Shown piece by piece: positions 1-39,363 of a stretch of DNA of 39,363 nt; position 1 is the stretch's first letter; each line of letters starts with the position of its first letter. The stretch comes from Magnetococcales bacterium. Lineage in GTDB: Bacteria > Pseudomonadota > Magnetococcia > Magnetococcales > DC0425bin3. The stretch is taken from the NCBI GenBank assembly GCA_015231175.1, contig JADGBZ010000030.1:1-39363 (forward strand), given 5' to 3'. Position numbers and translations under genes: made by a program. A model generated the notes under the pieces. The model was not told the DNA's origin. It did no database searches and was given only the letters and a program-made list of their open reading frames with translations.

Positions 1-311
1 GATTCGAGTTTGGTAGGGCTGTGTGACCGCGATCAACCAAGAAGGGACACTACCCACATCTTGTCCATCTGGACTTCGGGGACATTCAGGTTGCAGACCA
101 ACGATTACCCTGATTCGCCACGCACAATCCGTTGACACCCGGGCGGTCGAGACGCCATTCTTGGCGGGTTATCGGACCGTGCGGCAGCCGAAAATGGTCC
201 TGTGAGCCGCTCCGGGATGATCGTGCGAGCGTGGGCGGGGGGCATCTGCCCCACGCGGGCGGGAGATCGGCGGGGCGGTGTCACCAACTGCGTTACCTCG
301 ACAGGGATGTT
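1..311. other. Leading non-genic or truncated stretch
   Basis: I see no convincing gene here. One frame is open from base 3 to a TGA at 24-26 and could be the last few codons of an upstream gene. Another frame runs from a TGA at 136-138 to a TGA at 313-315, which would overlap the next ATG as ATGA, the same coupling used throughout the downstream operon. Its translation is Gly/Arg-rich and does not look like a protein I know, so I do not call it. Confidence 0.4.
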
Positions 312-998
312 ATGAAAGACAAGATCGTTTTGTTCGGAACGGCGGACTATGCCAAAATTGCCTTCACCTACTTGAGCGAAGCCAGCCCCTATGATGTGGT
401 GGCTTTCACCGTGCATGCCGCGCATCGGCAGGAGGAGACTTTGTTCGGGCGCCCGGTGGTGCCGTTCGAGTCGCTGACCTCGACCCATCCCCCGGATCAA
501 TTCAAGATGTATGTCGCCGTGGGACAATCCAAGCTCAACAAGACCCGGGCGAAGGTCTACCATGAAGCCAAGGAGAAGGGTTATACCCTGATCTCCTACG
601 TTCACCCCAGCGTGCAAATCTGGTCCAACACCACGATTGGGGACAATGTGTTCATCTTCGACCATTGCACCGTGCAGCCTTTCACCCGGATCGGCAACGA
701 TGTCATCCTCTGGTGCGGTTGCGACATTGGCCACAATGCCGTCATCGAGGAGCACTGTTTCGTGGCTGGCCAGGCGGTCGTGTCGGGTTTTTCGCGGGTG
801 GGCGCCTACACCTACCTGGGTGTGAATGCCACCATTCGCGACCGGATTGTGGTCGGTCCGGAAAACATGGTGGGGGCCGGTTCCCTGATCATGCGCAACA
901 CCAAACCGCGCCAGCTTTTCGCTCCGGAACGAACCAAGGCAGAGAAGACAGACACCTACCAACTGTTCGGCTTGACGGATGCCTCCGGAACAAAATGA
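312..998 (+). CDS. NeuD/PglD-like sugar O- or N-acyltransferase (hexapeptide repeat)
   Basis: 228 residues. The N-terminus (KIVLFGTADYAKIAF) has the Rossmann-like nucleotide-sugar-binding fold typical of NeuD/PglD proteins. From about residue 95 the chain turns into left-handed beta-helix hexapeptide repeats with alternating Ile/Val and Gly/Asn (for example TIGDNVFI, RIGNDVIL, RVGAYTYLG). Such enzymes transfer acetyl from acetyl-CoA to an amino or hydroxyl group of a nucleotide sugar or sialic-acid-like sugar in the cytoplasm. The PseF-like gene three genes downstream supports a nonulosonate substrate, but this is inference. An upstream in-frame extension (from 132) is open but Arg/Gly-rich; the ATG at 312 fits the start of the family fold. 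Confidence 0.78.
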   Translation: MKDKIVLFGTADYAKIAFTYLSEASPYDVVAFTVHAAHRQEETLFGRPVVPFESLTSTHPPDQFKMYVAVGQSKLNKTRAKVYHEAKEKGYTLISYVHPSVQIWSNTTIGDNVFIFDHCTVQPFTRIGNDVILWCGCDIGHNAVIEEHCFVAGQAVVSGFSRVGAYTYLGVNATIRDRIVVGPENMVGAGSLIMRNTKPRQLFAPERTKAEKTDTYQLFGLTDASGTK

Positions 999-1010
999 GG
1001 GGATGTGAGC

Positions 1011-1928
1011 ATGTTCACCAGGAAGATCAAATGGGAAAAAAAGGGACTCATCCTTGAGCCTCGTACCGAACTTTGGTGGAACCGCACCCATATCATGGCC
1101 CCTACCATCGACCCCATCCCGGTGGAGGGCGGATGTTTCAAGGTCTATTTCGGCGGTCGCAATGACAAAAATCAGACCCATGTGGCCTGGGCCATCATCG
1201 ATCTGGATCAGGACGGCAAGGTAGTGGATTGGGCCAAGGAACCGGTCATCCATCCCGGCCATCTGGGCACCTTTGACGACAACGGGGTGGTACCCAACTG
1301 CCTTGTCAATCACGGCAAGCGCAAATACATGTATTATGTCGGTTTCAAACCGGGTGGCACCACGCGCATGGACCTCTATGCGGGTTTGGCCCTGAGCGAA
1401 GACAACGGCCACACCTACAAAAAATATTCCGAAGCCCCCGTACTGGACCGCAACCACATCAACCCCTACATCAACACCGCCCCGTTCGTCCTCTACGACC
1501 ATGGCATCTGGCGCATGTGGTATGTAGCTGGCACGGCGTGGCGGCATCGGGATCTGCCGCGCTACAATCTGCAACACGCCACCTCCCACGATGGCATCCA
1601 TTGGCATCGGGACGGAACCGTGTGCATCGATTTTCGCAACGACCATGAAAATGCCCTGGCCCGGCCTTTTGTCCTCCTGGAAGATGGCATCTACAAAATG
1701 TGGTTTGCAGCCAAGGGGAAGGCCTACCGCCTGGCCTACGCGGAGTCCGAGGATGGCATTAACTGGATCCGCAACGACGATTTTGTCGGGATTACCGTGT
1801 CACCGGACGGTTGGGACTCCGAGATGATCGAATATGCTGTCATTGCCCGACACAAAGGCCGGAAATTCATGATCTACAATGGCAATGCCTATGGAACCTG
1901 GGGGGCCGGGCTGGCTGTCGAGTCGTGA
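1011..1928 (+). CDS. Five-bladed beta-propeller glycosidase-like protein (GH43/GH32 superfamily fold)
   Basis: 305 residues. The sequence repeats short blade-like units with aromatic/Asp motifs: YKMWFAAKG, IWRMWYVAG, YMYYVGF, SEDGINWIR and SHDGIHWHR. The 'xxDGxxWxR' units are characteristic of the GH43/GH62/GH32/GH68-type propellers. Proteins of this type recur inside O-antigen and flagellin-glycan clusters, where a catalytic role is not established. A GAGGGGA ribosome-binding site at 997-1003 is 7 bases from ATG 1011, so I prefer it to the GTG at 1005. Its stop overlaps the next start as GTGA. Fold is well supported; enzymatic activity is not. Confidence 0.72.
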   Translation: MFTRKIKWEKKGLILEPRTELWWNRTHIMAPTIDPIPVEGGCFKVYFGGRNDKNQTHVAWAIIDLDQDGKVVDWAKEPVIHPGHLGTFDDNGVVPNCLVNHGKRKYMYYVGFKPGGTTRMDLYAGLALSEDNGHTYKKYSEAPVLDRNHINPYINTAPFVLYDHGIWRMWYVAGTAWRHRDLPRYNLQHATSHDGIHWHRDGTVCIDFRNDHENALARPFVLLEDGIYKMWFAAKGKAYRLAYAESEDGINWIRNDDFVGITVSPDGWDSEMIEYAVIARHKGRKFMIYNGNAYGTWGAGLAVES

Positions 1929-2623
1929 CCACCCTGGCCATCATGCAGCCGACCTATCTGCCGTGGGCGGGGTATTTCGGGTTGATGGATCAGGTGGATC
2001 AGTTCGTCCTGCTGGATGTGGTCCAGTATGACCGCCGCTCCTGGCAACAGCGCAACCGCATCAAGACAGCCGACGGGCCTTTGTGGCTGACGGTGCCAGT
2101 CTTGAGCAAAGGGTTGCGGGAGCAACGCATTCAGGATGTGGTCATCGATGGCGAGCGGGATTTTGTCGTGACGCATGAACGCTCCCTGCGAACAGCCTAT
2201 GGGAGAACGCCGTTCTTTGCGACCTACAGTTCCGGCCTGTTCGAGATTCTGGCCAAGGGGCATGGCAAACTGGCGGATTTGACCATTGAATTGATCCAGT
2301 GGCTGCGTGACCAGTTGGGTATGCGCACGCCGCTGGTGCGGGCCAGCTCCCTGGAGACCTCGGGGAGCAAGGCTGACCTGCTGGCGGGCATCTGCACCAC
2401 GCTGGGCGGATCGCTCTACATCTCACCGCCTGGATCGCGGGAGTATCTGGACGCCACCACCGCTTTTTCGGATCGCGGCATTCCGGTGCGTTATTTTGCC
2501 TACGAGCATCCGCACTACACGCAACCCTTCGGGGAGTTTATCCCCTACATGTCGGTGGTGGACATGTTGTTCAACCATGGCCCGGAGAGTCTGGCGCTCA
2601 TTCGCCAGGGATACAGGGAGTGA
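1925..2623 (+). CDS. WbqC-like family protein
   Basis: 232 residues. The opening TLAIMQPTYLPWAGYFGLM and the following QYDRRSWQQRNRIK are the hallmarks of the WbqC family (IxQPxYxPWxGYF, then DxVQYxRxxWxxRNxI). The family is found in O-antigen and capsule loci; some members sit beside nucleotide-sugar aminotransferases, and the biochemical role is unsettled. The GTG start overlaps the previous TGA (GTGA), giving a protein of normal family length. The longer frame open back to 1811 would overlap the upstream gene by over 100 bases and is unlikely. Confidence 0.85.
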   Translation: MTTLAIMQPTYLPWAGYFGLMDQVDQFVLLDVVQYDRRSWQQRNRIKTADGPLWLTVPVLSKGLREQRIQDVVIDGERDFVVTHERSLRTAYGRTPFFATYSSGLFEILAKGHGKLADLTIELIQWLRDQLGMRTPLVRASSLETSGSKADLLAGICTTLGGSLYISPPGSREYLDATTAFSDRGIPVRYFAYEHPHYTQPFGEFIPYMSVVDMLFNHGPESLALIRQGYRE

Positions 2624-2627
2624 CCCC

Positions 2628-3344
2628 ATGCCCGAACGCATAGCCATCATACCGGCCCGGGGCGGGAGCAAGCGGTTGCCAGACAAAAATATCCGGTCTT
2701 TTTGTGGTCAGCCCATGATCGGTTACGCCTTGCAGGCTGCCCATGCCTCGGGCCTGTTCTCCTGCATCCATGTCTCCACCGAGAGTGACCGGATCATGGC
2801 GGTGGTTGCGTCCCTGGGGCATGCCGTGGCCTTTCCGCGCCCCGTGGAGCTGGCTGATGACCATACGCCCCTCATGCCGGTCCTCAAGCATGTCCTGGAG
2901 GCCTGGCAGGAGCGTGGCCGGCACTTTGACCAGGTTTGTCTGCTCAACCCCTGCTCCCCCCTGGTGGAGGCGGCGGATCTGCGGGGAGCAGCGGCGTTGC
3001 AGGATGCCAATCCGACCCTCTCCGTTCTGGGGGTGACTCCCTTCCCTGTCCCCATCGAGTGGGCCTACCTTTTGGGCGAGGGGGGGCGTTTGACCCCGGC
3101 GCAACCAGGCATGTTCAAGGTTCGGTCGCAGGATTTGGGCAAAAAATATCATGAGGCGGGGTCGTTCACCTTCTTTCCGGCACGGCGTATCCTGGAGATC
3201 CGGGGGGCCGGACGCGATGATGATTTTTTGGGCTACCCCATGCCCCGGGTCAAGTCGGTCGATATCGACGATGCCGACGATTGGGCCATGGCGGAAGCCC
3301 TTTATCTCGGACGCCAGCTCCAGGCGGCTGGAAAACATTTGTGA
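2628..3344 (+). CDS. pseF: Acylneuraminate cytidylyltransferase, PseF-like (CMP-pseudaminic acid synthetase)
   Basis: 238 residues. IAIIPARGGSKRLPDKNI is the CTP-binding signature of CMP-nonulosonate synthetases, followed by CGQPMIGYALQAA and VSTESDRI. The central NPCSPL, then RSQDLGKKYHEAGSF, resembles the RSQDL-YHDAGQF block of PseF rather than NeuA, and SVDIDDADDWAMAE is the usual C-terminal Mg-binding end. It would activate pseudaminic or a related nonulosonic acid with CTP for transfer to flagellin or a surface glycan. Translation starts four bases after the WbqC stop. The pathway genes expected upstream (pseB, C, H, G, I) are not in the window. Family is certain; the exact sugar is inferred. 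Confidence 0.8.
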   Translation: MPERIAIIPARGGSKRLPDKNIRSFCGQPMIGYALQAAHASGLFSCIHVSTESDRIMAVVASLGHAVAFPRPVELADDHTPLMPVLKHVLEAWQERGRHFDQVCLLNPCSPLVEAADLRGAAALQDANPTLSVLGVTPFPVPIEWAYLLGEGGRLTPAQPGMFKVRSQDLGKKYHEAGSFTFFPARRILEIRGAGRDDDFLGYPMPRVKSVDIDDADDWAMAEALYLGRQLQAAGKHL

Positions 3345-4582
3345 ACACCTCACCTGATCTGGCTTCATTCGTAGTGGGAGTCCGGAGAGAAGGAGGGCTC
3401 TCTCTCCGCCGGATTTTGTTCGCCTTGCGCGGACGCCCTCTGTTGGCATCCCGGTTGTTGCGGTTGCGAGAAAAATTGACGCCCCTGCTGGGTCCATGGC
3501 GCCCTCTGGGGAAAGAACCCGGTCTCTCGCCTGAACATGCAAGCCCCAGCACCGGGCATTTTGCCGACTATCAAAATGTGGCCCTGCAACTCTCCTGGGT
3601 CCGGATGCAGGCGGGAACACATCTTGCCGAGGGGATCGAACCCCGGGTATGGCAGGCGGAGGTTCGTGAAAAGCTTGGAGAGTTGATGGGTTTTCGGCAC
3701 GGGAAAGGGTCTCTGGAGCTTGCGCACACCTTTCGTGAGATCCTGCCCGGTGGTTTGGAGCGGGAGGCGTGTTATCTGCGCCTGACCTCCGGGCGGTATG
3801 TGGTGGCCAGTGTGTTGCGTGATCCCGTCCGCCGGGGAGAAGAACTCGCCCCGGTCATGATTTGCCTGCAAGGCCACACTTCGGGCGCCCACATCTCCTG
3901 GGGCGAGGCACGGGAGACGATCGATCCAGCCCGGTTGGCCCGGGGAGGGGATTTTGCCGTGCAGGCGGTGGCGAGGGGATTTGTGGCGGTTTGCATCGAG
4001 CAAAGCGGCTTCGGCGAGCGTCGGGAACAGGTTGTAACCCACCAGTGGGATCACCCCTGTATCGATCAGGCGAATCGCGCCTTGCTGCTCGGAAGAACCC
4101 TGCTGGCGGAGCGGGTGATGGATGTCTGCGCTGTGGTCAACTGGCTGGAGCGGACAGGCGCGGCCTACCGGATCGATCCTCGGCGCATCTACGCCATGGG
4201 TAATTCGGGTGGCGGAGATACGGCCCTCTATGCGGCTGCCCTGGATCTGCGTATCGCCGGCGTCATCGCCGGCAGCTGCGTCGGACGTTTCTGCACCACG
4301 AGTGGCCGGCGCAAGAGTTGTCCGGACACCGTCATTCCGGGAATCCTTGCATGGTTGGAATACGACGATATCCTGGCCCTGTGTGCGCCGCGTCCGGTGG
4401 TAGCCGTGTCGGGCGAGAGGGACCATCTCTATCCCTTCTCCGAGGTGGCTGCCGTCGTGGCCGGGGCAAGACCGGTGTATGAGCGTTTGGGAAAACCCGA
4501 ACATGTTCGGGCCTTGGCCGGTCCGGGGGGACATCGATTCTATCCGGATATGGCCTGGCCTGCCTTCATGGAGATGATATGA
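3341..4582 (+). CDS. Alpha/beta hydrolase, acetyl-esterase/dienelactone-hydrolase type
   Basis: 413 residues from the GTG that overlaps the previous TGA. The nucleophile elbow is YAMGNSGGGDTALYAA (Gly-Asn-Ser-Gly-Gly), the probable acid is in VSGERDHLYPFSE and the probable histidine in GPGGHRFYPD. MICLQGHTSGAH carries the oxyanion region and IEQSGFGERR is typical of the large abhydrolase/acetyl-xylan-esterase-like group. In this cluster it may remove or transfer acyl groups on a glycan, but no substrate can be read from the sequence. No signal peptide is evident. The stop overlaps the next ATG (ATGA). Confidence 0.72.
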   Translation: MNTSPDLASFVVGVRREGGLSLRRILFALRGRPLLASRLLRLREKLTPLLGPWRPLGKEPGLSPEHASPSTGHFADYQNVALQLSWVRMQAGTHLAEGIEPRVWQAEVREKLGELMGFRHGKGSLELAHTFREILPGGLEREACYLRLTSGRYVVASVLRDPVRRGEELAPVMICLQGHTSGAHISWGEARETIDPARLARGGDFAVQAVARGFVAVCIEQSGFGERREQVVTHQWDHPCIDQANRALLLGRTLLAERVMDVCAVVNWLERTGAAYRIDPRRIYAMGNSGGGDTALYAAALDLRIAGVIAGSCVGRFCTTSGRRKSCPDTVIPGILAWLEYDDILALCAPRPVVAVSGERDHLYPFSEVAAVVAGARPVYERLGKPEHVRALAGPGGHRFYPDMAWPAFMEMI

Positions 4583-6369
4583 GCCGGTTTCTCCTGGCGG
4601 TGACCTTCGATCCGGCGGGGATCGCACTTCCCCCCACCACACCTCCCCCCACGGAAAAGGATGCCGTTTACGCGGATGCTTTTTTGCACGTGACGGCTGT
4701 GAACATGCACCCCATGCCCCGTGTGCATCGTTTGGGAAAGCGTGTCGTGGTGTTGTGTGGCCATCCGGCCTTTCAGGGACGCATCCATGACGCCGGAGCG
4801 CTGCGTCATCTACAGGATAATCCCGATCCCCTCGACTTTGCCCGGGGACTGAATGGATCGTTTTTGATCCTTCTTTACGATCCCCGCGTTCCCGAGTTGA
4901 AAATCATGACGGACCGGTTCGCCTCCCGACCCTTTTATTATCGGGTACAGGGGAAACGGTTGCTGGGAAGTTCATCGTTTACGGAGTTGTTTGCCAGAAT
5001 TGAGAAGCCTGTACTTGCGCCGTCGGCTTTTTTTGAATTTCTCTATTTCCGGCGCCTGTTCGGGGAGAAGACCTACGAAACGGAGAGCCGTTTTCTGCCA
5101 TTTGCCTCGGTGTTGAGTGCGGGAGATGGTTCCATCCGGCGTTATTGGCACCCCACCTTTACCAAATCCACGTTGACTTTGGAAAAATTTGCCACGGAGC
5201 TGTCCCATCGGTTGCGGCAGTCGGTGGCGTTGTATCAGTCGGATGAGCGCCAGTATGGTCTGATGTTGAGCGGTGGCTTGGATTCCCGCGCCATATTGGC
5301 CGCGACGATGGGCAAGATTGTCTGCTTCACCAACTGCCCGCAGCGCAACAACGAATATGAAGTGGCAGCCGAACTGACCGGTATCGCCGGAGTACCACAC
5401 CATTTCATCCCGCGTCCGGTCCAGTATCTGAACAACCGCATTGATGATGCCGTTTATATCTCGGGGGGCATGACCAACCATACCGAAGCCCAGTTCGCCG
5501 GTTATGAGCAGGACATTCTGCCGGCTGCCCATGCCGTGTTTCTGGGGTTGGCCCTGGATATCATGTTTTGTGGGCACTACCTGCCCAAGGCCCCCTGGCG
5601 CATACTGGGAACGGAGAGTTGCGCTTTTCGTCTGCGCGGCATCGACCAGGATCTGGCCGGGCAGTTCATGAATTCGATCAGTTACCGCCTGAAAACTTCG
5701 GATCCCTGGAGCATCGTTCGCCCTGAACGGCAGCAGGAGTTGCGCGACAAACTGCGCCACAGTGTGGAAGAGAGATTGAAGCTGGGGCGTGGTTTTGGTG
5801 CGGAGGGGTACGATCAGTGGGAGTTCATGCACCTGCACAACTTTGCCCGCCACTACTCCTTCCAAATGGCTTTTTCCCTGCACAGCTACGTGGATTATCG
5901 CATTCCGGCCATGGAGAACGATCTTTACGATCTGTGTCTTGCCATGCCGGTGGATTACAAGGTCAACTGGCGGGCCTACCAGATGGCCATTCGGCAATTG
6001 AACCCGAAAATGATGCGGGTGCGCAACGCCAACCATAACCTGCCCGCCGACCTTTCGTTGTGGTATGCCACCGCCATGCGTTGGGGACGGGGTGCAGCCA
6101 ATCGATTGTTTGGCCCGCGCTGGCGCAGTATGCCCCGAAACGATGATCGCTCCTGGCCTGCCGCCCGGGATTCGATCGACATGAATCCCAATATTCAAGA
6201 CATGGTACGGGCGTTACCGGACTCGGAACCCCTGGCCGCCCTCGGCCTGTTTGAGATGGACCGGGTGCGTACCATGGTGGGTGAGCACATGACGGGACAA
6301 CGGGACCATTGTGGTCTGCTGAACGGCCTCCTCACCATCAACCGGTTTCTGCTTGCCCCGGGATCATGA
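4579..6369 (+). CDS. Asparagine-synthase-like protein lacking the glutaminase cysteine
   Basis: 596 residues. The C-terminal half has the AsnB PP-loop SGGLDSR (residues 231-237), followed by a helical synthetase domain with YVDYRIPAMEND near 435-450. The N-terminal part resembles the Ntn glutaminase scaffold (LNGSFLILLYD, MTDRFASRPFYY), but residue 2 is Ser, not the obligatory Cys, and the N-terminus is unusual, so ammonia from glutamine is unlikely. Such proteins in glycan clusters are thought to amidate or adenylate a sugar carboxylate or an unknown acid. ATGA overlaps join it to both neighbours. Function beyond ATP-dependent adenylation is unknown. Confidence 0.78.
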   Translation: MSRFLLAVTFDPAGIALPPTTPPPTEKDAVYADAFLHVTAVNMHPMPRVHRLGKRVVVLCGHPAFQGRIHDAGALRHLQDNPDPLDFARGLNGSFLILLYDPRVPELKIMTDRFASRPFYYRVQGKRLLGSSSFTELFARIEKPVLAPSAFFEFLYFRRLFGEKTYETESRFLPFASVLSAGDGSIRRYWHPTFTKSTLTLEKFATELSHRLRQSVALYQSDERQYGLMLSGGLDSRAILAATMGKIVCFTNCPQRNNEYEVAAELTGIAGVPHHFIPRPVQYLNNRIDDAVYISGGMTNHTEAQFAGYEQDILPAAHAVFLGLALDIMFCGHYLPKAPWRILGTESCAFRLRGIDQDLAGQFMNSISYRLKTSDPWSIVRPERQQELRDKLRHSVEERLKLGRGFGAEGYDQWEFMHLHNFARHYSFQMAFSLHSYVDYRIPAMENDLYDLCLAMPVDYKVNWRAYQMAIRQLNPKMMRVRNANHNLPADLSLWYATAMRWGRGAANRLFGPRWRSMPRNDDRSWPAARDSIDMNPNIQDMVRALPDSEPLAALGLFEMDRVRTMVGEHMTGQRDHCGLLNGLLTINRFLLAPGS

Positions 6370-7607
6370 AAGTTTTGGTCGTCTCCAGCAAGTATCCACC
6401 GGAATACTCGGGTTCGGGCCATCGCGCCCACGCCACCTGGCAACGGTTGCGGCAGCGGTGGCCGGAGCTGACCTGGGAGGTGGTGTGCAATGCCGTAACC
6501 CAGGCCGGACGACGGCAGGAGGTGTTTGAGGGGGTGCCTGTCATGCGCCTGGCATCCCCCCTGTTTCAGCATGCGCACCGCATTCCCTGGAGCGGGCTGC
6601 GCCGGATCGTGCAGGCCTGTCAGATGTGGTGGGAGGGGGCGACGGCGCTTTGGGTTTTGCGGCAAAAAAAATGTGACGTGCTGCATGTGTTGGGTATCTC
6701 GCCGGCCACCACGGCTGCCGTGATGTGGTCCCGCTGGCGGCGCATCCCCTTGCTGCTGGAGCTGGTCAATGCCGGGGCGGCGCCGGACCTCAATTTTCCC
6801 GGCCTGCGGTGGTTTTGGCAGCCCGATCTGACCCGAGGCGCCGTGGTGGTGGCCATCTCCGAAGAGTTGGGTCGGGTGTGTGTCCAAAAAGGGTTGCGGG
6901 ACAATGTCTGGATCCGGGCCAACCCGGTGGATGAAAAGGTGTTCTATCCTGACTTTGCCCAGCGGGGAACCCTGCGGCGTGCGTTGACCCCTTTCCAGGA
7001 GGGGGATCGCGTCATCACCTCGGTGGCCAAGTTTATTCCGCGCAAAAATCAAATCTTTCTTCTGGAGGTTTTAGCGCGTCTGCCTGACCGTTTCAAATTG
7101 ATTCTGGTGGGTCCACTGGTGGAGAGTGGTCCGTTCCGAGAGCGGGATCTGGCTTGTTTCCAGAAAATCGAAGCGAGAGTGCGCGAGCTTGGTCTGACCA
7201 GCCGGGTGATGCTCAAGAGTGGCCATGTGTCTGCGGCCCCGTTCATGCGGCTTGCGGATCTCTACGCCTTGCCAGCGTGGGATGAGGGTTTGGGAACACC
7301 AATGCTGGAGGCGATGGCCTGCGGCGTGCCCGTCGTGGCCAACGCCGCCGAAGCGGCCTTCCGGGAGTGGATCCGGGAGGGTGAGAACGGCTCTCTGCGC
7401 CCCCTGGACCCGGCGGCCTGGGCCGAGGCCATTCTCCTGGTCGAGAGATTCACTCCCGAGCAGTGTATGCACATGGCCGATGCCATCCTGGCCAAGGCAA
7501 CCACGGCAGTAATCGACCACGGCTACCGCTGTTTGCTCCAGGGTCTGACCTCCGTAGCCCCGGATCAGGTTCTCCCTGTTGACACCTGGCTTACCCATGC
7601 TCCTTGA
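6366..7607 (+). CDS. Glycosyltransferase family 4
   Basis: 413 residues. MKVLVVSSKYPPEYSGSG is a GT4 N-terminus with the conserved glycine-rich turn. The C-terminal domain contains SVAKFIPRKNQIFLLE (sugar-nucleotide donor domain start) and DEGLGTPMLEAMACGVPVV near residues 305-325, the E-x7-E donor-binding motif of GT-B retaining enzymes. It should transfer a sugar from a nucleotide donor to a lipid-linked or protein-linked glycan at the inner face of the membrane. It starts in an ATGA overlap. Donor and acceptor cannot be read from the sequence. Confidence 0.87.
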   Translation: MKVLVVSSKYPPEYSGSGHRAHATWQRLRQRWPELTWEVVCNAVTQAGRRQEVFEGVPVMRLASPLFQHAHRIPWSGLRRIVQACQMWWEGATALWVLRQKKCDVLHVLGISPATTAAVMWSRWRRIPLLLELVNAGAAPDLNFPGLRWFWQPDLTRGAVVVAISEELGRVCVQKGLRDNVWIRANPVDEKVFYPDFAQRGTLRRALTPFQEGDRVITSVAKFIPRKNQIFLLEVLARLPDRFKLILVGPLVESGPFRERDLACFQKIEARVRELGLTSRVMLKSGHVSAAPFMRLADLYALPAWDEGLGTPMLEAMACGVPVVANAAEAAFREWIREGENGSLRPLDPAAWAEAILLVERFTPEQCMHMADAILAKATTAVIDHGYRCLLQGLTSVAPDQVLPVDTWLTHAP

Positions 7608-7639
7608 TCCGCTACCGGTCCGGGAGGAGGCCAGGCAAC

Positions 7640-8878
7640 ATGGAACGTGACTTCTTACGTATCGCCCTGCCCATCTCCTCCTTTTTGCCGAACACGGGTG
7701 GGGCCGAGGTGGGGTTGCACAACATAGCCTCCCGTTTGCAGCGGGATGGTCACCATCCGGTGGTTGTGGCTCCGGCGCCCCTCGTCCGGCAGTTGCGGCG
7801 CGAAGCGTGGCCATTGCCTTATGAAGTGGTCGCCTTTCCCCCCCGCATGGGAGGAGTTGTGAACCGCTGGCCCACAGCGGGATTATGGTTGCTGGATCAT
7901 TTTTTTGCCCATTTGCACAGGCGACACCGCTTTGATGTGTGGCATGGAACGATCGGTTATCCCGTGGGCGTTGCCCTGATACACTTTGCCCGGAAGCACG
8001 GGAACATTCCCCATTTTGTCCGTTGTGCCGGGGAGGATATCCAGAAGGCTGCCGGGATCGGCTATGGGGCGCGGCTTGATCCACGGGTGGATACCCTGAT
8101 GCGGCGCTGGTTGCCGCAGGCGCAGTTCCTGGTTGCCATCACCGACAGCGTGGTCGCCGAGTACCGCAGCCTGGGGGTGGGTGAAGAGCGGATCGTCTCC
8201 ATTCCCAACGGTGTCGATCTGGAACGATTCCAGGGCCATGTCGATCGGGAAAAGGTGCGCAGCGGGCTGGGCGTTCCGGCCACGGACTGTCTCTTTCTGG
8301 CCGTGGGGAGAAATCATCCCAAAAAAAATTTTCCCGCCCTGATCCAGGCGGCGGCGCGGATGCGGCAGAACCATGTTGGCGGGTTTCGTCTGGTGATTGC
8401 CGGGGGTGGCGCCGACACCCTTTTGCCCCTGATACGTCAATTGGATGTTGAGCAGGAGTGCATCCTCTGGAAATCGGTCGAGAAACCAGGGCGTGGCGGC
8501 CTGCCTGGCCAGGCGTTGCAACTGCCTGCCGATGATCTGGTCGCCCTGTATCAATCAGCGGATGTGTTTGTTTTTCCCTCCCTGATCGAAACCTTTGGCA
8601 TTGTTTTGGTGGAGGCCATGGCTGCCGGTTTGCCGGTCATCACGACAGATGCCCCGGGGTGCCGGGATATCATGCGCCAGGGGCGGGATGGCCTGCTCGT
8701 CCCACCCGGGGAAGATGCCCCGCTGGCCGAGGCCATGACGCACCTGTTGCAAAATCCCGCCGCTCGTGCGCAGTGGGCGGAACGGTCCCGGGAACGTGTT
8801 CAGCACTTCTCCTGGGACACGGTCGTAAAAAAATACGTTGACCTCTACCATCGGGCTGTTGCACAAACCAGGGCATGA
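7640..8878 (+). CDS. Glycosyltransferase family 4
   Basis: 412 residues. IALPISSFLPNTGGAEVGLHN is the GT4 N-terminal GGAE motif; AVGRNHPKKNFPALIQAA opens the donor domain, and LIETFGIVLVEAMAAGLPVI gives the E-x7-E motif. TDAPGCRDIM and GRDGLLVPPGE complete the family signature. ATG 7640 follows a strong GGAGGAGG site; a TTG at 7604 overlaps the preceding stop (TTGA) in the same frame but has no ribosome-binding site, so I prefer the ATG. It probably adds the next sugar after the product of the preceding GT4 gene. Confidence 0.87.
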   Translation: MERDFLRIALPISSFLPNTGGAEVGLHNIASRLQRDGHHPVVVAPAPLVRQLRREAWPLPYEVVAFPPRMGGVVNRWPTAGLWLLDHFFAHLHRRHRFDVWHGTIGYPVGVALIHFARKHGNIPHFVRCAGEDIQKAAGIGYGARLDPRVDTLMRRWLPQAQFLVAITDSVVAEYRSLGVGEERIVSIPNGVDLERFQGHVDREKVRSGLGVPATDCLFLAVGRNHPKKNFPALIQAAARMRQNHVGGFRLVIAGGGADTLLPLIRQLDVEQECILWKSVEKPGRGGLPGQALQLPADDLVALYQSADVFVFPSLIETFGIVLVEAMAAGLPVITTDAPGCRDIMRQGRDGLLVPPGEDAPLAEAMTHLLQNPAARAQWAERSRERVQHFSWDTVVKKYVDLYHRAVAQTRA

Positions 8879-9726
8879 CCTCCATGATTCGTACCTTGCG
8901 CCGGTTGCGTCACGGACCTCTGAAACAGCTGGCACCGCTCTGGCGTCTTTCCGGAACCCTCTATCGTTGGTTGCAGGGACGGGTAGGGGCCCACCTGACC
9001 GTCTCCACCCGGATCGGTCCCTATGGCCCTTTCCGTCTCAACGGGCGTTTTGCCTTCAGCAATTTCGAGCAATGGGGAGACCGGCACAATGCCGGGTTCC
9101 AGGTGTGTGTCGAGGCGTGCCGGGGGCGGGGTTGTGTCCTGGATGTGGGGGCGCACATCGGTCTGGTCGCTTTGCCCATGGCGGCGGTTGTCGCCCCGGG
9201 GGGGAGGGTCTACGCTTTTGAACCGGCCACCGCCAACCGGGAATTTTTGCTGGGACATCTGACCGCCAACGGATTTGCGCATGTCGAGGTGATCCCCGAT
9301 CTGGTCGGCGATGTCGAACGATCCGGGGTCCGTTTTCATGAAATGAACGCCGATGCCGGCATGAACTCGGTGGTGATCAAGACGAAGGATCGGGACGCCT
9401 ACTCGGTCACGGAAAAAAATCAAATCACCCTCGATGGCTTTTGCCGCCGGCGCAACTTGCGGCCCGAGGTGATCAAGATCGATGTGGAGGGGTACGAACT
9501 GTTTGTCCTCCGGGGCGCCAGGGAGGTGCTGTCCCAGGTACGTCCGAAGCTTTTTCTGAGCATCCACCCCGGACAGATCCGCCTGCTGGACCAGACCCCG
9601 GAAGCCATCGTCGATTTGCTTCACGAGTTGGAATATGACATCTTGACCCCAGAAAGCCGTATGCCTGTCGGACGTTTGGAAATGAATGAATATTTGTTGC
9701 TTCCCAGGGAGGAAAACCGGCCATGA
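8875..9726 (+). CDS. FkbM-family SAM-dependent methyltransferase
   Basis: 283 residues. VLDVGAHIGLVALPMAA is SAM motif I, GGRVYAFEPATANREFL follows as motif II, and VIKIDVEGYELFVLRGA is the FkbM signature (K-x-D-V-E-G-x-E). FkbM enzymes O-methylate sugars or polyketides. The first 70 residues form an Arg-rich, non-conserved lead-in. ATGA overlap with the upstream GT4 gene. A second FkbM gene follows directly; the two share the fold but differ clearly in sequence, so they probably methylate different positions. Confidence 0.86.
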   Translation: MTSMIRTLRRLRHGPLKQLAPLWRLSGTLYRWLQGRVGAHLTVSTRIGPYGPFRLNGRFAFSNFEQWGDRHNAGFQVCVEACRGRGCVLDVGAHIGLVALPMAAVVAPGGRVYAFEPATANREFLLGHLTANGFAHVEVIPDLVGDVERSGVRFHEMNADAGMNSVVIKTKDRDAYSVTEKNQITLDGFCRRRNLRPEVIKIDVEGYELFVLRGAREVLSQVRPKLFLSIHPGQIRLLDQTPEAIVDLLHELEYDILTPESRMPVGRLEMNEYLLLPREENRP

Positions 9727-10676
9727 TCTCCAACATTGCGACCGTCCTGCGCCATCGTGGTCCCGCCGGTCTGGCCCGGGTGGTCCTCAATGGCCTGCAA
9801 ATTCTTGTGCAGGGTCGACTTCTGGGTGAACGATTCCTGGAAAAACCCATCTACAATTACCGCATGTTTCTGGATACCCAGGATCGGGGAATATCCCGCA
9901 CCCTGCTCCTTTTTGGCTCCCGGGAGTTGGATCACAAGATCATCCTGGAGGAGGTTCTGAAACCAGGGATGACCGTTTTTGATATCGGTGCCAATATTGG
10001 TTACTATGTCTTAATGGAACAAGGATTGATCGGTCCCCAGGGGCGCATCGTGGCCATCGAGCCCTCTCCGGCCAATGCGGAACTTTTGAAAAAAAATCTG
10101 GCCCTGAATGGTTGCCCCCAAGTGACCCTTTTGGCCTGCGCGGTTTCCGACCGGCATGACCGGCAGACCTTTCACCTGGCGGCGCAATCGAACCTGAATA
10201 CCTTCCACCCCGTTGGTTCGGGCACCACCCACCTGACCGGCAAAACCATCGACGTGGAGACCATCACCGTACCGGAGTTGTTACCCGAACATGGCGCCCC
10301 GGATTTGATCCGCATGGATGTGGAAGGCCATGAAGTGGAAGTGATCAACGGTCTGGTGGATGCCGTGGAGGCTGGCAAAATGGCCCCCATGATCGTCTTC
10401 GAGACCCACCTGACCCGGTACACACCGGATCACGATCTGGAAAAGCCCCTGCGGCGGCTTTTTGCCTGCGGTTATGGTGTCCCCATGGCAGCCTCATCCA
10501 GTGCAGCGGGAACAGCCAAGGTCGAAGCGCGTGGCTATCGGGGAGGAGAACCCATCCACACCGATTTTCTCACCCGGGTCATCTTTCGCGACATCAAACC
10601 CGACGACGCCATTGAATTCATCTGTCACTCCGGGGGTCTGCGCACGGTCCTTCTGCAAAAAATCACCGCCCCTTGA
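9723..10676 (+). CDS. FkbM-family SAM-dependent methyltransferase (second copy)
   Basis: 317 residues. VFDIGANIGYYVLMEQ is SAM motif I, GRIVAIEPSPANAELLKKN motif II, and LIRMDVEGHEVEVINGL the FkbM block. The N-terminal about 80 residues (VLNGLQILVQGRL, RMFLDTQDRGISR) precede the fold as in many glycan-cluster FkbM proteins. The ATGA start has a good GGGAGGA ribosome-binding site. The start codon of the next gene overlaps its stop as TTGA. Role: O-methylation of a surface sugar, inferred from context. Confidence 0.86.
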   Translation: MISNIATVLRHRGPAGLARVVLNGLQILVQGRLLGERFLEKPIYNYRMFLDTQDRGISRTLLLFGSRELDHKIILEEVLKPGMTVFDIGANIGYYVLMEQGLIGPQGRIVAIEPSPANAELLKKNLALNGCPQVTLLACAVSDRHDRQTFHLAAQSNLNTFHPVGSGTTHLTGKTIDVETITVPELLPEHGAPDLIRMDVEGHEVEVINGLVDAVEAGKMAPMIVFETHLTRYTPDHDLEKPLRRLFACGYGVPMAASSSAAGTAKVEARGYRGGEPIHTDFLTRVIFRDIKPDDAIEFICHSGGLRTVLLQKITAP

Positions 10677-11761
10677 GCATACGGGTTCACATTCTGACCG
10701 AAGGGTGCGTGACCACCAACGGGCGAGGGTTTTTGTTTCCACTCCTTCGTTACCGGGCAGAGTTGCGGGAACGCGGCATCCGCTGGCGCATGTTTACGGC
10801 CATTGTCCCCGAGGTGTACGCCTGTGACGTGTTGATCGTCGAGAGCAAATTTTACCGTCTGGATTGGGAGAGACGTTCCCCGGCCATTCTGGAGGAGTTG
10901 GCCTCTTTTCAGCAGCGGATCAGGCGGGTGTTGTTCTTTGATACAGGTGACAACAGCGGTTGGATTGTGACCGATGTTTTGCCCTTTGTGCATCGCTACT
11001 GCAAAAATCAACTGCTCCGTGATCGGACGCGCTACCTGACCCCCATGTATGGCAATCGGCTTTATACCGATGACTACCATCGGCGGGACGGTATCGAGGA
11101 TGCCCAACCCGTTCCTGCGACCGTTATTACCAACGCAGCCTGGCTCGAAAAATTGCGCCTCTCCTGGAATTCGGGCCTGGCAGACTACTCCCGCTGGGGG
11201 CATCGGCGCATGGATCTTTATCAGCGTCTGCCTCTGCGTTGGCTCCTACGTTCTCCAACACCGTTTCATCCCCCGGAAGCCCCACGTCCCCATGCCGTGG
11301 CCTGTCGGATCAACACCCACTATCGCAGCGCCGTTGTGGCCCATCAGCGGGTGTTGATCGATCGCCTGTTGTCCCAATATCGGGGTGCAGGCCGTTTGCA
11401 ACGCAAGCAGTATTTGCAGGAGATGGCAGCCAGTCGGGTGGTCGTTTCGCCATTTGGCTGGGGCGAGATTGCCTATCGGGATTATGAAACTTTTCTTTGC
11501 GGCGCCGTGTTGTTGAAACCGGACATGTCGCATATGGAAACCTGGCCGGATTTGTATCAGAATGGCCTCACCATGGTAGCGCATCGCTGGGATTTGACGG
11601 ACCTTGAAGCGTGCATCGCCACCCTTCTGGCCGAACCCGAACGTGCCGTGGAGGTGGCCAGGCAAGGGCAGGCATACTATCGTCGTCATGTGGAAGGTGC
11701 AGCAGCCGCCACCCTGTTTTGCGACCACTTTGGTGCGTTACTCCAGGAAGCCATGTTGTGA
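10673..11761 (+). CDS. Glycosyltransferase-like protein of unknown specificity
   Basis: 362 residues. The TTG start overlaps the preceding TGA; no ATG is available near the N-terminus. IRVHILTEGCVTTNGRGFLFPLL and DVLIVESKFYR look like the acceptor half of a GT-B protein. The C-terminal AASRVVVSPFGWGEIAYRDYE resembles the conserved 'S.....P.G.G....R..E' region of exostosin-like and CgeB/GT1-like transferases, with an acidic residue where the donor ribose would bind. It is the last gene of the glycan operon. I do not recognise a named family beyond this. Confidence 0.55.
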   Translation: MSIRVHILTEGCVTTNGRGFLFPLLRYRAELRERGIRWRMFTAIVPEVYACDVLIVESKFYRLDWERRSPAILEELASFQQRIRRVLFFDTGDNSGWIVTDVLPFVHRYCKNQLLRDRTRYLTPMYGNRLYTDDYHRRDGIEDAQPVPATVITNAAWLEKLRLSWNSGLADYSRWGHRRMDLYQRLPLRWLLRSPTPFHPPEAPRPHAVACRINTHYRSAVVAHQRVLIDRLLSQYRGAGRLQRKQYLQEMAASRVVVSPFGWGEIAYRDYETFLCGAVLLKPDMSHMETWPDLYQNGLTMVAHRWDLTDLEACIATLLAEPERAVEVARQGQAYYRRHVEGAAAATLFCDHFGALLQEAML

Positions 11762-11770
11762 GGTTGCGCC

Positions 11771-12262
11771 ATGTCGAGAAGAGATTTTTTGTTGCTGATG
11801 GCCGCTTGTGGCGTCGGTTCCGCCATGACCTTGATGGCTCCCCGTTACGCCACAGGGGAGACCCGGAAGGAGGAAAAAGTGAGTAAAACGGATGCGGAAT
11901 GGCAAAAAATATTGACCCCGCAGCAATACAAGATTTTGCGTCGCGAGGGCACCGAACCTCCGTTTTCCAGCCATCTGAACGACGAACATCGGGCGGGAAC
12001 TTTCATCTGTGCCGGCTGCGAAGCACCTCTTTTTTCCTCCGCCAGCAAGTTTGACAGTGGTACCGGTTGGCCCAGCTTTTTTGCAACCATTCCCGAACGG
12101 GTGGCGACCAAGACCGACTTTCATCTGATCTATCCCCGCACCGAATACCACTGCGCCCGATGTGGGGGGCATCAGGGGCATGTTTTCAATGACGGACCAC
12201 AACCTACGGGAAAACGTTATTGCAATAATGGATTGGCCTTGAAATTTGTACCTGAAGCCTGA
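11771..12262 (+). CDS. msrB: Peptide-methionine (R)-S-oxide reductase with Tat-type signal
   Basis: 163 residues. The first residues MSRRDFLLLMAACGVGSAM match a twin-arginine signal (S-R-R-x-F-L-L plus a hydrophobic stretch), so the enzyme should be periplasmic. The mature part is a complete MsrB: two zinc-binding CxxC pairs (FICAGCEAPL and YHCARCGGHQGH), SGTGWPSFF, and the catalytic Cys in GKRYCNNGLAL. It reduces methionine-R-sulfoxide in proteins. It starts 9 bases after the glycan operon and may be co-transcribed with it. A palindrome at 12430-12452 could end the transcript. Confidence 0.92.
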   Translation: MSRRDFLLLMAACGVGSAMTLMAPRYATGETRKEEKVSKTDAEWQKILTPQQYKILRREGTEPPFSSHLNDEHRAGTFICAGCEAPLFSSASKFDSGTGWPSFFATIPERVATKTDFHLIYPRTEYHCARCGGHQGHVFNDGPQPTGKRYCNNGLALKFVPEA

Positions 12263-12429
12263 TCAGCATAGCCGACGATGTCCAACCAAGACCCATCCTC
12301 GCACCGGCCCATCCATCACGGTGGAAACCCCTCTGGATGCGGGTCCGCAACGCCTGCTGGAGCAGTTGCGCATGGTAAAATGACGTTTTCCCAGACCAGG
12401 AATGGTTGTTTCGCGCCGTGCGCACATTG

Positions 12430-12452
12430 GGCATGGAACCGGGTTCCATGCC
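12430..12452. terminator. Perfect 11-bp palindrome between convergent genes
   Basis: GGCATGGAACC, one central G, then its exact reverse complement. As RNA it folds into a 9-11 bp hairpin in either direction. It lies between msrB (plus) and the ATPase operon (minus), where a bidirectional terminator is expected, but no T-tract follows on either side. Confidence 0.4.
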
Positions 12453-12469
12453 AACACGGATTCCTCCAG

Positions 12470-12561
12470 AGAGTTCAGCGGGGCGGTTTGACCCCACCTT
12501 TGCGCTTGATGTCAAAGAGTTCAGCGGGGCGGTTTGACCCCGCCTTTGCGCTTGATGCCAA
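12470..12561. repeat. 46-bp direct tandem duplication over the end of the ATPase gene
   Basis: Two adjacent 46-base copies (12470-12515 and 12516-12561) that differ at two positions. Each contains GGGGCGGTTTGACCCC, itself an imperfect GGGG/CCCC inverted repeat. The proximal copy encodes the last residues and stop codon of the minus-strand ATPase (12521); the other lies just past the stop. Confidence 0.85.
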
Positions 12562-13981
12562 ACTGCACACGAAATATGTCCGGCATGTTGATGCGGTCCC
12601 CTTCAGTTCGGTAGATGACAGCCAGTTCGATCAGGTCATCCAGGAGCGCTTCTTTGTTGCCCTTGCGGATCGGATCGAAGCCAAACCTGCGTGGCGGCAA
12701 TTTTTTCTTGCCTTCCACCTCAACCAACCGCAGGGTCGCTCCTTTCCAGTTTTTTGTAAATTCAGCGCTGTCGATGGGTACCGTCATATTGCGGCAGGCT
12801 TCGAGAATGGGTTTGATCCAGGGATAATCTTCCTTGATTTCATCCACTCGTGTCCTGGATGCATGCACCACCCCTTGCTGAATGGCCTCATGATGCAAAG
12901 CGAACTTGTAGTCCGGGTATTTTTCCATGGTTTCCGCAGCTCTTTTGAAAGCCAACAAGATACTTCTCGGACTGACGCGACCGATGGCATCCGCCAGATG
13001 AGATGGAATCCAGGTATAGGTATAACCACGACGACTGTTTGATCCCATATGGGGCCCGGCTATGCGGCCAACGATCTCTTTTTGCAGGTGTTCGTCACGA
13101 ATCAGTTCATCGGGAACAAAATAAATTCCCTCCTTGTTTTGCCAGGAATGAGGGTTGATCGCCCGAAATCTCTCCCCAAAGTCCGATGAGTTGCCAATCA
13201 TATGAAACACAAGTCCGTAAAGGTCCGCTTTTCCCCACGAGAGTTCAACTTTTGAGCTTCTAAGTTTTGAACTGTCTCTGAACTCCCATATCTCCGTATC
13301 TTCCTCCATATCTGGCCGAAGGAAAAACTTGAGACGAATCATCTGTCGCGACCGGCACTGGAGGCAAAAGCGCAGAGCGCCTGCCAGGAGCTTGCGTATC
13401 GCAGGCCATTCCGAGGCAAGTCGATCCAGGGAATCGAACAGGACAAGGAGGGGTTTATCCTGCCTGAGCAGTTCCTGATCACATTGGGTCAACAGTTGGC
13501 CCACCCGTTCTGTTTCTTGCGAACACCACTGAATGGCCTCATGCCACCCCTGCGGAAACGGCTGATCCATGCCGCAAACATCCAGGGCATGCCGCAAAAC
13601 CACGGTCTGCCAGATCACAAATGGGTCCATTTTCTTTTTCAGGATGGCAGCCAAGGTTGGTTCGGAGGGAAACCACTTTTCGGTATCGTCCAAACCATAT
13701 CCCACCCGCACATGCACACCCGGTTTCCACGCATGGCCCGCCAACTGTTGCACCAGGGCCTGATGTTCTGGACTGGAAAGAACGGCGGTCCAGAAACTCT
13801 TGCCGGCGCCGCGCATACCGCTGACAATACTGGCGTCCAGACTGAGCGCTTTGCCATGGTTCTTGGGTAGATAAACCTTGCTCAGGGCGGGAGGAGTCAA
13901 ACTCTCCTGGGCGGGGACATCTGGCAACGCAGAGAGAACTTTGCGTAATTGTTTCGCCTCAGGCGGCGTGTAGTCAGCCAT
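12521..13981 (-). CDS. P-loop ATPase of the HEPN/KGGVGR operon
   Basis: 486 residues. Walker A is GMRGAGKS (residues 55-62); Walker B is PLLVLFDSLDR (about 177-187). A following IRLKFFLRPDM, then DSSKLRSSKVELSW, matches the 'F.R.D ... L.W' pattern seen in STAND/KAP-like ATPases that accompany defence genes. The C-terminal 200 residues carry no motif I recognise; the extreme end is basic (KRKGGVKPPR) and lies in a duplicated 46-bp segment. It is the last gene of a three-gene operon, 12 bases after the ParA-like gene with a GGAG site. No membrane segment. ATP-dependent switching is likely; partner and trigger are unknown. Confidence 0.7.
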   Translation of the reverse strand: MADYTPPEAKQLRKVLSALPDVPAQESLTPPALSKVYLPKNHGKALSLDASIVSGMRGAGKSFWTAVLSSPEHQALVQQLAGHAWKPGVHVRVGYGLDDTEKWFPSEPTLAAILKKKMDPFVIWQTVVLRHALDVCGMDQPFPQGWHEAIQWCSQETERVGQLLTQCDQELLRQDKPLLVLFDSLDRLASEWPAIRKLLAGALRFCLQCRSRQMIRLKFFLRPDMEEDTEIWEFRDSSKLRSSKVELSWGKADLYGLVFHMIGNSSDFGERFRAINPHSWQNKEGIYFVPDELIRDEHLQKEIVGRIAGPHMGSNSRRGYTYTWIPSHLADAIGRVSPRSILLAFKRAAETMEKYPDYKFALHHEAIQQGVVHASRTRVDEIKEDYPWIKPILEACRNMTVPIDSAEFTKNWKGATLRLVEVEGKKKLPPRRFGFDPIRKGNKEALLDDLIELAVIYRTEGDRINMPDIFRVQFGIKRKGGVKPPR

Positions 13982-13993
13982 GCAGATTCTCCA

Positions 13994-15307
13994 TCAATCT
14001 GATTTCTCCTGAAATCCGGGCAACCGACTTGTCGCTTCCGTGATGAACCTGCCAAATGCGCGTTCGACCACTTCCCAGGGTGGTTTCTGTGCAGGGTCGA
14101 GAAAATTTTTCTTTGCCAAAAGGGTTTCGAGATAGATTGGGATGGGAAAATGGGGCGCATGCTCTTCAAATTCTTGAAATTCTTGCATGTTCAACGTGGT
14201 ACCATCCTGGGAAGGCGCATCGTACAGATAATCCGACCAAACCTTGTAGGATTTGCTGATCGCACGTTTATAATCACTCTCGCTCCCCCCCGTCTGGGCC
14301 GCAACCATGTTGAAGCGCCAGCGTAAATCTTTTTTCCGCATACCCCATTCCACGCAGCGTGATCTCTGTAGATGTTGGAATAAATGTCCATAAGCTTCCC
14401 AGGTTTGTTGGTCATCTCTGGCAAAGAGGAAAACTTCGGTCGGAAGCTGGGATAGCGCTGCCGCACCAATATCGTGCAAGCCGGCACGGGCATCCAGGAG
14501 GACGACTTCGGGCGACGCATGACGTATTGCAACAGTTTGCAACAAAGCTACAAGGCGTTCTGCCAGACCAAGCGACTCGCCCTTTCCATCCATGGCGGAC
14601 ACATGGATCCGGCCAAGTTTGGCAACATAGTCCAAGGTCTTGTTGCCATAGGCTGGAATGACCTGAATGCCCCCCGTACACTCCTGATTCAAGGGACTTT
14701 CGCGCAGCATATCGTCCAGAAGCGCAGCGTCCGCCTGATTGGCAAGGGACTCGACCAGCCAATCCACCAGGCCAAACCCCGGCAACTCGTCCAGCAACAG
14801 CGAGGCGATGCCTGGCGCCTCCAGGTCCAGATCCACGACCAGGACACGCCGCCCCTGCCGCGCCAACCCCCATGCCCAGGCCGCCAAGGCGGTGCTTCTC
14901 CCCACGCCCCCCTTGATGCTGAAGGCTGCTGCTGTGGGTAGGGGCAGATTCTCCACCACAGGCTTCACGAGCCACTCTTGGTTGGTCAACAGACGATCAA
15001 TCAAAAATGCCTCTTCGTCCGCAATCTGCAATCGCTGGGGAGAGTCAAGAATATCTGCTTTATCGATCAAATCGGAGTGTTCCAGAAGGATCCGTCCCTG
15101 GCCAGGACTGTAACCGCCAAGACAGGTGTGCAGACGCTTGGCCAAACGCTCCACTTCCTTCCGGTCAAGGAGCTGATCAGGCAGGATAACCGTGATCGCG
15201 CCCGCCATATCCCGAACCAGGCAGACCTCGCGCATCCTGGCATGAAGGGTGGGAATTTTCTTCATAAGACCAAGCACGGCAGGAACAGCCTCATCAAATC
15301 TGACCAT
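13994..15307 (-). CDS. KGGVGR-type ParA/MinD-like ATPase
   Basis: 437 residues from ATG 15307, which has a GAGGGG site 7 bases upstream; an open extension to 15370 is less likely because it would overlap the HEPN tail. SIKGGVGRSTALAA (residues 130-143) is a deviant Walker A with Arg in place of the usual Lys/Thr of KGGVGKT; VLVVDLDLEAPGIASLL follows, and VVLLDARAGLHDIG is the third NTPase motif. The N-terminal 130 residues (GGYSPGQGRILLEHSDL) form a separate module that precedes the ATPase in this type. ParA/MinD proteins are ATP-driven dimer switches. The preceding HEPN frame ends one base before this ATG. Its job in this operon is unknown. Confidence 0.78.
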   Translation of the reverse strand: MVRFDEAVPAVLGLMKKIPTLHARMREVCLVRDMAGAITVILPDQLLDRKEVERLAKRLHTCLGGYSPGQGRILLEHSDLIDKADILDSPQRLQIADEEAFLIDRLLTNQEWLVKPVVENLPLPTAAAFSIKGGVGRSTALAAWAWGLARQGRRVLVVDLDLEAPGIASLLLDELPGFGLVDWLVESLANQADAALLDDMLRESPLNQECTGGIQVIPAYGNKTLDYVAKLGRIHVSAMDGKGESLGLAERLVALLQTVAIRHASPEVVLLDARAGLHDIGAAALSQLPTEVFLFARDDQQTWEAYGHLFQHLQRSRCVEWGMRKKDLRWRFNMVAAQTGGSESDYKRAISKSYKVWSDYLYDAPSQDGTTLNMQEFQEFEEHAPHFPIPIYLETLLAKKNFLDPAQKPPWEVVERAFGRFITEATSRLPGFQEKSD

Positions 15308-15308
15308 A

Positions 15309-15467
15309 TCACGACCCCTCATGCCGTATACCCGGGAGACCAACGCAGCCGAGGATGCGTTTGGCCACATCCCGATGTTGGGTCATGGATTCTGAAAAAC
15401 TCTTATGGTCGCCTGCATAGCGCTGGCTCACAGACCAATCGGCGAAAGGATTATCGCGCTTGCTACG
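15309..15467 (-). pseudogene. C-terminal remainder of the HEPN-like gene after an in-frame TAG
   Basis: The same reading frame continues after the TAG at 15468-15470 for about 52 codons to a TGA at 15309-15311. Its translation includes RDNPFADWSVSQRYAGD and MTQHRDVAKRIL. The W-x-x-x-x-R-Y pattern is what the end of HEPN proteins looks like. The frame closes one base before the ATPase ATG (TGA-T-ATG), as expected for an intact coupled gene. So the TAG appears to be a nonsense change in a formerly intact gene of about 145 codons, or a readthrough/recoded site, or a base error. Confidence 0.75.
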
Positions 15468-15752
15468 CTAGAAGGCCAACAAGGCTTTGTACTTCCTATC
15501 CACCTTCAATAAGGTCTCATGACCCCACAAATCATTGATATGCTTTTTTTCGACCGACCCGGAATTTTTTCTGCACCCTGCCACGGCAAACTTGATAGCG
15601 CACTCTGCTGCAAAACCATAGAGTTGGTCGGCATTGGCCAGACGCCCCTCCTTTTCCAGGAGTTGCGCATCCCTGAAGTGGCGCATGGCCGCCTGATCGT
15701 ACACTTCGAGCATGGTCCGAAACTTTTGCGTCGGCATGGGTCTAACCCGCAT
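15468..15752 (-). CDS. HEPN-like small protein, cut short by an amber codon
   Basis: About 94 residues before the TAG. RHFRDAQLLEKEGRLANADQ followed by LYGFAAECAIKFAVAG is the helical HEPN pattern (nucleotide-handling four-helix fold, often an RNase or a nucleotidyl-binding partner). KKHINDLWGHE may carry the conserved His, but I do not see a clean R-x4-6-H site. The start is uncertain: TTG 15764 lies in the T-tract of the rpsU terminator, and ATG 15752 and ATG 15737 are alternatives; none has a strong ribosome-binding site. First gene of the operon with the two ATPases; see the remainder downstream of the stop. Confidence 0.6.
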   Translation of the reverse strand: MRVRPMPTQKFRTMLEVYDQAAMRHFRDAQLLEKEGRLANADQLYGFAAECAIKFAVAGCRKNSGSVEKKHINDLWGHETLLKVDRKYKALLAF

Positions 15753-15762
15753 CGCATGGACC

Positions 15763-15804
15763 AACGAAAACAGCTCCCCCCCGCAAGGTTGCAGGAGGGA
15801 GCTG
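15763..15804 (-). terminator. Intrinsic terminator of rpsU
   Basis: Read on the minus strand, CAGCTCCC pairs with GGGAGCTG (8 bp) across an inner GCAA/TTGC-containing region, followed by TTTTCGTT. It lies just after rpsU and just before the HEPN-like gene, so that operon needs readthrough or its own promoter, which I cannot locate. Confidence 0.65.
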
Positions 15805-15855
15805 TTCCAGGATTTCTGACAGGGGTTGGCCAGACAGAAGCTGAGAGCGGGTGCG

Positions 15856-16059
15856 CTAGCTCATGCCGGCCACGATGGCCCGGCGCAGTTTTTTTCGGAG
15901 CCGCCGAACAGCCTCGGCCTTTTTCCTGCGCCGTCTTTCGGAGGGCTTTTCAAAAAATTTGCGTTTTTTCATCTCCCGGAACATACCTTCCCGGTTCATT
16001 TTTTTCTTCAGAACCCGAATGGCCTGATCGACATTGTTGTCGTAAACCTCAACCCTCAC
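15856..16059 (-). CDS. rpsU: 30S ribosomal protein S21
   Basis: 67 residues, normal S21 length. [19 protein letters not shown] then [19 protein letters not shown] is a clear S21; the Arg/Lys-rich C-terminal helix binds 16S rRNA. The start is GTG at 16059, preceded by a strong AAGGAGAGGA site; the frame extends upstream but that part is not ribosomal. It is the last gene on the minus strand before a terminator, downstream of degP. Confidence 0.95.
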
Positions 16060-16124
16060 GAAAATCCTCTCCTTCCGGTTGCATACACGATGGGCAGGTC
16101 CACCGAACGGACCAAAACCCATTC

Positions 16125-16153
16125 AGGGTAATTGCACTTTCCGATAAAATCAA
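16125..16153 (-). promoter_or_regulatory. Possible sigma-70 promoter of rpsU
   Basis: On the minus strand, TTGATT (16153-16148), a 17-base spacer and TACCCT (16130-16125), about 65 bases before the GTG. Both hexamers are imperfect matches. Confidence 0.33.
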
Positions 16154-16230
16154 GGGTACATTTATTTTTGCGGGCAACTCCCCGGCCCCCCCCCGGATTG
16201 CAGGTCATACGGAAGGGGCCGGAGATTCGT

Positions 16231-17715
16231 TCAATCAACCTTCATGGCCAGGAAGCGCGGGTCTCCGTCACGCATGACCAGGATGAGGAGCATGTCACCC
16301 TTTTTCACACCTTTAGTGATACGTTGAAACTCCTCCAGGCTATGAATCTTGTTACGGTTGATTTCACTGATGACATCACCCGGACGCAAGCCCACGGCAA
16401 AGGCGCTGCTGCCAGGCTTCACGGCAGTGATGACAATGCCCGTCATGTCGTCGGCCAGCTCCAGATCTTGGCGAATTTTGGGTGTTATGGGCGAAACGGT
16501 CAGGCCCAGTGAACTCTTGTCGGTGTGCGGAGAGACATCCGAGACGACGGCTTCCTCCTTCATTTCGGAGATAGCTGTGACAAGTTTTTTATGGGCGCCG
16601 TCACGGACGATCTCCAACTCCACCTTTTTACCCACCGGTGTGGAAGCAACGATGGTGGGGAGCTCGTGCATGCGATCCACGGGGTGTCCGTCAAAGGAGA
16701 TGATGACATCCCTGGCCTTCAAGCCGGCCTTGTCAGCCGGGCCACCGGGGTCAACACTGGCAACGAGAGCGCCATGGCGCTTGTCCAATCCCAGGGCATC
16801 CGCCAGATCCTGGGTGATGGTCTGGATGCGAACCCCCAGCCAACCCCGGGTGACATGGCCTTGAGATTTCAACTGATCGACGATCTGCTTGGCCAAGTTG
16901 ACAGGAATGGCAAAACCGATGCCCATATTGCCGCCGGAACGGGAAAAAATGGCCGTGTTGATGCCAATCACCTGGCCATCCAGATTGAAGAGCGGTCCGC
17001 CGGAGTTGCCGGGATTGATGGCTGCATCGGTCTGGATGAAGTCATCATAGGGGCCAGTGCCGATGACACGCCCCTTGGCGGAAATGATGCCAGCGGTGAC
17101 CGTCGCCTCCAAACCGAAGGGATTGCCGATGGCAAGTACCCAGGAGCCGACCTCCGCCTTTTCAGAATCACCCAGGATGGCCTCGGGCAAAGGATGCGGC
17201 GCCTTGATACGGATCAGGGCCAGATCGGTTTTGGCGTCTCTGCCGACGACCTCTGCGGTAAACTCCTCGTCGGTGGAGAGCCTCACCAAAATTTCAGTCG
17301 AATTTTCAACAACATGGTTGTTTGTCAGAATAAAGCCGGACGCATTGATGATGACGCCGGAACCGAGGCTGCGCGACTTGAACCCCTGATCGGGCATACG
17401 GTCGAAAAAACGCTTGAAAAACTCTTCGAACGGCGTCCCCTTGAAGGAAAAATCCCGGGCGCCTGGTCCACCGCCCGGGGGGGCTTTGGGATTGGGGCGG
17501 GCGGAGTCGGAATCCTCGTCGTCACCCTCTTCGGCATGCCGACCGTTACCGCTCTGGGCCGTGCTGATGTTGACGACAACCGGCTTCAGACTTTTGACCA
17601 GGGCAACCAGGTCGGGAGAGTTGAGAGGAGGCGCGGCGCCGCTGCGACCGGGAACGAAAAACAACAAAGCCACCAACAATGCCGACAAACGGCGCATACA
17701 GATCTTGTTCTTCAT
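16231..17715 (-). CDS. degP: DegP/MucD-type periplasmic serine protease
   Basis: 494 residues from ATG 17715, which has a GAGGA site 5 bases upstream. It begins with a Sec signal peptide (MKNKICMRRLSALLVALLFF...). The HtrA protease domain shows His in LTNNHVVEN, Asp in DAKTDLALIRI and Ser in NPGNSGGPLF. Two PDZ domains follow (RGWLGVRIQTI..., and VKPGSSAFAVGLRPGDVISE). It degrades or refolds damaged envelope proteins. It lies downstream of rpoE and the anti-sigma gene on the same strand, as mucD does in Pseudomonas, implying sigma-E control. A GC-rich stem (16182-16222) after the stop may stop transcription. Confidence 0.95.
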   Translation of the reverse strand: MKNKICMRRLSALLVALLFFVPGRSGAAPPLNSPDLVALVKSLKPVVVNISTAQSGNGRHAEEGDDEDSDSARPNPKAPPGGGPGARDFSFKGTPFEEFFKRFFDRMPDQGFKSRSLGSGVIINASGFILTNNHVVENSTEILVRLSTDEEFTAEVVGRDAKTDLALIRIKAPHPLPEAILGDSEKAEVGSWVLAIGNPFGLEATVTAGIISAKGRVIGTGPYDDFIQTDAAINPGNSGGPLFNLDGQVIGINTAIFSRSGGNMGIGFAIPVNLAKQIVDQLKSQGHVTRGWLGVRIQTITQDLADALGLDKRHGALVASVDPGGPADKAGLKARDVIISFDGHPVDRMHELPTIVASTPVGKKVELEIVRDGAHKKLVTAISEMKEEAVVSDVSPHTDKSSLGLTVSPITPKIRQDLELADDMTGIVITAVKPGSSAFAVGLRPGDVISEINRNKIHSLEEFQRITKGVKKGDMLLILVMRDGDPRFLAMKVD

Positions 17716-17804
17716 GAAAATCCTCAATCCTGGGGGAGACCACGGTCAACCTGTACACCCAACAGGACACCTGCGGTGCGCTCGGGGAGACAGGCCACTC
17801 GGAC

Positions 17805-17856
17805 GCAGTATACACGAGGAGAGAGGCGCGGAGAAACGGCAGAAGAGGCGTTCCCA
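17805..17856 (-). promoter_or_regulatory. Candidate degP promoter region
   Basis: In the roughly 200 bases between the anti-sigma gene and degP, minus strand, I see GGGAAC (17855-17850) followed 16 bases later by a CTCC block, loosely like a sigma-E site. Further on is TATACT (17812-17807), a good sigma-70 -10 hexamer without a clear -35. Either could drive degP; neither is proven. Confidence 0.3.
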
Positions 17857-17914
17857 CGCACTATTCCAGCCTATCGCACATGGGGAAGGCAAGCGGGACG
17901 TAAAAGGGCCGCTC

Positions 17915-18208
17915 CTACTTGCGAATGGCGCCGTTCTTCATGGTCCACATGGAAAGGGGTGGAGAGAAATTTTTCCCGGCGGATGGCGAGGAGCTTTTTT
18001 GATCGATGACAGCCATAACCGACGCGATGACACCCTCCGGGTCGGGGATCAGGCAATTTTTTTGGATGGCATCACGGGCCTGGGCAAGCGCACTGAATTG
18101 ACGGCCACACTCCGGGCAATCCAACAGATGGGAGGTCACGGAGTCCAGAAGCGCCGCATCCAACTCTCCGTCCAGGTATGCTGAAATCAATTCGTGATCA
18201 CAACGCAT
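17915..18208 (-). CDS. Zinc-binding (zf-HC2) anti-sigma factor, no TM segment
   Basis: 97 residues. MRCDHELISAYLDGELDAAL then HLLDCPECGRQF shows the H-x3-C-x2-C zinc site (H27, C31, C34) of ZAS/RseA-like anti-sigma factors. It should bind and hold the ECF sigma factor encoded just upstream. Unlike RseA, the remaining 60 residues have no hydrophobic segment, so it looks cytoplasmic and not subject to DegS/RseP cleavage. ATG 18208 has an AGGGG site 6 bases upstream; TTG 18214 is in frame but less likely. Confidence 0.8.
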   Translation of the reverse strand: MRCDHELISAYLDGELDAALLDSVTSHLLDCPECGRQFSALAQARDAIQKNCLIPDPEGVIASVMAVIDQKSSSPSAGKNFSPPLSMWTMKNGAIRK

Positions 18209-18311
18209 GAGCAACCCCTACTGGTTTTGTCGTTGTTATTGCAGCCATTCACCATCCGGCGACGAACCGGAATCCTGGCGAGCGACCCCCTGACCGATCA
18301 GGGCACAACGA

Positions 18312-18995
18312 TCAAGGTTCGCTTTCACGGTTTTCAGTTTTATAGTGGGGCCGCACCCCGGCCGTCAGGTATCGTTTCATGCGATCCATAATCTCCTGTC
18401 GGCCCCGGAAGATGCGTGAGCGGACCGTTCCGATCGGACACTCCAGTAGCGCGGCGATCTCCTCATAAGATTTATCCTGAATGTCCCGCAACTCAATGAC
18501 CTTACGCATCATCTCGGGGAGGTCGCGTATGGCGGCATCCAAGGTCTCAAGCAACTCATCCTGGAGAAGTTGACGCTCCGGTGTGTTGTAATCACGCAAT
18601 TGCGGCGCCACCTTGTCGGCATCGTCCAGCTCCAAATCATGGGCCAACACACCCCGGTCAGCCACCATGAGGTGGTTCTTGGCCGTATTGACCGCGATCC
18701 GGAACAACCACGTATAGAAAGCCGAATCGCCACGGAACGTTGGCAGGGCGCGATAGGCCTTGAGGAAGGTCTCCTGGGTCAAATCCTGCACCCTGGAAGG
18801 GTCGGACACGGTACGGGATATGACCGACGCGATCCGGCCTTGATATTTGCGCATAAGCAACTCGAAGGCACGGTTGTCACCCTTCTTGACTTTTTCGACA
18901 AGGATATTGTCCGCTTCAACCACCTGCACCACCTGTTCTGATGGAGACCACACGATTACCGGGTTCGACAAGGCAATCCATAAAAAGTTCCCCAC
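18312..18995 (-). CDS. rpoE: RNA polymerase ECF sigma factor RpoE
   Basis: 227 residues. Region 2 is VEKVKKGDNRAFELLMRKYQ, then QDLTQETFLKAYRALPTF and FRGDSAFYTWLFRIAVNTAK, very close to sigma-E. Region 4 is LPEMMRKVIELRDIQDKSYE then IAALLECPIGTVRSRIFRGR. It directs transcription of envelope-stress genes. The GTG at 18995 is supported by a GGGAG site, but this gives about 25 residues more than typical sigma-E; GTGs near residues 15-25 could be the real start. The GGGAG site lies in a hairpin. An anti-sigma gene follows. Confidence 0.95.
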   Translation of the reverse strand: MGNFLWIALSNPVIVWSPSEQVVQVVEADNILVEKVKKGDNRAFELLMRKYQGRIASVISRTVSDPSRVQDLTQETFLKAYRALPTFRGDSAFYTWLFRIAVNTAKNHLMVADRGVLAHDLELDDADKVAPQLRDYNTPERQLLQDELLETLDAAIRDLPEMMRKVIELRDIQDKSYEEIAALLECPIGTVRSRIFRGRQEIMDRMKRYLTAGVRPHYKTENRESEP

Positions 18996-19000
18996 ACCAG

Positions 19001-19022
19001 CTCACTCCCGAAGGGAGGCGAG
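19001..19022 (-). promoter_or_regulatory. Hairpin covering the rpoE ribosome-binding site
   Basis: CTCCC, a three-base loop (TTC on the minus strand) and GGGAG, with an outer CTC/GAG extension around small bulges. The GGGAG is the likely Shine-Dalgarno sequence of rpoE, 9 bases before GTG 18995, so folding would hide it. Confidence 0.4.
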
Positions 19023-19051
19023 AGTCTTCCAGGTTATATTATTGTAGTCAA
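19023..19051 (-). promoter_or_regulatory. Possible rpoE promoter region
   Basis: Minus strand TTGACT (19051-19046) in an AT-rich segment (TACAATAATATAAC follows). With a 17-base spacer the -10 would be the poor AAGACT; a TATAAC box is nearer but spaced too closely to the TTGACT. Position in the rpoE-nadB divergent gap supports a promoter but the exact hexamers are unclear. Confidence 0.3.
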
Positions 19052-19259
19052 GTTTTTTCTCTTCCGGTTTTTGGCAGATGCATGCACTTGGCCAGCGCCC
19101 TCGACGGCAACGATGAACGTGCATGGAGACTGGACCCGCAGGTTGCTCCCTGCTACAACAGCGGAGTTTCTGTTCGACAGGGAAGTTGCGCAAGGGCATT
19201 CATGGTCATCGGATGGGGGTGATTTTCCCCATCCAGGCAACGTCAACTGGAAACCAAAC

Positions 19260-20885
19260 ATGGCAAACGACATATCCGCAACCAGACGCCTGATTGAAAC
19301 GGATTTCCTGATCATCGGCAGTGGGGTGGCCGGACTCGACCTGGCCCTGCATCTGGCAGAACATGGTCAGGTGATCGTTTTAACCAAAGGTGAGCCATCC
19401 GAGTCGAACAGCTTCCACGCCCAGGGGGGCATCGCCGCCGTGTTGGCCCCCGACGATGACCTGGAGTCGCATGTCAGGGACACCCTGGTGGCCGGCGCAG
19501 GTCTGTGCCACTCCGACACGGTTCGCTTCGTGGTCGAAAACGGCGCCAAGGCCATCCAACACCTGATCGATTTGGGGGTTTCTTTCACCCGTTCCCCGGA
19601 AGGGTACCACCTGACCCGGGAAGGGGGACACTCGGCCCGTCGGGTGATCCACTCGGCGGATGCGACTGGCCAGGCGGTGATCAAAACCCTGCTCGAACGA
19701 GCCGGCTGCCACCCCCGCATCACTATCATGTCCCATCACGTTGCCATCGATTTGCTGACCGACCACAAAATGGGCCGGATGATCCCCAATCGCCCGGACC
19801 GGTGTCATGGTTGCCACGCCCTGGAAATTCCCACCGGGGCCATTCACACGTTTCAGGCGGATTTTACGATCCTCGCCACAGGCGGGGCCGGCAAAGTCTA
19901 CCTCTACACCTCCAACCCGGATACCGCTACCGGCGGCGGCATCGCCATGGCCTATCGCGCCGGCTGCCGGGTGGCCAACATGGAGTTCATCCAGTTTCAT
20001 CCGACCTGTCTCTACCACCCCCTGGCAAAATCCTTCCTCATCTCGGAGGCCGTGCGTGGTGAAGGGGGGATCCTGATCCGGCAAAATGGCGAACCCTTCA
20101 TGGAGGCCCACCACCCCAGAAAGGAGTTGGCGCCCAGGGATATCGTCGCCCGGGCCATCGACTTTGAAATGAAACGCACCGGAGATGATTGCGTCTTCTT
20201 GGACATCACCCACAAAGGTGAGGCGTTTCTGCTGGAGCACTTCCCCAACATCATGGAAAAATGCGCCTCCCTGGGTATCCGGATCGACAAGGAACCCATA
20301 CCCGTCGTGCCCGCTGCCCACTATGTCTGTGGCGGTGTGGTGACCGACCTGCGCGGACAAACCGATATTGAAAACCTCTATGCCATCGGTGAAGTCAGCC
20401 ATACCGGTCTGCATGGCGCCAACCGCCTGGCTTCAAACTCCCTCCTGGAGTGTCTGGTCTTCTCCGATGCCGTCAACAGGGACATCCTGCGCAAGCGCCA
20501 GGAGTTGCCGCGCACCCCGGCACCCGCGTTGCCCATGTGGGAGAGTTATGACACCGGAACCTGTGACGAAGAGATCCTCATCTCCCACAATTGGGATGAG
20601 ATACGCCGGTGCATGTGGAACTACGTTGGCATCGTGCGATCCGAACATCGCCTGGCCAGGGCCCGCCGCCGTATCGAAATGCTTCTGCGCGAGATCAACG
20701 AATATTACTGGAATTGCCGCATATCTCGTAATCTTTTGGAGTTGCGTGATATCTCCGTGGTTGCCTCGCTCATCATCCGTTCGGCCATCTGGCGGCGGGA
20801 GAGCCGGGGTCTGCACTTCACGGCCCATCATCCCCAAAAGGATGATCGCAACTGGCTCAAGGATACCCTCCTGCCCATCCCGTAA
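19260..20885 (+). CDS. nadB: L-aspartate oxidase
   Basis: 541 residues. The FAD-binding LIIGSGVAGLDLALHL (GxGxxG at residues 20-25) is followed by HAQGGIAAVL, then FHPTCLYHP, and HTGLHGANRLASNSLLECLV, diagnostic of NadB over succinate dehydrogenase. It oxidises L-aspartate to iminoaspartate, the first step of NAD synthesis with NadA, and can use fumarate as acceptor. It is divergent from rpoE, a neighbour arrangement also found in E. coli and relatives. The frame is open upstream to 19071, but ATG 19260 fits the family. No strong ribosome-binding site is seen (CTGGAAA). Confidence 0.95.
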   Translation: MANDISATRRLIETDFLIIGSGVAGLDLALHLAEHGQVIVLTKGEPSESNSFHAQGGIAAVLAPDDDLESHVRDTLVAGAGLCHSDTVRFVVENGAKAIQHLIDLGVSFTRSPEGYHLTREGGHSARRVIHSADATGQAVIKTLLERAGCHPRITIMSHHVAIDLLTDHKMGRMIPNRPDRCHGCHALEIPTGAIHTFQADFTILATGGAGKVYLYTSNPDTATGGGIAMAYRAGCRVANMEFIQFHPTCLYHPLAKSFLISEAVRGEGGILIRQNGEPFMEAHHPRKELAPRDIVARAIDFEMKRTGDDCVFLDITHKGEAFLLEHFPNIMEKCASLGIRIDKEPIPVVPAAHYVCGGVVTDLRGQTDIENLYAIGEVSHTGLHGANRLASNSLLECLVFSDAVNRDILRKRQELPRTPAPALPMWESYDTGTCDEEILISHNWDEIRRCMWNYVGIVRSEHRLARARRRIEMLLREINEYYWNCRISRNLLELRDISVVASLIIRSAIWRRESRGLHFTAHHPQKDDRNWLKDTLLPIP

Positions 20886-20889
20886 TGTT

Positions 20890-20907
20890 CCGGGAGTGAC
20901 ATCCCGG
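20890..20907 (+). terminator. Small GC-rich hairpin after nadB
   Basis: CCGGGA, six-base loop, TCCCGG, five bases after the nadB stop. No T-tract follows, so it may be only a weak terminator or an mRNA end-stabiliser. Confidence 0.35.
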
Positions 20908-20935
20908 CGTGCTTCGTTCATCCGAAGAGGTATCC

Positions 20936-23248
20936 ATGGATGAGATCAAACGCCCGGCCTGGCATGCCGTCCTTTATGAGGGCGAGAAGGTTTTGTACAC
21001 CCTGGAAACCTTGGGCAGCGGGTTGCCGGAGGATCAAAATGCCCTGCGTCAACTGATCCTGGTCGCCACGGATTTCAGTTGCATCCTGGTCTCCCTGGTC
21101 GGGGAGGAGTTTTTGGCCACACGTTACGACCTCGATGCCATCACCAGCCTTGAAGAGATATTTCCCCTTCATCTGAAGCTGAGAACCCATCGGGATGCGA
21201 TCCACATTCGCCTCTCCGACCAGTATGAGGCTGCCTTCGTCAAAAACGAGGTGTTGCCTGCCATCCAAGCCAGGCTCGCCCTTACACCCAAGGATAAACT
21301 TGCATTTCTGCTGCGCAAGTTGCAGGTCAAGGGCTTGTTGCGTCCCAAACCGCTCCTGAAGGTTGCCTTGGGGACAACGCTGCTGGTCGGGGTGCTTTTT
21401 GGCCTGTCTCTTTATTTGAAGGCACGCCCTTCTCCCGTACCGGCCACCCAGGAATCGCCCGCTTCCGTTGTCTCGTCGGCAACGACCGCCAAGGCTCCAG
21501 AAGACGGCGAAAAGGGCGATGCCACACCATCCTCCCATACGGAGATCCCGGCCCGAGATAGCGAGGCTGCGCCTCCCCCCGCTGTTGTCTCCCCTGCCAA
21601 AGGGTCTTCCGCCCCCCCCTCCCTGCCTGGAGCATCCGGCGGAGGCAGCCCCATGGGACAGATTGCCGGAGCGGTGGCAGGATCGGTCGCCAAAGCGGTC
21701 ATGAGTCAAATGAATCCGGAGGTCATGGGTAAATTGATACAGGGGGTGGCTTCCCAGATGTCCGCTGCCCCGGGTCAAGGGTCTCCCGTCGACCCCGGGA
21801 AGATGTTGAGCGGGCTCCCCGTCCAAACCGGACCCATCGATCCAGCCCGGTTTGGCGCTGTCGAGCAGTCACCGGAAGGTGTCGACCTCAACCAGATTGC
21901 CACCTCCCTGGGAACCCAAACCACCCAGGGAATGGATCTGCAAAAGATGGCCAACATGCTGGACCCACAACTCCGCCAGGCTGCTCAGGGACAGGGCAAC
22001 CCGCAACCCCCGGACCGATTGGACCCACAACTCCGCCAGGTTGCTCAAGGGCAGGGCAACCCACAAACCCCGGACCGAAACCATCCTGTAGAGGCAAGTC
22101 ACCTGAGCGGCGCCTCTTCGGCGCAAAGCTCTTCCGGAGAGCCCTTGCACCCTCCGGCCTCCAGGCCCACATCGACGGAGGTGCGTGACCAACAAGCCCC
22201 CCGGATCCCTGCCCGGACAGGTGAGGCCGTTCCCAAACCTGCGGACCAGTCGGCCAACCCGGCCAAGCAAAGCTCTTCCGGAGAGCCCTTGCACCCTCCG
22301 GCCTCCAGGCCCACAGCGACGGAGATGCGTGACCAACAAGCCCCCCGGATCCCTGCCCGGACAGGTGAGGCCGTTTCCAAGCCTGCGGACCAGTCGGCGA
22401 ACCCAGGCTTGTCTGCCCCAACGCTCGGTAACCAGTCACCTCTGGTCAAGCCGGAAGGATCTGGTCGGTCACCTCCGGTCAAGCCGGAAGGAACCAGCTT
22501 GGTTGCGGGCACTCCACAACAGGCGACCGGCACGCCGCAGCAGGCCGGTGTCGATATGCCCGTTGTTCCCCTGGATGCGTATCGTCGCCAGTATCCCGGT
22601 CTTTACGACCACCTGACCGATCAGCAGTTGGCCGCCGGGTTGCATCGTCGTTATTACCGCCATATGCCACGGGAGACCTATTTTCGTCAGTTGGGGCTCG
22701 ATCCGAAGCATCCTGGCCACCATTTTGTATCCCTGCTCGACTACCGGGCCAGCTATCCAGGATTCTACGATGATCTGACCGATGTCGAACTCGCGCAGGG
22801 TTTGCAGCAAAAATATTATCCAGAGATGACCTGGGAGGAGTATGTTGCGTTGGCCGGGTGTGAGGATCCCCAGGATTTGTTCGTGGCCAGAGATCTGGCG
22901 GAAGGGTTGCGAATGGCCCGGGAAATTTTGGCCGAAGGAGAAACGCAACGTGCCTTCCGCGTTTTTTTGCGTCTTGCCCAACGGGGTTCCACTGCCGCCC
23001 AAAGTGGCTTGGGATTTTTACTGTCGCGTGGTATAGGAACCCTGGTTGATAAGAGCCGGGCCATGCGCTGGTATCGCAAGGCGGCTTTGCAGGGGGATGT
23101 GACCGCTCAATACAACCTTGGGTTGTTGCTGGCGGCCAAGGATATCCCGGAACATGATCTCAAAGAGTCCGCCTTTTGGATGCAAAAGGCGGCTGAGAAT
23201 GGCGATCAGGCGGCACGGGACAATCTGGAACAGTTTGTCGCCCATTAG
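20936..23248 (+). CDS. Single-TM protein with repeat-rich linker and C-terminal Sel1 repeats
   Basis: 770 residues. Residues 1-140 are a soluble domain I do not recognise. A TM segment follows at about 142-160 (VALGTTLLVGVLFGLSLYL). The next 380 residues are Pro/Ser/Gln-rich and contain internal duplications: a 20-residue unit (LDPQLRQ.AQGQGNPQ..DR) twice and a 48-residue unit twice. Two copies of a Y-x3-YPGxYDxLTDxxLAxGL module lie near residues 546-580 and 602-635. The C-terminus holds Sel1/TPR-like repeats (AMRWYRKAALQGDVTAQYNL). The topology is N-in with a periplasmic linker and Sel1 domain. ATG 20936 has an AAGAGG site. Function unknown; a scaffold role is plausible. Confidence 0.8.
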   Translation: MDEIKRPAWHAVLYEGEKVLYTLETLGSGLPEDQNALRQLILVATDFSCILVSLVGEEFLATRYDLDAITSLEEIFPLHLKLRTHRDAIHIRLSDQYEAAFVKNEVLPAIQARLALTPKDKLAFLLRKLQVKGLLRPKPLLKVALGTTLLVGVLFGLSLYLKARPSPVPATQESPASVVSSATTAKAPEDGEKGDATPSSHTEIPARDSEAAPPPAVVSPAKGSSAPPSLPGASGGGSPMGQIAGAVAGSVAKAVMSQMNPEVMGKLIQGVASQMSAAPGQGSPVDPGKMLSGLPVQTGPIDPARFGAVEQSPEGVDLNQIATSLGTQTTQGMDLQKMANMLDPQLRQAAQGQGNPQPPDRLDPQLRQVAQGQGNPQTPDRNHPVEASHLSGASSAQSSSGEPLHPPASRPTSTEVRDQQAPRIPARTGEAVPKPADQSANPAKQSSSGEPLHPPASRPTATEMRDQQAPRIPARTGEAVSKPADQSANPGLSAPTLGNQSPLVKPEGSGRSPPVKPEGTSLVAGTPQQATGTPQQAGVDMPVVPLDAYRRQYPGLYDHLTDQQLAAGLHRRYYRHMPRETYFRQLGLDPKHPGHHFVSLLDYRASYPGFYDDLTDVELAQGLQQKYYPEMTWEEYVALAGCEDPQDLFVARDLAEGLRMAREILAEGETQRAFRVFLRLAQRGSTAAQSGLGFLLSRGIGTLVDKSRAMRWYRKAALQGDVTAQYNLGLLLAAKDIPEHDLKESAFWMQKAAENGDQAARDNLEQFVAH
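21961..22080 (+). repeat. 60-bp in-frame tandem repeat, two copies
   Basis: Two adjacent 60-base units (21961-22020, 22021-22080) beginning GGACCCACAACTCCGCCAGG, encoding two 20-residue units within the Sel1 protein linker. A handful of substitutions separate the copies. Confidence 0.95.
22123..22410 (+). repeat. 144-bp in-frame tandem repeat, two copies
   Basis: Two adjacent 144-base units (22123-22266, 22267-22410), starting GCAAAGCTCTTCCGGAGAGC, that differ at only a few positions and encode two near-identical 48-residue units. The high identity points to a recent duplication within the linker of the Sel1 protein. Confidence 0.95.
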
Positions 23249-23302
23249 ACCCGGGTGGCCATGCAACCGTGGTCACCATGGGAAAAGGCTGCATGTTGAG
23301 TC

Positions 23303-23447
23303 ACGATTCACCACCCGGCAACGCACCGGGGTCCAGGGGGCTTGGCCCCCTGGCAGGTCCAGGACAGAGTCCTGGTGGGGTTCGGGGCGAAGCTCTGATA
23401 AAGGCTTTCATATCCAGGCTTTTTTATGAAGGGGTGCTGAATAGTTA
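23303..23447 (+). repeat. Dispersed repeat, copy R1
   Basis: Begins CGATTCACCACCCGGC, contains a palindromic CCAGGGGGCTTGGCCCCCTGG, then GGTGGGGTTCGGGGCGAAGC, and ends near TGAATAGTTA just before folE2. A second copy lies in inverted orientation at 26889-27072, so the two enclose folE2, proS and two small genes. It does not code for protein. It occupies almost the whole gap between the Sel1 gene and folE2. Confidence 0.85.
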
Positions 23448-23449
23448 CC

Positions 23450-24277
23450 ATGTTGAACGACCTGTCCGATGAACCGTCCGCCCTCTGCCCTGGCGCCCTC
23501 TCCGATGTCCAATCCCAGAGGGATGAGCGGCATTTGGCCATCGACAAGGTGGGGGTGAAAAATATTCGCTATCCCATCGTCGTCAAGGACCGCAGCCAGG
23601 GGAGTCAGCACACCATTGCCACCATCAACATGTTTGTCAATCTCCCCCACCAGTTCAAGGGGACGCACATGTCCCGCTTCCTGGAGGTGTTGGCGGAACA
23701 TGACCGGGCCATTTCGGTGGAGAGCCTGCCGGTTCTCCTGCAAAAAATCCGCAGTCATCTACGTGCTGAAGAGGCCCACATGGACCTCGATTTTCCCTAT
23801 TTCATACGCAAGGCGGCTCCCGTCAGCGGTTCCGAAGCCCTGATGGATTATCAGGTGCGTTTTTCGGGTCTCCTGGACCACCACGGCTTTCAATTGACTC
23901 TGGGGGTGGAAGTTCCGGTAACCTCCCTCTGCCCCTGTTCCAAGGAAATTTCCCGCTATGGAGCGCACAATCAACGCTCCCATGTGACGGTGACCTTGCG
24001 CACCCGAGAGTTTATCTGGGTGGAGGAGGTGATCGAGTTGGTGGAGAGAAACGCCTCGTGCGAGCTTTATGCCATCCTCAAGCGTCCTGACGAAAAACAT
24101 GTGACCGAACGGGCCTATGAGAATCCACGCTTTGTCGAGGATATGGTGCGTTCGGTGGCGGCAGATTTGTCGGAAGATGCGCGCATTTCCTGGTACACTG
24201 TCGCGTCGGAAAATTTTGAGTCGATCCACAACCACTCCGCCTATGCCTTCATCGAAGGTCGCCAACAGGAAAGTTGA
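23450..24277 (+). CDS. folE2: GTP cyclohydrolase I type IB
   Basis: 275 residues. [14 protein letters not shown], then [20 protein letters not shown] with the zinc-ligand cysteine, and [10 protein letters not shown] at the end mark FolE2/GCYH-IB. It makes 7,8-dihydroneopterin triphosphate, the first step to tetrahydrofolate and queuosine precursors, and can work with metals other than zinc. The ATG follows the end of repeat R1, with only a distant GGGGTG as ribosome-binding site. proS follows after 6 bases and is probably co-transcribed. Confidence 0.94.
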
Positions 24278-24283
24278 TTCGGT

Positions 24284-26017
24284 ATGCGCTTCAATCTCTC
24301 TCTGATCCCCACCCTGAAGGAAAACCCTGTCGAGGCCCATGTGGTTTCCCACCGCTTTATGTTGCGAGCGGGGTTGATCCGGCCTTTGACCGCAGGCATT
24401 TACAACTGGCTTCCCCTGGGTTTGCGGGTGCTGCGCCAGGTGGAGAACATTGTGCGTCAGGAGATGGATGCCGCCGGCGCCCAGGAGATTCTCATGCCGG
24501 CTGTGCAACCCGCCGAACTTTGGGAAGAGTCGGGCCGTTGGCAACATTACGGCAAGGAGCTTTTGCGTCTCTCGGATCGTCATGACCGGCCCTACTGTTT
24601 TGGCCCCACCCACGAAGAGGTGGTGACCGATCTGGTGCGGCGCGAGATCAAATCCTACAAGCAGCTTCCGGTCAATTTTTATCAGATCCAGACCAAATTT
24701 CGTGATGAAATCCGCCCGCGTTTTGGTGTCATGCGGGGGCGGGAGTTTTTGATGAAGGATGCCTACTCCTTCGATATCGACTCTGCGGGCCTCGATCGCA
24801 GTTATCAAGGAATGTTTGCCGCCTACGAGCGCATATTCCGGCGTTGTGGCCTGCGCTTTCGAGCTGTGGAGGCCGACACCGGGGCAATCGGCGGGGCCAG
24901 TTCCCATGAGTTTCACGTTTTGGCCGATTCGGGCGAGGATATCATCGCTTCCTGTTCCCATTGCGGTTACGCGGCCAACCTGGAAAAGGCCCAGTCGGCG
25001 TCGTTGCCCCCCATGGGTGCAGGTGAAACGCCCCAGCCACGGGCTGAAGTCGCCACGCCCGGACGCAAAACCATCGATCAGGTGGCAGAGTTTCTTGCCG
25101 TGCCGAAGCACCGGACCGTCAAGTCGCTGCTGGTTTTGAATGATGCCGGTGAGTGGGTGCTGTTGCTTCTGCGCGGTGACCATGAGTTGAACGAGATCAA
25201 GGCATCCCAAGTGATTGGCGGACCCCTGACCCTGCCTGCCCCTGAACGCATACAAGCTGAACTCGGGTTGCCGGTTGGTTCGCTGGGTCCGGTGGGTATG
25301 TCGGAGCGCGTGCGCGTGGTGGCGGATGTCGCCTTGCAGGATGCCTGCAACATGGTGTGCGGCGCCAATCGCGACGGATGGCACCTGACCGGCGTCAACT
25401 GGTTGCGGGATCTGCCGGCGCCCGCGTTTGCCGATTTGCGGCAGGTCGAGGTTGGCGATCCCTGCCCCCGTTGCCCGCAGGGTACCCTGAGCCGGGATCG
25501 GGGCATCGAGGTGGGGCACGTTTTCAAACTTGGCTACAAATATTCCCAGGCCATGAATGTGCGGGTGCTGGACCATGATGGGCGGGAGCAGCACCCCATC
25601 ATGGGTTGCTACGGGATCGGGGTATCGCGTATCGTTGCGGCGGCCATCGAGCAAAACCATGACGACAACGGCATCGTCTGGCCGGTTGCCCTGGCCCCGT
25701 TTGCCGTGGAGATTTTGTTGGTCAACCCCAAAGATGCCCAGGCCGCCGCCGCTGCCGAAGCTCTTTACGCCGACCTGCGTCGCACGGGGCTGGAGACCCT
25801 GCTGGATGACCGGGACGAACGCATCGGCGTCAAATTCAAGGATGCGGATTTGTTGGGCATTCCATTCCGTGTCCTGGTGGGGGGGCGCAGTCTCAAGGAA
25901 GGCCACTTTGAATTGCAGTCCCGACGGGGCGGGGAGCCGGAACGGGTGCCCCCCGCAGAAATGTCCGCCAGGTTGGCGCAGCGACTTGCCGACCTGAAAC
26001 ATGCGGAGATAACCTGA
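24284..26017 (+). CDS. proS: Prolyl-tRNA synthetase (bacterial type)
   Basis: 577 residues, the length of the bacterial form with an inserted editing domain. Class II motifs: RPLTAGIYNWLPLGLRVLRQ (motif 1), KFRDEIRPRFGVMRGREFLM (motif 2) and GCYGIGVSRIVAAAIEQ (motif 3). ADTGAIGGASSHEFHVLA is the Pro-specific loop. Residues about 230-400 form the editing insertion that hydrolyses Ala-tRNA-Pro; the C-terminal domain binds the anticodon. It ligates proline to tRNA-Pro. ATG at 24284 is the normal family start (MRFNLSLIPTLKENP). Confidence 0.97.
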   Translation: MRFNLSLIPTLKENPVEAHVVSHRFMLRAGLIRPLTAGIYNWLPLGLRVLRQVENIVRQEMDAAGAQEILMPAVQPAELWEESGRWQHYGKELLRLSDRHDRPYCFGPTHEEVVTDLVRREIKSYKQLPVNFYQIQTKFRDEIRPRFGVMRGREFLMKDAYSFDIDSAGLDRSYQGMFAAYERIFRRCGLRFRAVEADTGAIGGASSHEFHVLADSGEDIIASCSHCGYAANLEKAQSASLPPMGAGETPQPRAEVATPGRKTIDQVAEFLAVPKHRTVKSLLVLNDAGEWVLLLLRGDHELNEIKASQVIGGPLTLPAPERIQAELGLPVGSLGPVGMSERVRVVADVALQDACNMVCGANRDGWHLTGVNWLRDLPAPAFADLRQVEVGDPCPRCPQGTLSRDRGIEVGHVFKLGYKYSQAMNVRVLDHDGREQHPIMGCYGIGVSRIVAAAIEQNHDDNGIVWPVALAPFAVEILLVNPKDAQAAAAAEALYADLRRTGLETLLDDRDERIGVKFKDADLLGIPFRVLVGGRSLKEGHFELQSRRGGEPERVPPAEMSARLAQRLADLKHAEIT

Positions 26018-26023
26018 CGGATA

Positions 26024-26518
26024 ATGGAGAAGAGCGTGTTGGCCGATCAATTCAGTGCAGCCTTGAAGGAAGCGGTCCAGGAGCTTGCGGAGACCATGTT
26101 GTCCCGCGAAATCATCCCTGGCGATGGACAGTTTTCTCCCCTGGAGCAACCGGTGGATTTCAGTGCCGTGGTGAGTTACAGCGGTGCCATTCAGGGCAGC
26201 CTGTGCCTCTCCGGGCCTGCCAAGAGCGTCCTTGCGTTGGCCTCCACCCTGATCGGTGAGGAGAGGCCCTACATGGACCCGGACCTGGAGGACTCCTTCT
26301 CCGAAATATGCAACATCATCGGCGGTGGGGTCCAAACCCGGATGGAACCGACCTTGGGCTCCATCAGCATGTCCCCCCCGGTGGTGGTCTCCGGCCACAA
26401 CCATGCCGTGGTGGCTCGCGATGAGCAGCATGCCTGCGTCAGTCAGCTTTTTTCCATGGATGGGCAGACGTTTTTTACGGAAATTTTTTACAAATGTGAC
26501 GAACCGGCCTCTTCGTAG
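26024..26518 (+). CDS. CheX-like chemotaxis phosphatase-family protein
   Basis: 164 residues. FSEICNIIGGGVQTRM contains the E-x2-N motif (E94, N97) that in CheX/CheC/FliY attacks phospho-CheY, in a fold starting FSAVVSYSGAIQGSLCL. It probably dephosphorylates a response regulator. No chemotaxis genes are adjacent. ATG 26024 is 6 bases after proS; a GTG at 26036 preceded by GGAGAAGAG is a good alternative start. An orphan copy like this is common in genomes rich in two-component systems. Confidence 0.7.
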   Translation: MEKSVLADQFSAALKEAVQELAETMLSREIIPGDGQFSPLEQPVDFSAVVSYSGAIQGSLCLSGPAKSVLALASTLIGEERPYMDPDLEDSFSEICNIIGGGVQTRMEPTLGSISMSPPVVVSGHNHAVVARDEQHACVSQLFSMDGQTFFTEIFYKCDEPASS

Positions 26519-26560
26519 GGTTGCCGGGCGATCGTCAACGTCTTCCAGAGGGGAATCCGC

Positions 26561-26890
26561 ATGCGCCACGCACCACACGATGACAGCCTGAAGGAGTCCC
26601 TGCGTACCTCCCTGGCGCCGGCAGTGCGCTCTCTGGCCCAAAACCTGGCCCGGGAGATGGTGCGCAAACTCATGCCGCAGGTGATTGAGCAGCAGGTCCG
26701 CAGCGAACTCGCCCGCTTCCAGGAGGAAGAGACGCTCCTCGCTTCGGCGCTCTATCAGGCCTTTGCCCCGCGCATCCGGCAGGTGGCCTGGGAGACAACC
26801 TGCCGTATGGTCCGGCAACGCCTCCCGGAAGTGGCCGAACCCATGATCCAGGCAGAGATTGACCGAATACAAACAGCTGATTCAAAATAA
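26561..26890 (+). CDS. Small helical protein of unknown function
   Basis: 109 residues, charged and predicted almost wholly helical. The paired blocks LMPQVIEQQVRSEL and LPEVAEPMIQAEIDRI resemble the 'VPELAE.II..EI' amphipathic helices found at the C-termini of some proteobacterial response regulators and of PopZ-like proteins, but I cannot assign it. ATG 26561 follows GAGGGGAA. It lies right after the CheX-like gene, so a linked signalling or polar-scaffold role is conceivable (inference only). Confidence 0.6.
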   Translation: MRHAPHDDSLKESLRTSLAPAVRSLAQNLAREMVRKLMPQVIEQQVRSELARFQEEETLLASALYQAFAPRIRQVAWETTCRMVRQRLPEVAEPMIQAEIDRIQTADSK

Positions 26891-27072
26891 CTATTCATCG
26901 GCCTTGCAAGAAAAGCCTGGATATGAACAACGATTCAGCGCCCTTGCAAGAAAAGCCTGGGTATGAAGGCCTTTGTCAGGGCTTCGCCCCGAACCCCACC
27001 AGGACACCGTCTCAGGCCCTGCCAGGCAGCCAGCCCCCTGGATCCCGATGCGTGGCCGGGTGGTGAATCGTT
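26889..27072 (-). repeat. Dispersed repeat, copy R2 (inverted relative to R1)
   Basis: Reading the minus strand gives AACGATTCACCACCCGGCCA, then GATCCAGGGGGCTGGCTGCC and TGGGGTTCGGGGCGAAGCCC, matching R1. Its tail carries an extra 40-bp duplication: CCTTGCAAGAAAAGCCTGG occurs at 26902 and 26942. It fills most of the gap before the Hsp70-like gene. Confidence 0.85.
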
Positions 27073-27138
27073 ATCGCATTTGTCAGAAAAGGGGCCGGAT
27101 GACAAGAACACGATGGTCGCAGGGGTAGAGAGACAGCC

Positions 27139-30012
27139 ATGAAGGTGACAAAAATCTGGTTCCAACAGGAGCGACTCGTTCCCCAGCTTCAGCCCAAGGT
27201 CGATGATGCTGCCAAAAAGCAATTACGTGCCTTGCGCCAATCCACTCTGCAACTTTTACAGGCCCAACGCTTCGTCACCTTTGAAAAACAGCCCCTCTTT
27301 TATTTTGACAACAAACTGAATTGCCTGTGGCTGCTCTATGATTTTCACGCCGACGCAGAAGAGATGTTCAAGTATGTCTCCAAGCTCAAGGTATATACCT
27401 TGCAGAATTGGGAAATGCCCACCCTGGAGCAACTTCAATCTCTGGTCGGCGAGAGCCTTTTCCAATCCGGCAAACTCCGGGAGGCCTGTTTTCTCTCTGC
27501 GACCCCTGCCGCCGACAGCAAGGGATATCTGGCCATCCACATGGGGAGCGGCACGGTGGGCACGGCCCCGGGGAAAAATCCCATCCTTCCCCTGCATCGT
27601 GTGGCGCAACGCGACATTTTCGCCTTCATCGTCGCCCACGGCCTGATTCCCCAGGGGATCGACGGGGTAAGGGAAAAACTTCAACAGCTCTATGACCTCA
27701 CCATGGCGCTGAGCAAGAGCGGGGAAAATCCGCAAGCCCCTCCCCCCTCCCTGAGCGCCCTGCAACAACACCTCCTGGAGGGGGACTACATTCGGGCGCG
27801 GCTGCCTGTTCTGGAACCCTCCACCCTCATCGACATGGGCAAAGGTTTGTGGGAGCTTCACCACCCCCAAAAACCTCCGATGGGCAACTGGGTCGAGGTC
27901 CACCTGGAAACCCCCTGGGAGGCCCGCAATCCCGAACTGGATATGCGCGAAGGGGTGGTGGCCATCGATTTTGGCACCTCCTCTACAGTGGTGGCCTGTC
28001 GGGAACATGGCAAGACCCGTTTGCTGCGGGTCGGCATGGTGGATTTTTTTCGCAAACCGACTCCCGAGGATTACCAGAACCCCACGGTACTGGCCTTCAT
28101 TCATCTCCCCAACCTGCTTCGCTCCTGGAACGCAGATGCCTACCGCCCCCTCACCCGCTGGGAGGATTTTCACTTTTCCCACGCCGCGCGCAATCTGCTG
28201 CGTGCCAATGAGGCCAACCAACGCATCGTTGCCAGCGTCCTGACCGGCATCAAGCAGTGGCCCTTGACCGTGGGCAGTGACCACGCTCTGCGCATCACCG
28301 ACCAGACCACCGAGACGGAAATACTCCTCTCCCCCACCGGCAACCCCATGCCCGTGGCGGGTGAACCCATCACCGTGGCCGAGGACGACCCGTTCGACCC
28401 CATCGAGCTCTACGCCTACTATCTCGGGTTGTTCATCAACCATCGGGCCAATGGTTTGTTCCTCAACTATTTCATGACCTTTCCCATCACCTATCCCCGG
28501 GCGGCACGCCAGCAGATTTTGATCGCCTTCGCCCGGGGTTTGCAACGCAGCCTCCCCCTCTCCCTGCTGCCAAGCCGGAAAATGGCCCACTTTCGTGTCC
28601 AGGAAGAGGCCTCCGAACCTGCCGCCTACGCCGCCTGTGCCCTGGAAGAGCTGCACATCGAACCCACCGCCGACGGGGCCGCCTATGCCGTGTTCGATTT
28701 TGGCGGTGGCAGCACCGATTTTGATTTTGGCATCTATCGCCACCCCACCCCCGAAGAGAAACACCACGGCTACGAACGGGTCATCAAACACTTTGGCGCC
28801 AGCGGCGACATGTACCTGGGTGGCGAAAATCTCGTTGCCAATCTGGTCTATCTTACTTTTCTGGATAATCTGGAGATCTGCCGGGAACACCACATCCCTT
28901 TCTCCCTCCCGCCGGAGGCGGAGCTTTTTCCTGGCCACGAACCTTTCCTGGATCACTCCCACGTCGCCCGCACCAACATGGCCCTGATGATGGCCAAGGT
29001 CCGTCCAGTATGGGAAAACTTTCAATGGCGGGTCGCTGTGGAAGAGACCGGCGATCCCCAATCCGGCCAGGTGCGGCCACGTCGCCTCTCCGACACCGTC
29101 GGTGATCTATTGAACCAGTCCATCATCGACGACGATCTGCACATGGATCCTGCAACGGATTGCTTTCAGGGCGAAGAGCCCGTTTTCCCGATCGATGTGG
29201 AGCTGCTCGATCGGGACCGGGAGCGGGTGCAGATCCGGCTGCTCGTGGATCGCAACCGTTTGAATCATTTTCTGGTCCAGCGGGTCGGCAAGGGCATCGA
29301 GCGTTTTTTCATGGCCATGACCCAGGCCTTTGCCAGCCGGGAGGCGCAACCACGGGAGGTTCATATTCTGCAAGCCGGCAACTCCAGCCGTTCCCTGCTC
29401 GTCCAGGCCCTCTTTGCCACCATTCTCCAGGAGCGCATGTTCAAGTGGGAACCCCCCATGCACGGCATCAAGAAAAATGCCACCCTCGACAGGATACGTC
29501 AGGGGATTCCCTTCAGCCGCTTCATCGTCCACCGTCCCCCCCAGGGGGATCTCGACAACCCCTACAGTCCCACGGCCAAAACCGGTGTGGCGATTGGCCT
29601 GTTGAAGCTGATCCCTGGTGAGACTCTGCTTGCCCTCGGTCCCGACACCGACAATCTTCCCGGGGAGGCCCCATTCCGCTATTTTGTTGGCCGTCTGAAG
29701 GAAGGCATGTTTCAGACGGTGCTCAAACAAAACACGCCCTACCATGTCTGGTCCGAGTTGGGCACACCCACCCGGGGCGCCTTCGTGTTGCTCCTGACCA
29801 CCTCCCCCCAGGCCGCCTTTGGCACCCTGCGCCGGGGCGCCCGGGAGATCCAGGAAAAAGTCCTTCGCCTGCCCCCCGGCAGCGATGACAAACGCCTGTT
29901 TGTTCGGGCTGTTGACCCCAACCAGATTGAAATCGCCCTGGCCGAATCGGTGGACCAGATCCACAAACGACCGGAGGCCATACTCCACCAGGAGTCCATC
30001 CGACTGGCATGA
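27139..30012 (+). CDS. Large Hsp70/actin-fold ATPase with novel N-terminal domain
   Basis: 957 residues. VVAIDFGTSSTVVACREHGK (about 273-292) is the phosphate-1 loop of the Hsp70/actin fold, AVFDFGGGSTDFDFGIYR (about 516-533) phosphate-2 and EVHILQAGNSSRSLLVQ the adenosine motif near 742. The order and spacing fit an Hsp70-like nucleotide-binding domain with long insertions. The first 270 residues and the last 150 match nothing I know; there is no typical substrate-binding domain and no TM segment. GAGAGA precedes ATG 27139. It stands alone and is probably a specialised ATPase, perhaps for envelope or cytoskeletal work; partner unknown. Confidence 0.75.
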   Translation: MKVTKIWFQQERLVPQLQPKVDDAAKKQLRALRQSTLQLLQAQRFVTFEKQPLFYFDNKLNCLWLLYDFHADAEEMFKYVSKLKVYTLQNWEMPTLEQLQSLVGESLFQSGKLREACFLSATPAADSKGYLAIHMGSGTVGTAPGKNPILPLHRVAQRDIFAFIVAHGLIPQGIDGVREKLQQLYDLTMALSKSGENPQAPPPSLSALQQHLLEGDYIRARLPVLEPSTLIDMGKGLWELHHPQKPPMGNWVEVHLETPWEARNPELDMREGVVAIDFGTSSTVVACREHGKTRLLRVGMVDFFRKPTPEDYQNPTVLAFIHLPNLLRSWNADAYRPLTRWEDFHFSHAARNLLRANEANQRIVASVLTGIKQWPLTVGSDHALRITDQTTETEILLSPTGNPMPVAGEPITVAEDDPFDPIELYAYYLGLFINHRANGLFLNYFMTFPITYPRAARQQILIAFARGLQRSLPLSLLPSRKMAHFRVQEEASEPAAYAACALEELHIEPTADGAAYAVFDFGGGSTDFDFGIYRHPTPEEKHHGYERVIKHFGASGDMYLGGENLVANLVYLTFLDNLEICREHHIPFSLPPEAELFPGHEPFLDHSHVARTNMALMMAKVRPVWENFQWRVAVEETGDPQSGQVRPRRLSDTVGDLLNQSIIDDDLHMDPATDCFQGEEPVFPIDVELLDRDRERVQIRLLVDRNRLNHFLVQRVGKGIERFFMAMTQAFASREAQPREVHILQAGNSSRSLLVQALFATILQERMFKWEPPMHGIKKNATLDRIRQGIPFSRFIVHRPPQGDLDNPYSPTAKTGVAIGLLKLIPGETLLALGPDTDNLPGEAPFRYFVGRLKEGMFQTVLKQNTPYHVWSELGTPTRGAFVLLLTTSPQAAFGTLRRGAREIQEKVLRLPPGSDDKRLFVRAVDPNQIEIALAESVDQIHKRPEAILHQESIRLA

Positions 30013-30328
30013 CATCTCTCCAGATACGTGACGAAAATACGCTTACCTTGACGGCTGCCTGTTGCAATGTGGACTCATCTCCACTAAAACCACATGGTTC
30101 CCTCCGGTCGATTGGTTGTGTTTTCGGGTTGTGTTGCCAGATGGTCGGGGAGGTTGCGCCGTTCTGGTCGGGGAGGTTGCGCCGTTCGCCATGTCTGGTT
30201 GTTCAGCCCTCGCCACAGGGGGACGCTGTCGGGTTTGTGACTTTATTGAATCAAGGAACTCCGTGGTGCCTCCTGTTCGACAAGAGCCGGCGGCGTGCAA
30301 CATTTGCATACGAAATGGGGATTTATTG
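30013..30328. other. Gap upstream of rquA with a 23-bp tandem repeat
   Basis: About 316 bases without a convincing gene. A 106-codon frame (30009-30329) touches both neighbours but its translation is not protein-like. The one clear structure is the 23-bp direct repeat at 30143-30188. A promoter for rquA is expected here but I cannot pick one. Confidence 0.5.
30143..30188 (+). repeat. 23-bp direct tandem repeat
   Basis: Two adjacent copies of GGTCGGGGAGGTTGCGCCGT plus TCT or TCG (30143-30165 and 30166-30188), identical except for the last base, about 140 bases upstream of rquA. Could be a regulator site or a recent slippage duplication. Confidence 0.85.
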
Positions 30329-31093
30329 ATGAATGAACCGACCGCCCTGGAACTGTCCGGGTCCAGTTTGACACTTCCCGGGGGTTCGGAAAATGCCCCG
30401 TCGGCGTTTTGCGTCTCCAAGAATGTAGAACTGCCGAAATATTTACAAGATACCTACTGGTGGGCCTATCTGCACCCGACCGGTGTGCGCTTCTTCGAGC
30501 GACAGTGGATCGTCAACATGATCCTGTGGGGAAATTTTGTCGATCTGCGCAACGCCGCTCTCGCGGAGATTGGCAGCTCGATTCCCGGCCAAACCCTGCA
30601 AGTGGCGTGTGTTTATGGTGACTTCACCCAGGAGGTGGCCCGTCGCCTCGCCCCGGACGCCACCCTGGATGTGGTGGATGTCGCCCCGGTGCAGTTGGAA
30701 AATCTGGCGCGCAAACTGGGAGACTCTCCCCGGGTCAGGCTTCATCATCAGGATTCGACATCCCTCTCCTTTGCCGATGGCAGTTTCGATCATGTGGTGG
30801 TCTTCTTTCTCCTCCACGAGCAGCCGTCCGAAGCGCGCATCCGCACGGTTCACGAGGCCTTGCGGGTCACCCGTCCAGAGGGTAAGGTGATTTTCATGGA
30901 TTACCATGGGCCCAGTCCGATCAACCCCTTCCGGTATGTCATGATCCCCATTCTGACCACTCTGGAACCCTTCGCCATGGAGATGTGGCGGCAGGAGATC
31001 ACCGACTGGATCCCCAGGGATATGCCCATCCGTGGTATCCACAAAGAGACCTACTTCGGAGGTCTTTACCAAAAACTGGTCATCACCCGGTAG
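30329..31093 (+). CDS. rquA: Rhodoquinone biosynthesis protein RquA
   Basis: 254 residues. LPKYLQDTYWWAYLHPTGVR, FFERQWIVNMILWGNF, then LQVACVYGDFTQEVARRLAP and VVFFLLHEQPSEARIRTVHE are the conserved blocks of RquA. In this family the methyltransferase motif I is replaced by the ACVYGD sequence seen here. RquA uses SAM as amino donor to convert ubiquinone to rhodoquinone, the low-potential quinone used for anaerobic fumarate reduction. ATG 30329 follows GGGGA at 7 bases; a longer frame from 30062 is not protein-like. The three following genes may share the transcript. Confidence 0.88.
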   Translation: MNEPTALELSGSSLTLPGGSENAPSAFCVSKNVELPKYLQDTYWWAYLHPTGVRFFERQWIVNMILWGNFVDLRNAALAEIGSSIPGQTLQVACVYGDFTQEVARRLAPDATLDVVDVAPVQLENLARKLGDSPRVRLHHQDSTSLSFADGSFDHVVVFFLLHEQPSEARIRTVHEALRVTRPEGKVIFMDYHGPSPINPFRYVMIPILTTLEPFAMEMWRQEITDWIPRDMPIRGIHKETYFGGLYQKLVITR

Positions 31094-31100
31094 ACGTCCC

Positions 31101-32063
31101 ATGGATACCCCCGTTTGTGTATACGTCGGTGATCAACTCGGTCGCTACGGCTTCGGCGACGGTCACCCATTCGGCCCGCAGCGGTTGGATGCCTTTTGGA
31201 ACGAGGCTCAACGCCAGGGTCTGCACCTGCGCGCCTCGGTTCAGGAGCCCGTTCTGGCCAGCCGTGAGACCATCGAACTTTTCCATCAGCCTGCTTACGT
31301 CGAACAGGTCGCCCGTCAATCGGTCACCGGCAAGGGCTACCTGGATTATGGCGATACGCCGGCTTTTGTTGGTGTCTACGAAGCGGCCTCTTATGTGGTG
31401 GGTTCGACCCTCGCCGCTGTGGAGCAGATCATGCGGGGGCAGTTCCGCCGTGGGTTCATCCCCATCGCCGGGTTGCACCATGCCCGGCCAGAACGCGCCG
31501 GCGGGTTTTGCGTCTTCAACGACCCTGGCGTGGCCATCATGGTGTTGCGGGAAAAGTTTGGCTTGCAGCGTATCGCCTATGTGGATATCGATGCCCACCA
31601 CGGGGATGGGGTCTTCTATCCGTTCGAGGCCGATCCCGACCTCATTTTTGCCGACCTGCACGAGGATGGCCAGTTTCTCTACCCCGGCACCGGCCATGCC
31701 CACGAAACTGGCAAGGGCGCAGCGGCTGGCACCAAGTTGAACATTCCCCTTCCGCCCCTCGCCAACGATGACAATTTTTTCCAGGCCTGGCCCAGGGTGG
31801 AGGCCCTGCTTCGCGACAGCAAGCCGGAGTTTATCATCCTGCAATGTGGCGCCGACTCCATCGACGGCGACCCGATCACCCACATGCGCTACTCTCTGGC
31901 CCCCCACGCCCATGCGGCAACTTCCCTGTGCAAACTGGCCGAAGAGTTCGGTCACGGTCGCGTGATCGGTGTCGGTGGCGGGGGATATAACCTCCGCAAC
32001 ATTGGCCAGGGGTGGAGCGCTGTGCTCCAGGCGATGTTGGAAACACCTGTCCGTACCACCTGA
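31101..32063 (+). CDS. Histone-deacetylase-family (AcuC/HDAC-like) protein
   Basis: 320 residues. GLHHARPERAGGFCVFND (tandem His charge relay), YVDIDAHHGDGVFYPF (zinc Asp and His), and ILQCGADSIDGDP are canonical class II HDAC/AcuC/acetylpolyamine amidohydrolase motifs. It should remove acetyl groups from protein lysines or a small acetylated amine. ATG 31101 is 7 bases after the rquA stop, with no strong ribosome-binding site. Such enzymes are common in proteobacteria; the substrate cannot be read here. Confidence 0.88.
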   Translation: MDTPVCVYVGDQLGRYGFGDGHPFGPQRLDAFWNEAQRQGLHLRASVQEPVLASRETIELFHQPAYVEQVARQSVTGKGYLDYGDTPAFVGVYEAASYVVGSTLAAVEQIMRGQFRRGFIPIAGLHHARPERAGGFCVFNDPGVAIMVLREKFGLQRIAYVDIDAHHGDGVFYPFEADPDLIFADLHEDGQFLYPGTGHAHETGKGAAAGTKLNIPLPPLANDDNFFQAWPRVEALLRDSKPEFIILQCGADSIDGDPITHMRYSLAPHAHAATSLCKLAEEFGHGRVIGVGGGGYNLRNIGQGWSAVLQAMLETPVRTT

Positions 32064-32089
32064 AACTCTCCGAGCGACCCTTTCATGCC

Positions 32090-32917
32090 ATGAGCCATCC
32101 CGCCGACGTATCGGAAACCTCTTTCCCACGCGGGTCTGTCGTGTTGGTAGGCGCCGGTCCCGGAGATCCCGATCTGTTGACGCTTGGCGCCCTCAAGGCC
32201 ATCCAGAGCGCCGACTGCGTCGTCTACGATGCCTTGGTCTCTCCGGAAATTCTCGCCTTGATCCCCCCAAACCGCGAGGCCATCTTTGCCGGCAAGCGCG
32301 GTGGCCGTCCCTCGGCGAAACAGACGGACATCTCCGAAACGTTGGTGCAACTTGCCCGCGAAAACAAGCGGGTGGTCCGGCTCAAGGGGGGTGATCCTTT
32401 CATGTTCGGACGCGGTGGCGAAGAGGCCTGTTGCCTCGTGCGGGAGAGCATCCCTTTTCGGATCATTCCGGGGATCACCGCCGGGGTTGCTGGTCCAGCC
32501 TATGCCGGCATCCCCCTCACCCATCGGGGCATCAACGCCAACGTCGGATTTTTTACCGGTCATGAGCAAATGGAGGAGCAGCCCGCCGACGGATCTCCCT
32601 CCTCGACCACCGACTGGGAGGCCATCGGACAGTTGTTTCCGGTCATGGTTCTCTATATGGCCATGAAAAACATTGGTTTCATCGCCGAAGCCCTTGTCCG
32701 TGGCGGTCGATCTCCAGAAACGCCGGTCGCTTTTATCCGCTGGGCCACCACCCCGAGGCAATCCACCCTCGTCACCACCCTCAAGGATGCCTACCAGGAC
32801 ATTGTCGCGCTCGACATGAAGCCCCCGGCCATCATCGTCATTGGTGATGTGGTCAACTTCCGAAAATCACTGGGTTGGTTCGCCGATCACCACCTGGCAA
32901 GACCAGACCCAACCTGA
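32090..32917 (+). CDS. cobA: Uroporphyrinogen-III C-methyltransferase
   Basis: 275 residues. VVLVGAGPGDPDLLTLGALK with ADCVVYDALVSPEIL (SUMT motif 1), RVVRLKGGDPFMFGRGGEEA, and IIPGITAGVAGPAYAGIPLT are diagnostic of the SUMT/CobA/CysG methylase. It makes precorrin-2 from uroporphyrinogen III for siroheme or cobalamin. ATG 32090 is in frame and 26 bases after the HDAC stop; the open frame upstream to 32012 overlaps that gene. Neither CysG-N nor other cobalamin genes are next to it. Confidence 0.94.
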   Translation: MSHPADVSETSFPRGSVVLVGAGPGDPDLLTLGALKAIQSADCVVYDALVSPEILALIPPNREAIFAGKRGGRPSAKQTDISETLVQLARENKRVVRLKGGDPFMFGRGGEEACCLVRESIPFRIIPGITAGVAGPAYAGIPLTHRGINANVGFFTGHEQMEEQPADGSPSSTTDWEAIGQLFPVMVLYMAMKNIGFIAEALVRGGRSPETPVAFIRWATTPRQSTLVTTLKDAYQDIVALDMKPPAIIVIGDVVNFRKSLGWFADHHLARPDPT

Positions 32918-32975
32918 CCGACGCCGCATCTCCCGTCCGGGTCGGTCCAAGCCGCACAGCAAGGAAACGCCGCCC

Positions 32976-34367
32976 ATGCCCACGACATTTCATTTACCCG
33001 AACTTGGGGAGAACATTCACGGTGGCGATCTGGTCCGGGTGACGGTCGCCGTCGGCGACCGGATCGCCCCCGGGGATCCGGTGCTGGAGGTCGAGACCGA
33101 CAAGGCCGTCATCGAAGTACCCGCCAATCTGAGCGGTACCGTGCTGGAGATTCTGGTCAAACCCGGTACCAAGATTCAGGTCGGACAGGCCATCTTGCAG
33201 GTGGAGCCCCTGGCGGAATCTCTCGCCCCTTCTGTCCCTGTCCCGGCTGCCCCGGCTGCGGCGCAATCACCGGAGCCTGTTCCTTCGTCTGTTCCTGTCC
33301 ATTCCCCTCCCGCACTCCCCCCCTCTCTCCCCGCCACTCCGAGCGCTCTCCCGCCTGCGCCTGCCACCGCCACGGGGGGGTCCACCCCTGCTGCCCCGGC
33401 AAAGGGCAACGCAGCACCGGGCTTGTATCGTGGTCCGGTCCCGGCTTCCCCTTCGGTACGTCGGGAGGCGCGGGAGCTGGGGGTTGACATCCGGGAGGTG
33501 GCAGGCAGCGGGCCGCATGGCCGCATCACGCTGGCGGATGTACGGCAACACGTCCGCCGCACCATGCAGCGCCCATCCGCCTCCGCCCCTGCCTCCCTTG
33601 TCACCGGCCATGCCGATCCAACCTTTCCCCGCCACGGGCCGTTGCCGGATTTTTCCCGTTGGGGCGTGGTGACCTCGGAACCCATGAGCAACGTGCGGCG
33701 CACCACGGCCACACATCTGGCGGCGACGTGGAACACCATCCCCCAGGTCACGGGTCATGATCGTGCCGATATCACCGATCTGGAGGCCGTGCGCAAAAAG
33801 TTGTCCGCTGATCTGAGCAGGCGCGAGGGCGTCTCCCTCACCCTGACGGCCATCCTGGTCAAGGTGGTTGCCACGGCTTTGCGCCTGTTTCCCAACTTCA
33901 ATGCCGCTGTGGATATGACCCGGCAGGAGATCGTCCGCAAACACTACATCCACATCGGCATTGCCGTCGATACCCCCCACGGCCTTCTGGTGCCGGTGTT
34001 GCGGGATGCCGGGCAAAAAAATCTGACCCGTATCGCCACGGAGTTGGCCGAGTTGTCCGCACGCGCCCGGGCGCGCAAGTTGAAGCCGGAAGAGATGCAG
34101 GGCGGTTGCTTCACCATCTCCAATCTGGGTGGCATAGGCGGCACCGGGTTCACGCCGATCATCAACTATCCAGAGGTGGCGATCCTGGGGGTTTCGCAGG
34201 GGCGCATGGAGCCGGTGTATGGCGAAGGTGGTTTCCAACCCCGGCTCGTATTACCCCTCTCCCTCTCCTACGACCATCGTCTCATCGATGGCGGGGATGG
34301 AACCCGCTTCCTGCGCTGGATTCGGGAGGCCCTGGAACAACCCTTGCTGCTGCTGATGGAGGGGTGA
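32976..34367 (+). CDS. Dihydrolipoamide acyltransferase (2-oxoacid dehydrogenase E2)
   Basis: 463 residues. Residues 1-76 are a lipoyl domain with the lipoylated Lys43 in VEVETDKAVIEVPANL. A Pro/Ala linker and an E1/E3-binding domain follow (SVRREARELGVDIREVAGSG then RITLADVRQHV, about 158-195). The C-terminal catalytic domain ends in LSLSYDHRLIDGGDGTRFLR with the active-site His and Asp. It passes the acyl group to CoA. No E1 or E3 lies in the window, so which complex it serves (pyruvate, 2-oxoglutarate or branched-chain) is not shown. AAGGA at 32960s is a distant ribosome-binding site. A hairpin follows the stop. Confidence 0.92.
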   Translation: MPTTFHLPELGENIHGGDLVRVTVAVGDRIAPGDPVLEVETDKAVIEVPANLSGTVLEILVKPGTKIQVGQAILQVEPLAESLAPSVPVPAAPAAAQSPEPVPSSVPVHSPPALPPSLPATPSALPPAPATATGGSTPAAPAKGNAAPGLYRGPVPASPSVRREARELGVDIREVAGSGPHGRITLADVRQHVRRTMQRPSASAPASLVTGHADPTFPRHGPLPDFSRWGVVTSEPMSNVRRTTATHLAATWNTIPQVTGHDRADITDLEAVRKKLSADLSRREGVSLTLTAILVKVVATALRLFPNFNAAVDMTRQEIVRKHYIHIGIAVDTPHGLLVPVLRDAGQKNLTRIATELAELSARARARKLKPEEMQGGCFTISNLGGIGGTGFTPIINYPEVAILGVSQGRMEPVYGEGGFQPRLVLPLSLSYDHRLIDGGDGTRFLRWIREALEQPLLLLMEG

Positions 34368-34378
34368 TGCTGGTACCG

Positions 34379-34399
34379 CCCCCGGTTCGTCTCCGGGGG
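34379..34399 (+). terminator. Strong hairpin after the E2 gene
   Basis: CCCCCGG, seven-base loop, CCGGGGG, followed by TTGG. The stem is very stable but there is only a two-base T run, so it is a probable rather than certain terminator. It marks the border to the AT-rich cassette. Confidence 0.55.
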
Positions 34400-34428
34400 T
34401 TGGACGGCCCGGATATATGTAAGATATT
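34400..34428 (+). promoter_or_regulatory. Possible promoter of the NdpA-like cassette
   Basis: TTGGAC, a 17-base spacer and GATATT, about 105 bases before the GTG start, in a sharply AT-rich stretch directly after the E2 hairpin. Both hexamers are partial matches. Confidence 0.4.
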
Positions 34429-34531
34429 CTTTTCATATGGCAAACTAAAAAATAACGGTGAGGGGTGGGGCGGGATGTGAGAGACTCGGCGGGTACTCTC
34501 TGGCACATTCAAACAACCCGTGAGGCAAGCC

Positions 34532-35539
34532 GTGGAAATAAATCAGGCCATCGTTCACCTGATCGAGAAGGACCGAAACGCCTCGGCTAAATTGCAACTT
34601 CGCCATGCAACGATACCGGTTACTAACCGGTTGCACCATTTGGGTGAGGCAATCCTCAAGGTCTATAACGACAAGACAGGCAAGATTTATGGGACGTTTC
34701 ATGACAATCCGGCAAGCTATCCTTTTCAGGGTTTTCTTGCAAATTACATGAACGGAAACGACAGCTTTACCTCTTTCACGCATCAAGCCATGAACCATTT
34801 GAAAGTCATTATTGATCGCGTTAATTTTGCCACAGGTGGTTACGTTCTGTTTATTCATTATACTCAATCCGCAAATGATTACCTGTTTATTGTCATCCTT
34901 CACGATACATTTGGGGCCGGTGTTGATCGAGACACATTAAACCTAAGAGAGGCTGACCATTTAGATATCTCTAAACTTCACATGGCGGCGCGAGTTAACT
35001 ATTCGTTCATCAGAGCATCCGAACATGATGTAAAATATCTCTCTGCTGTAAAAGGTCGGGGGGCAGATGATGTGGCACGATACTTTATTGAATTTATAGG
35101 ATGTAATGATATCACTAACCCTAAAACTCAAACCAGAAATTTATTGCAAGCAGTCAAAGATTACTGTAATCAAAGAGGGTTTGGCGATACTGACATTCAG
35201 AAGTTAAAAAAAGATGTTTTCTGTTATTGTGAAGAACGAAGAATAAAAGGCGAGCCCGTCTACCTGGAAAGTTTGGCCAGGCATATTGACCCTGACGATC
35301 CAGATCGATTCCTGATCATAGCAAACTCCGAAAAGTATGCGATTGATGACGGTTTCAACCCTGACCGAGAGGCATTGAGGCGTCTTAAGTATATTAAATA
35401 TAATGGAGATATCAGCATTTCTTTTCCCATGGAAATGTTGGGAAACAAGGTGCAATACAAGGACGGAATATTAACTTTTCTCGATATTCCGGTAGGCCTG
35501 CGTCAGCAATTGGAAAACGACAGCAATGAGCGATTCTGA
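34532..35539 (+). CDS. Nucleoid-associated protein, YejK/NdpA family
   Basis: 335 residues, the same length as E. coli YejK, when started at GTG 34532 (GAGG site 6 bases upstream; GTG 34520 also in frame). VEINQAIVHLIEKD matches the YejK start. GGYVLFIHYTQSANDYLFIV, LDISKLHMAARVNYS, then DVKYLSAVKGRGADDVARYF and FIGCNDITNPKTQTRNLLQA are the conserved blocks. YejK proteins bind chromosomal DNA. The gene is AT-rich compared with its neighbours and overlaps the next start by 14 bases, so it works with that membrane protein rather than with housekeeping genes. Confidence 0.87.
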   Translation: MEINQAIVHLIEKDRNASAKLQLRHATIPVTNRLHHLGEAILKVYNDKTGKIYGTFHDNPASYPFQGFLANYMNGNDSFTSFTHQAMNHLKVIIDRVNFATGGYVLFIHYTQSANDYLFIVILHDTFGAGVDRDTLNLREADHLDISKLHMAARVNYSFIRASEHDVKYLSAVKGRGADDVARYFIEFIGCNDITNPKTQTRNLLQAVKDYCNQRGFGDTDIQKLKKDVFCYCEERRIKGEPVYLESLARHIDPDDPDRFLIIANSEKYAIDDGFNPDREALRRLKYIKYNGDISISFPMEMLGNKVQYKDGILTFLDIPVGLRQQLENDSNERF

Positions 35540-36764
35540 TGCACAAAAATTCGCCCTAATGGTCCGAGGGGTGCGGGCTCTACAAAATGTCCAATGGGAT
35601 AAAGGACATCCGACGGGGGTGTTTTTCTTAGACGATGCTAATTATGCTTTATTTTTAGAATTAGATCAATCGGGGATCCTGGATGATGTGGATGCTAACG
35701 GGGTATATCTCCCTGAAAAAATCAAGTCAGGCTGCAATGCAAGCATCTCTCTTGTCGTAGACAAAAGACGTGGCAGTTATTTTGCTGAGGATATGGATGA
35801 TTTTTTAAAGAGTCACGATCATATTTTTGCTCCACCCGGGGAGTTCTACATAGGATGCGTCGACTATTGGTTGAAAGACGATAACACACCAGCAGAAATA
35901 CAAACATATTTCCATGTTGTGGATTTGGCAAGCGCCTTGGAAAAAGCTTGCGACCACTCGATTCGTGAACCACACAGTATGAATCTCATTTTTTTGGACT
36001 CAGAAAAGCTCGAATTGCCAATAAAATACGACAAGTCATTACTTATTGATGAACTCCCATTTAATGTTTTCCAAGATTTTTTGAAAGATGATGCGCACAA
36101 AGAAGAACGCAAACGTATACTAAAATCTGTTTTTTTGGAACGACTCAGAAGCATACCTACACAAGAAAGATTCCCTTACCTCTTGCGCCACTTGGATGAG
36201 ATCGTCCAAGCCATGCAAGACCGGTTTCACGTTGCGGTTAGTGGATTTTCTTTTGAAAAAATTCGCAATGAGTTGGAAGAGAGAAAGTTAAAATTTTTAA
36301 GCGAATACAATAAAGTAATATCTGAAATCCATAATAAAATTCTTGTTGTCCCTGTTTCTTTGGTGTTGTCTGGCCTGAAAATGGAGAGAAAGCCCGAAGC
36401 AATCTTACAAAATGTTCTTATTCTAACAAGTGTATTTATCTTTTCCTTTCTCATGACTATCCTGTTATTTAATCAGAGGCACACATTAGAAGCCATTCGT
36501 AGCGAAGCACGCTTGCAAGAGTCTAGATTGAAAGAAAACTTTTCCGCATTTTTTGATAAATTAAGAGAGCATTATGAGGAATTAGAAAAGCGTTATCAGA
36601 GACAAAATTCCCTTCTTACGTGGTTTATTTTTTCTGTATGGTTTGTATTTTTTGTTAGTTTAGGTATATTTTTATATTACACCGATTTAAAAGTTATTTA
36701 TGAATTATCCTACCGCTTATTGTTCAAGGTCCAGATTATTCTCGCAAGCAAAATCTGCGTCTGA
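35526..36764 (+). CDS. Two-TM coiled-coil protein, partner of the NdpA-like protein
   Basis: 412 residues, unknown family. Residues 1-290 are soluble, charged and mixed alpha/beta. TM1 is about 295-315 (VLILTSVFIFSFLMTILLF), then a helical, probable coiled-coil segment (316-363, rich in Glu/Arg/Leu) and TM2 at about 364-385 (LTWFIFSVWFVFFVSLGIFL). So the 48-residue coiled coil would face the side opposite the N-terminal domain, or both TMs form a hairpin. ATG 35526 overlaps the NdpA-like gene by 14 bases, so the two are translationally coupled. Same AT-rich composition. A membrane effector role is possible but unproven. Confidence 0.72.
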   Translation: MSDSDAQKFALMVRGVRALQNVQWDKGHPTGVFFLDDANYALFLELDQSGILDDVDANGVYLPEKIKSGCNASISLVVDKRRGSYFAEDMDDFLKSHDHIFAPPGEFYIGCVDYWLKDDNTPAEIQTYFHVVDLASALEKACDHSIREPHSMNLIFLDSEKLELPIKYDKSLLIDELPFNVFQDFLKDDAHKEERKRILKSVFLERLRSIPTQERFPYLLRHLDEIVQAMQDRFHVAVSGFSFEKIRNELEERKLKFLSEYNKVISEIHNKILVVPVSLVLSGLKMERKPEAILQNVLILTSVFIFSFLMTILLFNQRHTLEAIRSEARLQESRLKENFSAFFDKLREHYEELEKRYQRQNSLLTWFIFSVWFVFFVSLGIFLYYTDLKVIYELSYRLLFKVQIILASKICV

Positions 36765-36821
36765 CCCATCCGGTCACCAGCCCCTGGACCCCAACTCCCA
36801 GATTCATAGGACACCTCGCCC

Positions 36822-37445
36822 ATGACAACCTGCCCCACCCACCGCCACGACAAGGTCGATACCTATTTTCAAGAATATGTTCAGGCATTGCTGCACGGTC
36901 TGCATCTGCTCGATCAGGCCACCCTGAGCCGCGTCTGTGATACCCTGGTCGGACTTTACCGACGCGGGGGGAAGCTGTTTGTCTGTGGCAACGGCGGCTC
37001 TGCGGCCATCTCCAACCATCTGCTTTGTGACCACCTGAAAGGAGTCCGCACCGACACTGGGCTGCTTCCCAAGGTAATCAGCCTGAGCACCAATCTGGAG
37101 ATCATCACAGCCATTGCCAACGACATCTCCTATGCGGATGTTTTTGTCTACCAGTTGGCTTCCCTGGCTGCGCCGCAGGATGTTTTGCTCACCATAAGCG
37201 CTTCGGGCGATTCGGAAAATATTGTTCGGGCGGTGCAGTGGGCGCGGGAGCATGCCGTGACCACCATGGCCTTGACCGGCTTTGCCGGGGGGCGCAGTGC
37301 CCAGCTTGCCGATTTCAACCTTCACATCCCGGTCGCAAACTATGGTATTGTCGAGGATGCGCATCAGGCCATTATGCATATTCTGGCGCAATTTATCCGT
37401 CAGTGGCACATGAACCCGGAAACCGTGGCCAAGAGAAAGTTTTGA
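36822..37445 (+). CDS. SIS-domain sugar-phosphate isomerase, GmhA-like
   Basis: 207 residues. KLFVCGNGGSAAISNHLLCD is the SIS/GmhA signature (GxGGS), LTISASGDSENIVRAVQWAR is the second phosphate-binding block, and EDAHQAIMHIL the C-terminal helix with the conserved Glu/His. Closest by eye to GmhA (sedoheptulose-7-phosphate isomerase) or DiaA. An adjacent HAD phosphatase suggests a sugar-phosphate pathway rather than replication control. The sequence returns to GC-rich composition here, outside the AT-rich cassette. Confidence 0.85.
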   Translation: MTTCPTHRHDKVDTYFQEYVQALLHGLHLLDQATLSRVCDTLVGLYRRGGKLFVCGNGGSAAISNHLLCDHLKGVRTDTGLLPKVISLSTNLEIITAIANDISYADVFVYQLASLAAPQDVLLTISASGDSENIVRAVQWAREHAVTTMALTGFAGGRSAQLADFNLHIPVANYGIVEDAHQAIMHILAQFIRQWHMNPETVAKRKF

Positions 37446-37457
37446 GAGAAAGTTTTG
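37432..37457 (+). repeat. 13-bp tandem duplication at a gene junction
   Basis: AGAGAAAGTTTTG occurs twice in a row (37432-37444, 37445-37457), spanning the GmhA-like stop codon. The second copy supplies the purine-rich region before the HAD start. Confidence 0.85.
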
Positions 37458-37460
37458 AAC

Positions 37461-38303
37461 GTGACCCAGCCCAACCGTCTTTTGCTTTGTACCGACATGG
37501 ACCGGACGCTTTTGCCCAATGGTCATCCGCCGGAGTTGCCCGGGGTGCGTGATTTGTTCCGTGCCCTGGTCAGTCGCCCGGAGGTCACTTTGGCCTATGT
37601 GAGCGGGCGCAACCGGGCGCAGATGATGGAGGCGGTGGCCGAGTATGGCGTGCCGCCGCCGGATTATGCGATTTGTGATGTGGGGGCCACCATTTTTCGG
37701 ATCGAAGATATATCCTGGCACCCCTGGGAGGCCTGGAACGGGACCATTGCACCAGCCTGGCAGGGGTTGAGCAGTTGGGATATCGAGCCTTTGCTCCGGG
37801 GCATATCGGGGATTTGGAAGCAGCCGGAGGCCAACCAGAACACCCACAAACTCAGTTATCATGCCGATCCAACCGCCGATGCTGCTGCCTTGCGTGCAAA
37901 GATTCAGGCCACGCTGCATCCCCGGGGTATTCGCACCTCGATTGTGTGGAGTATTGACGATCTGGATCATATCGGCATGTTGGACATCATGCCGGAGGGG
38001 TCGTCCAAGTTGCATGCCATTTTGTTTCTCATGCAGCAGTTGGGTTTTGCGGCTGGGGAGATGGTGTTTGCCGGAGACAGCGGCAATGATTTGGATGTGT
38101 TGTGCAGTCCTCTCCCATCCGTACTGGTCGCCAATGCCCAGGAGGGTGTGCGCCGGGAGGCGATGGAGCGGACCCGGATCGACCACCATGCCGACGCCTT
38201 GTATTTGGCCTGTGGGGGATTGCGGGGTTTGAACGGCAACTATGCTGCCGGCATTCTTGAGGGTGTGGTGCATTATCACCCTCATGCTGCCGCGTGGTTT
38301 TGA
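37461..38303 (+). CDS. HAD-superfamily phosphatase (sucrose-phosphatase-like subfamily)
   Basis: 280 residues from GTG 37461, preceded by GAGAGAAAG (TTG 37455 is also in frame). LLLCTDMDRTLLPNG is the HAD motif I (DxDxT), LAYVSGRNR motif II, and VFAGDSGNDLDVL motif IV, with a C2-type cap as in sucrose-6-phosphate and mannosyl-3-phosphoglycerate phosphatases. Substrate not readable. Paired with the GmhA-like gene; a sugar-phosphate pathway is likely. Confidence 0.82.
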   Translation: MTQPNRLLLCTDMDRTLLPNGHPPELPGVRDLFRALVSRPEVTLAYVSGRNRAQMMEAVAEYGVPPPDYAICDVGATIFRIEDISWHPWEAWNGTIAPAWQGLSSWDIEPLLRGISGIWKQPEANQNTHKLSYHADPTADAAALRAKIQATLHPRGIRTSIVWSIDDLDHIGMLDIMPEGSSKLHAILFLMQQLGFAAGEMVFAGDSGNDLDVLCSPLPSVLVANAQEGVRREAMERTRIDHHADALYLACGGLRGLNGNYAAGILEGVVHYHPHAAAWF

Positions 38304-38320
38304 CGAAAGCGGGTCGGCGT

Positions 38321-38683
38321 ATGCCTACGTGGAGCAACACGCTTTGGGATTTGGTTTTGGCGAGTCCGGTTGAAGAGGAGCGTCGTCAGAATGGGCGCGC
38401 CGACTCCGTGGACCGACGCCGGAATGCTCGTTATGGTTTTTTTCATCCGGTTACTTTGGTGACCGAGGCCGGGCTGCGTCTTTCGGGTTATTCCCGGAAC
38501 GCCAGCCTGAATGGGTTGTTCATGATTCCCATGCAGGATGCGGGCAGTCTTTTGGTGCATTTTTCGGATGTTGTACATGCCGGGGAGAAGGCTCTCCTGG
38601 TTTTTCCCGAGGGTGAGCAGTCGATTGAGTTTTCTTGTCGGGTGGTGCGGGCGACGAAGAAGGGGATTGCCTTGATTTGGTAG
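38321..38683 (+). CDS. PilZ-domain protein
   Basis: 120 residues. RRRNARYGFFHPVTLVT then SRNASLNGLFMIPM are the RxxxR and N/DxSxxG halves of the PilZ cyclic-di-GMP site. A single-domain PilZ protein of this size usually acts as a c-di-GMP receptor for motility or surface polysaccharide. ATG 38321 is preceded by a weak GAAAGCGGG; GTG 38294, overlapping the HAD stop, is possible. Confidence 0.8.
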   Translation: MPTWSNTLWDLVLASPVEEERRQNGRADSVDRRRNARYGFFHPVTLVTEAGLRLSGYSRNASLNGLFMIPMQDAGSLLVHFSDVVHAGEKALLVFPEGEQSIEFSCRVVRATKKGIALIW

Positions 38684-38707
38684 GGGGAATCGGAGGACAA
38701 AAAAAAT

Positions 38708-38866
38708 GAATTGGGGTCCAGGGGGCTGGCTCCCTGGCGGGTCAAGGGCAGCGCCCTTGCGGGGTCCGGGGCAGCGCCCCGCCTGGTGTTCTTTGTACGC
38801 CCCCCCCCATTTTTTTCCTGCGGGGTCCGGGGCAGCGCCCCGCCAAGCCGCCCGCAAGGGCAACGT
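38708..38866. repeat. Palindrome-rich GC repeat element
   Basis: About 160 non-coding bases made of short perfect hairpins: CAAGGGC-AGC-GCCCTTG (38743-38759) and CGGGGC-AGC-GCCCCG in two copies (38767-38781 and again in the unit at 38819-38844; a 26-bp unit repeated 61 bases apart). It begins TTGGGGTCCAGGGGGCTGGC, shared with repeats R1/R2, so it is a relative of them. Confidence 0.8.
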
Positions 38867-39271
38867 TCAAGATGGAGAACCGGTCTCCTCCCATTCGGCC
38901 AAGGCTTGATCTATTTCTTGCAGTATTGACACAATTTTTGCTTCTGGCCCGCGCCCAACCTCCCGTAAATACTCCCCATACTTCCGACGCATCATCTGCA
39001 TCTTCCCCCCAAACGCCTCCGGCCACCGCTTGAAGTACGGCCACAGCGTCAATACCGCCTCCTCGGCTGCTTTCACAGCTTCCTCGCGACGGCCAAGATC
39101 ACTCAACCAACTGGACTGGTTGTTCAGAGAAGAAGCCAAATCAGGCAAAAACGCAGCAGGACGGGAAGCAGATAAATCACGCCGTATCCCAACGGCCTCC
39201 GCAATCGCAACCAACGCCTCCTCGCGGCGGCCAAGATCACTCAACCCATTGGACAGGTTGTTCAGAGAAGA
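38867..39271 (-). pseudogene. Tetratricopeptide-repeat protein, 3' fragment interrupted by an IS end
   Basis: Translated in this frame are two repeats with SSLNNLSNGLSDLGRREEAL and SSLNNQSSWLSDLGRREEAV, then a C-terminal tail ending EEWEETGSPS-like (ALAEWEETGSPS). Such repeats belong to the large TPR proteins often fused to NTPase or protease domains. Alignment of the two repeat units to each other fails abruptly at base 39272, where unrelated DNA starts; the reading frame stays open by chance but upstream of that point the translation is not TPR. So the rest of the gene was probably displaced by an insertion; a start at 39280 would not be genuine. Confidence 0.65.
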
Positions 39272-39363
39272 GTAGTGCATCTGTTTGGTTGATCGAGTAG
39301 AATCCGCAAGGGTGTTCCATTTGCCAAGGAGGGTATGATGGCTATCGTGGATGTTCGGTGTCC
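39272..39363 (+). mobile_element. Left end of an IS1-family insertion sequence (partial)
   Basis: From 39272 the sequence departs from the TPR gene. After 60 bases there is AAGGAGGG (39326-39333) and then ATG 39335/39338 opening MAIVDVRCP, cut by the window edge. A short N-terminal sequence like MxxVxxxCPxC is how IS1 InsA begins (a zinc ribbon), and in IS1 InsA starts about 60 bases from the left end. The right end and target duplication are outside the window, so the call is provisional. Confidence 0.55.

What the first reader, a model, noticed from the sequence alone, without database searches (positions are those of the whole stretch)
15309..15764. In-frame TAG splits the HEPN-like gene, yet the frame continues to the next start
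The frame reads through TAG at 15468-15470 into 52 further codons (WSVSQRYAGD is a HEPN-type end). It then stops as TGA-T-ATG with the ParA-like gene. The tail is still coding-like and correctly coupled, so the stop is recent or is decoded. Options are a silenced toxin, amber suppression, or a base-call or assembly error. If the HEPN partner is a toxin, its loss while both ATPases stay intact is informative.
Basis: seen in the sequence. Interest (0 to 1): 0.7.

Follow-up and report, generated by a model that had tools for sequence, protein, structure and literature searches.

The report
Amber-truncated RNase of a defence trio
In this uncultured Magnetococcales bacterium, a single stop codon cuts the predicted RNA-cutting protein of a three-gene anti-phage candidate system before its active-site arginine; the two partner ATPase genes and the leftover tail are intact, so the system was probably disarmed recently, or the stop is an error in the draft genome.

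Summary
On the minus strand an ATG at 15737 opens an 89-codon frame that ends at TAG 15470-15468. The same frame runs 52 more codons to TGA-T-ATG, where the ParA-like gene starts. Openness alone means little: 14 of 33 TAG-ended genes sampled from this genome run on as far. Homology is decisive: the tail alone scores 33.4 bits against a profile of intact relatives (best of 2000 shuffles, 7.6).

The locus is PADLOC candidate system PDC-M28: HEPN protein, KGGVGR ParA-like ATPase, AAA/NACHT-like ATPase. I compared 92 distinct chromosomal loci plus 11 viral-contig and 12 plasmid loci; only the window has an in-frame stop as the sole lesion. The TAG separates the invariant E-x3-K and His, which remain, from the invariant Trp-x4-Arg-Tyr and the last helix, which are lost. 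The tail has diverged no faster than in intact relatives, so the stop is young or an assembly error.

Decoding is unlikely: RF1 is present, TAG is an ordinary stop here, and no CUA tRNA was found. Best reading: recent loss of the HEPN effector with the ATPases kept. HEPN-only lesions recur in 5 other loci, against none in the third gene alone.

The parts
15471..15737 (-). Head of the HEPN gene (PDC-M28A homologue), 89 codons: helices 1-3, E45-x3-K49 motif (15603-15605, 15591-15593) and conserved His66 (15540-15542)
15468..15470 (-). In-frame TAG (codon 90); relatives have a sense codon, usually for a hydrophobic residue, in this column
15312..15467 (-). Post-stop tail, 52 codons, homologous to the C-terminal third of intact relatives; holds the near-invariant Trp101 (15435-15437) and invariant Arg106-Tyr107 (15417-15422), and the last helix
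15309..15311 (-). TGA, original end of the HEPN frame, followed by T and the ATG of the next gene
   Evidence: relatives show overlapping or near-overlapping stop/start
15315..15320 (-). GAGGGG, Shine-Dalgarno-like stretch 7 bases upstream of the ParA-like gene's ATG; it may let that gene be translated without coupling
   Evidence: seen in sequence; inference
13994..15307 (-). Intact ParA/MinD-like ATPase with KGGVGRS Walker A (PDC-M28B; NCBIfam AAA_KGGVGR)
12521..13981 (-). Intact AAA/NACHT-like P-loop ATPase (PDC-M28C; near the Sll1717 family)

Best explanation
The locus is a horizontally acquired PDC-M28 defence-candidate operon whose first gene, a HEPN-type RNase effector, was recently inactivated by a nonsense mutation. 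Shown: the gene order, the homology of head and tail, the stop between the two halves of the conserved residue set, and the intact open frames of both ATPases. Inferred: the intact system works as an abortive-infection device. The AAA/NACHT-like protein and the ParA-like ATPase would sense infection and hold or release the HEPN protein, which would cut RNA through E45/K49, His66 and Arg106. Translation ending at codon 90 removes Trp101, Arg106-Tyr107 and helix 4 of the bundle, so no active RNase should form. The ParA-like gene has its own ribosome-binding-like site and may still be made. The ATPases would then be without their effector.
For: PADLOC PDC-M28A/B/C hits of 7.9e-32, 6.1e-122 and 1e-154. 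HEPN-ATPase-ATPase order in the surveyed loci, including loci inside or beside BREX-2 genes on plasmids of Thiodictyon, Sphaerotilus and Streptomyces and on 11 viral contigs. The tail is homologous and as similar to its nearest relatives (mean 40%) as they are to each other (41%); its share of residues unique to the window does not exceed that of intact genes (tail/head ratio 1.07, others 0.79-2.49). Arg106 and Tyr107 are present in 79 of 79 intact relatives, Trp101 and His66 in 78 of 79. Fold: best PDB matches are HEPN domains, among them 2hsb and 1wol. The E-x3-K plus upstream-His plus Arg pattern is that described for AbiV/AF0298-type HEPN domains (PMC3710099). RF1 present; no suppressor tRNA seen; TAG an ordinary stop.
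Against: No reads were available, so the stop could be an assembly error or a minority strain variant. The codon signal of the tail is too short to be diagnostic. No member of PDC-M28 was found with experimental proof of defence, so the killing mechanism is inferred. With no second lesion in the gene, an artefact fits nearly as well as a very young mutation.
Confidence: 0.7

Rival explanations
1. The TAG is not in the organism, or not in most cells: a base-call, assembly or strain-mixing artefact of a draft genome in 175 contigs. The operon would then be intact.
For: The tail shows no sign of relaxed selection, the rest of the operon is intact, and no other locus has an in-frame stop as its only lesion. 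All this is expected if the gene is really whole.
Against: A single-base substitution error is rare in a short-read consensus at adequate depth (general knowledge; depth here unknown). The gene hit is the smallest of the three, and HEPN-only lesions also occur in other genomes.
Confidence: 0.2
2. The amber codon is decoded, by a suppressor tRNA, a reassigned TAG or programmed readthrough, and gives a full-length HEPN protein, perhaps at a low controlled level.
For: Frame and tail are preserved. Low-level expression of a toxic RNase would make sense in principle.
Against: RF1 is present above its curated cut-off. 33 of 169 long ORFs end in TAG, with sequence after it no more coding-like than after TGA or TAA. 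None of the tRNAs found reads UAG, though the list lacks some standard tRNAs. No relative has a stop here.
Confidence: 0.03
3. The split is functional: the 89-residue head is made as a stable regulatory or dominant-negative piece that holds the ATPases, or head and tail are made separately and pair up.
For: The head keeps helices 1-3 and all its conserved residues.
Against: No relative is split at this place. The tail has no good start codon (its first ATG lies after the Arg-Tyr motif; one GTG lies before it without a clear ribosome-binding site). Loss of helix 4 should unfold the bundle (inference).
Confidence: 0.05

Closest known systems
PADLOC PDC-M28 (phage defence candidate, genes A, B, C)
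   Same: All three genes match their models over nearly full length, in the same order and orientation
   Different: The A gene carries an in-frame TAG; none of the other surveyed loci has a stop as its only lesion
AbiV / AF0298-type HEPN domains (Pfam HEPN_AbiV PF18728; PDB 2hsb, AbiV 9bj6)
   Same: Four-helix HEPN fold; E-x3-K motif; conserved His between helices 2 and 3; conserved Arg before helix 4 without a conserved Rx4-6H His
   Different: Sequence similarity is weak: 7 of 14 aligned members hit PF18728 at E up to 1, best 5.3e-5. The gene stands with two ATPases
HEPN/MNT type VII toxin-antitoxin modules (HepT/MntA)
   Same: HEPN protein encoded in a small operon with a partner
   Different: No nucleotidyltransferase antitoxin; the partners are two P-loop ATPases
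MAE_18760 HEPN family, in operon with ParA/Soj ATPase (PMC3710099)
   Same: HEPN protein next to a ParA-like ATPase
   Different: In Pfam the window protein and its relatives match HEPN_AbiV, not that family
BREX-2 (Pgl) systems
   Same: Intact PDC-M28 trios lie beside or inside BREX-2 gene clusters on three plasmids
   Different: In the window the trio sits between rpsU and msrB; no BREX genes were identified next to it

Membership tests
PDC-M28 candidate defence system | PDC-M28A HEPN gene, intact | tested here: not met
   Homologous over 129 of 138 positions but interrupted by TAG at codon 90. It is a broken copy of the gene
PDC-M28 candidate defence system | PDC-M28B KGGVGR ATPase directly downstream | tested here: met
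   405.8 bits, residues 1-430; KGGVGRS present
PDC-M28 candidate defence system | PDC-M28C ATPase as third gene | tested here: met
   514 bits, residues 8-485 of 486
PDC-M28 candidate defence system | Anti-phage activity | not testable with these tools
   No paper naming PDC-M28 found in the library
HEPN superfamily, AbiV/AF0298-type | HEPN four-helix fold | tested here: met
   Model pLDDT 83.7; leading Foldseek matches 1wol, 2hsb, 1ufb, 4nqf, 3o10 are mostly named HEPN domains, probability 0.93-1.00, though E-values are above 0.05
HEPN superfamily, AbiV/AF0298-type | E-x3-[KR] motif | tested here: met
   E45 and K49 in 79 of 79 relatives and in the window
HEPN superfamily, AbiV/AF0298-type | Alternative His between helices 2 and 3, with Arg before helix 4 | tested here: met
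   H66 78/79, R106 79/79. In the window H66 is translated and R106 lies beyond the TAG
HEPN superfamily, canonical | Rx4-6H | tested here: not met
   The His five residues after R106 in the window is not conserved in relatives
HEPN superfamily | RNase activity | not testable with these tools
   Needs biochemistry
Amber recoding / suppression | RF1 absent or suppressor tRNA present | tested here: not met
   RF1 509.6 bits over a 423.25 cut-off; no CUA tRNA among the tRNAs found, list incomplete

The most novel reading that the evidence does not exclude
Effector-first silencing is a regular state of PDC-M28: the HEPN RNase is repeatedly switched off (nonsense, frameshift, truncation, loss) while the two ATPases are kept, either because the armed system is costly or because the ATPases have a use of their own. 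Single-gene lesions outside the window hit HEPN in 5 loci (L080 in the same genus, L170, L186, L140, L159) and the third gene in none (binomial by gene length p = 0.012 for the three clear lesions, 0.0006 with the two losses).
Probability: 0.25. Interest if true: 0.5.

Novelty: new member of a known kind. Interest (0 to 1): 0.33.

Why it matters
If the stop is real, the locus is a snapshot of a defence operon just after losing its killing subunit, and congener G002 has a second, independent HEPN-only lesion. That makes a general question testable: are RNase effectors of multi-gene immune operons lost first because they are toxic, and do their ATPase sensors keep a function without them? The comparison also gives a residue-level picture of the HEPN subunit of an uncharacterised candidate system (E-x3-K, His, Trp-x4-Arg-Tyr), ready for point-mutation tests.

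Tried and rejected
The codon-usage test on the 52-codon tail was not diagnostic. A single-sequence AlphaFold model of the ParA-like ATPase was useless (pLDDT 37.6). A protein-only GTDB scan with P0001 found nothing; the alignment-based scan worked. A sequence search of the PDB with the HEPN profile found nothing. Nucleotide search of plasmids gave only short ATPase matches; protein search of phage records gave none. Searching the orders of two other carriers for more loci added little. Synteny at rpsU in congeners was uninformative because their contigs end there. A canonical Rx4H active site was rejected because its His is not conserved.

Full report
OBSERVATION. The minus-strand frame is as described: ATG 15737, TAG 15470-15468, 52 further codons, TGA 15311-15309, T, ATG 15307. 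The window is one contig of a 3.81-Mb, 175-contig draft genome. It belongs to the Magnetococcales: contigs of the same-order handles G008, G046, G025 and G017 are recognisable by length among named Magnetococcales MAGs.

IS IT MORE THAN CHANCE? The open run itself is not. In about 280 kb of this genome, 14 of 33 long ORFs that end in TAG stay open for at least 52 codons, and tail codon usage is inconclusive. Homology settles it: the tail alone gives 33.4 bits against a profile of 13 intact relatives that excludes the window, against 7.6 for the best of 2000 shuffles.

WHAT IT IS. PADLOC assigns the three genes to PDC-M28A, B and C. NCBIfam calls the second gene a KGGVGR-motif AAA ATPase and places the third just under the cut-off of the Sll1717 P-loop family. 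All 15 Magnetococcales loci examined have the same order; two of them have damaged HEPN genes. Of 80 further GTDB loci, 78 have a HEPN match upstream of the ATPase. All 11 viral-contig loci and 12 fetched plasmid loci carry the trio. Two further Streptomyces plasmids carry the third gene without detectable HEPN or KGGVGR genes. On plasmids of Thiodictyon, Sphaerotilus and Streptomyces sp. NBC_01334 the trio stands beside or inside BREX-2 genes, and HEPN RNases are described as auxiliary effectors in BREX loci (PMC12839542). The nearest relatives of the window's ParA-like protein (43-49% identity) are in Methylococcaceae, Sulfuricella, Sulfuriferula, Bordetella, Accumulibacter and Halochromatium, closer than other Magnetococcales (33-42%). 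This points to horizontal acquisition.

THE HEPN SUBUNIT. AlphaFold with 13 relatives gives a confident helical bundle (pLDDT 83.7). Its best matches among solved structures are HEPN domains, by Foldseek probability rather than E-value. Pfam HEPN_AbiV is the only recurrent, though weak, family match. Over 79 intact relatives, R19, G41, E45, C46, K49, R106 and Y107 are invariant, and H66 and W101 are in 78. E45-x3-K49, H66 between helices 2 and 3, and R106 before helix 4 reproduce the alternative active site described for AbiV and AF0298 (PMC3710099). The TAG at codon 90 lies between H66 and W101/R106, in a column where relatives have a sense codon, usually for a hydrophobic residue.

HOW OLD IS THE STOP? 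Compared with its ten nearest relatives, the window's tail is 40% identical on average; those relatives' tails are 41% identical to each other (head 42% against 48%). Residues unique to the window are no more frequent in the tail, relative to the head, than in intact genes. No second lesion is present. The stop is therefore very young, or an error in the draft assembly; I cannot separate these without reads.

IS IT DECODED? RF1 is present. TAG ends 33 of 169 long ORFs in the sample, and the sequence after it does not look more coding than after TGA or TAA. ARAGORN on the tRNA regions found no CUA anticodon, but several expected tRNAs (Ile-GAU, Ser-GCU among them) are missing from the list, so absence is weak evidence alone. 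No relative has a stop in the gene as its only lesion. Decoding is unlikely.

EFFECTOR-FIRST DECAY? Besides the window, HEPN alone is damaged or missing while both ATPases are whole in L080 (congener G002, frameshift), L170 (Nitrospirae MAG, frameshift), L186 (5' part missing, next to what reads like a transposase remnant), L140 and L159 (no HEPN found). The third gene alone is broken in none. The KGGVGR gene lacks its N-terminal part in L128. Several loci decay as a whole (L093, L137, L138, L190, L195, L174). By gene length this favours HEPN (p = 0.012 for three lesions, 0.0006 with the two losses). Caveats: the loci were gathered through the KGGVGR gene, so its own breaks are under-sampled; the comparison was made after seeing the data; many loci are MAGs.

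MECHANISM. Inferred: infection sensed by the AAA/NACHT-like protein, signal through the ParA-like ATPase, RNA cleavage by the HEPN subunit, abortive infection. In one relative (L093) the third protein carries TPR repeats and in four Magnetococcales loci a calcineurin-like phosphoesterase plus a NACHT domain, which fits a sensor role. In the window the system should be without its effector.

VERDICT. A real and well-described observation; a broken copy of a known candidate defence system, modest interest, with a testable hint of effector-first loss.

Noticed in passing
L087:10567-15972, L088:10129-14136, L089:7344-12584, L094:1484-6832: In four Magnetococcales loci the third gene (PDC-M28C) is one 1336-1802-residue frame that continues into a calcineurin-like phosphoesterase and a NACHT domain, an architecture not seen in the window.
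   Followed up: partly
L084:5297-8083: In G034 the ParA-like ATPase and the third-gene ATPase are fused in one 929-residue frame, which suggests that the two proteins work together.
   Followed up: no
L080:5603-5991: In congener G002 the HEPN gene of a different PDC-M28 copy is frameshifted near a run of A while both ATPases are whole; phase variation or an assembly error is possible.
   Followed up: partly
L247, L248, L250: PDC-M28 trios beside or inside BREX-2 (pglX, pglW) clusters on plasmids of Thiodictyon, Sphaerotilus and Streptomyces.
   Followed up: partly
L254, L255: Two Streptomyces plasmids carry the third gene without detectable HEPN or KGGVGR genes.
   Followed up: no
15770-15806: Inverted repeat (ACAGCTCCC...GGGAGCTGT) with a short T run after it, between rpsU and the HEPN gene; reads like the rpsU terminator, so the trio may depend on readthrough from rpsU or on a promoter of its own.
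   Followed up: no
Magnetococcales genomes: PDC-M28 is strikingly frequent in this order (18 of 48 genomes with a HEPN-model match) compared with 4 in about 350 other genomes of the phylum.
   Followed up: partly
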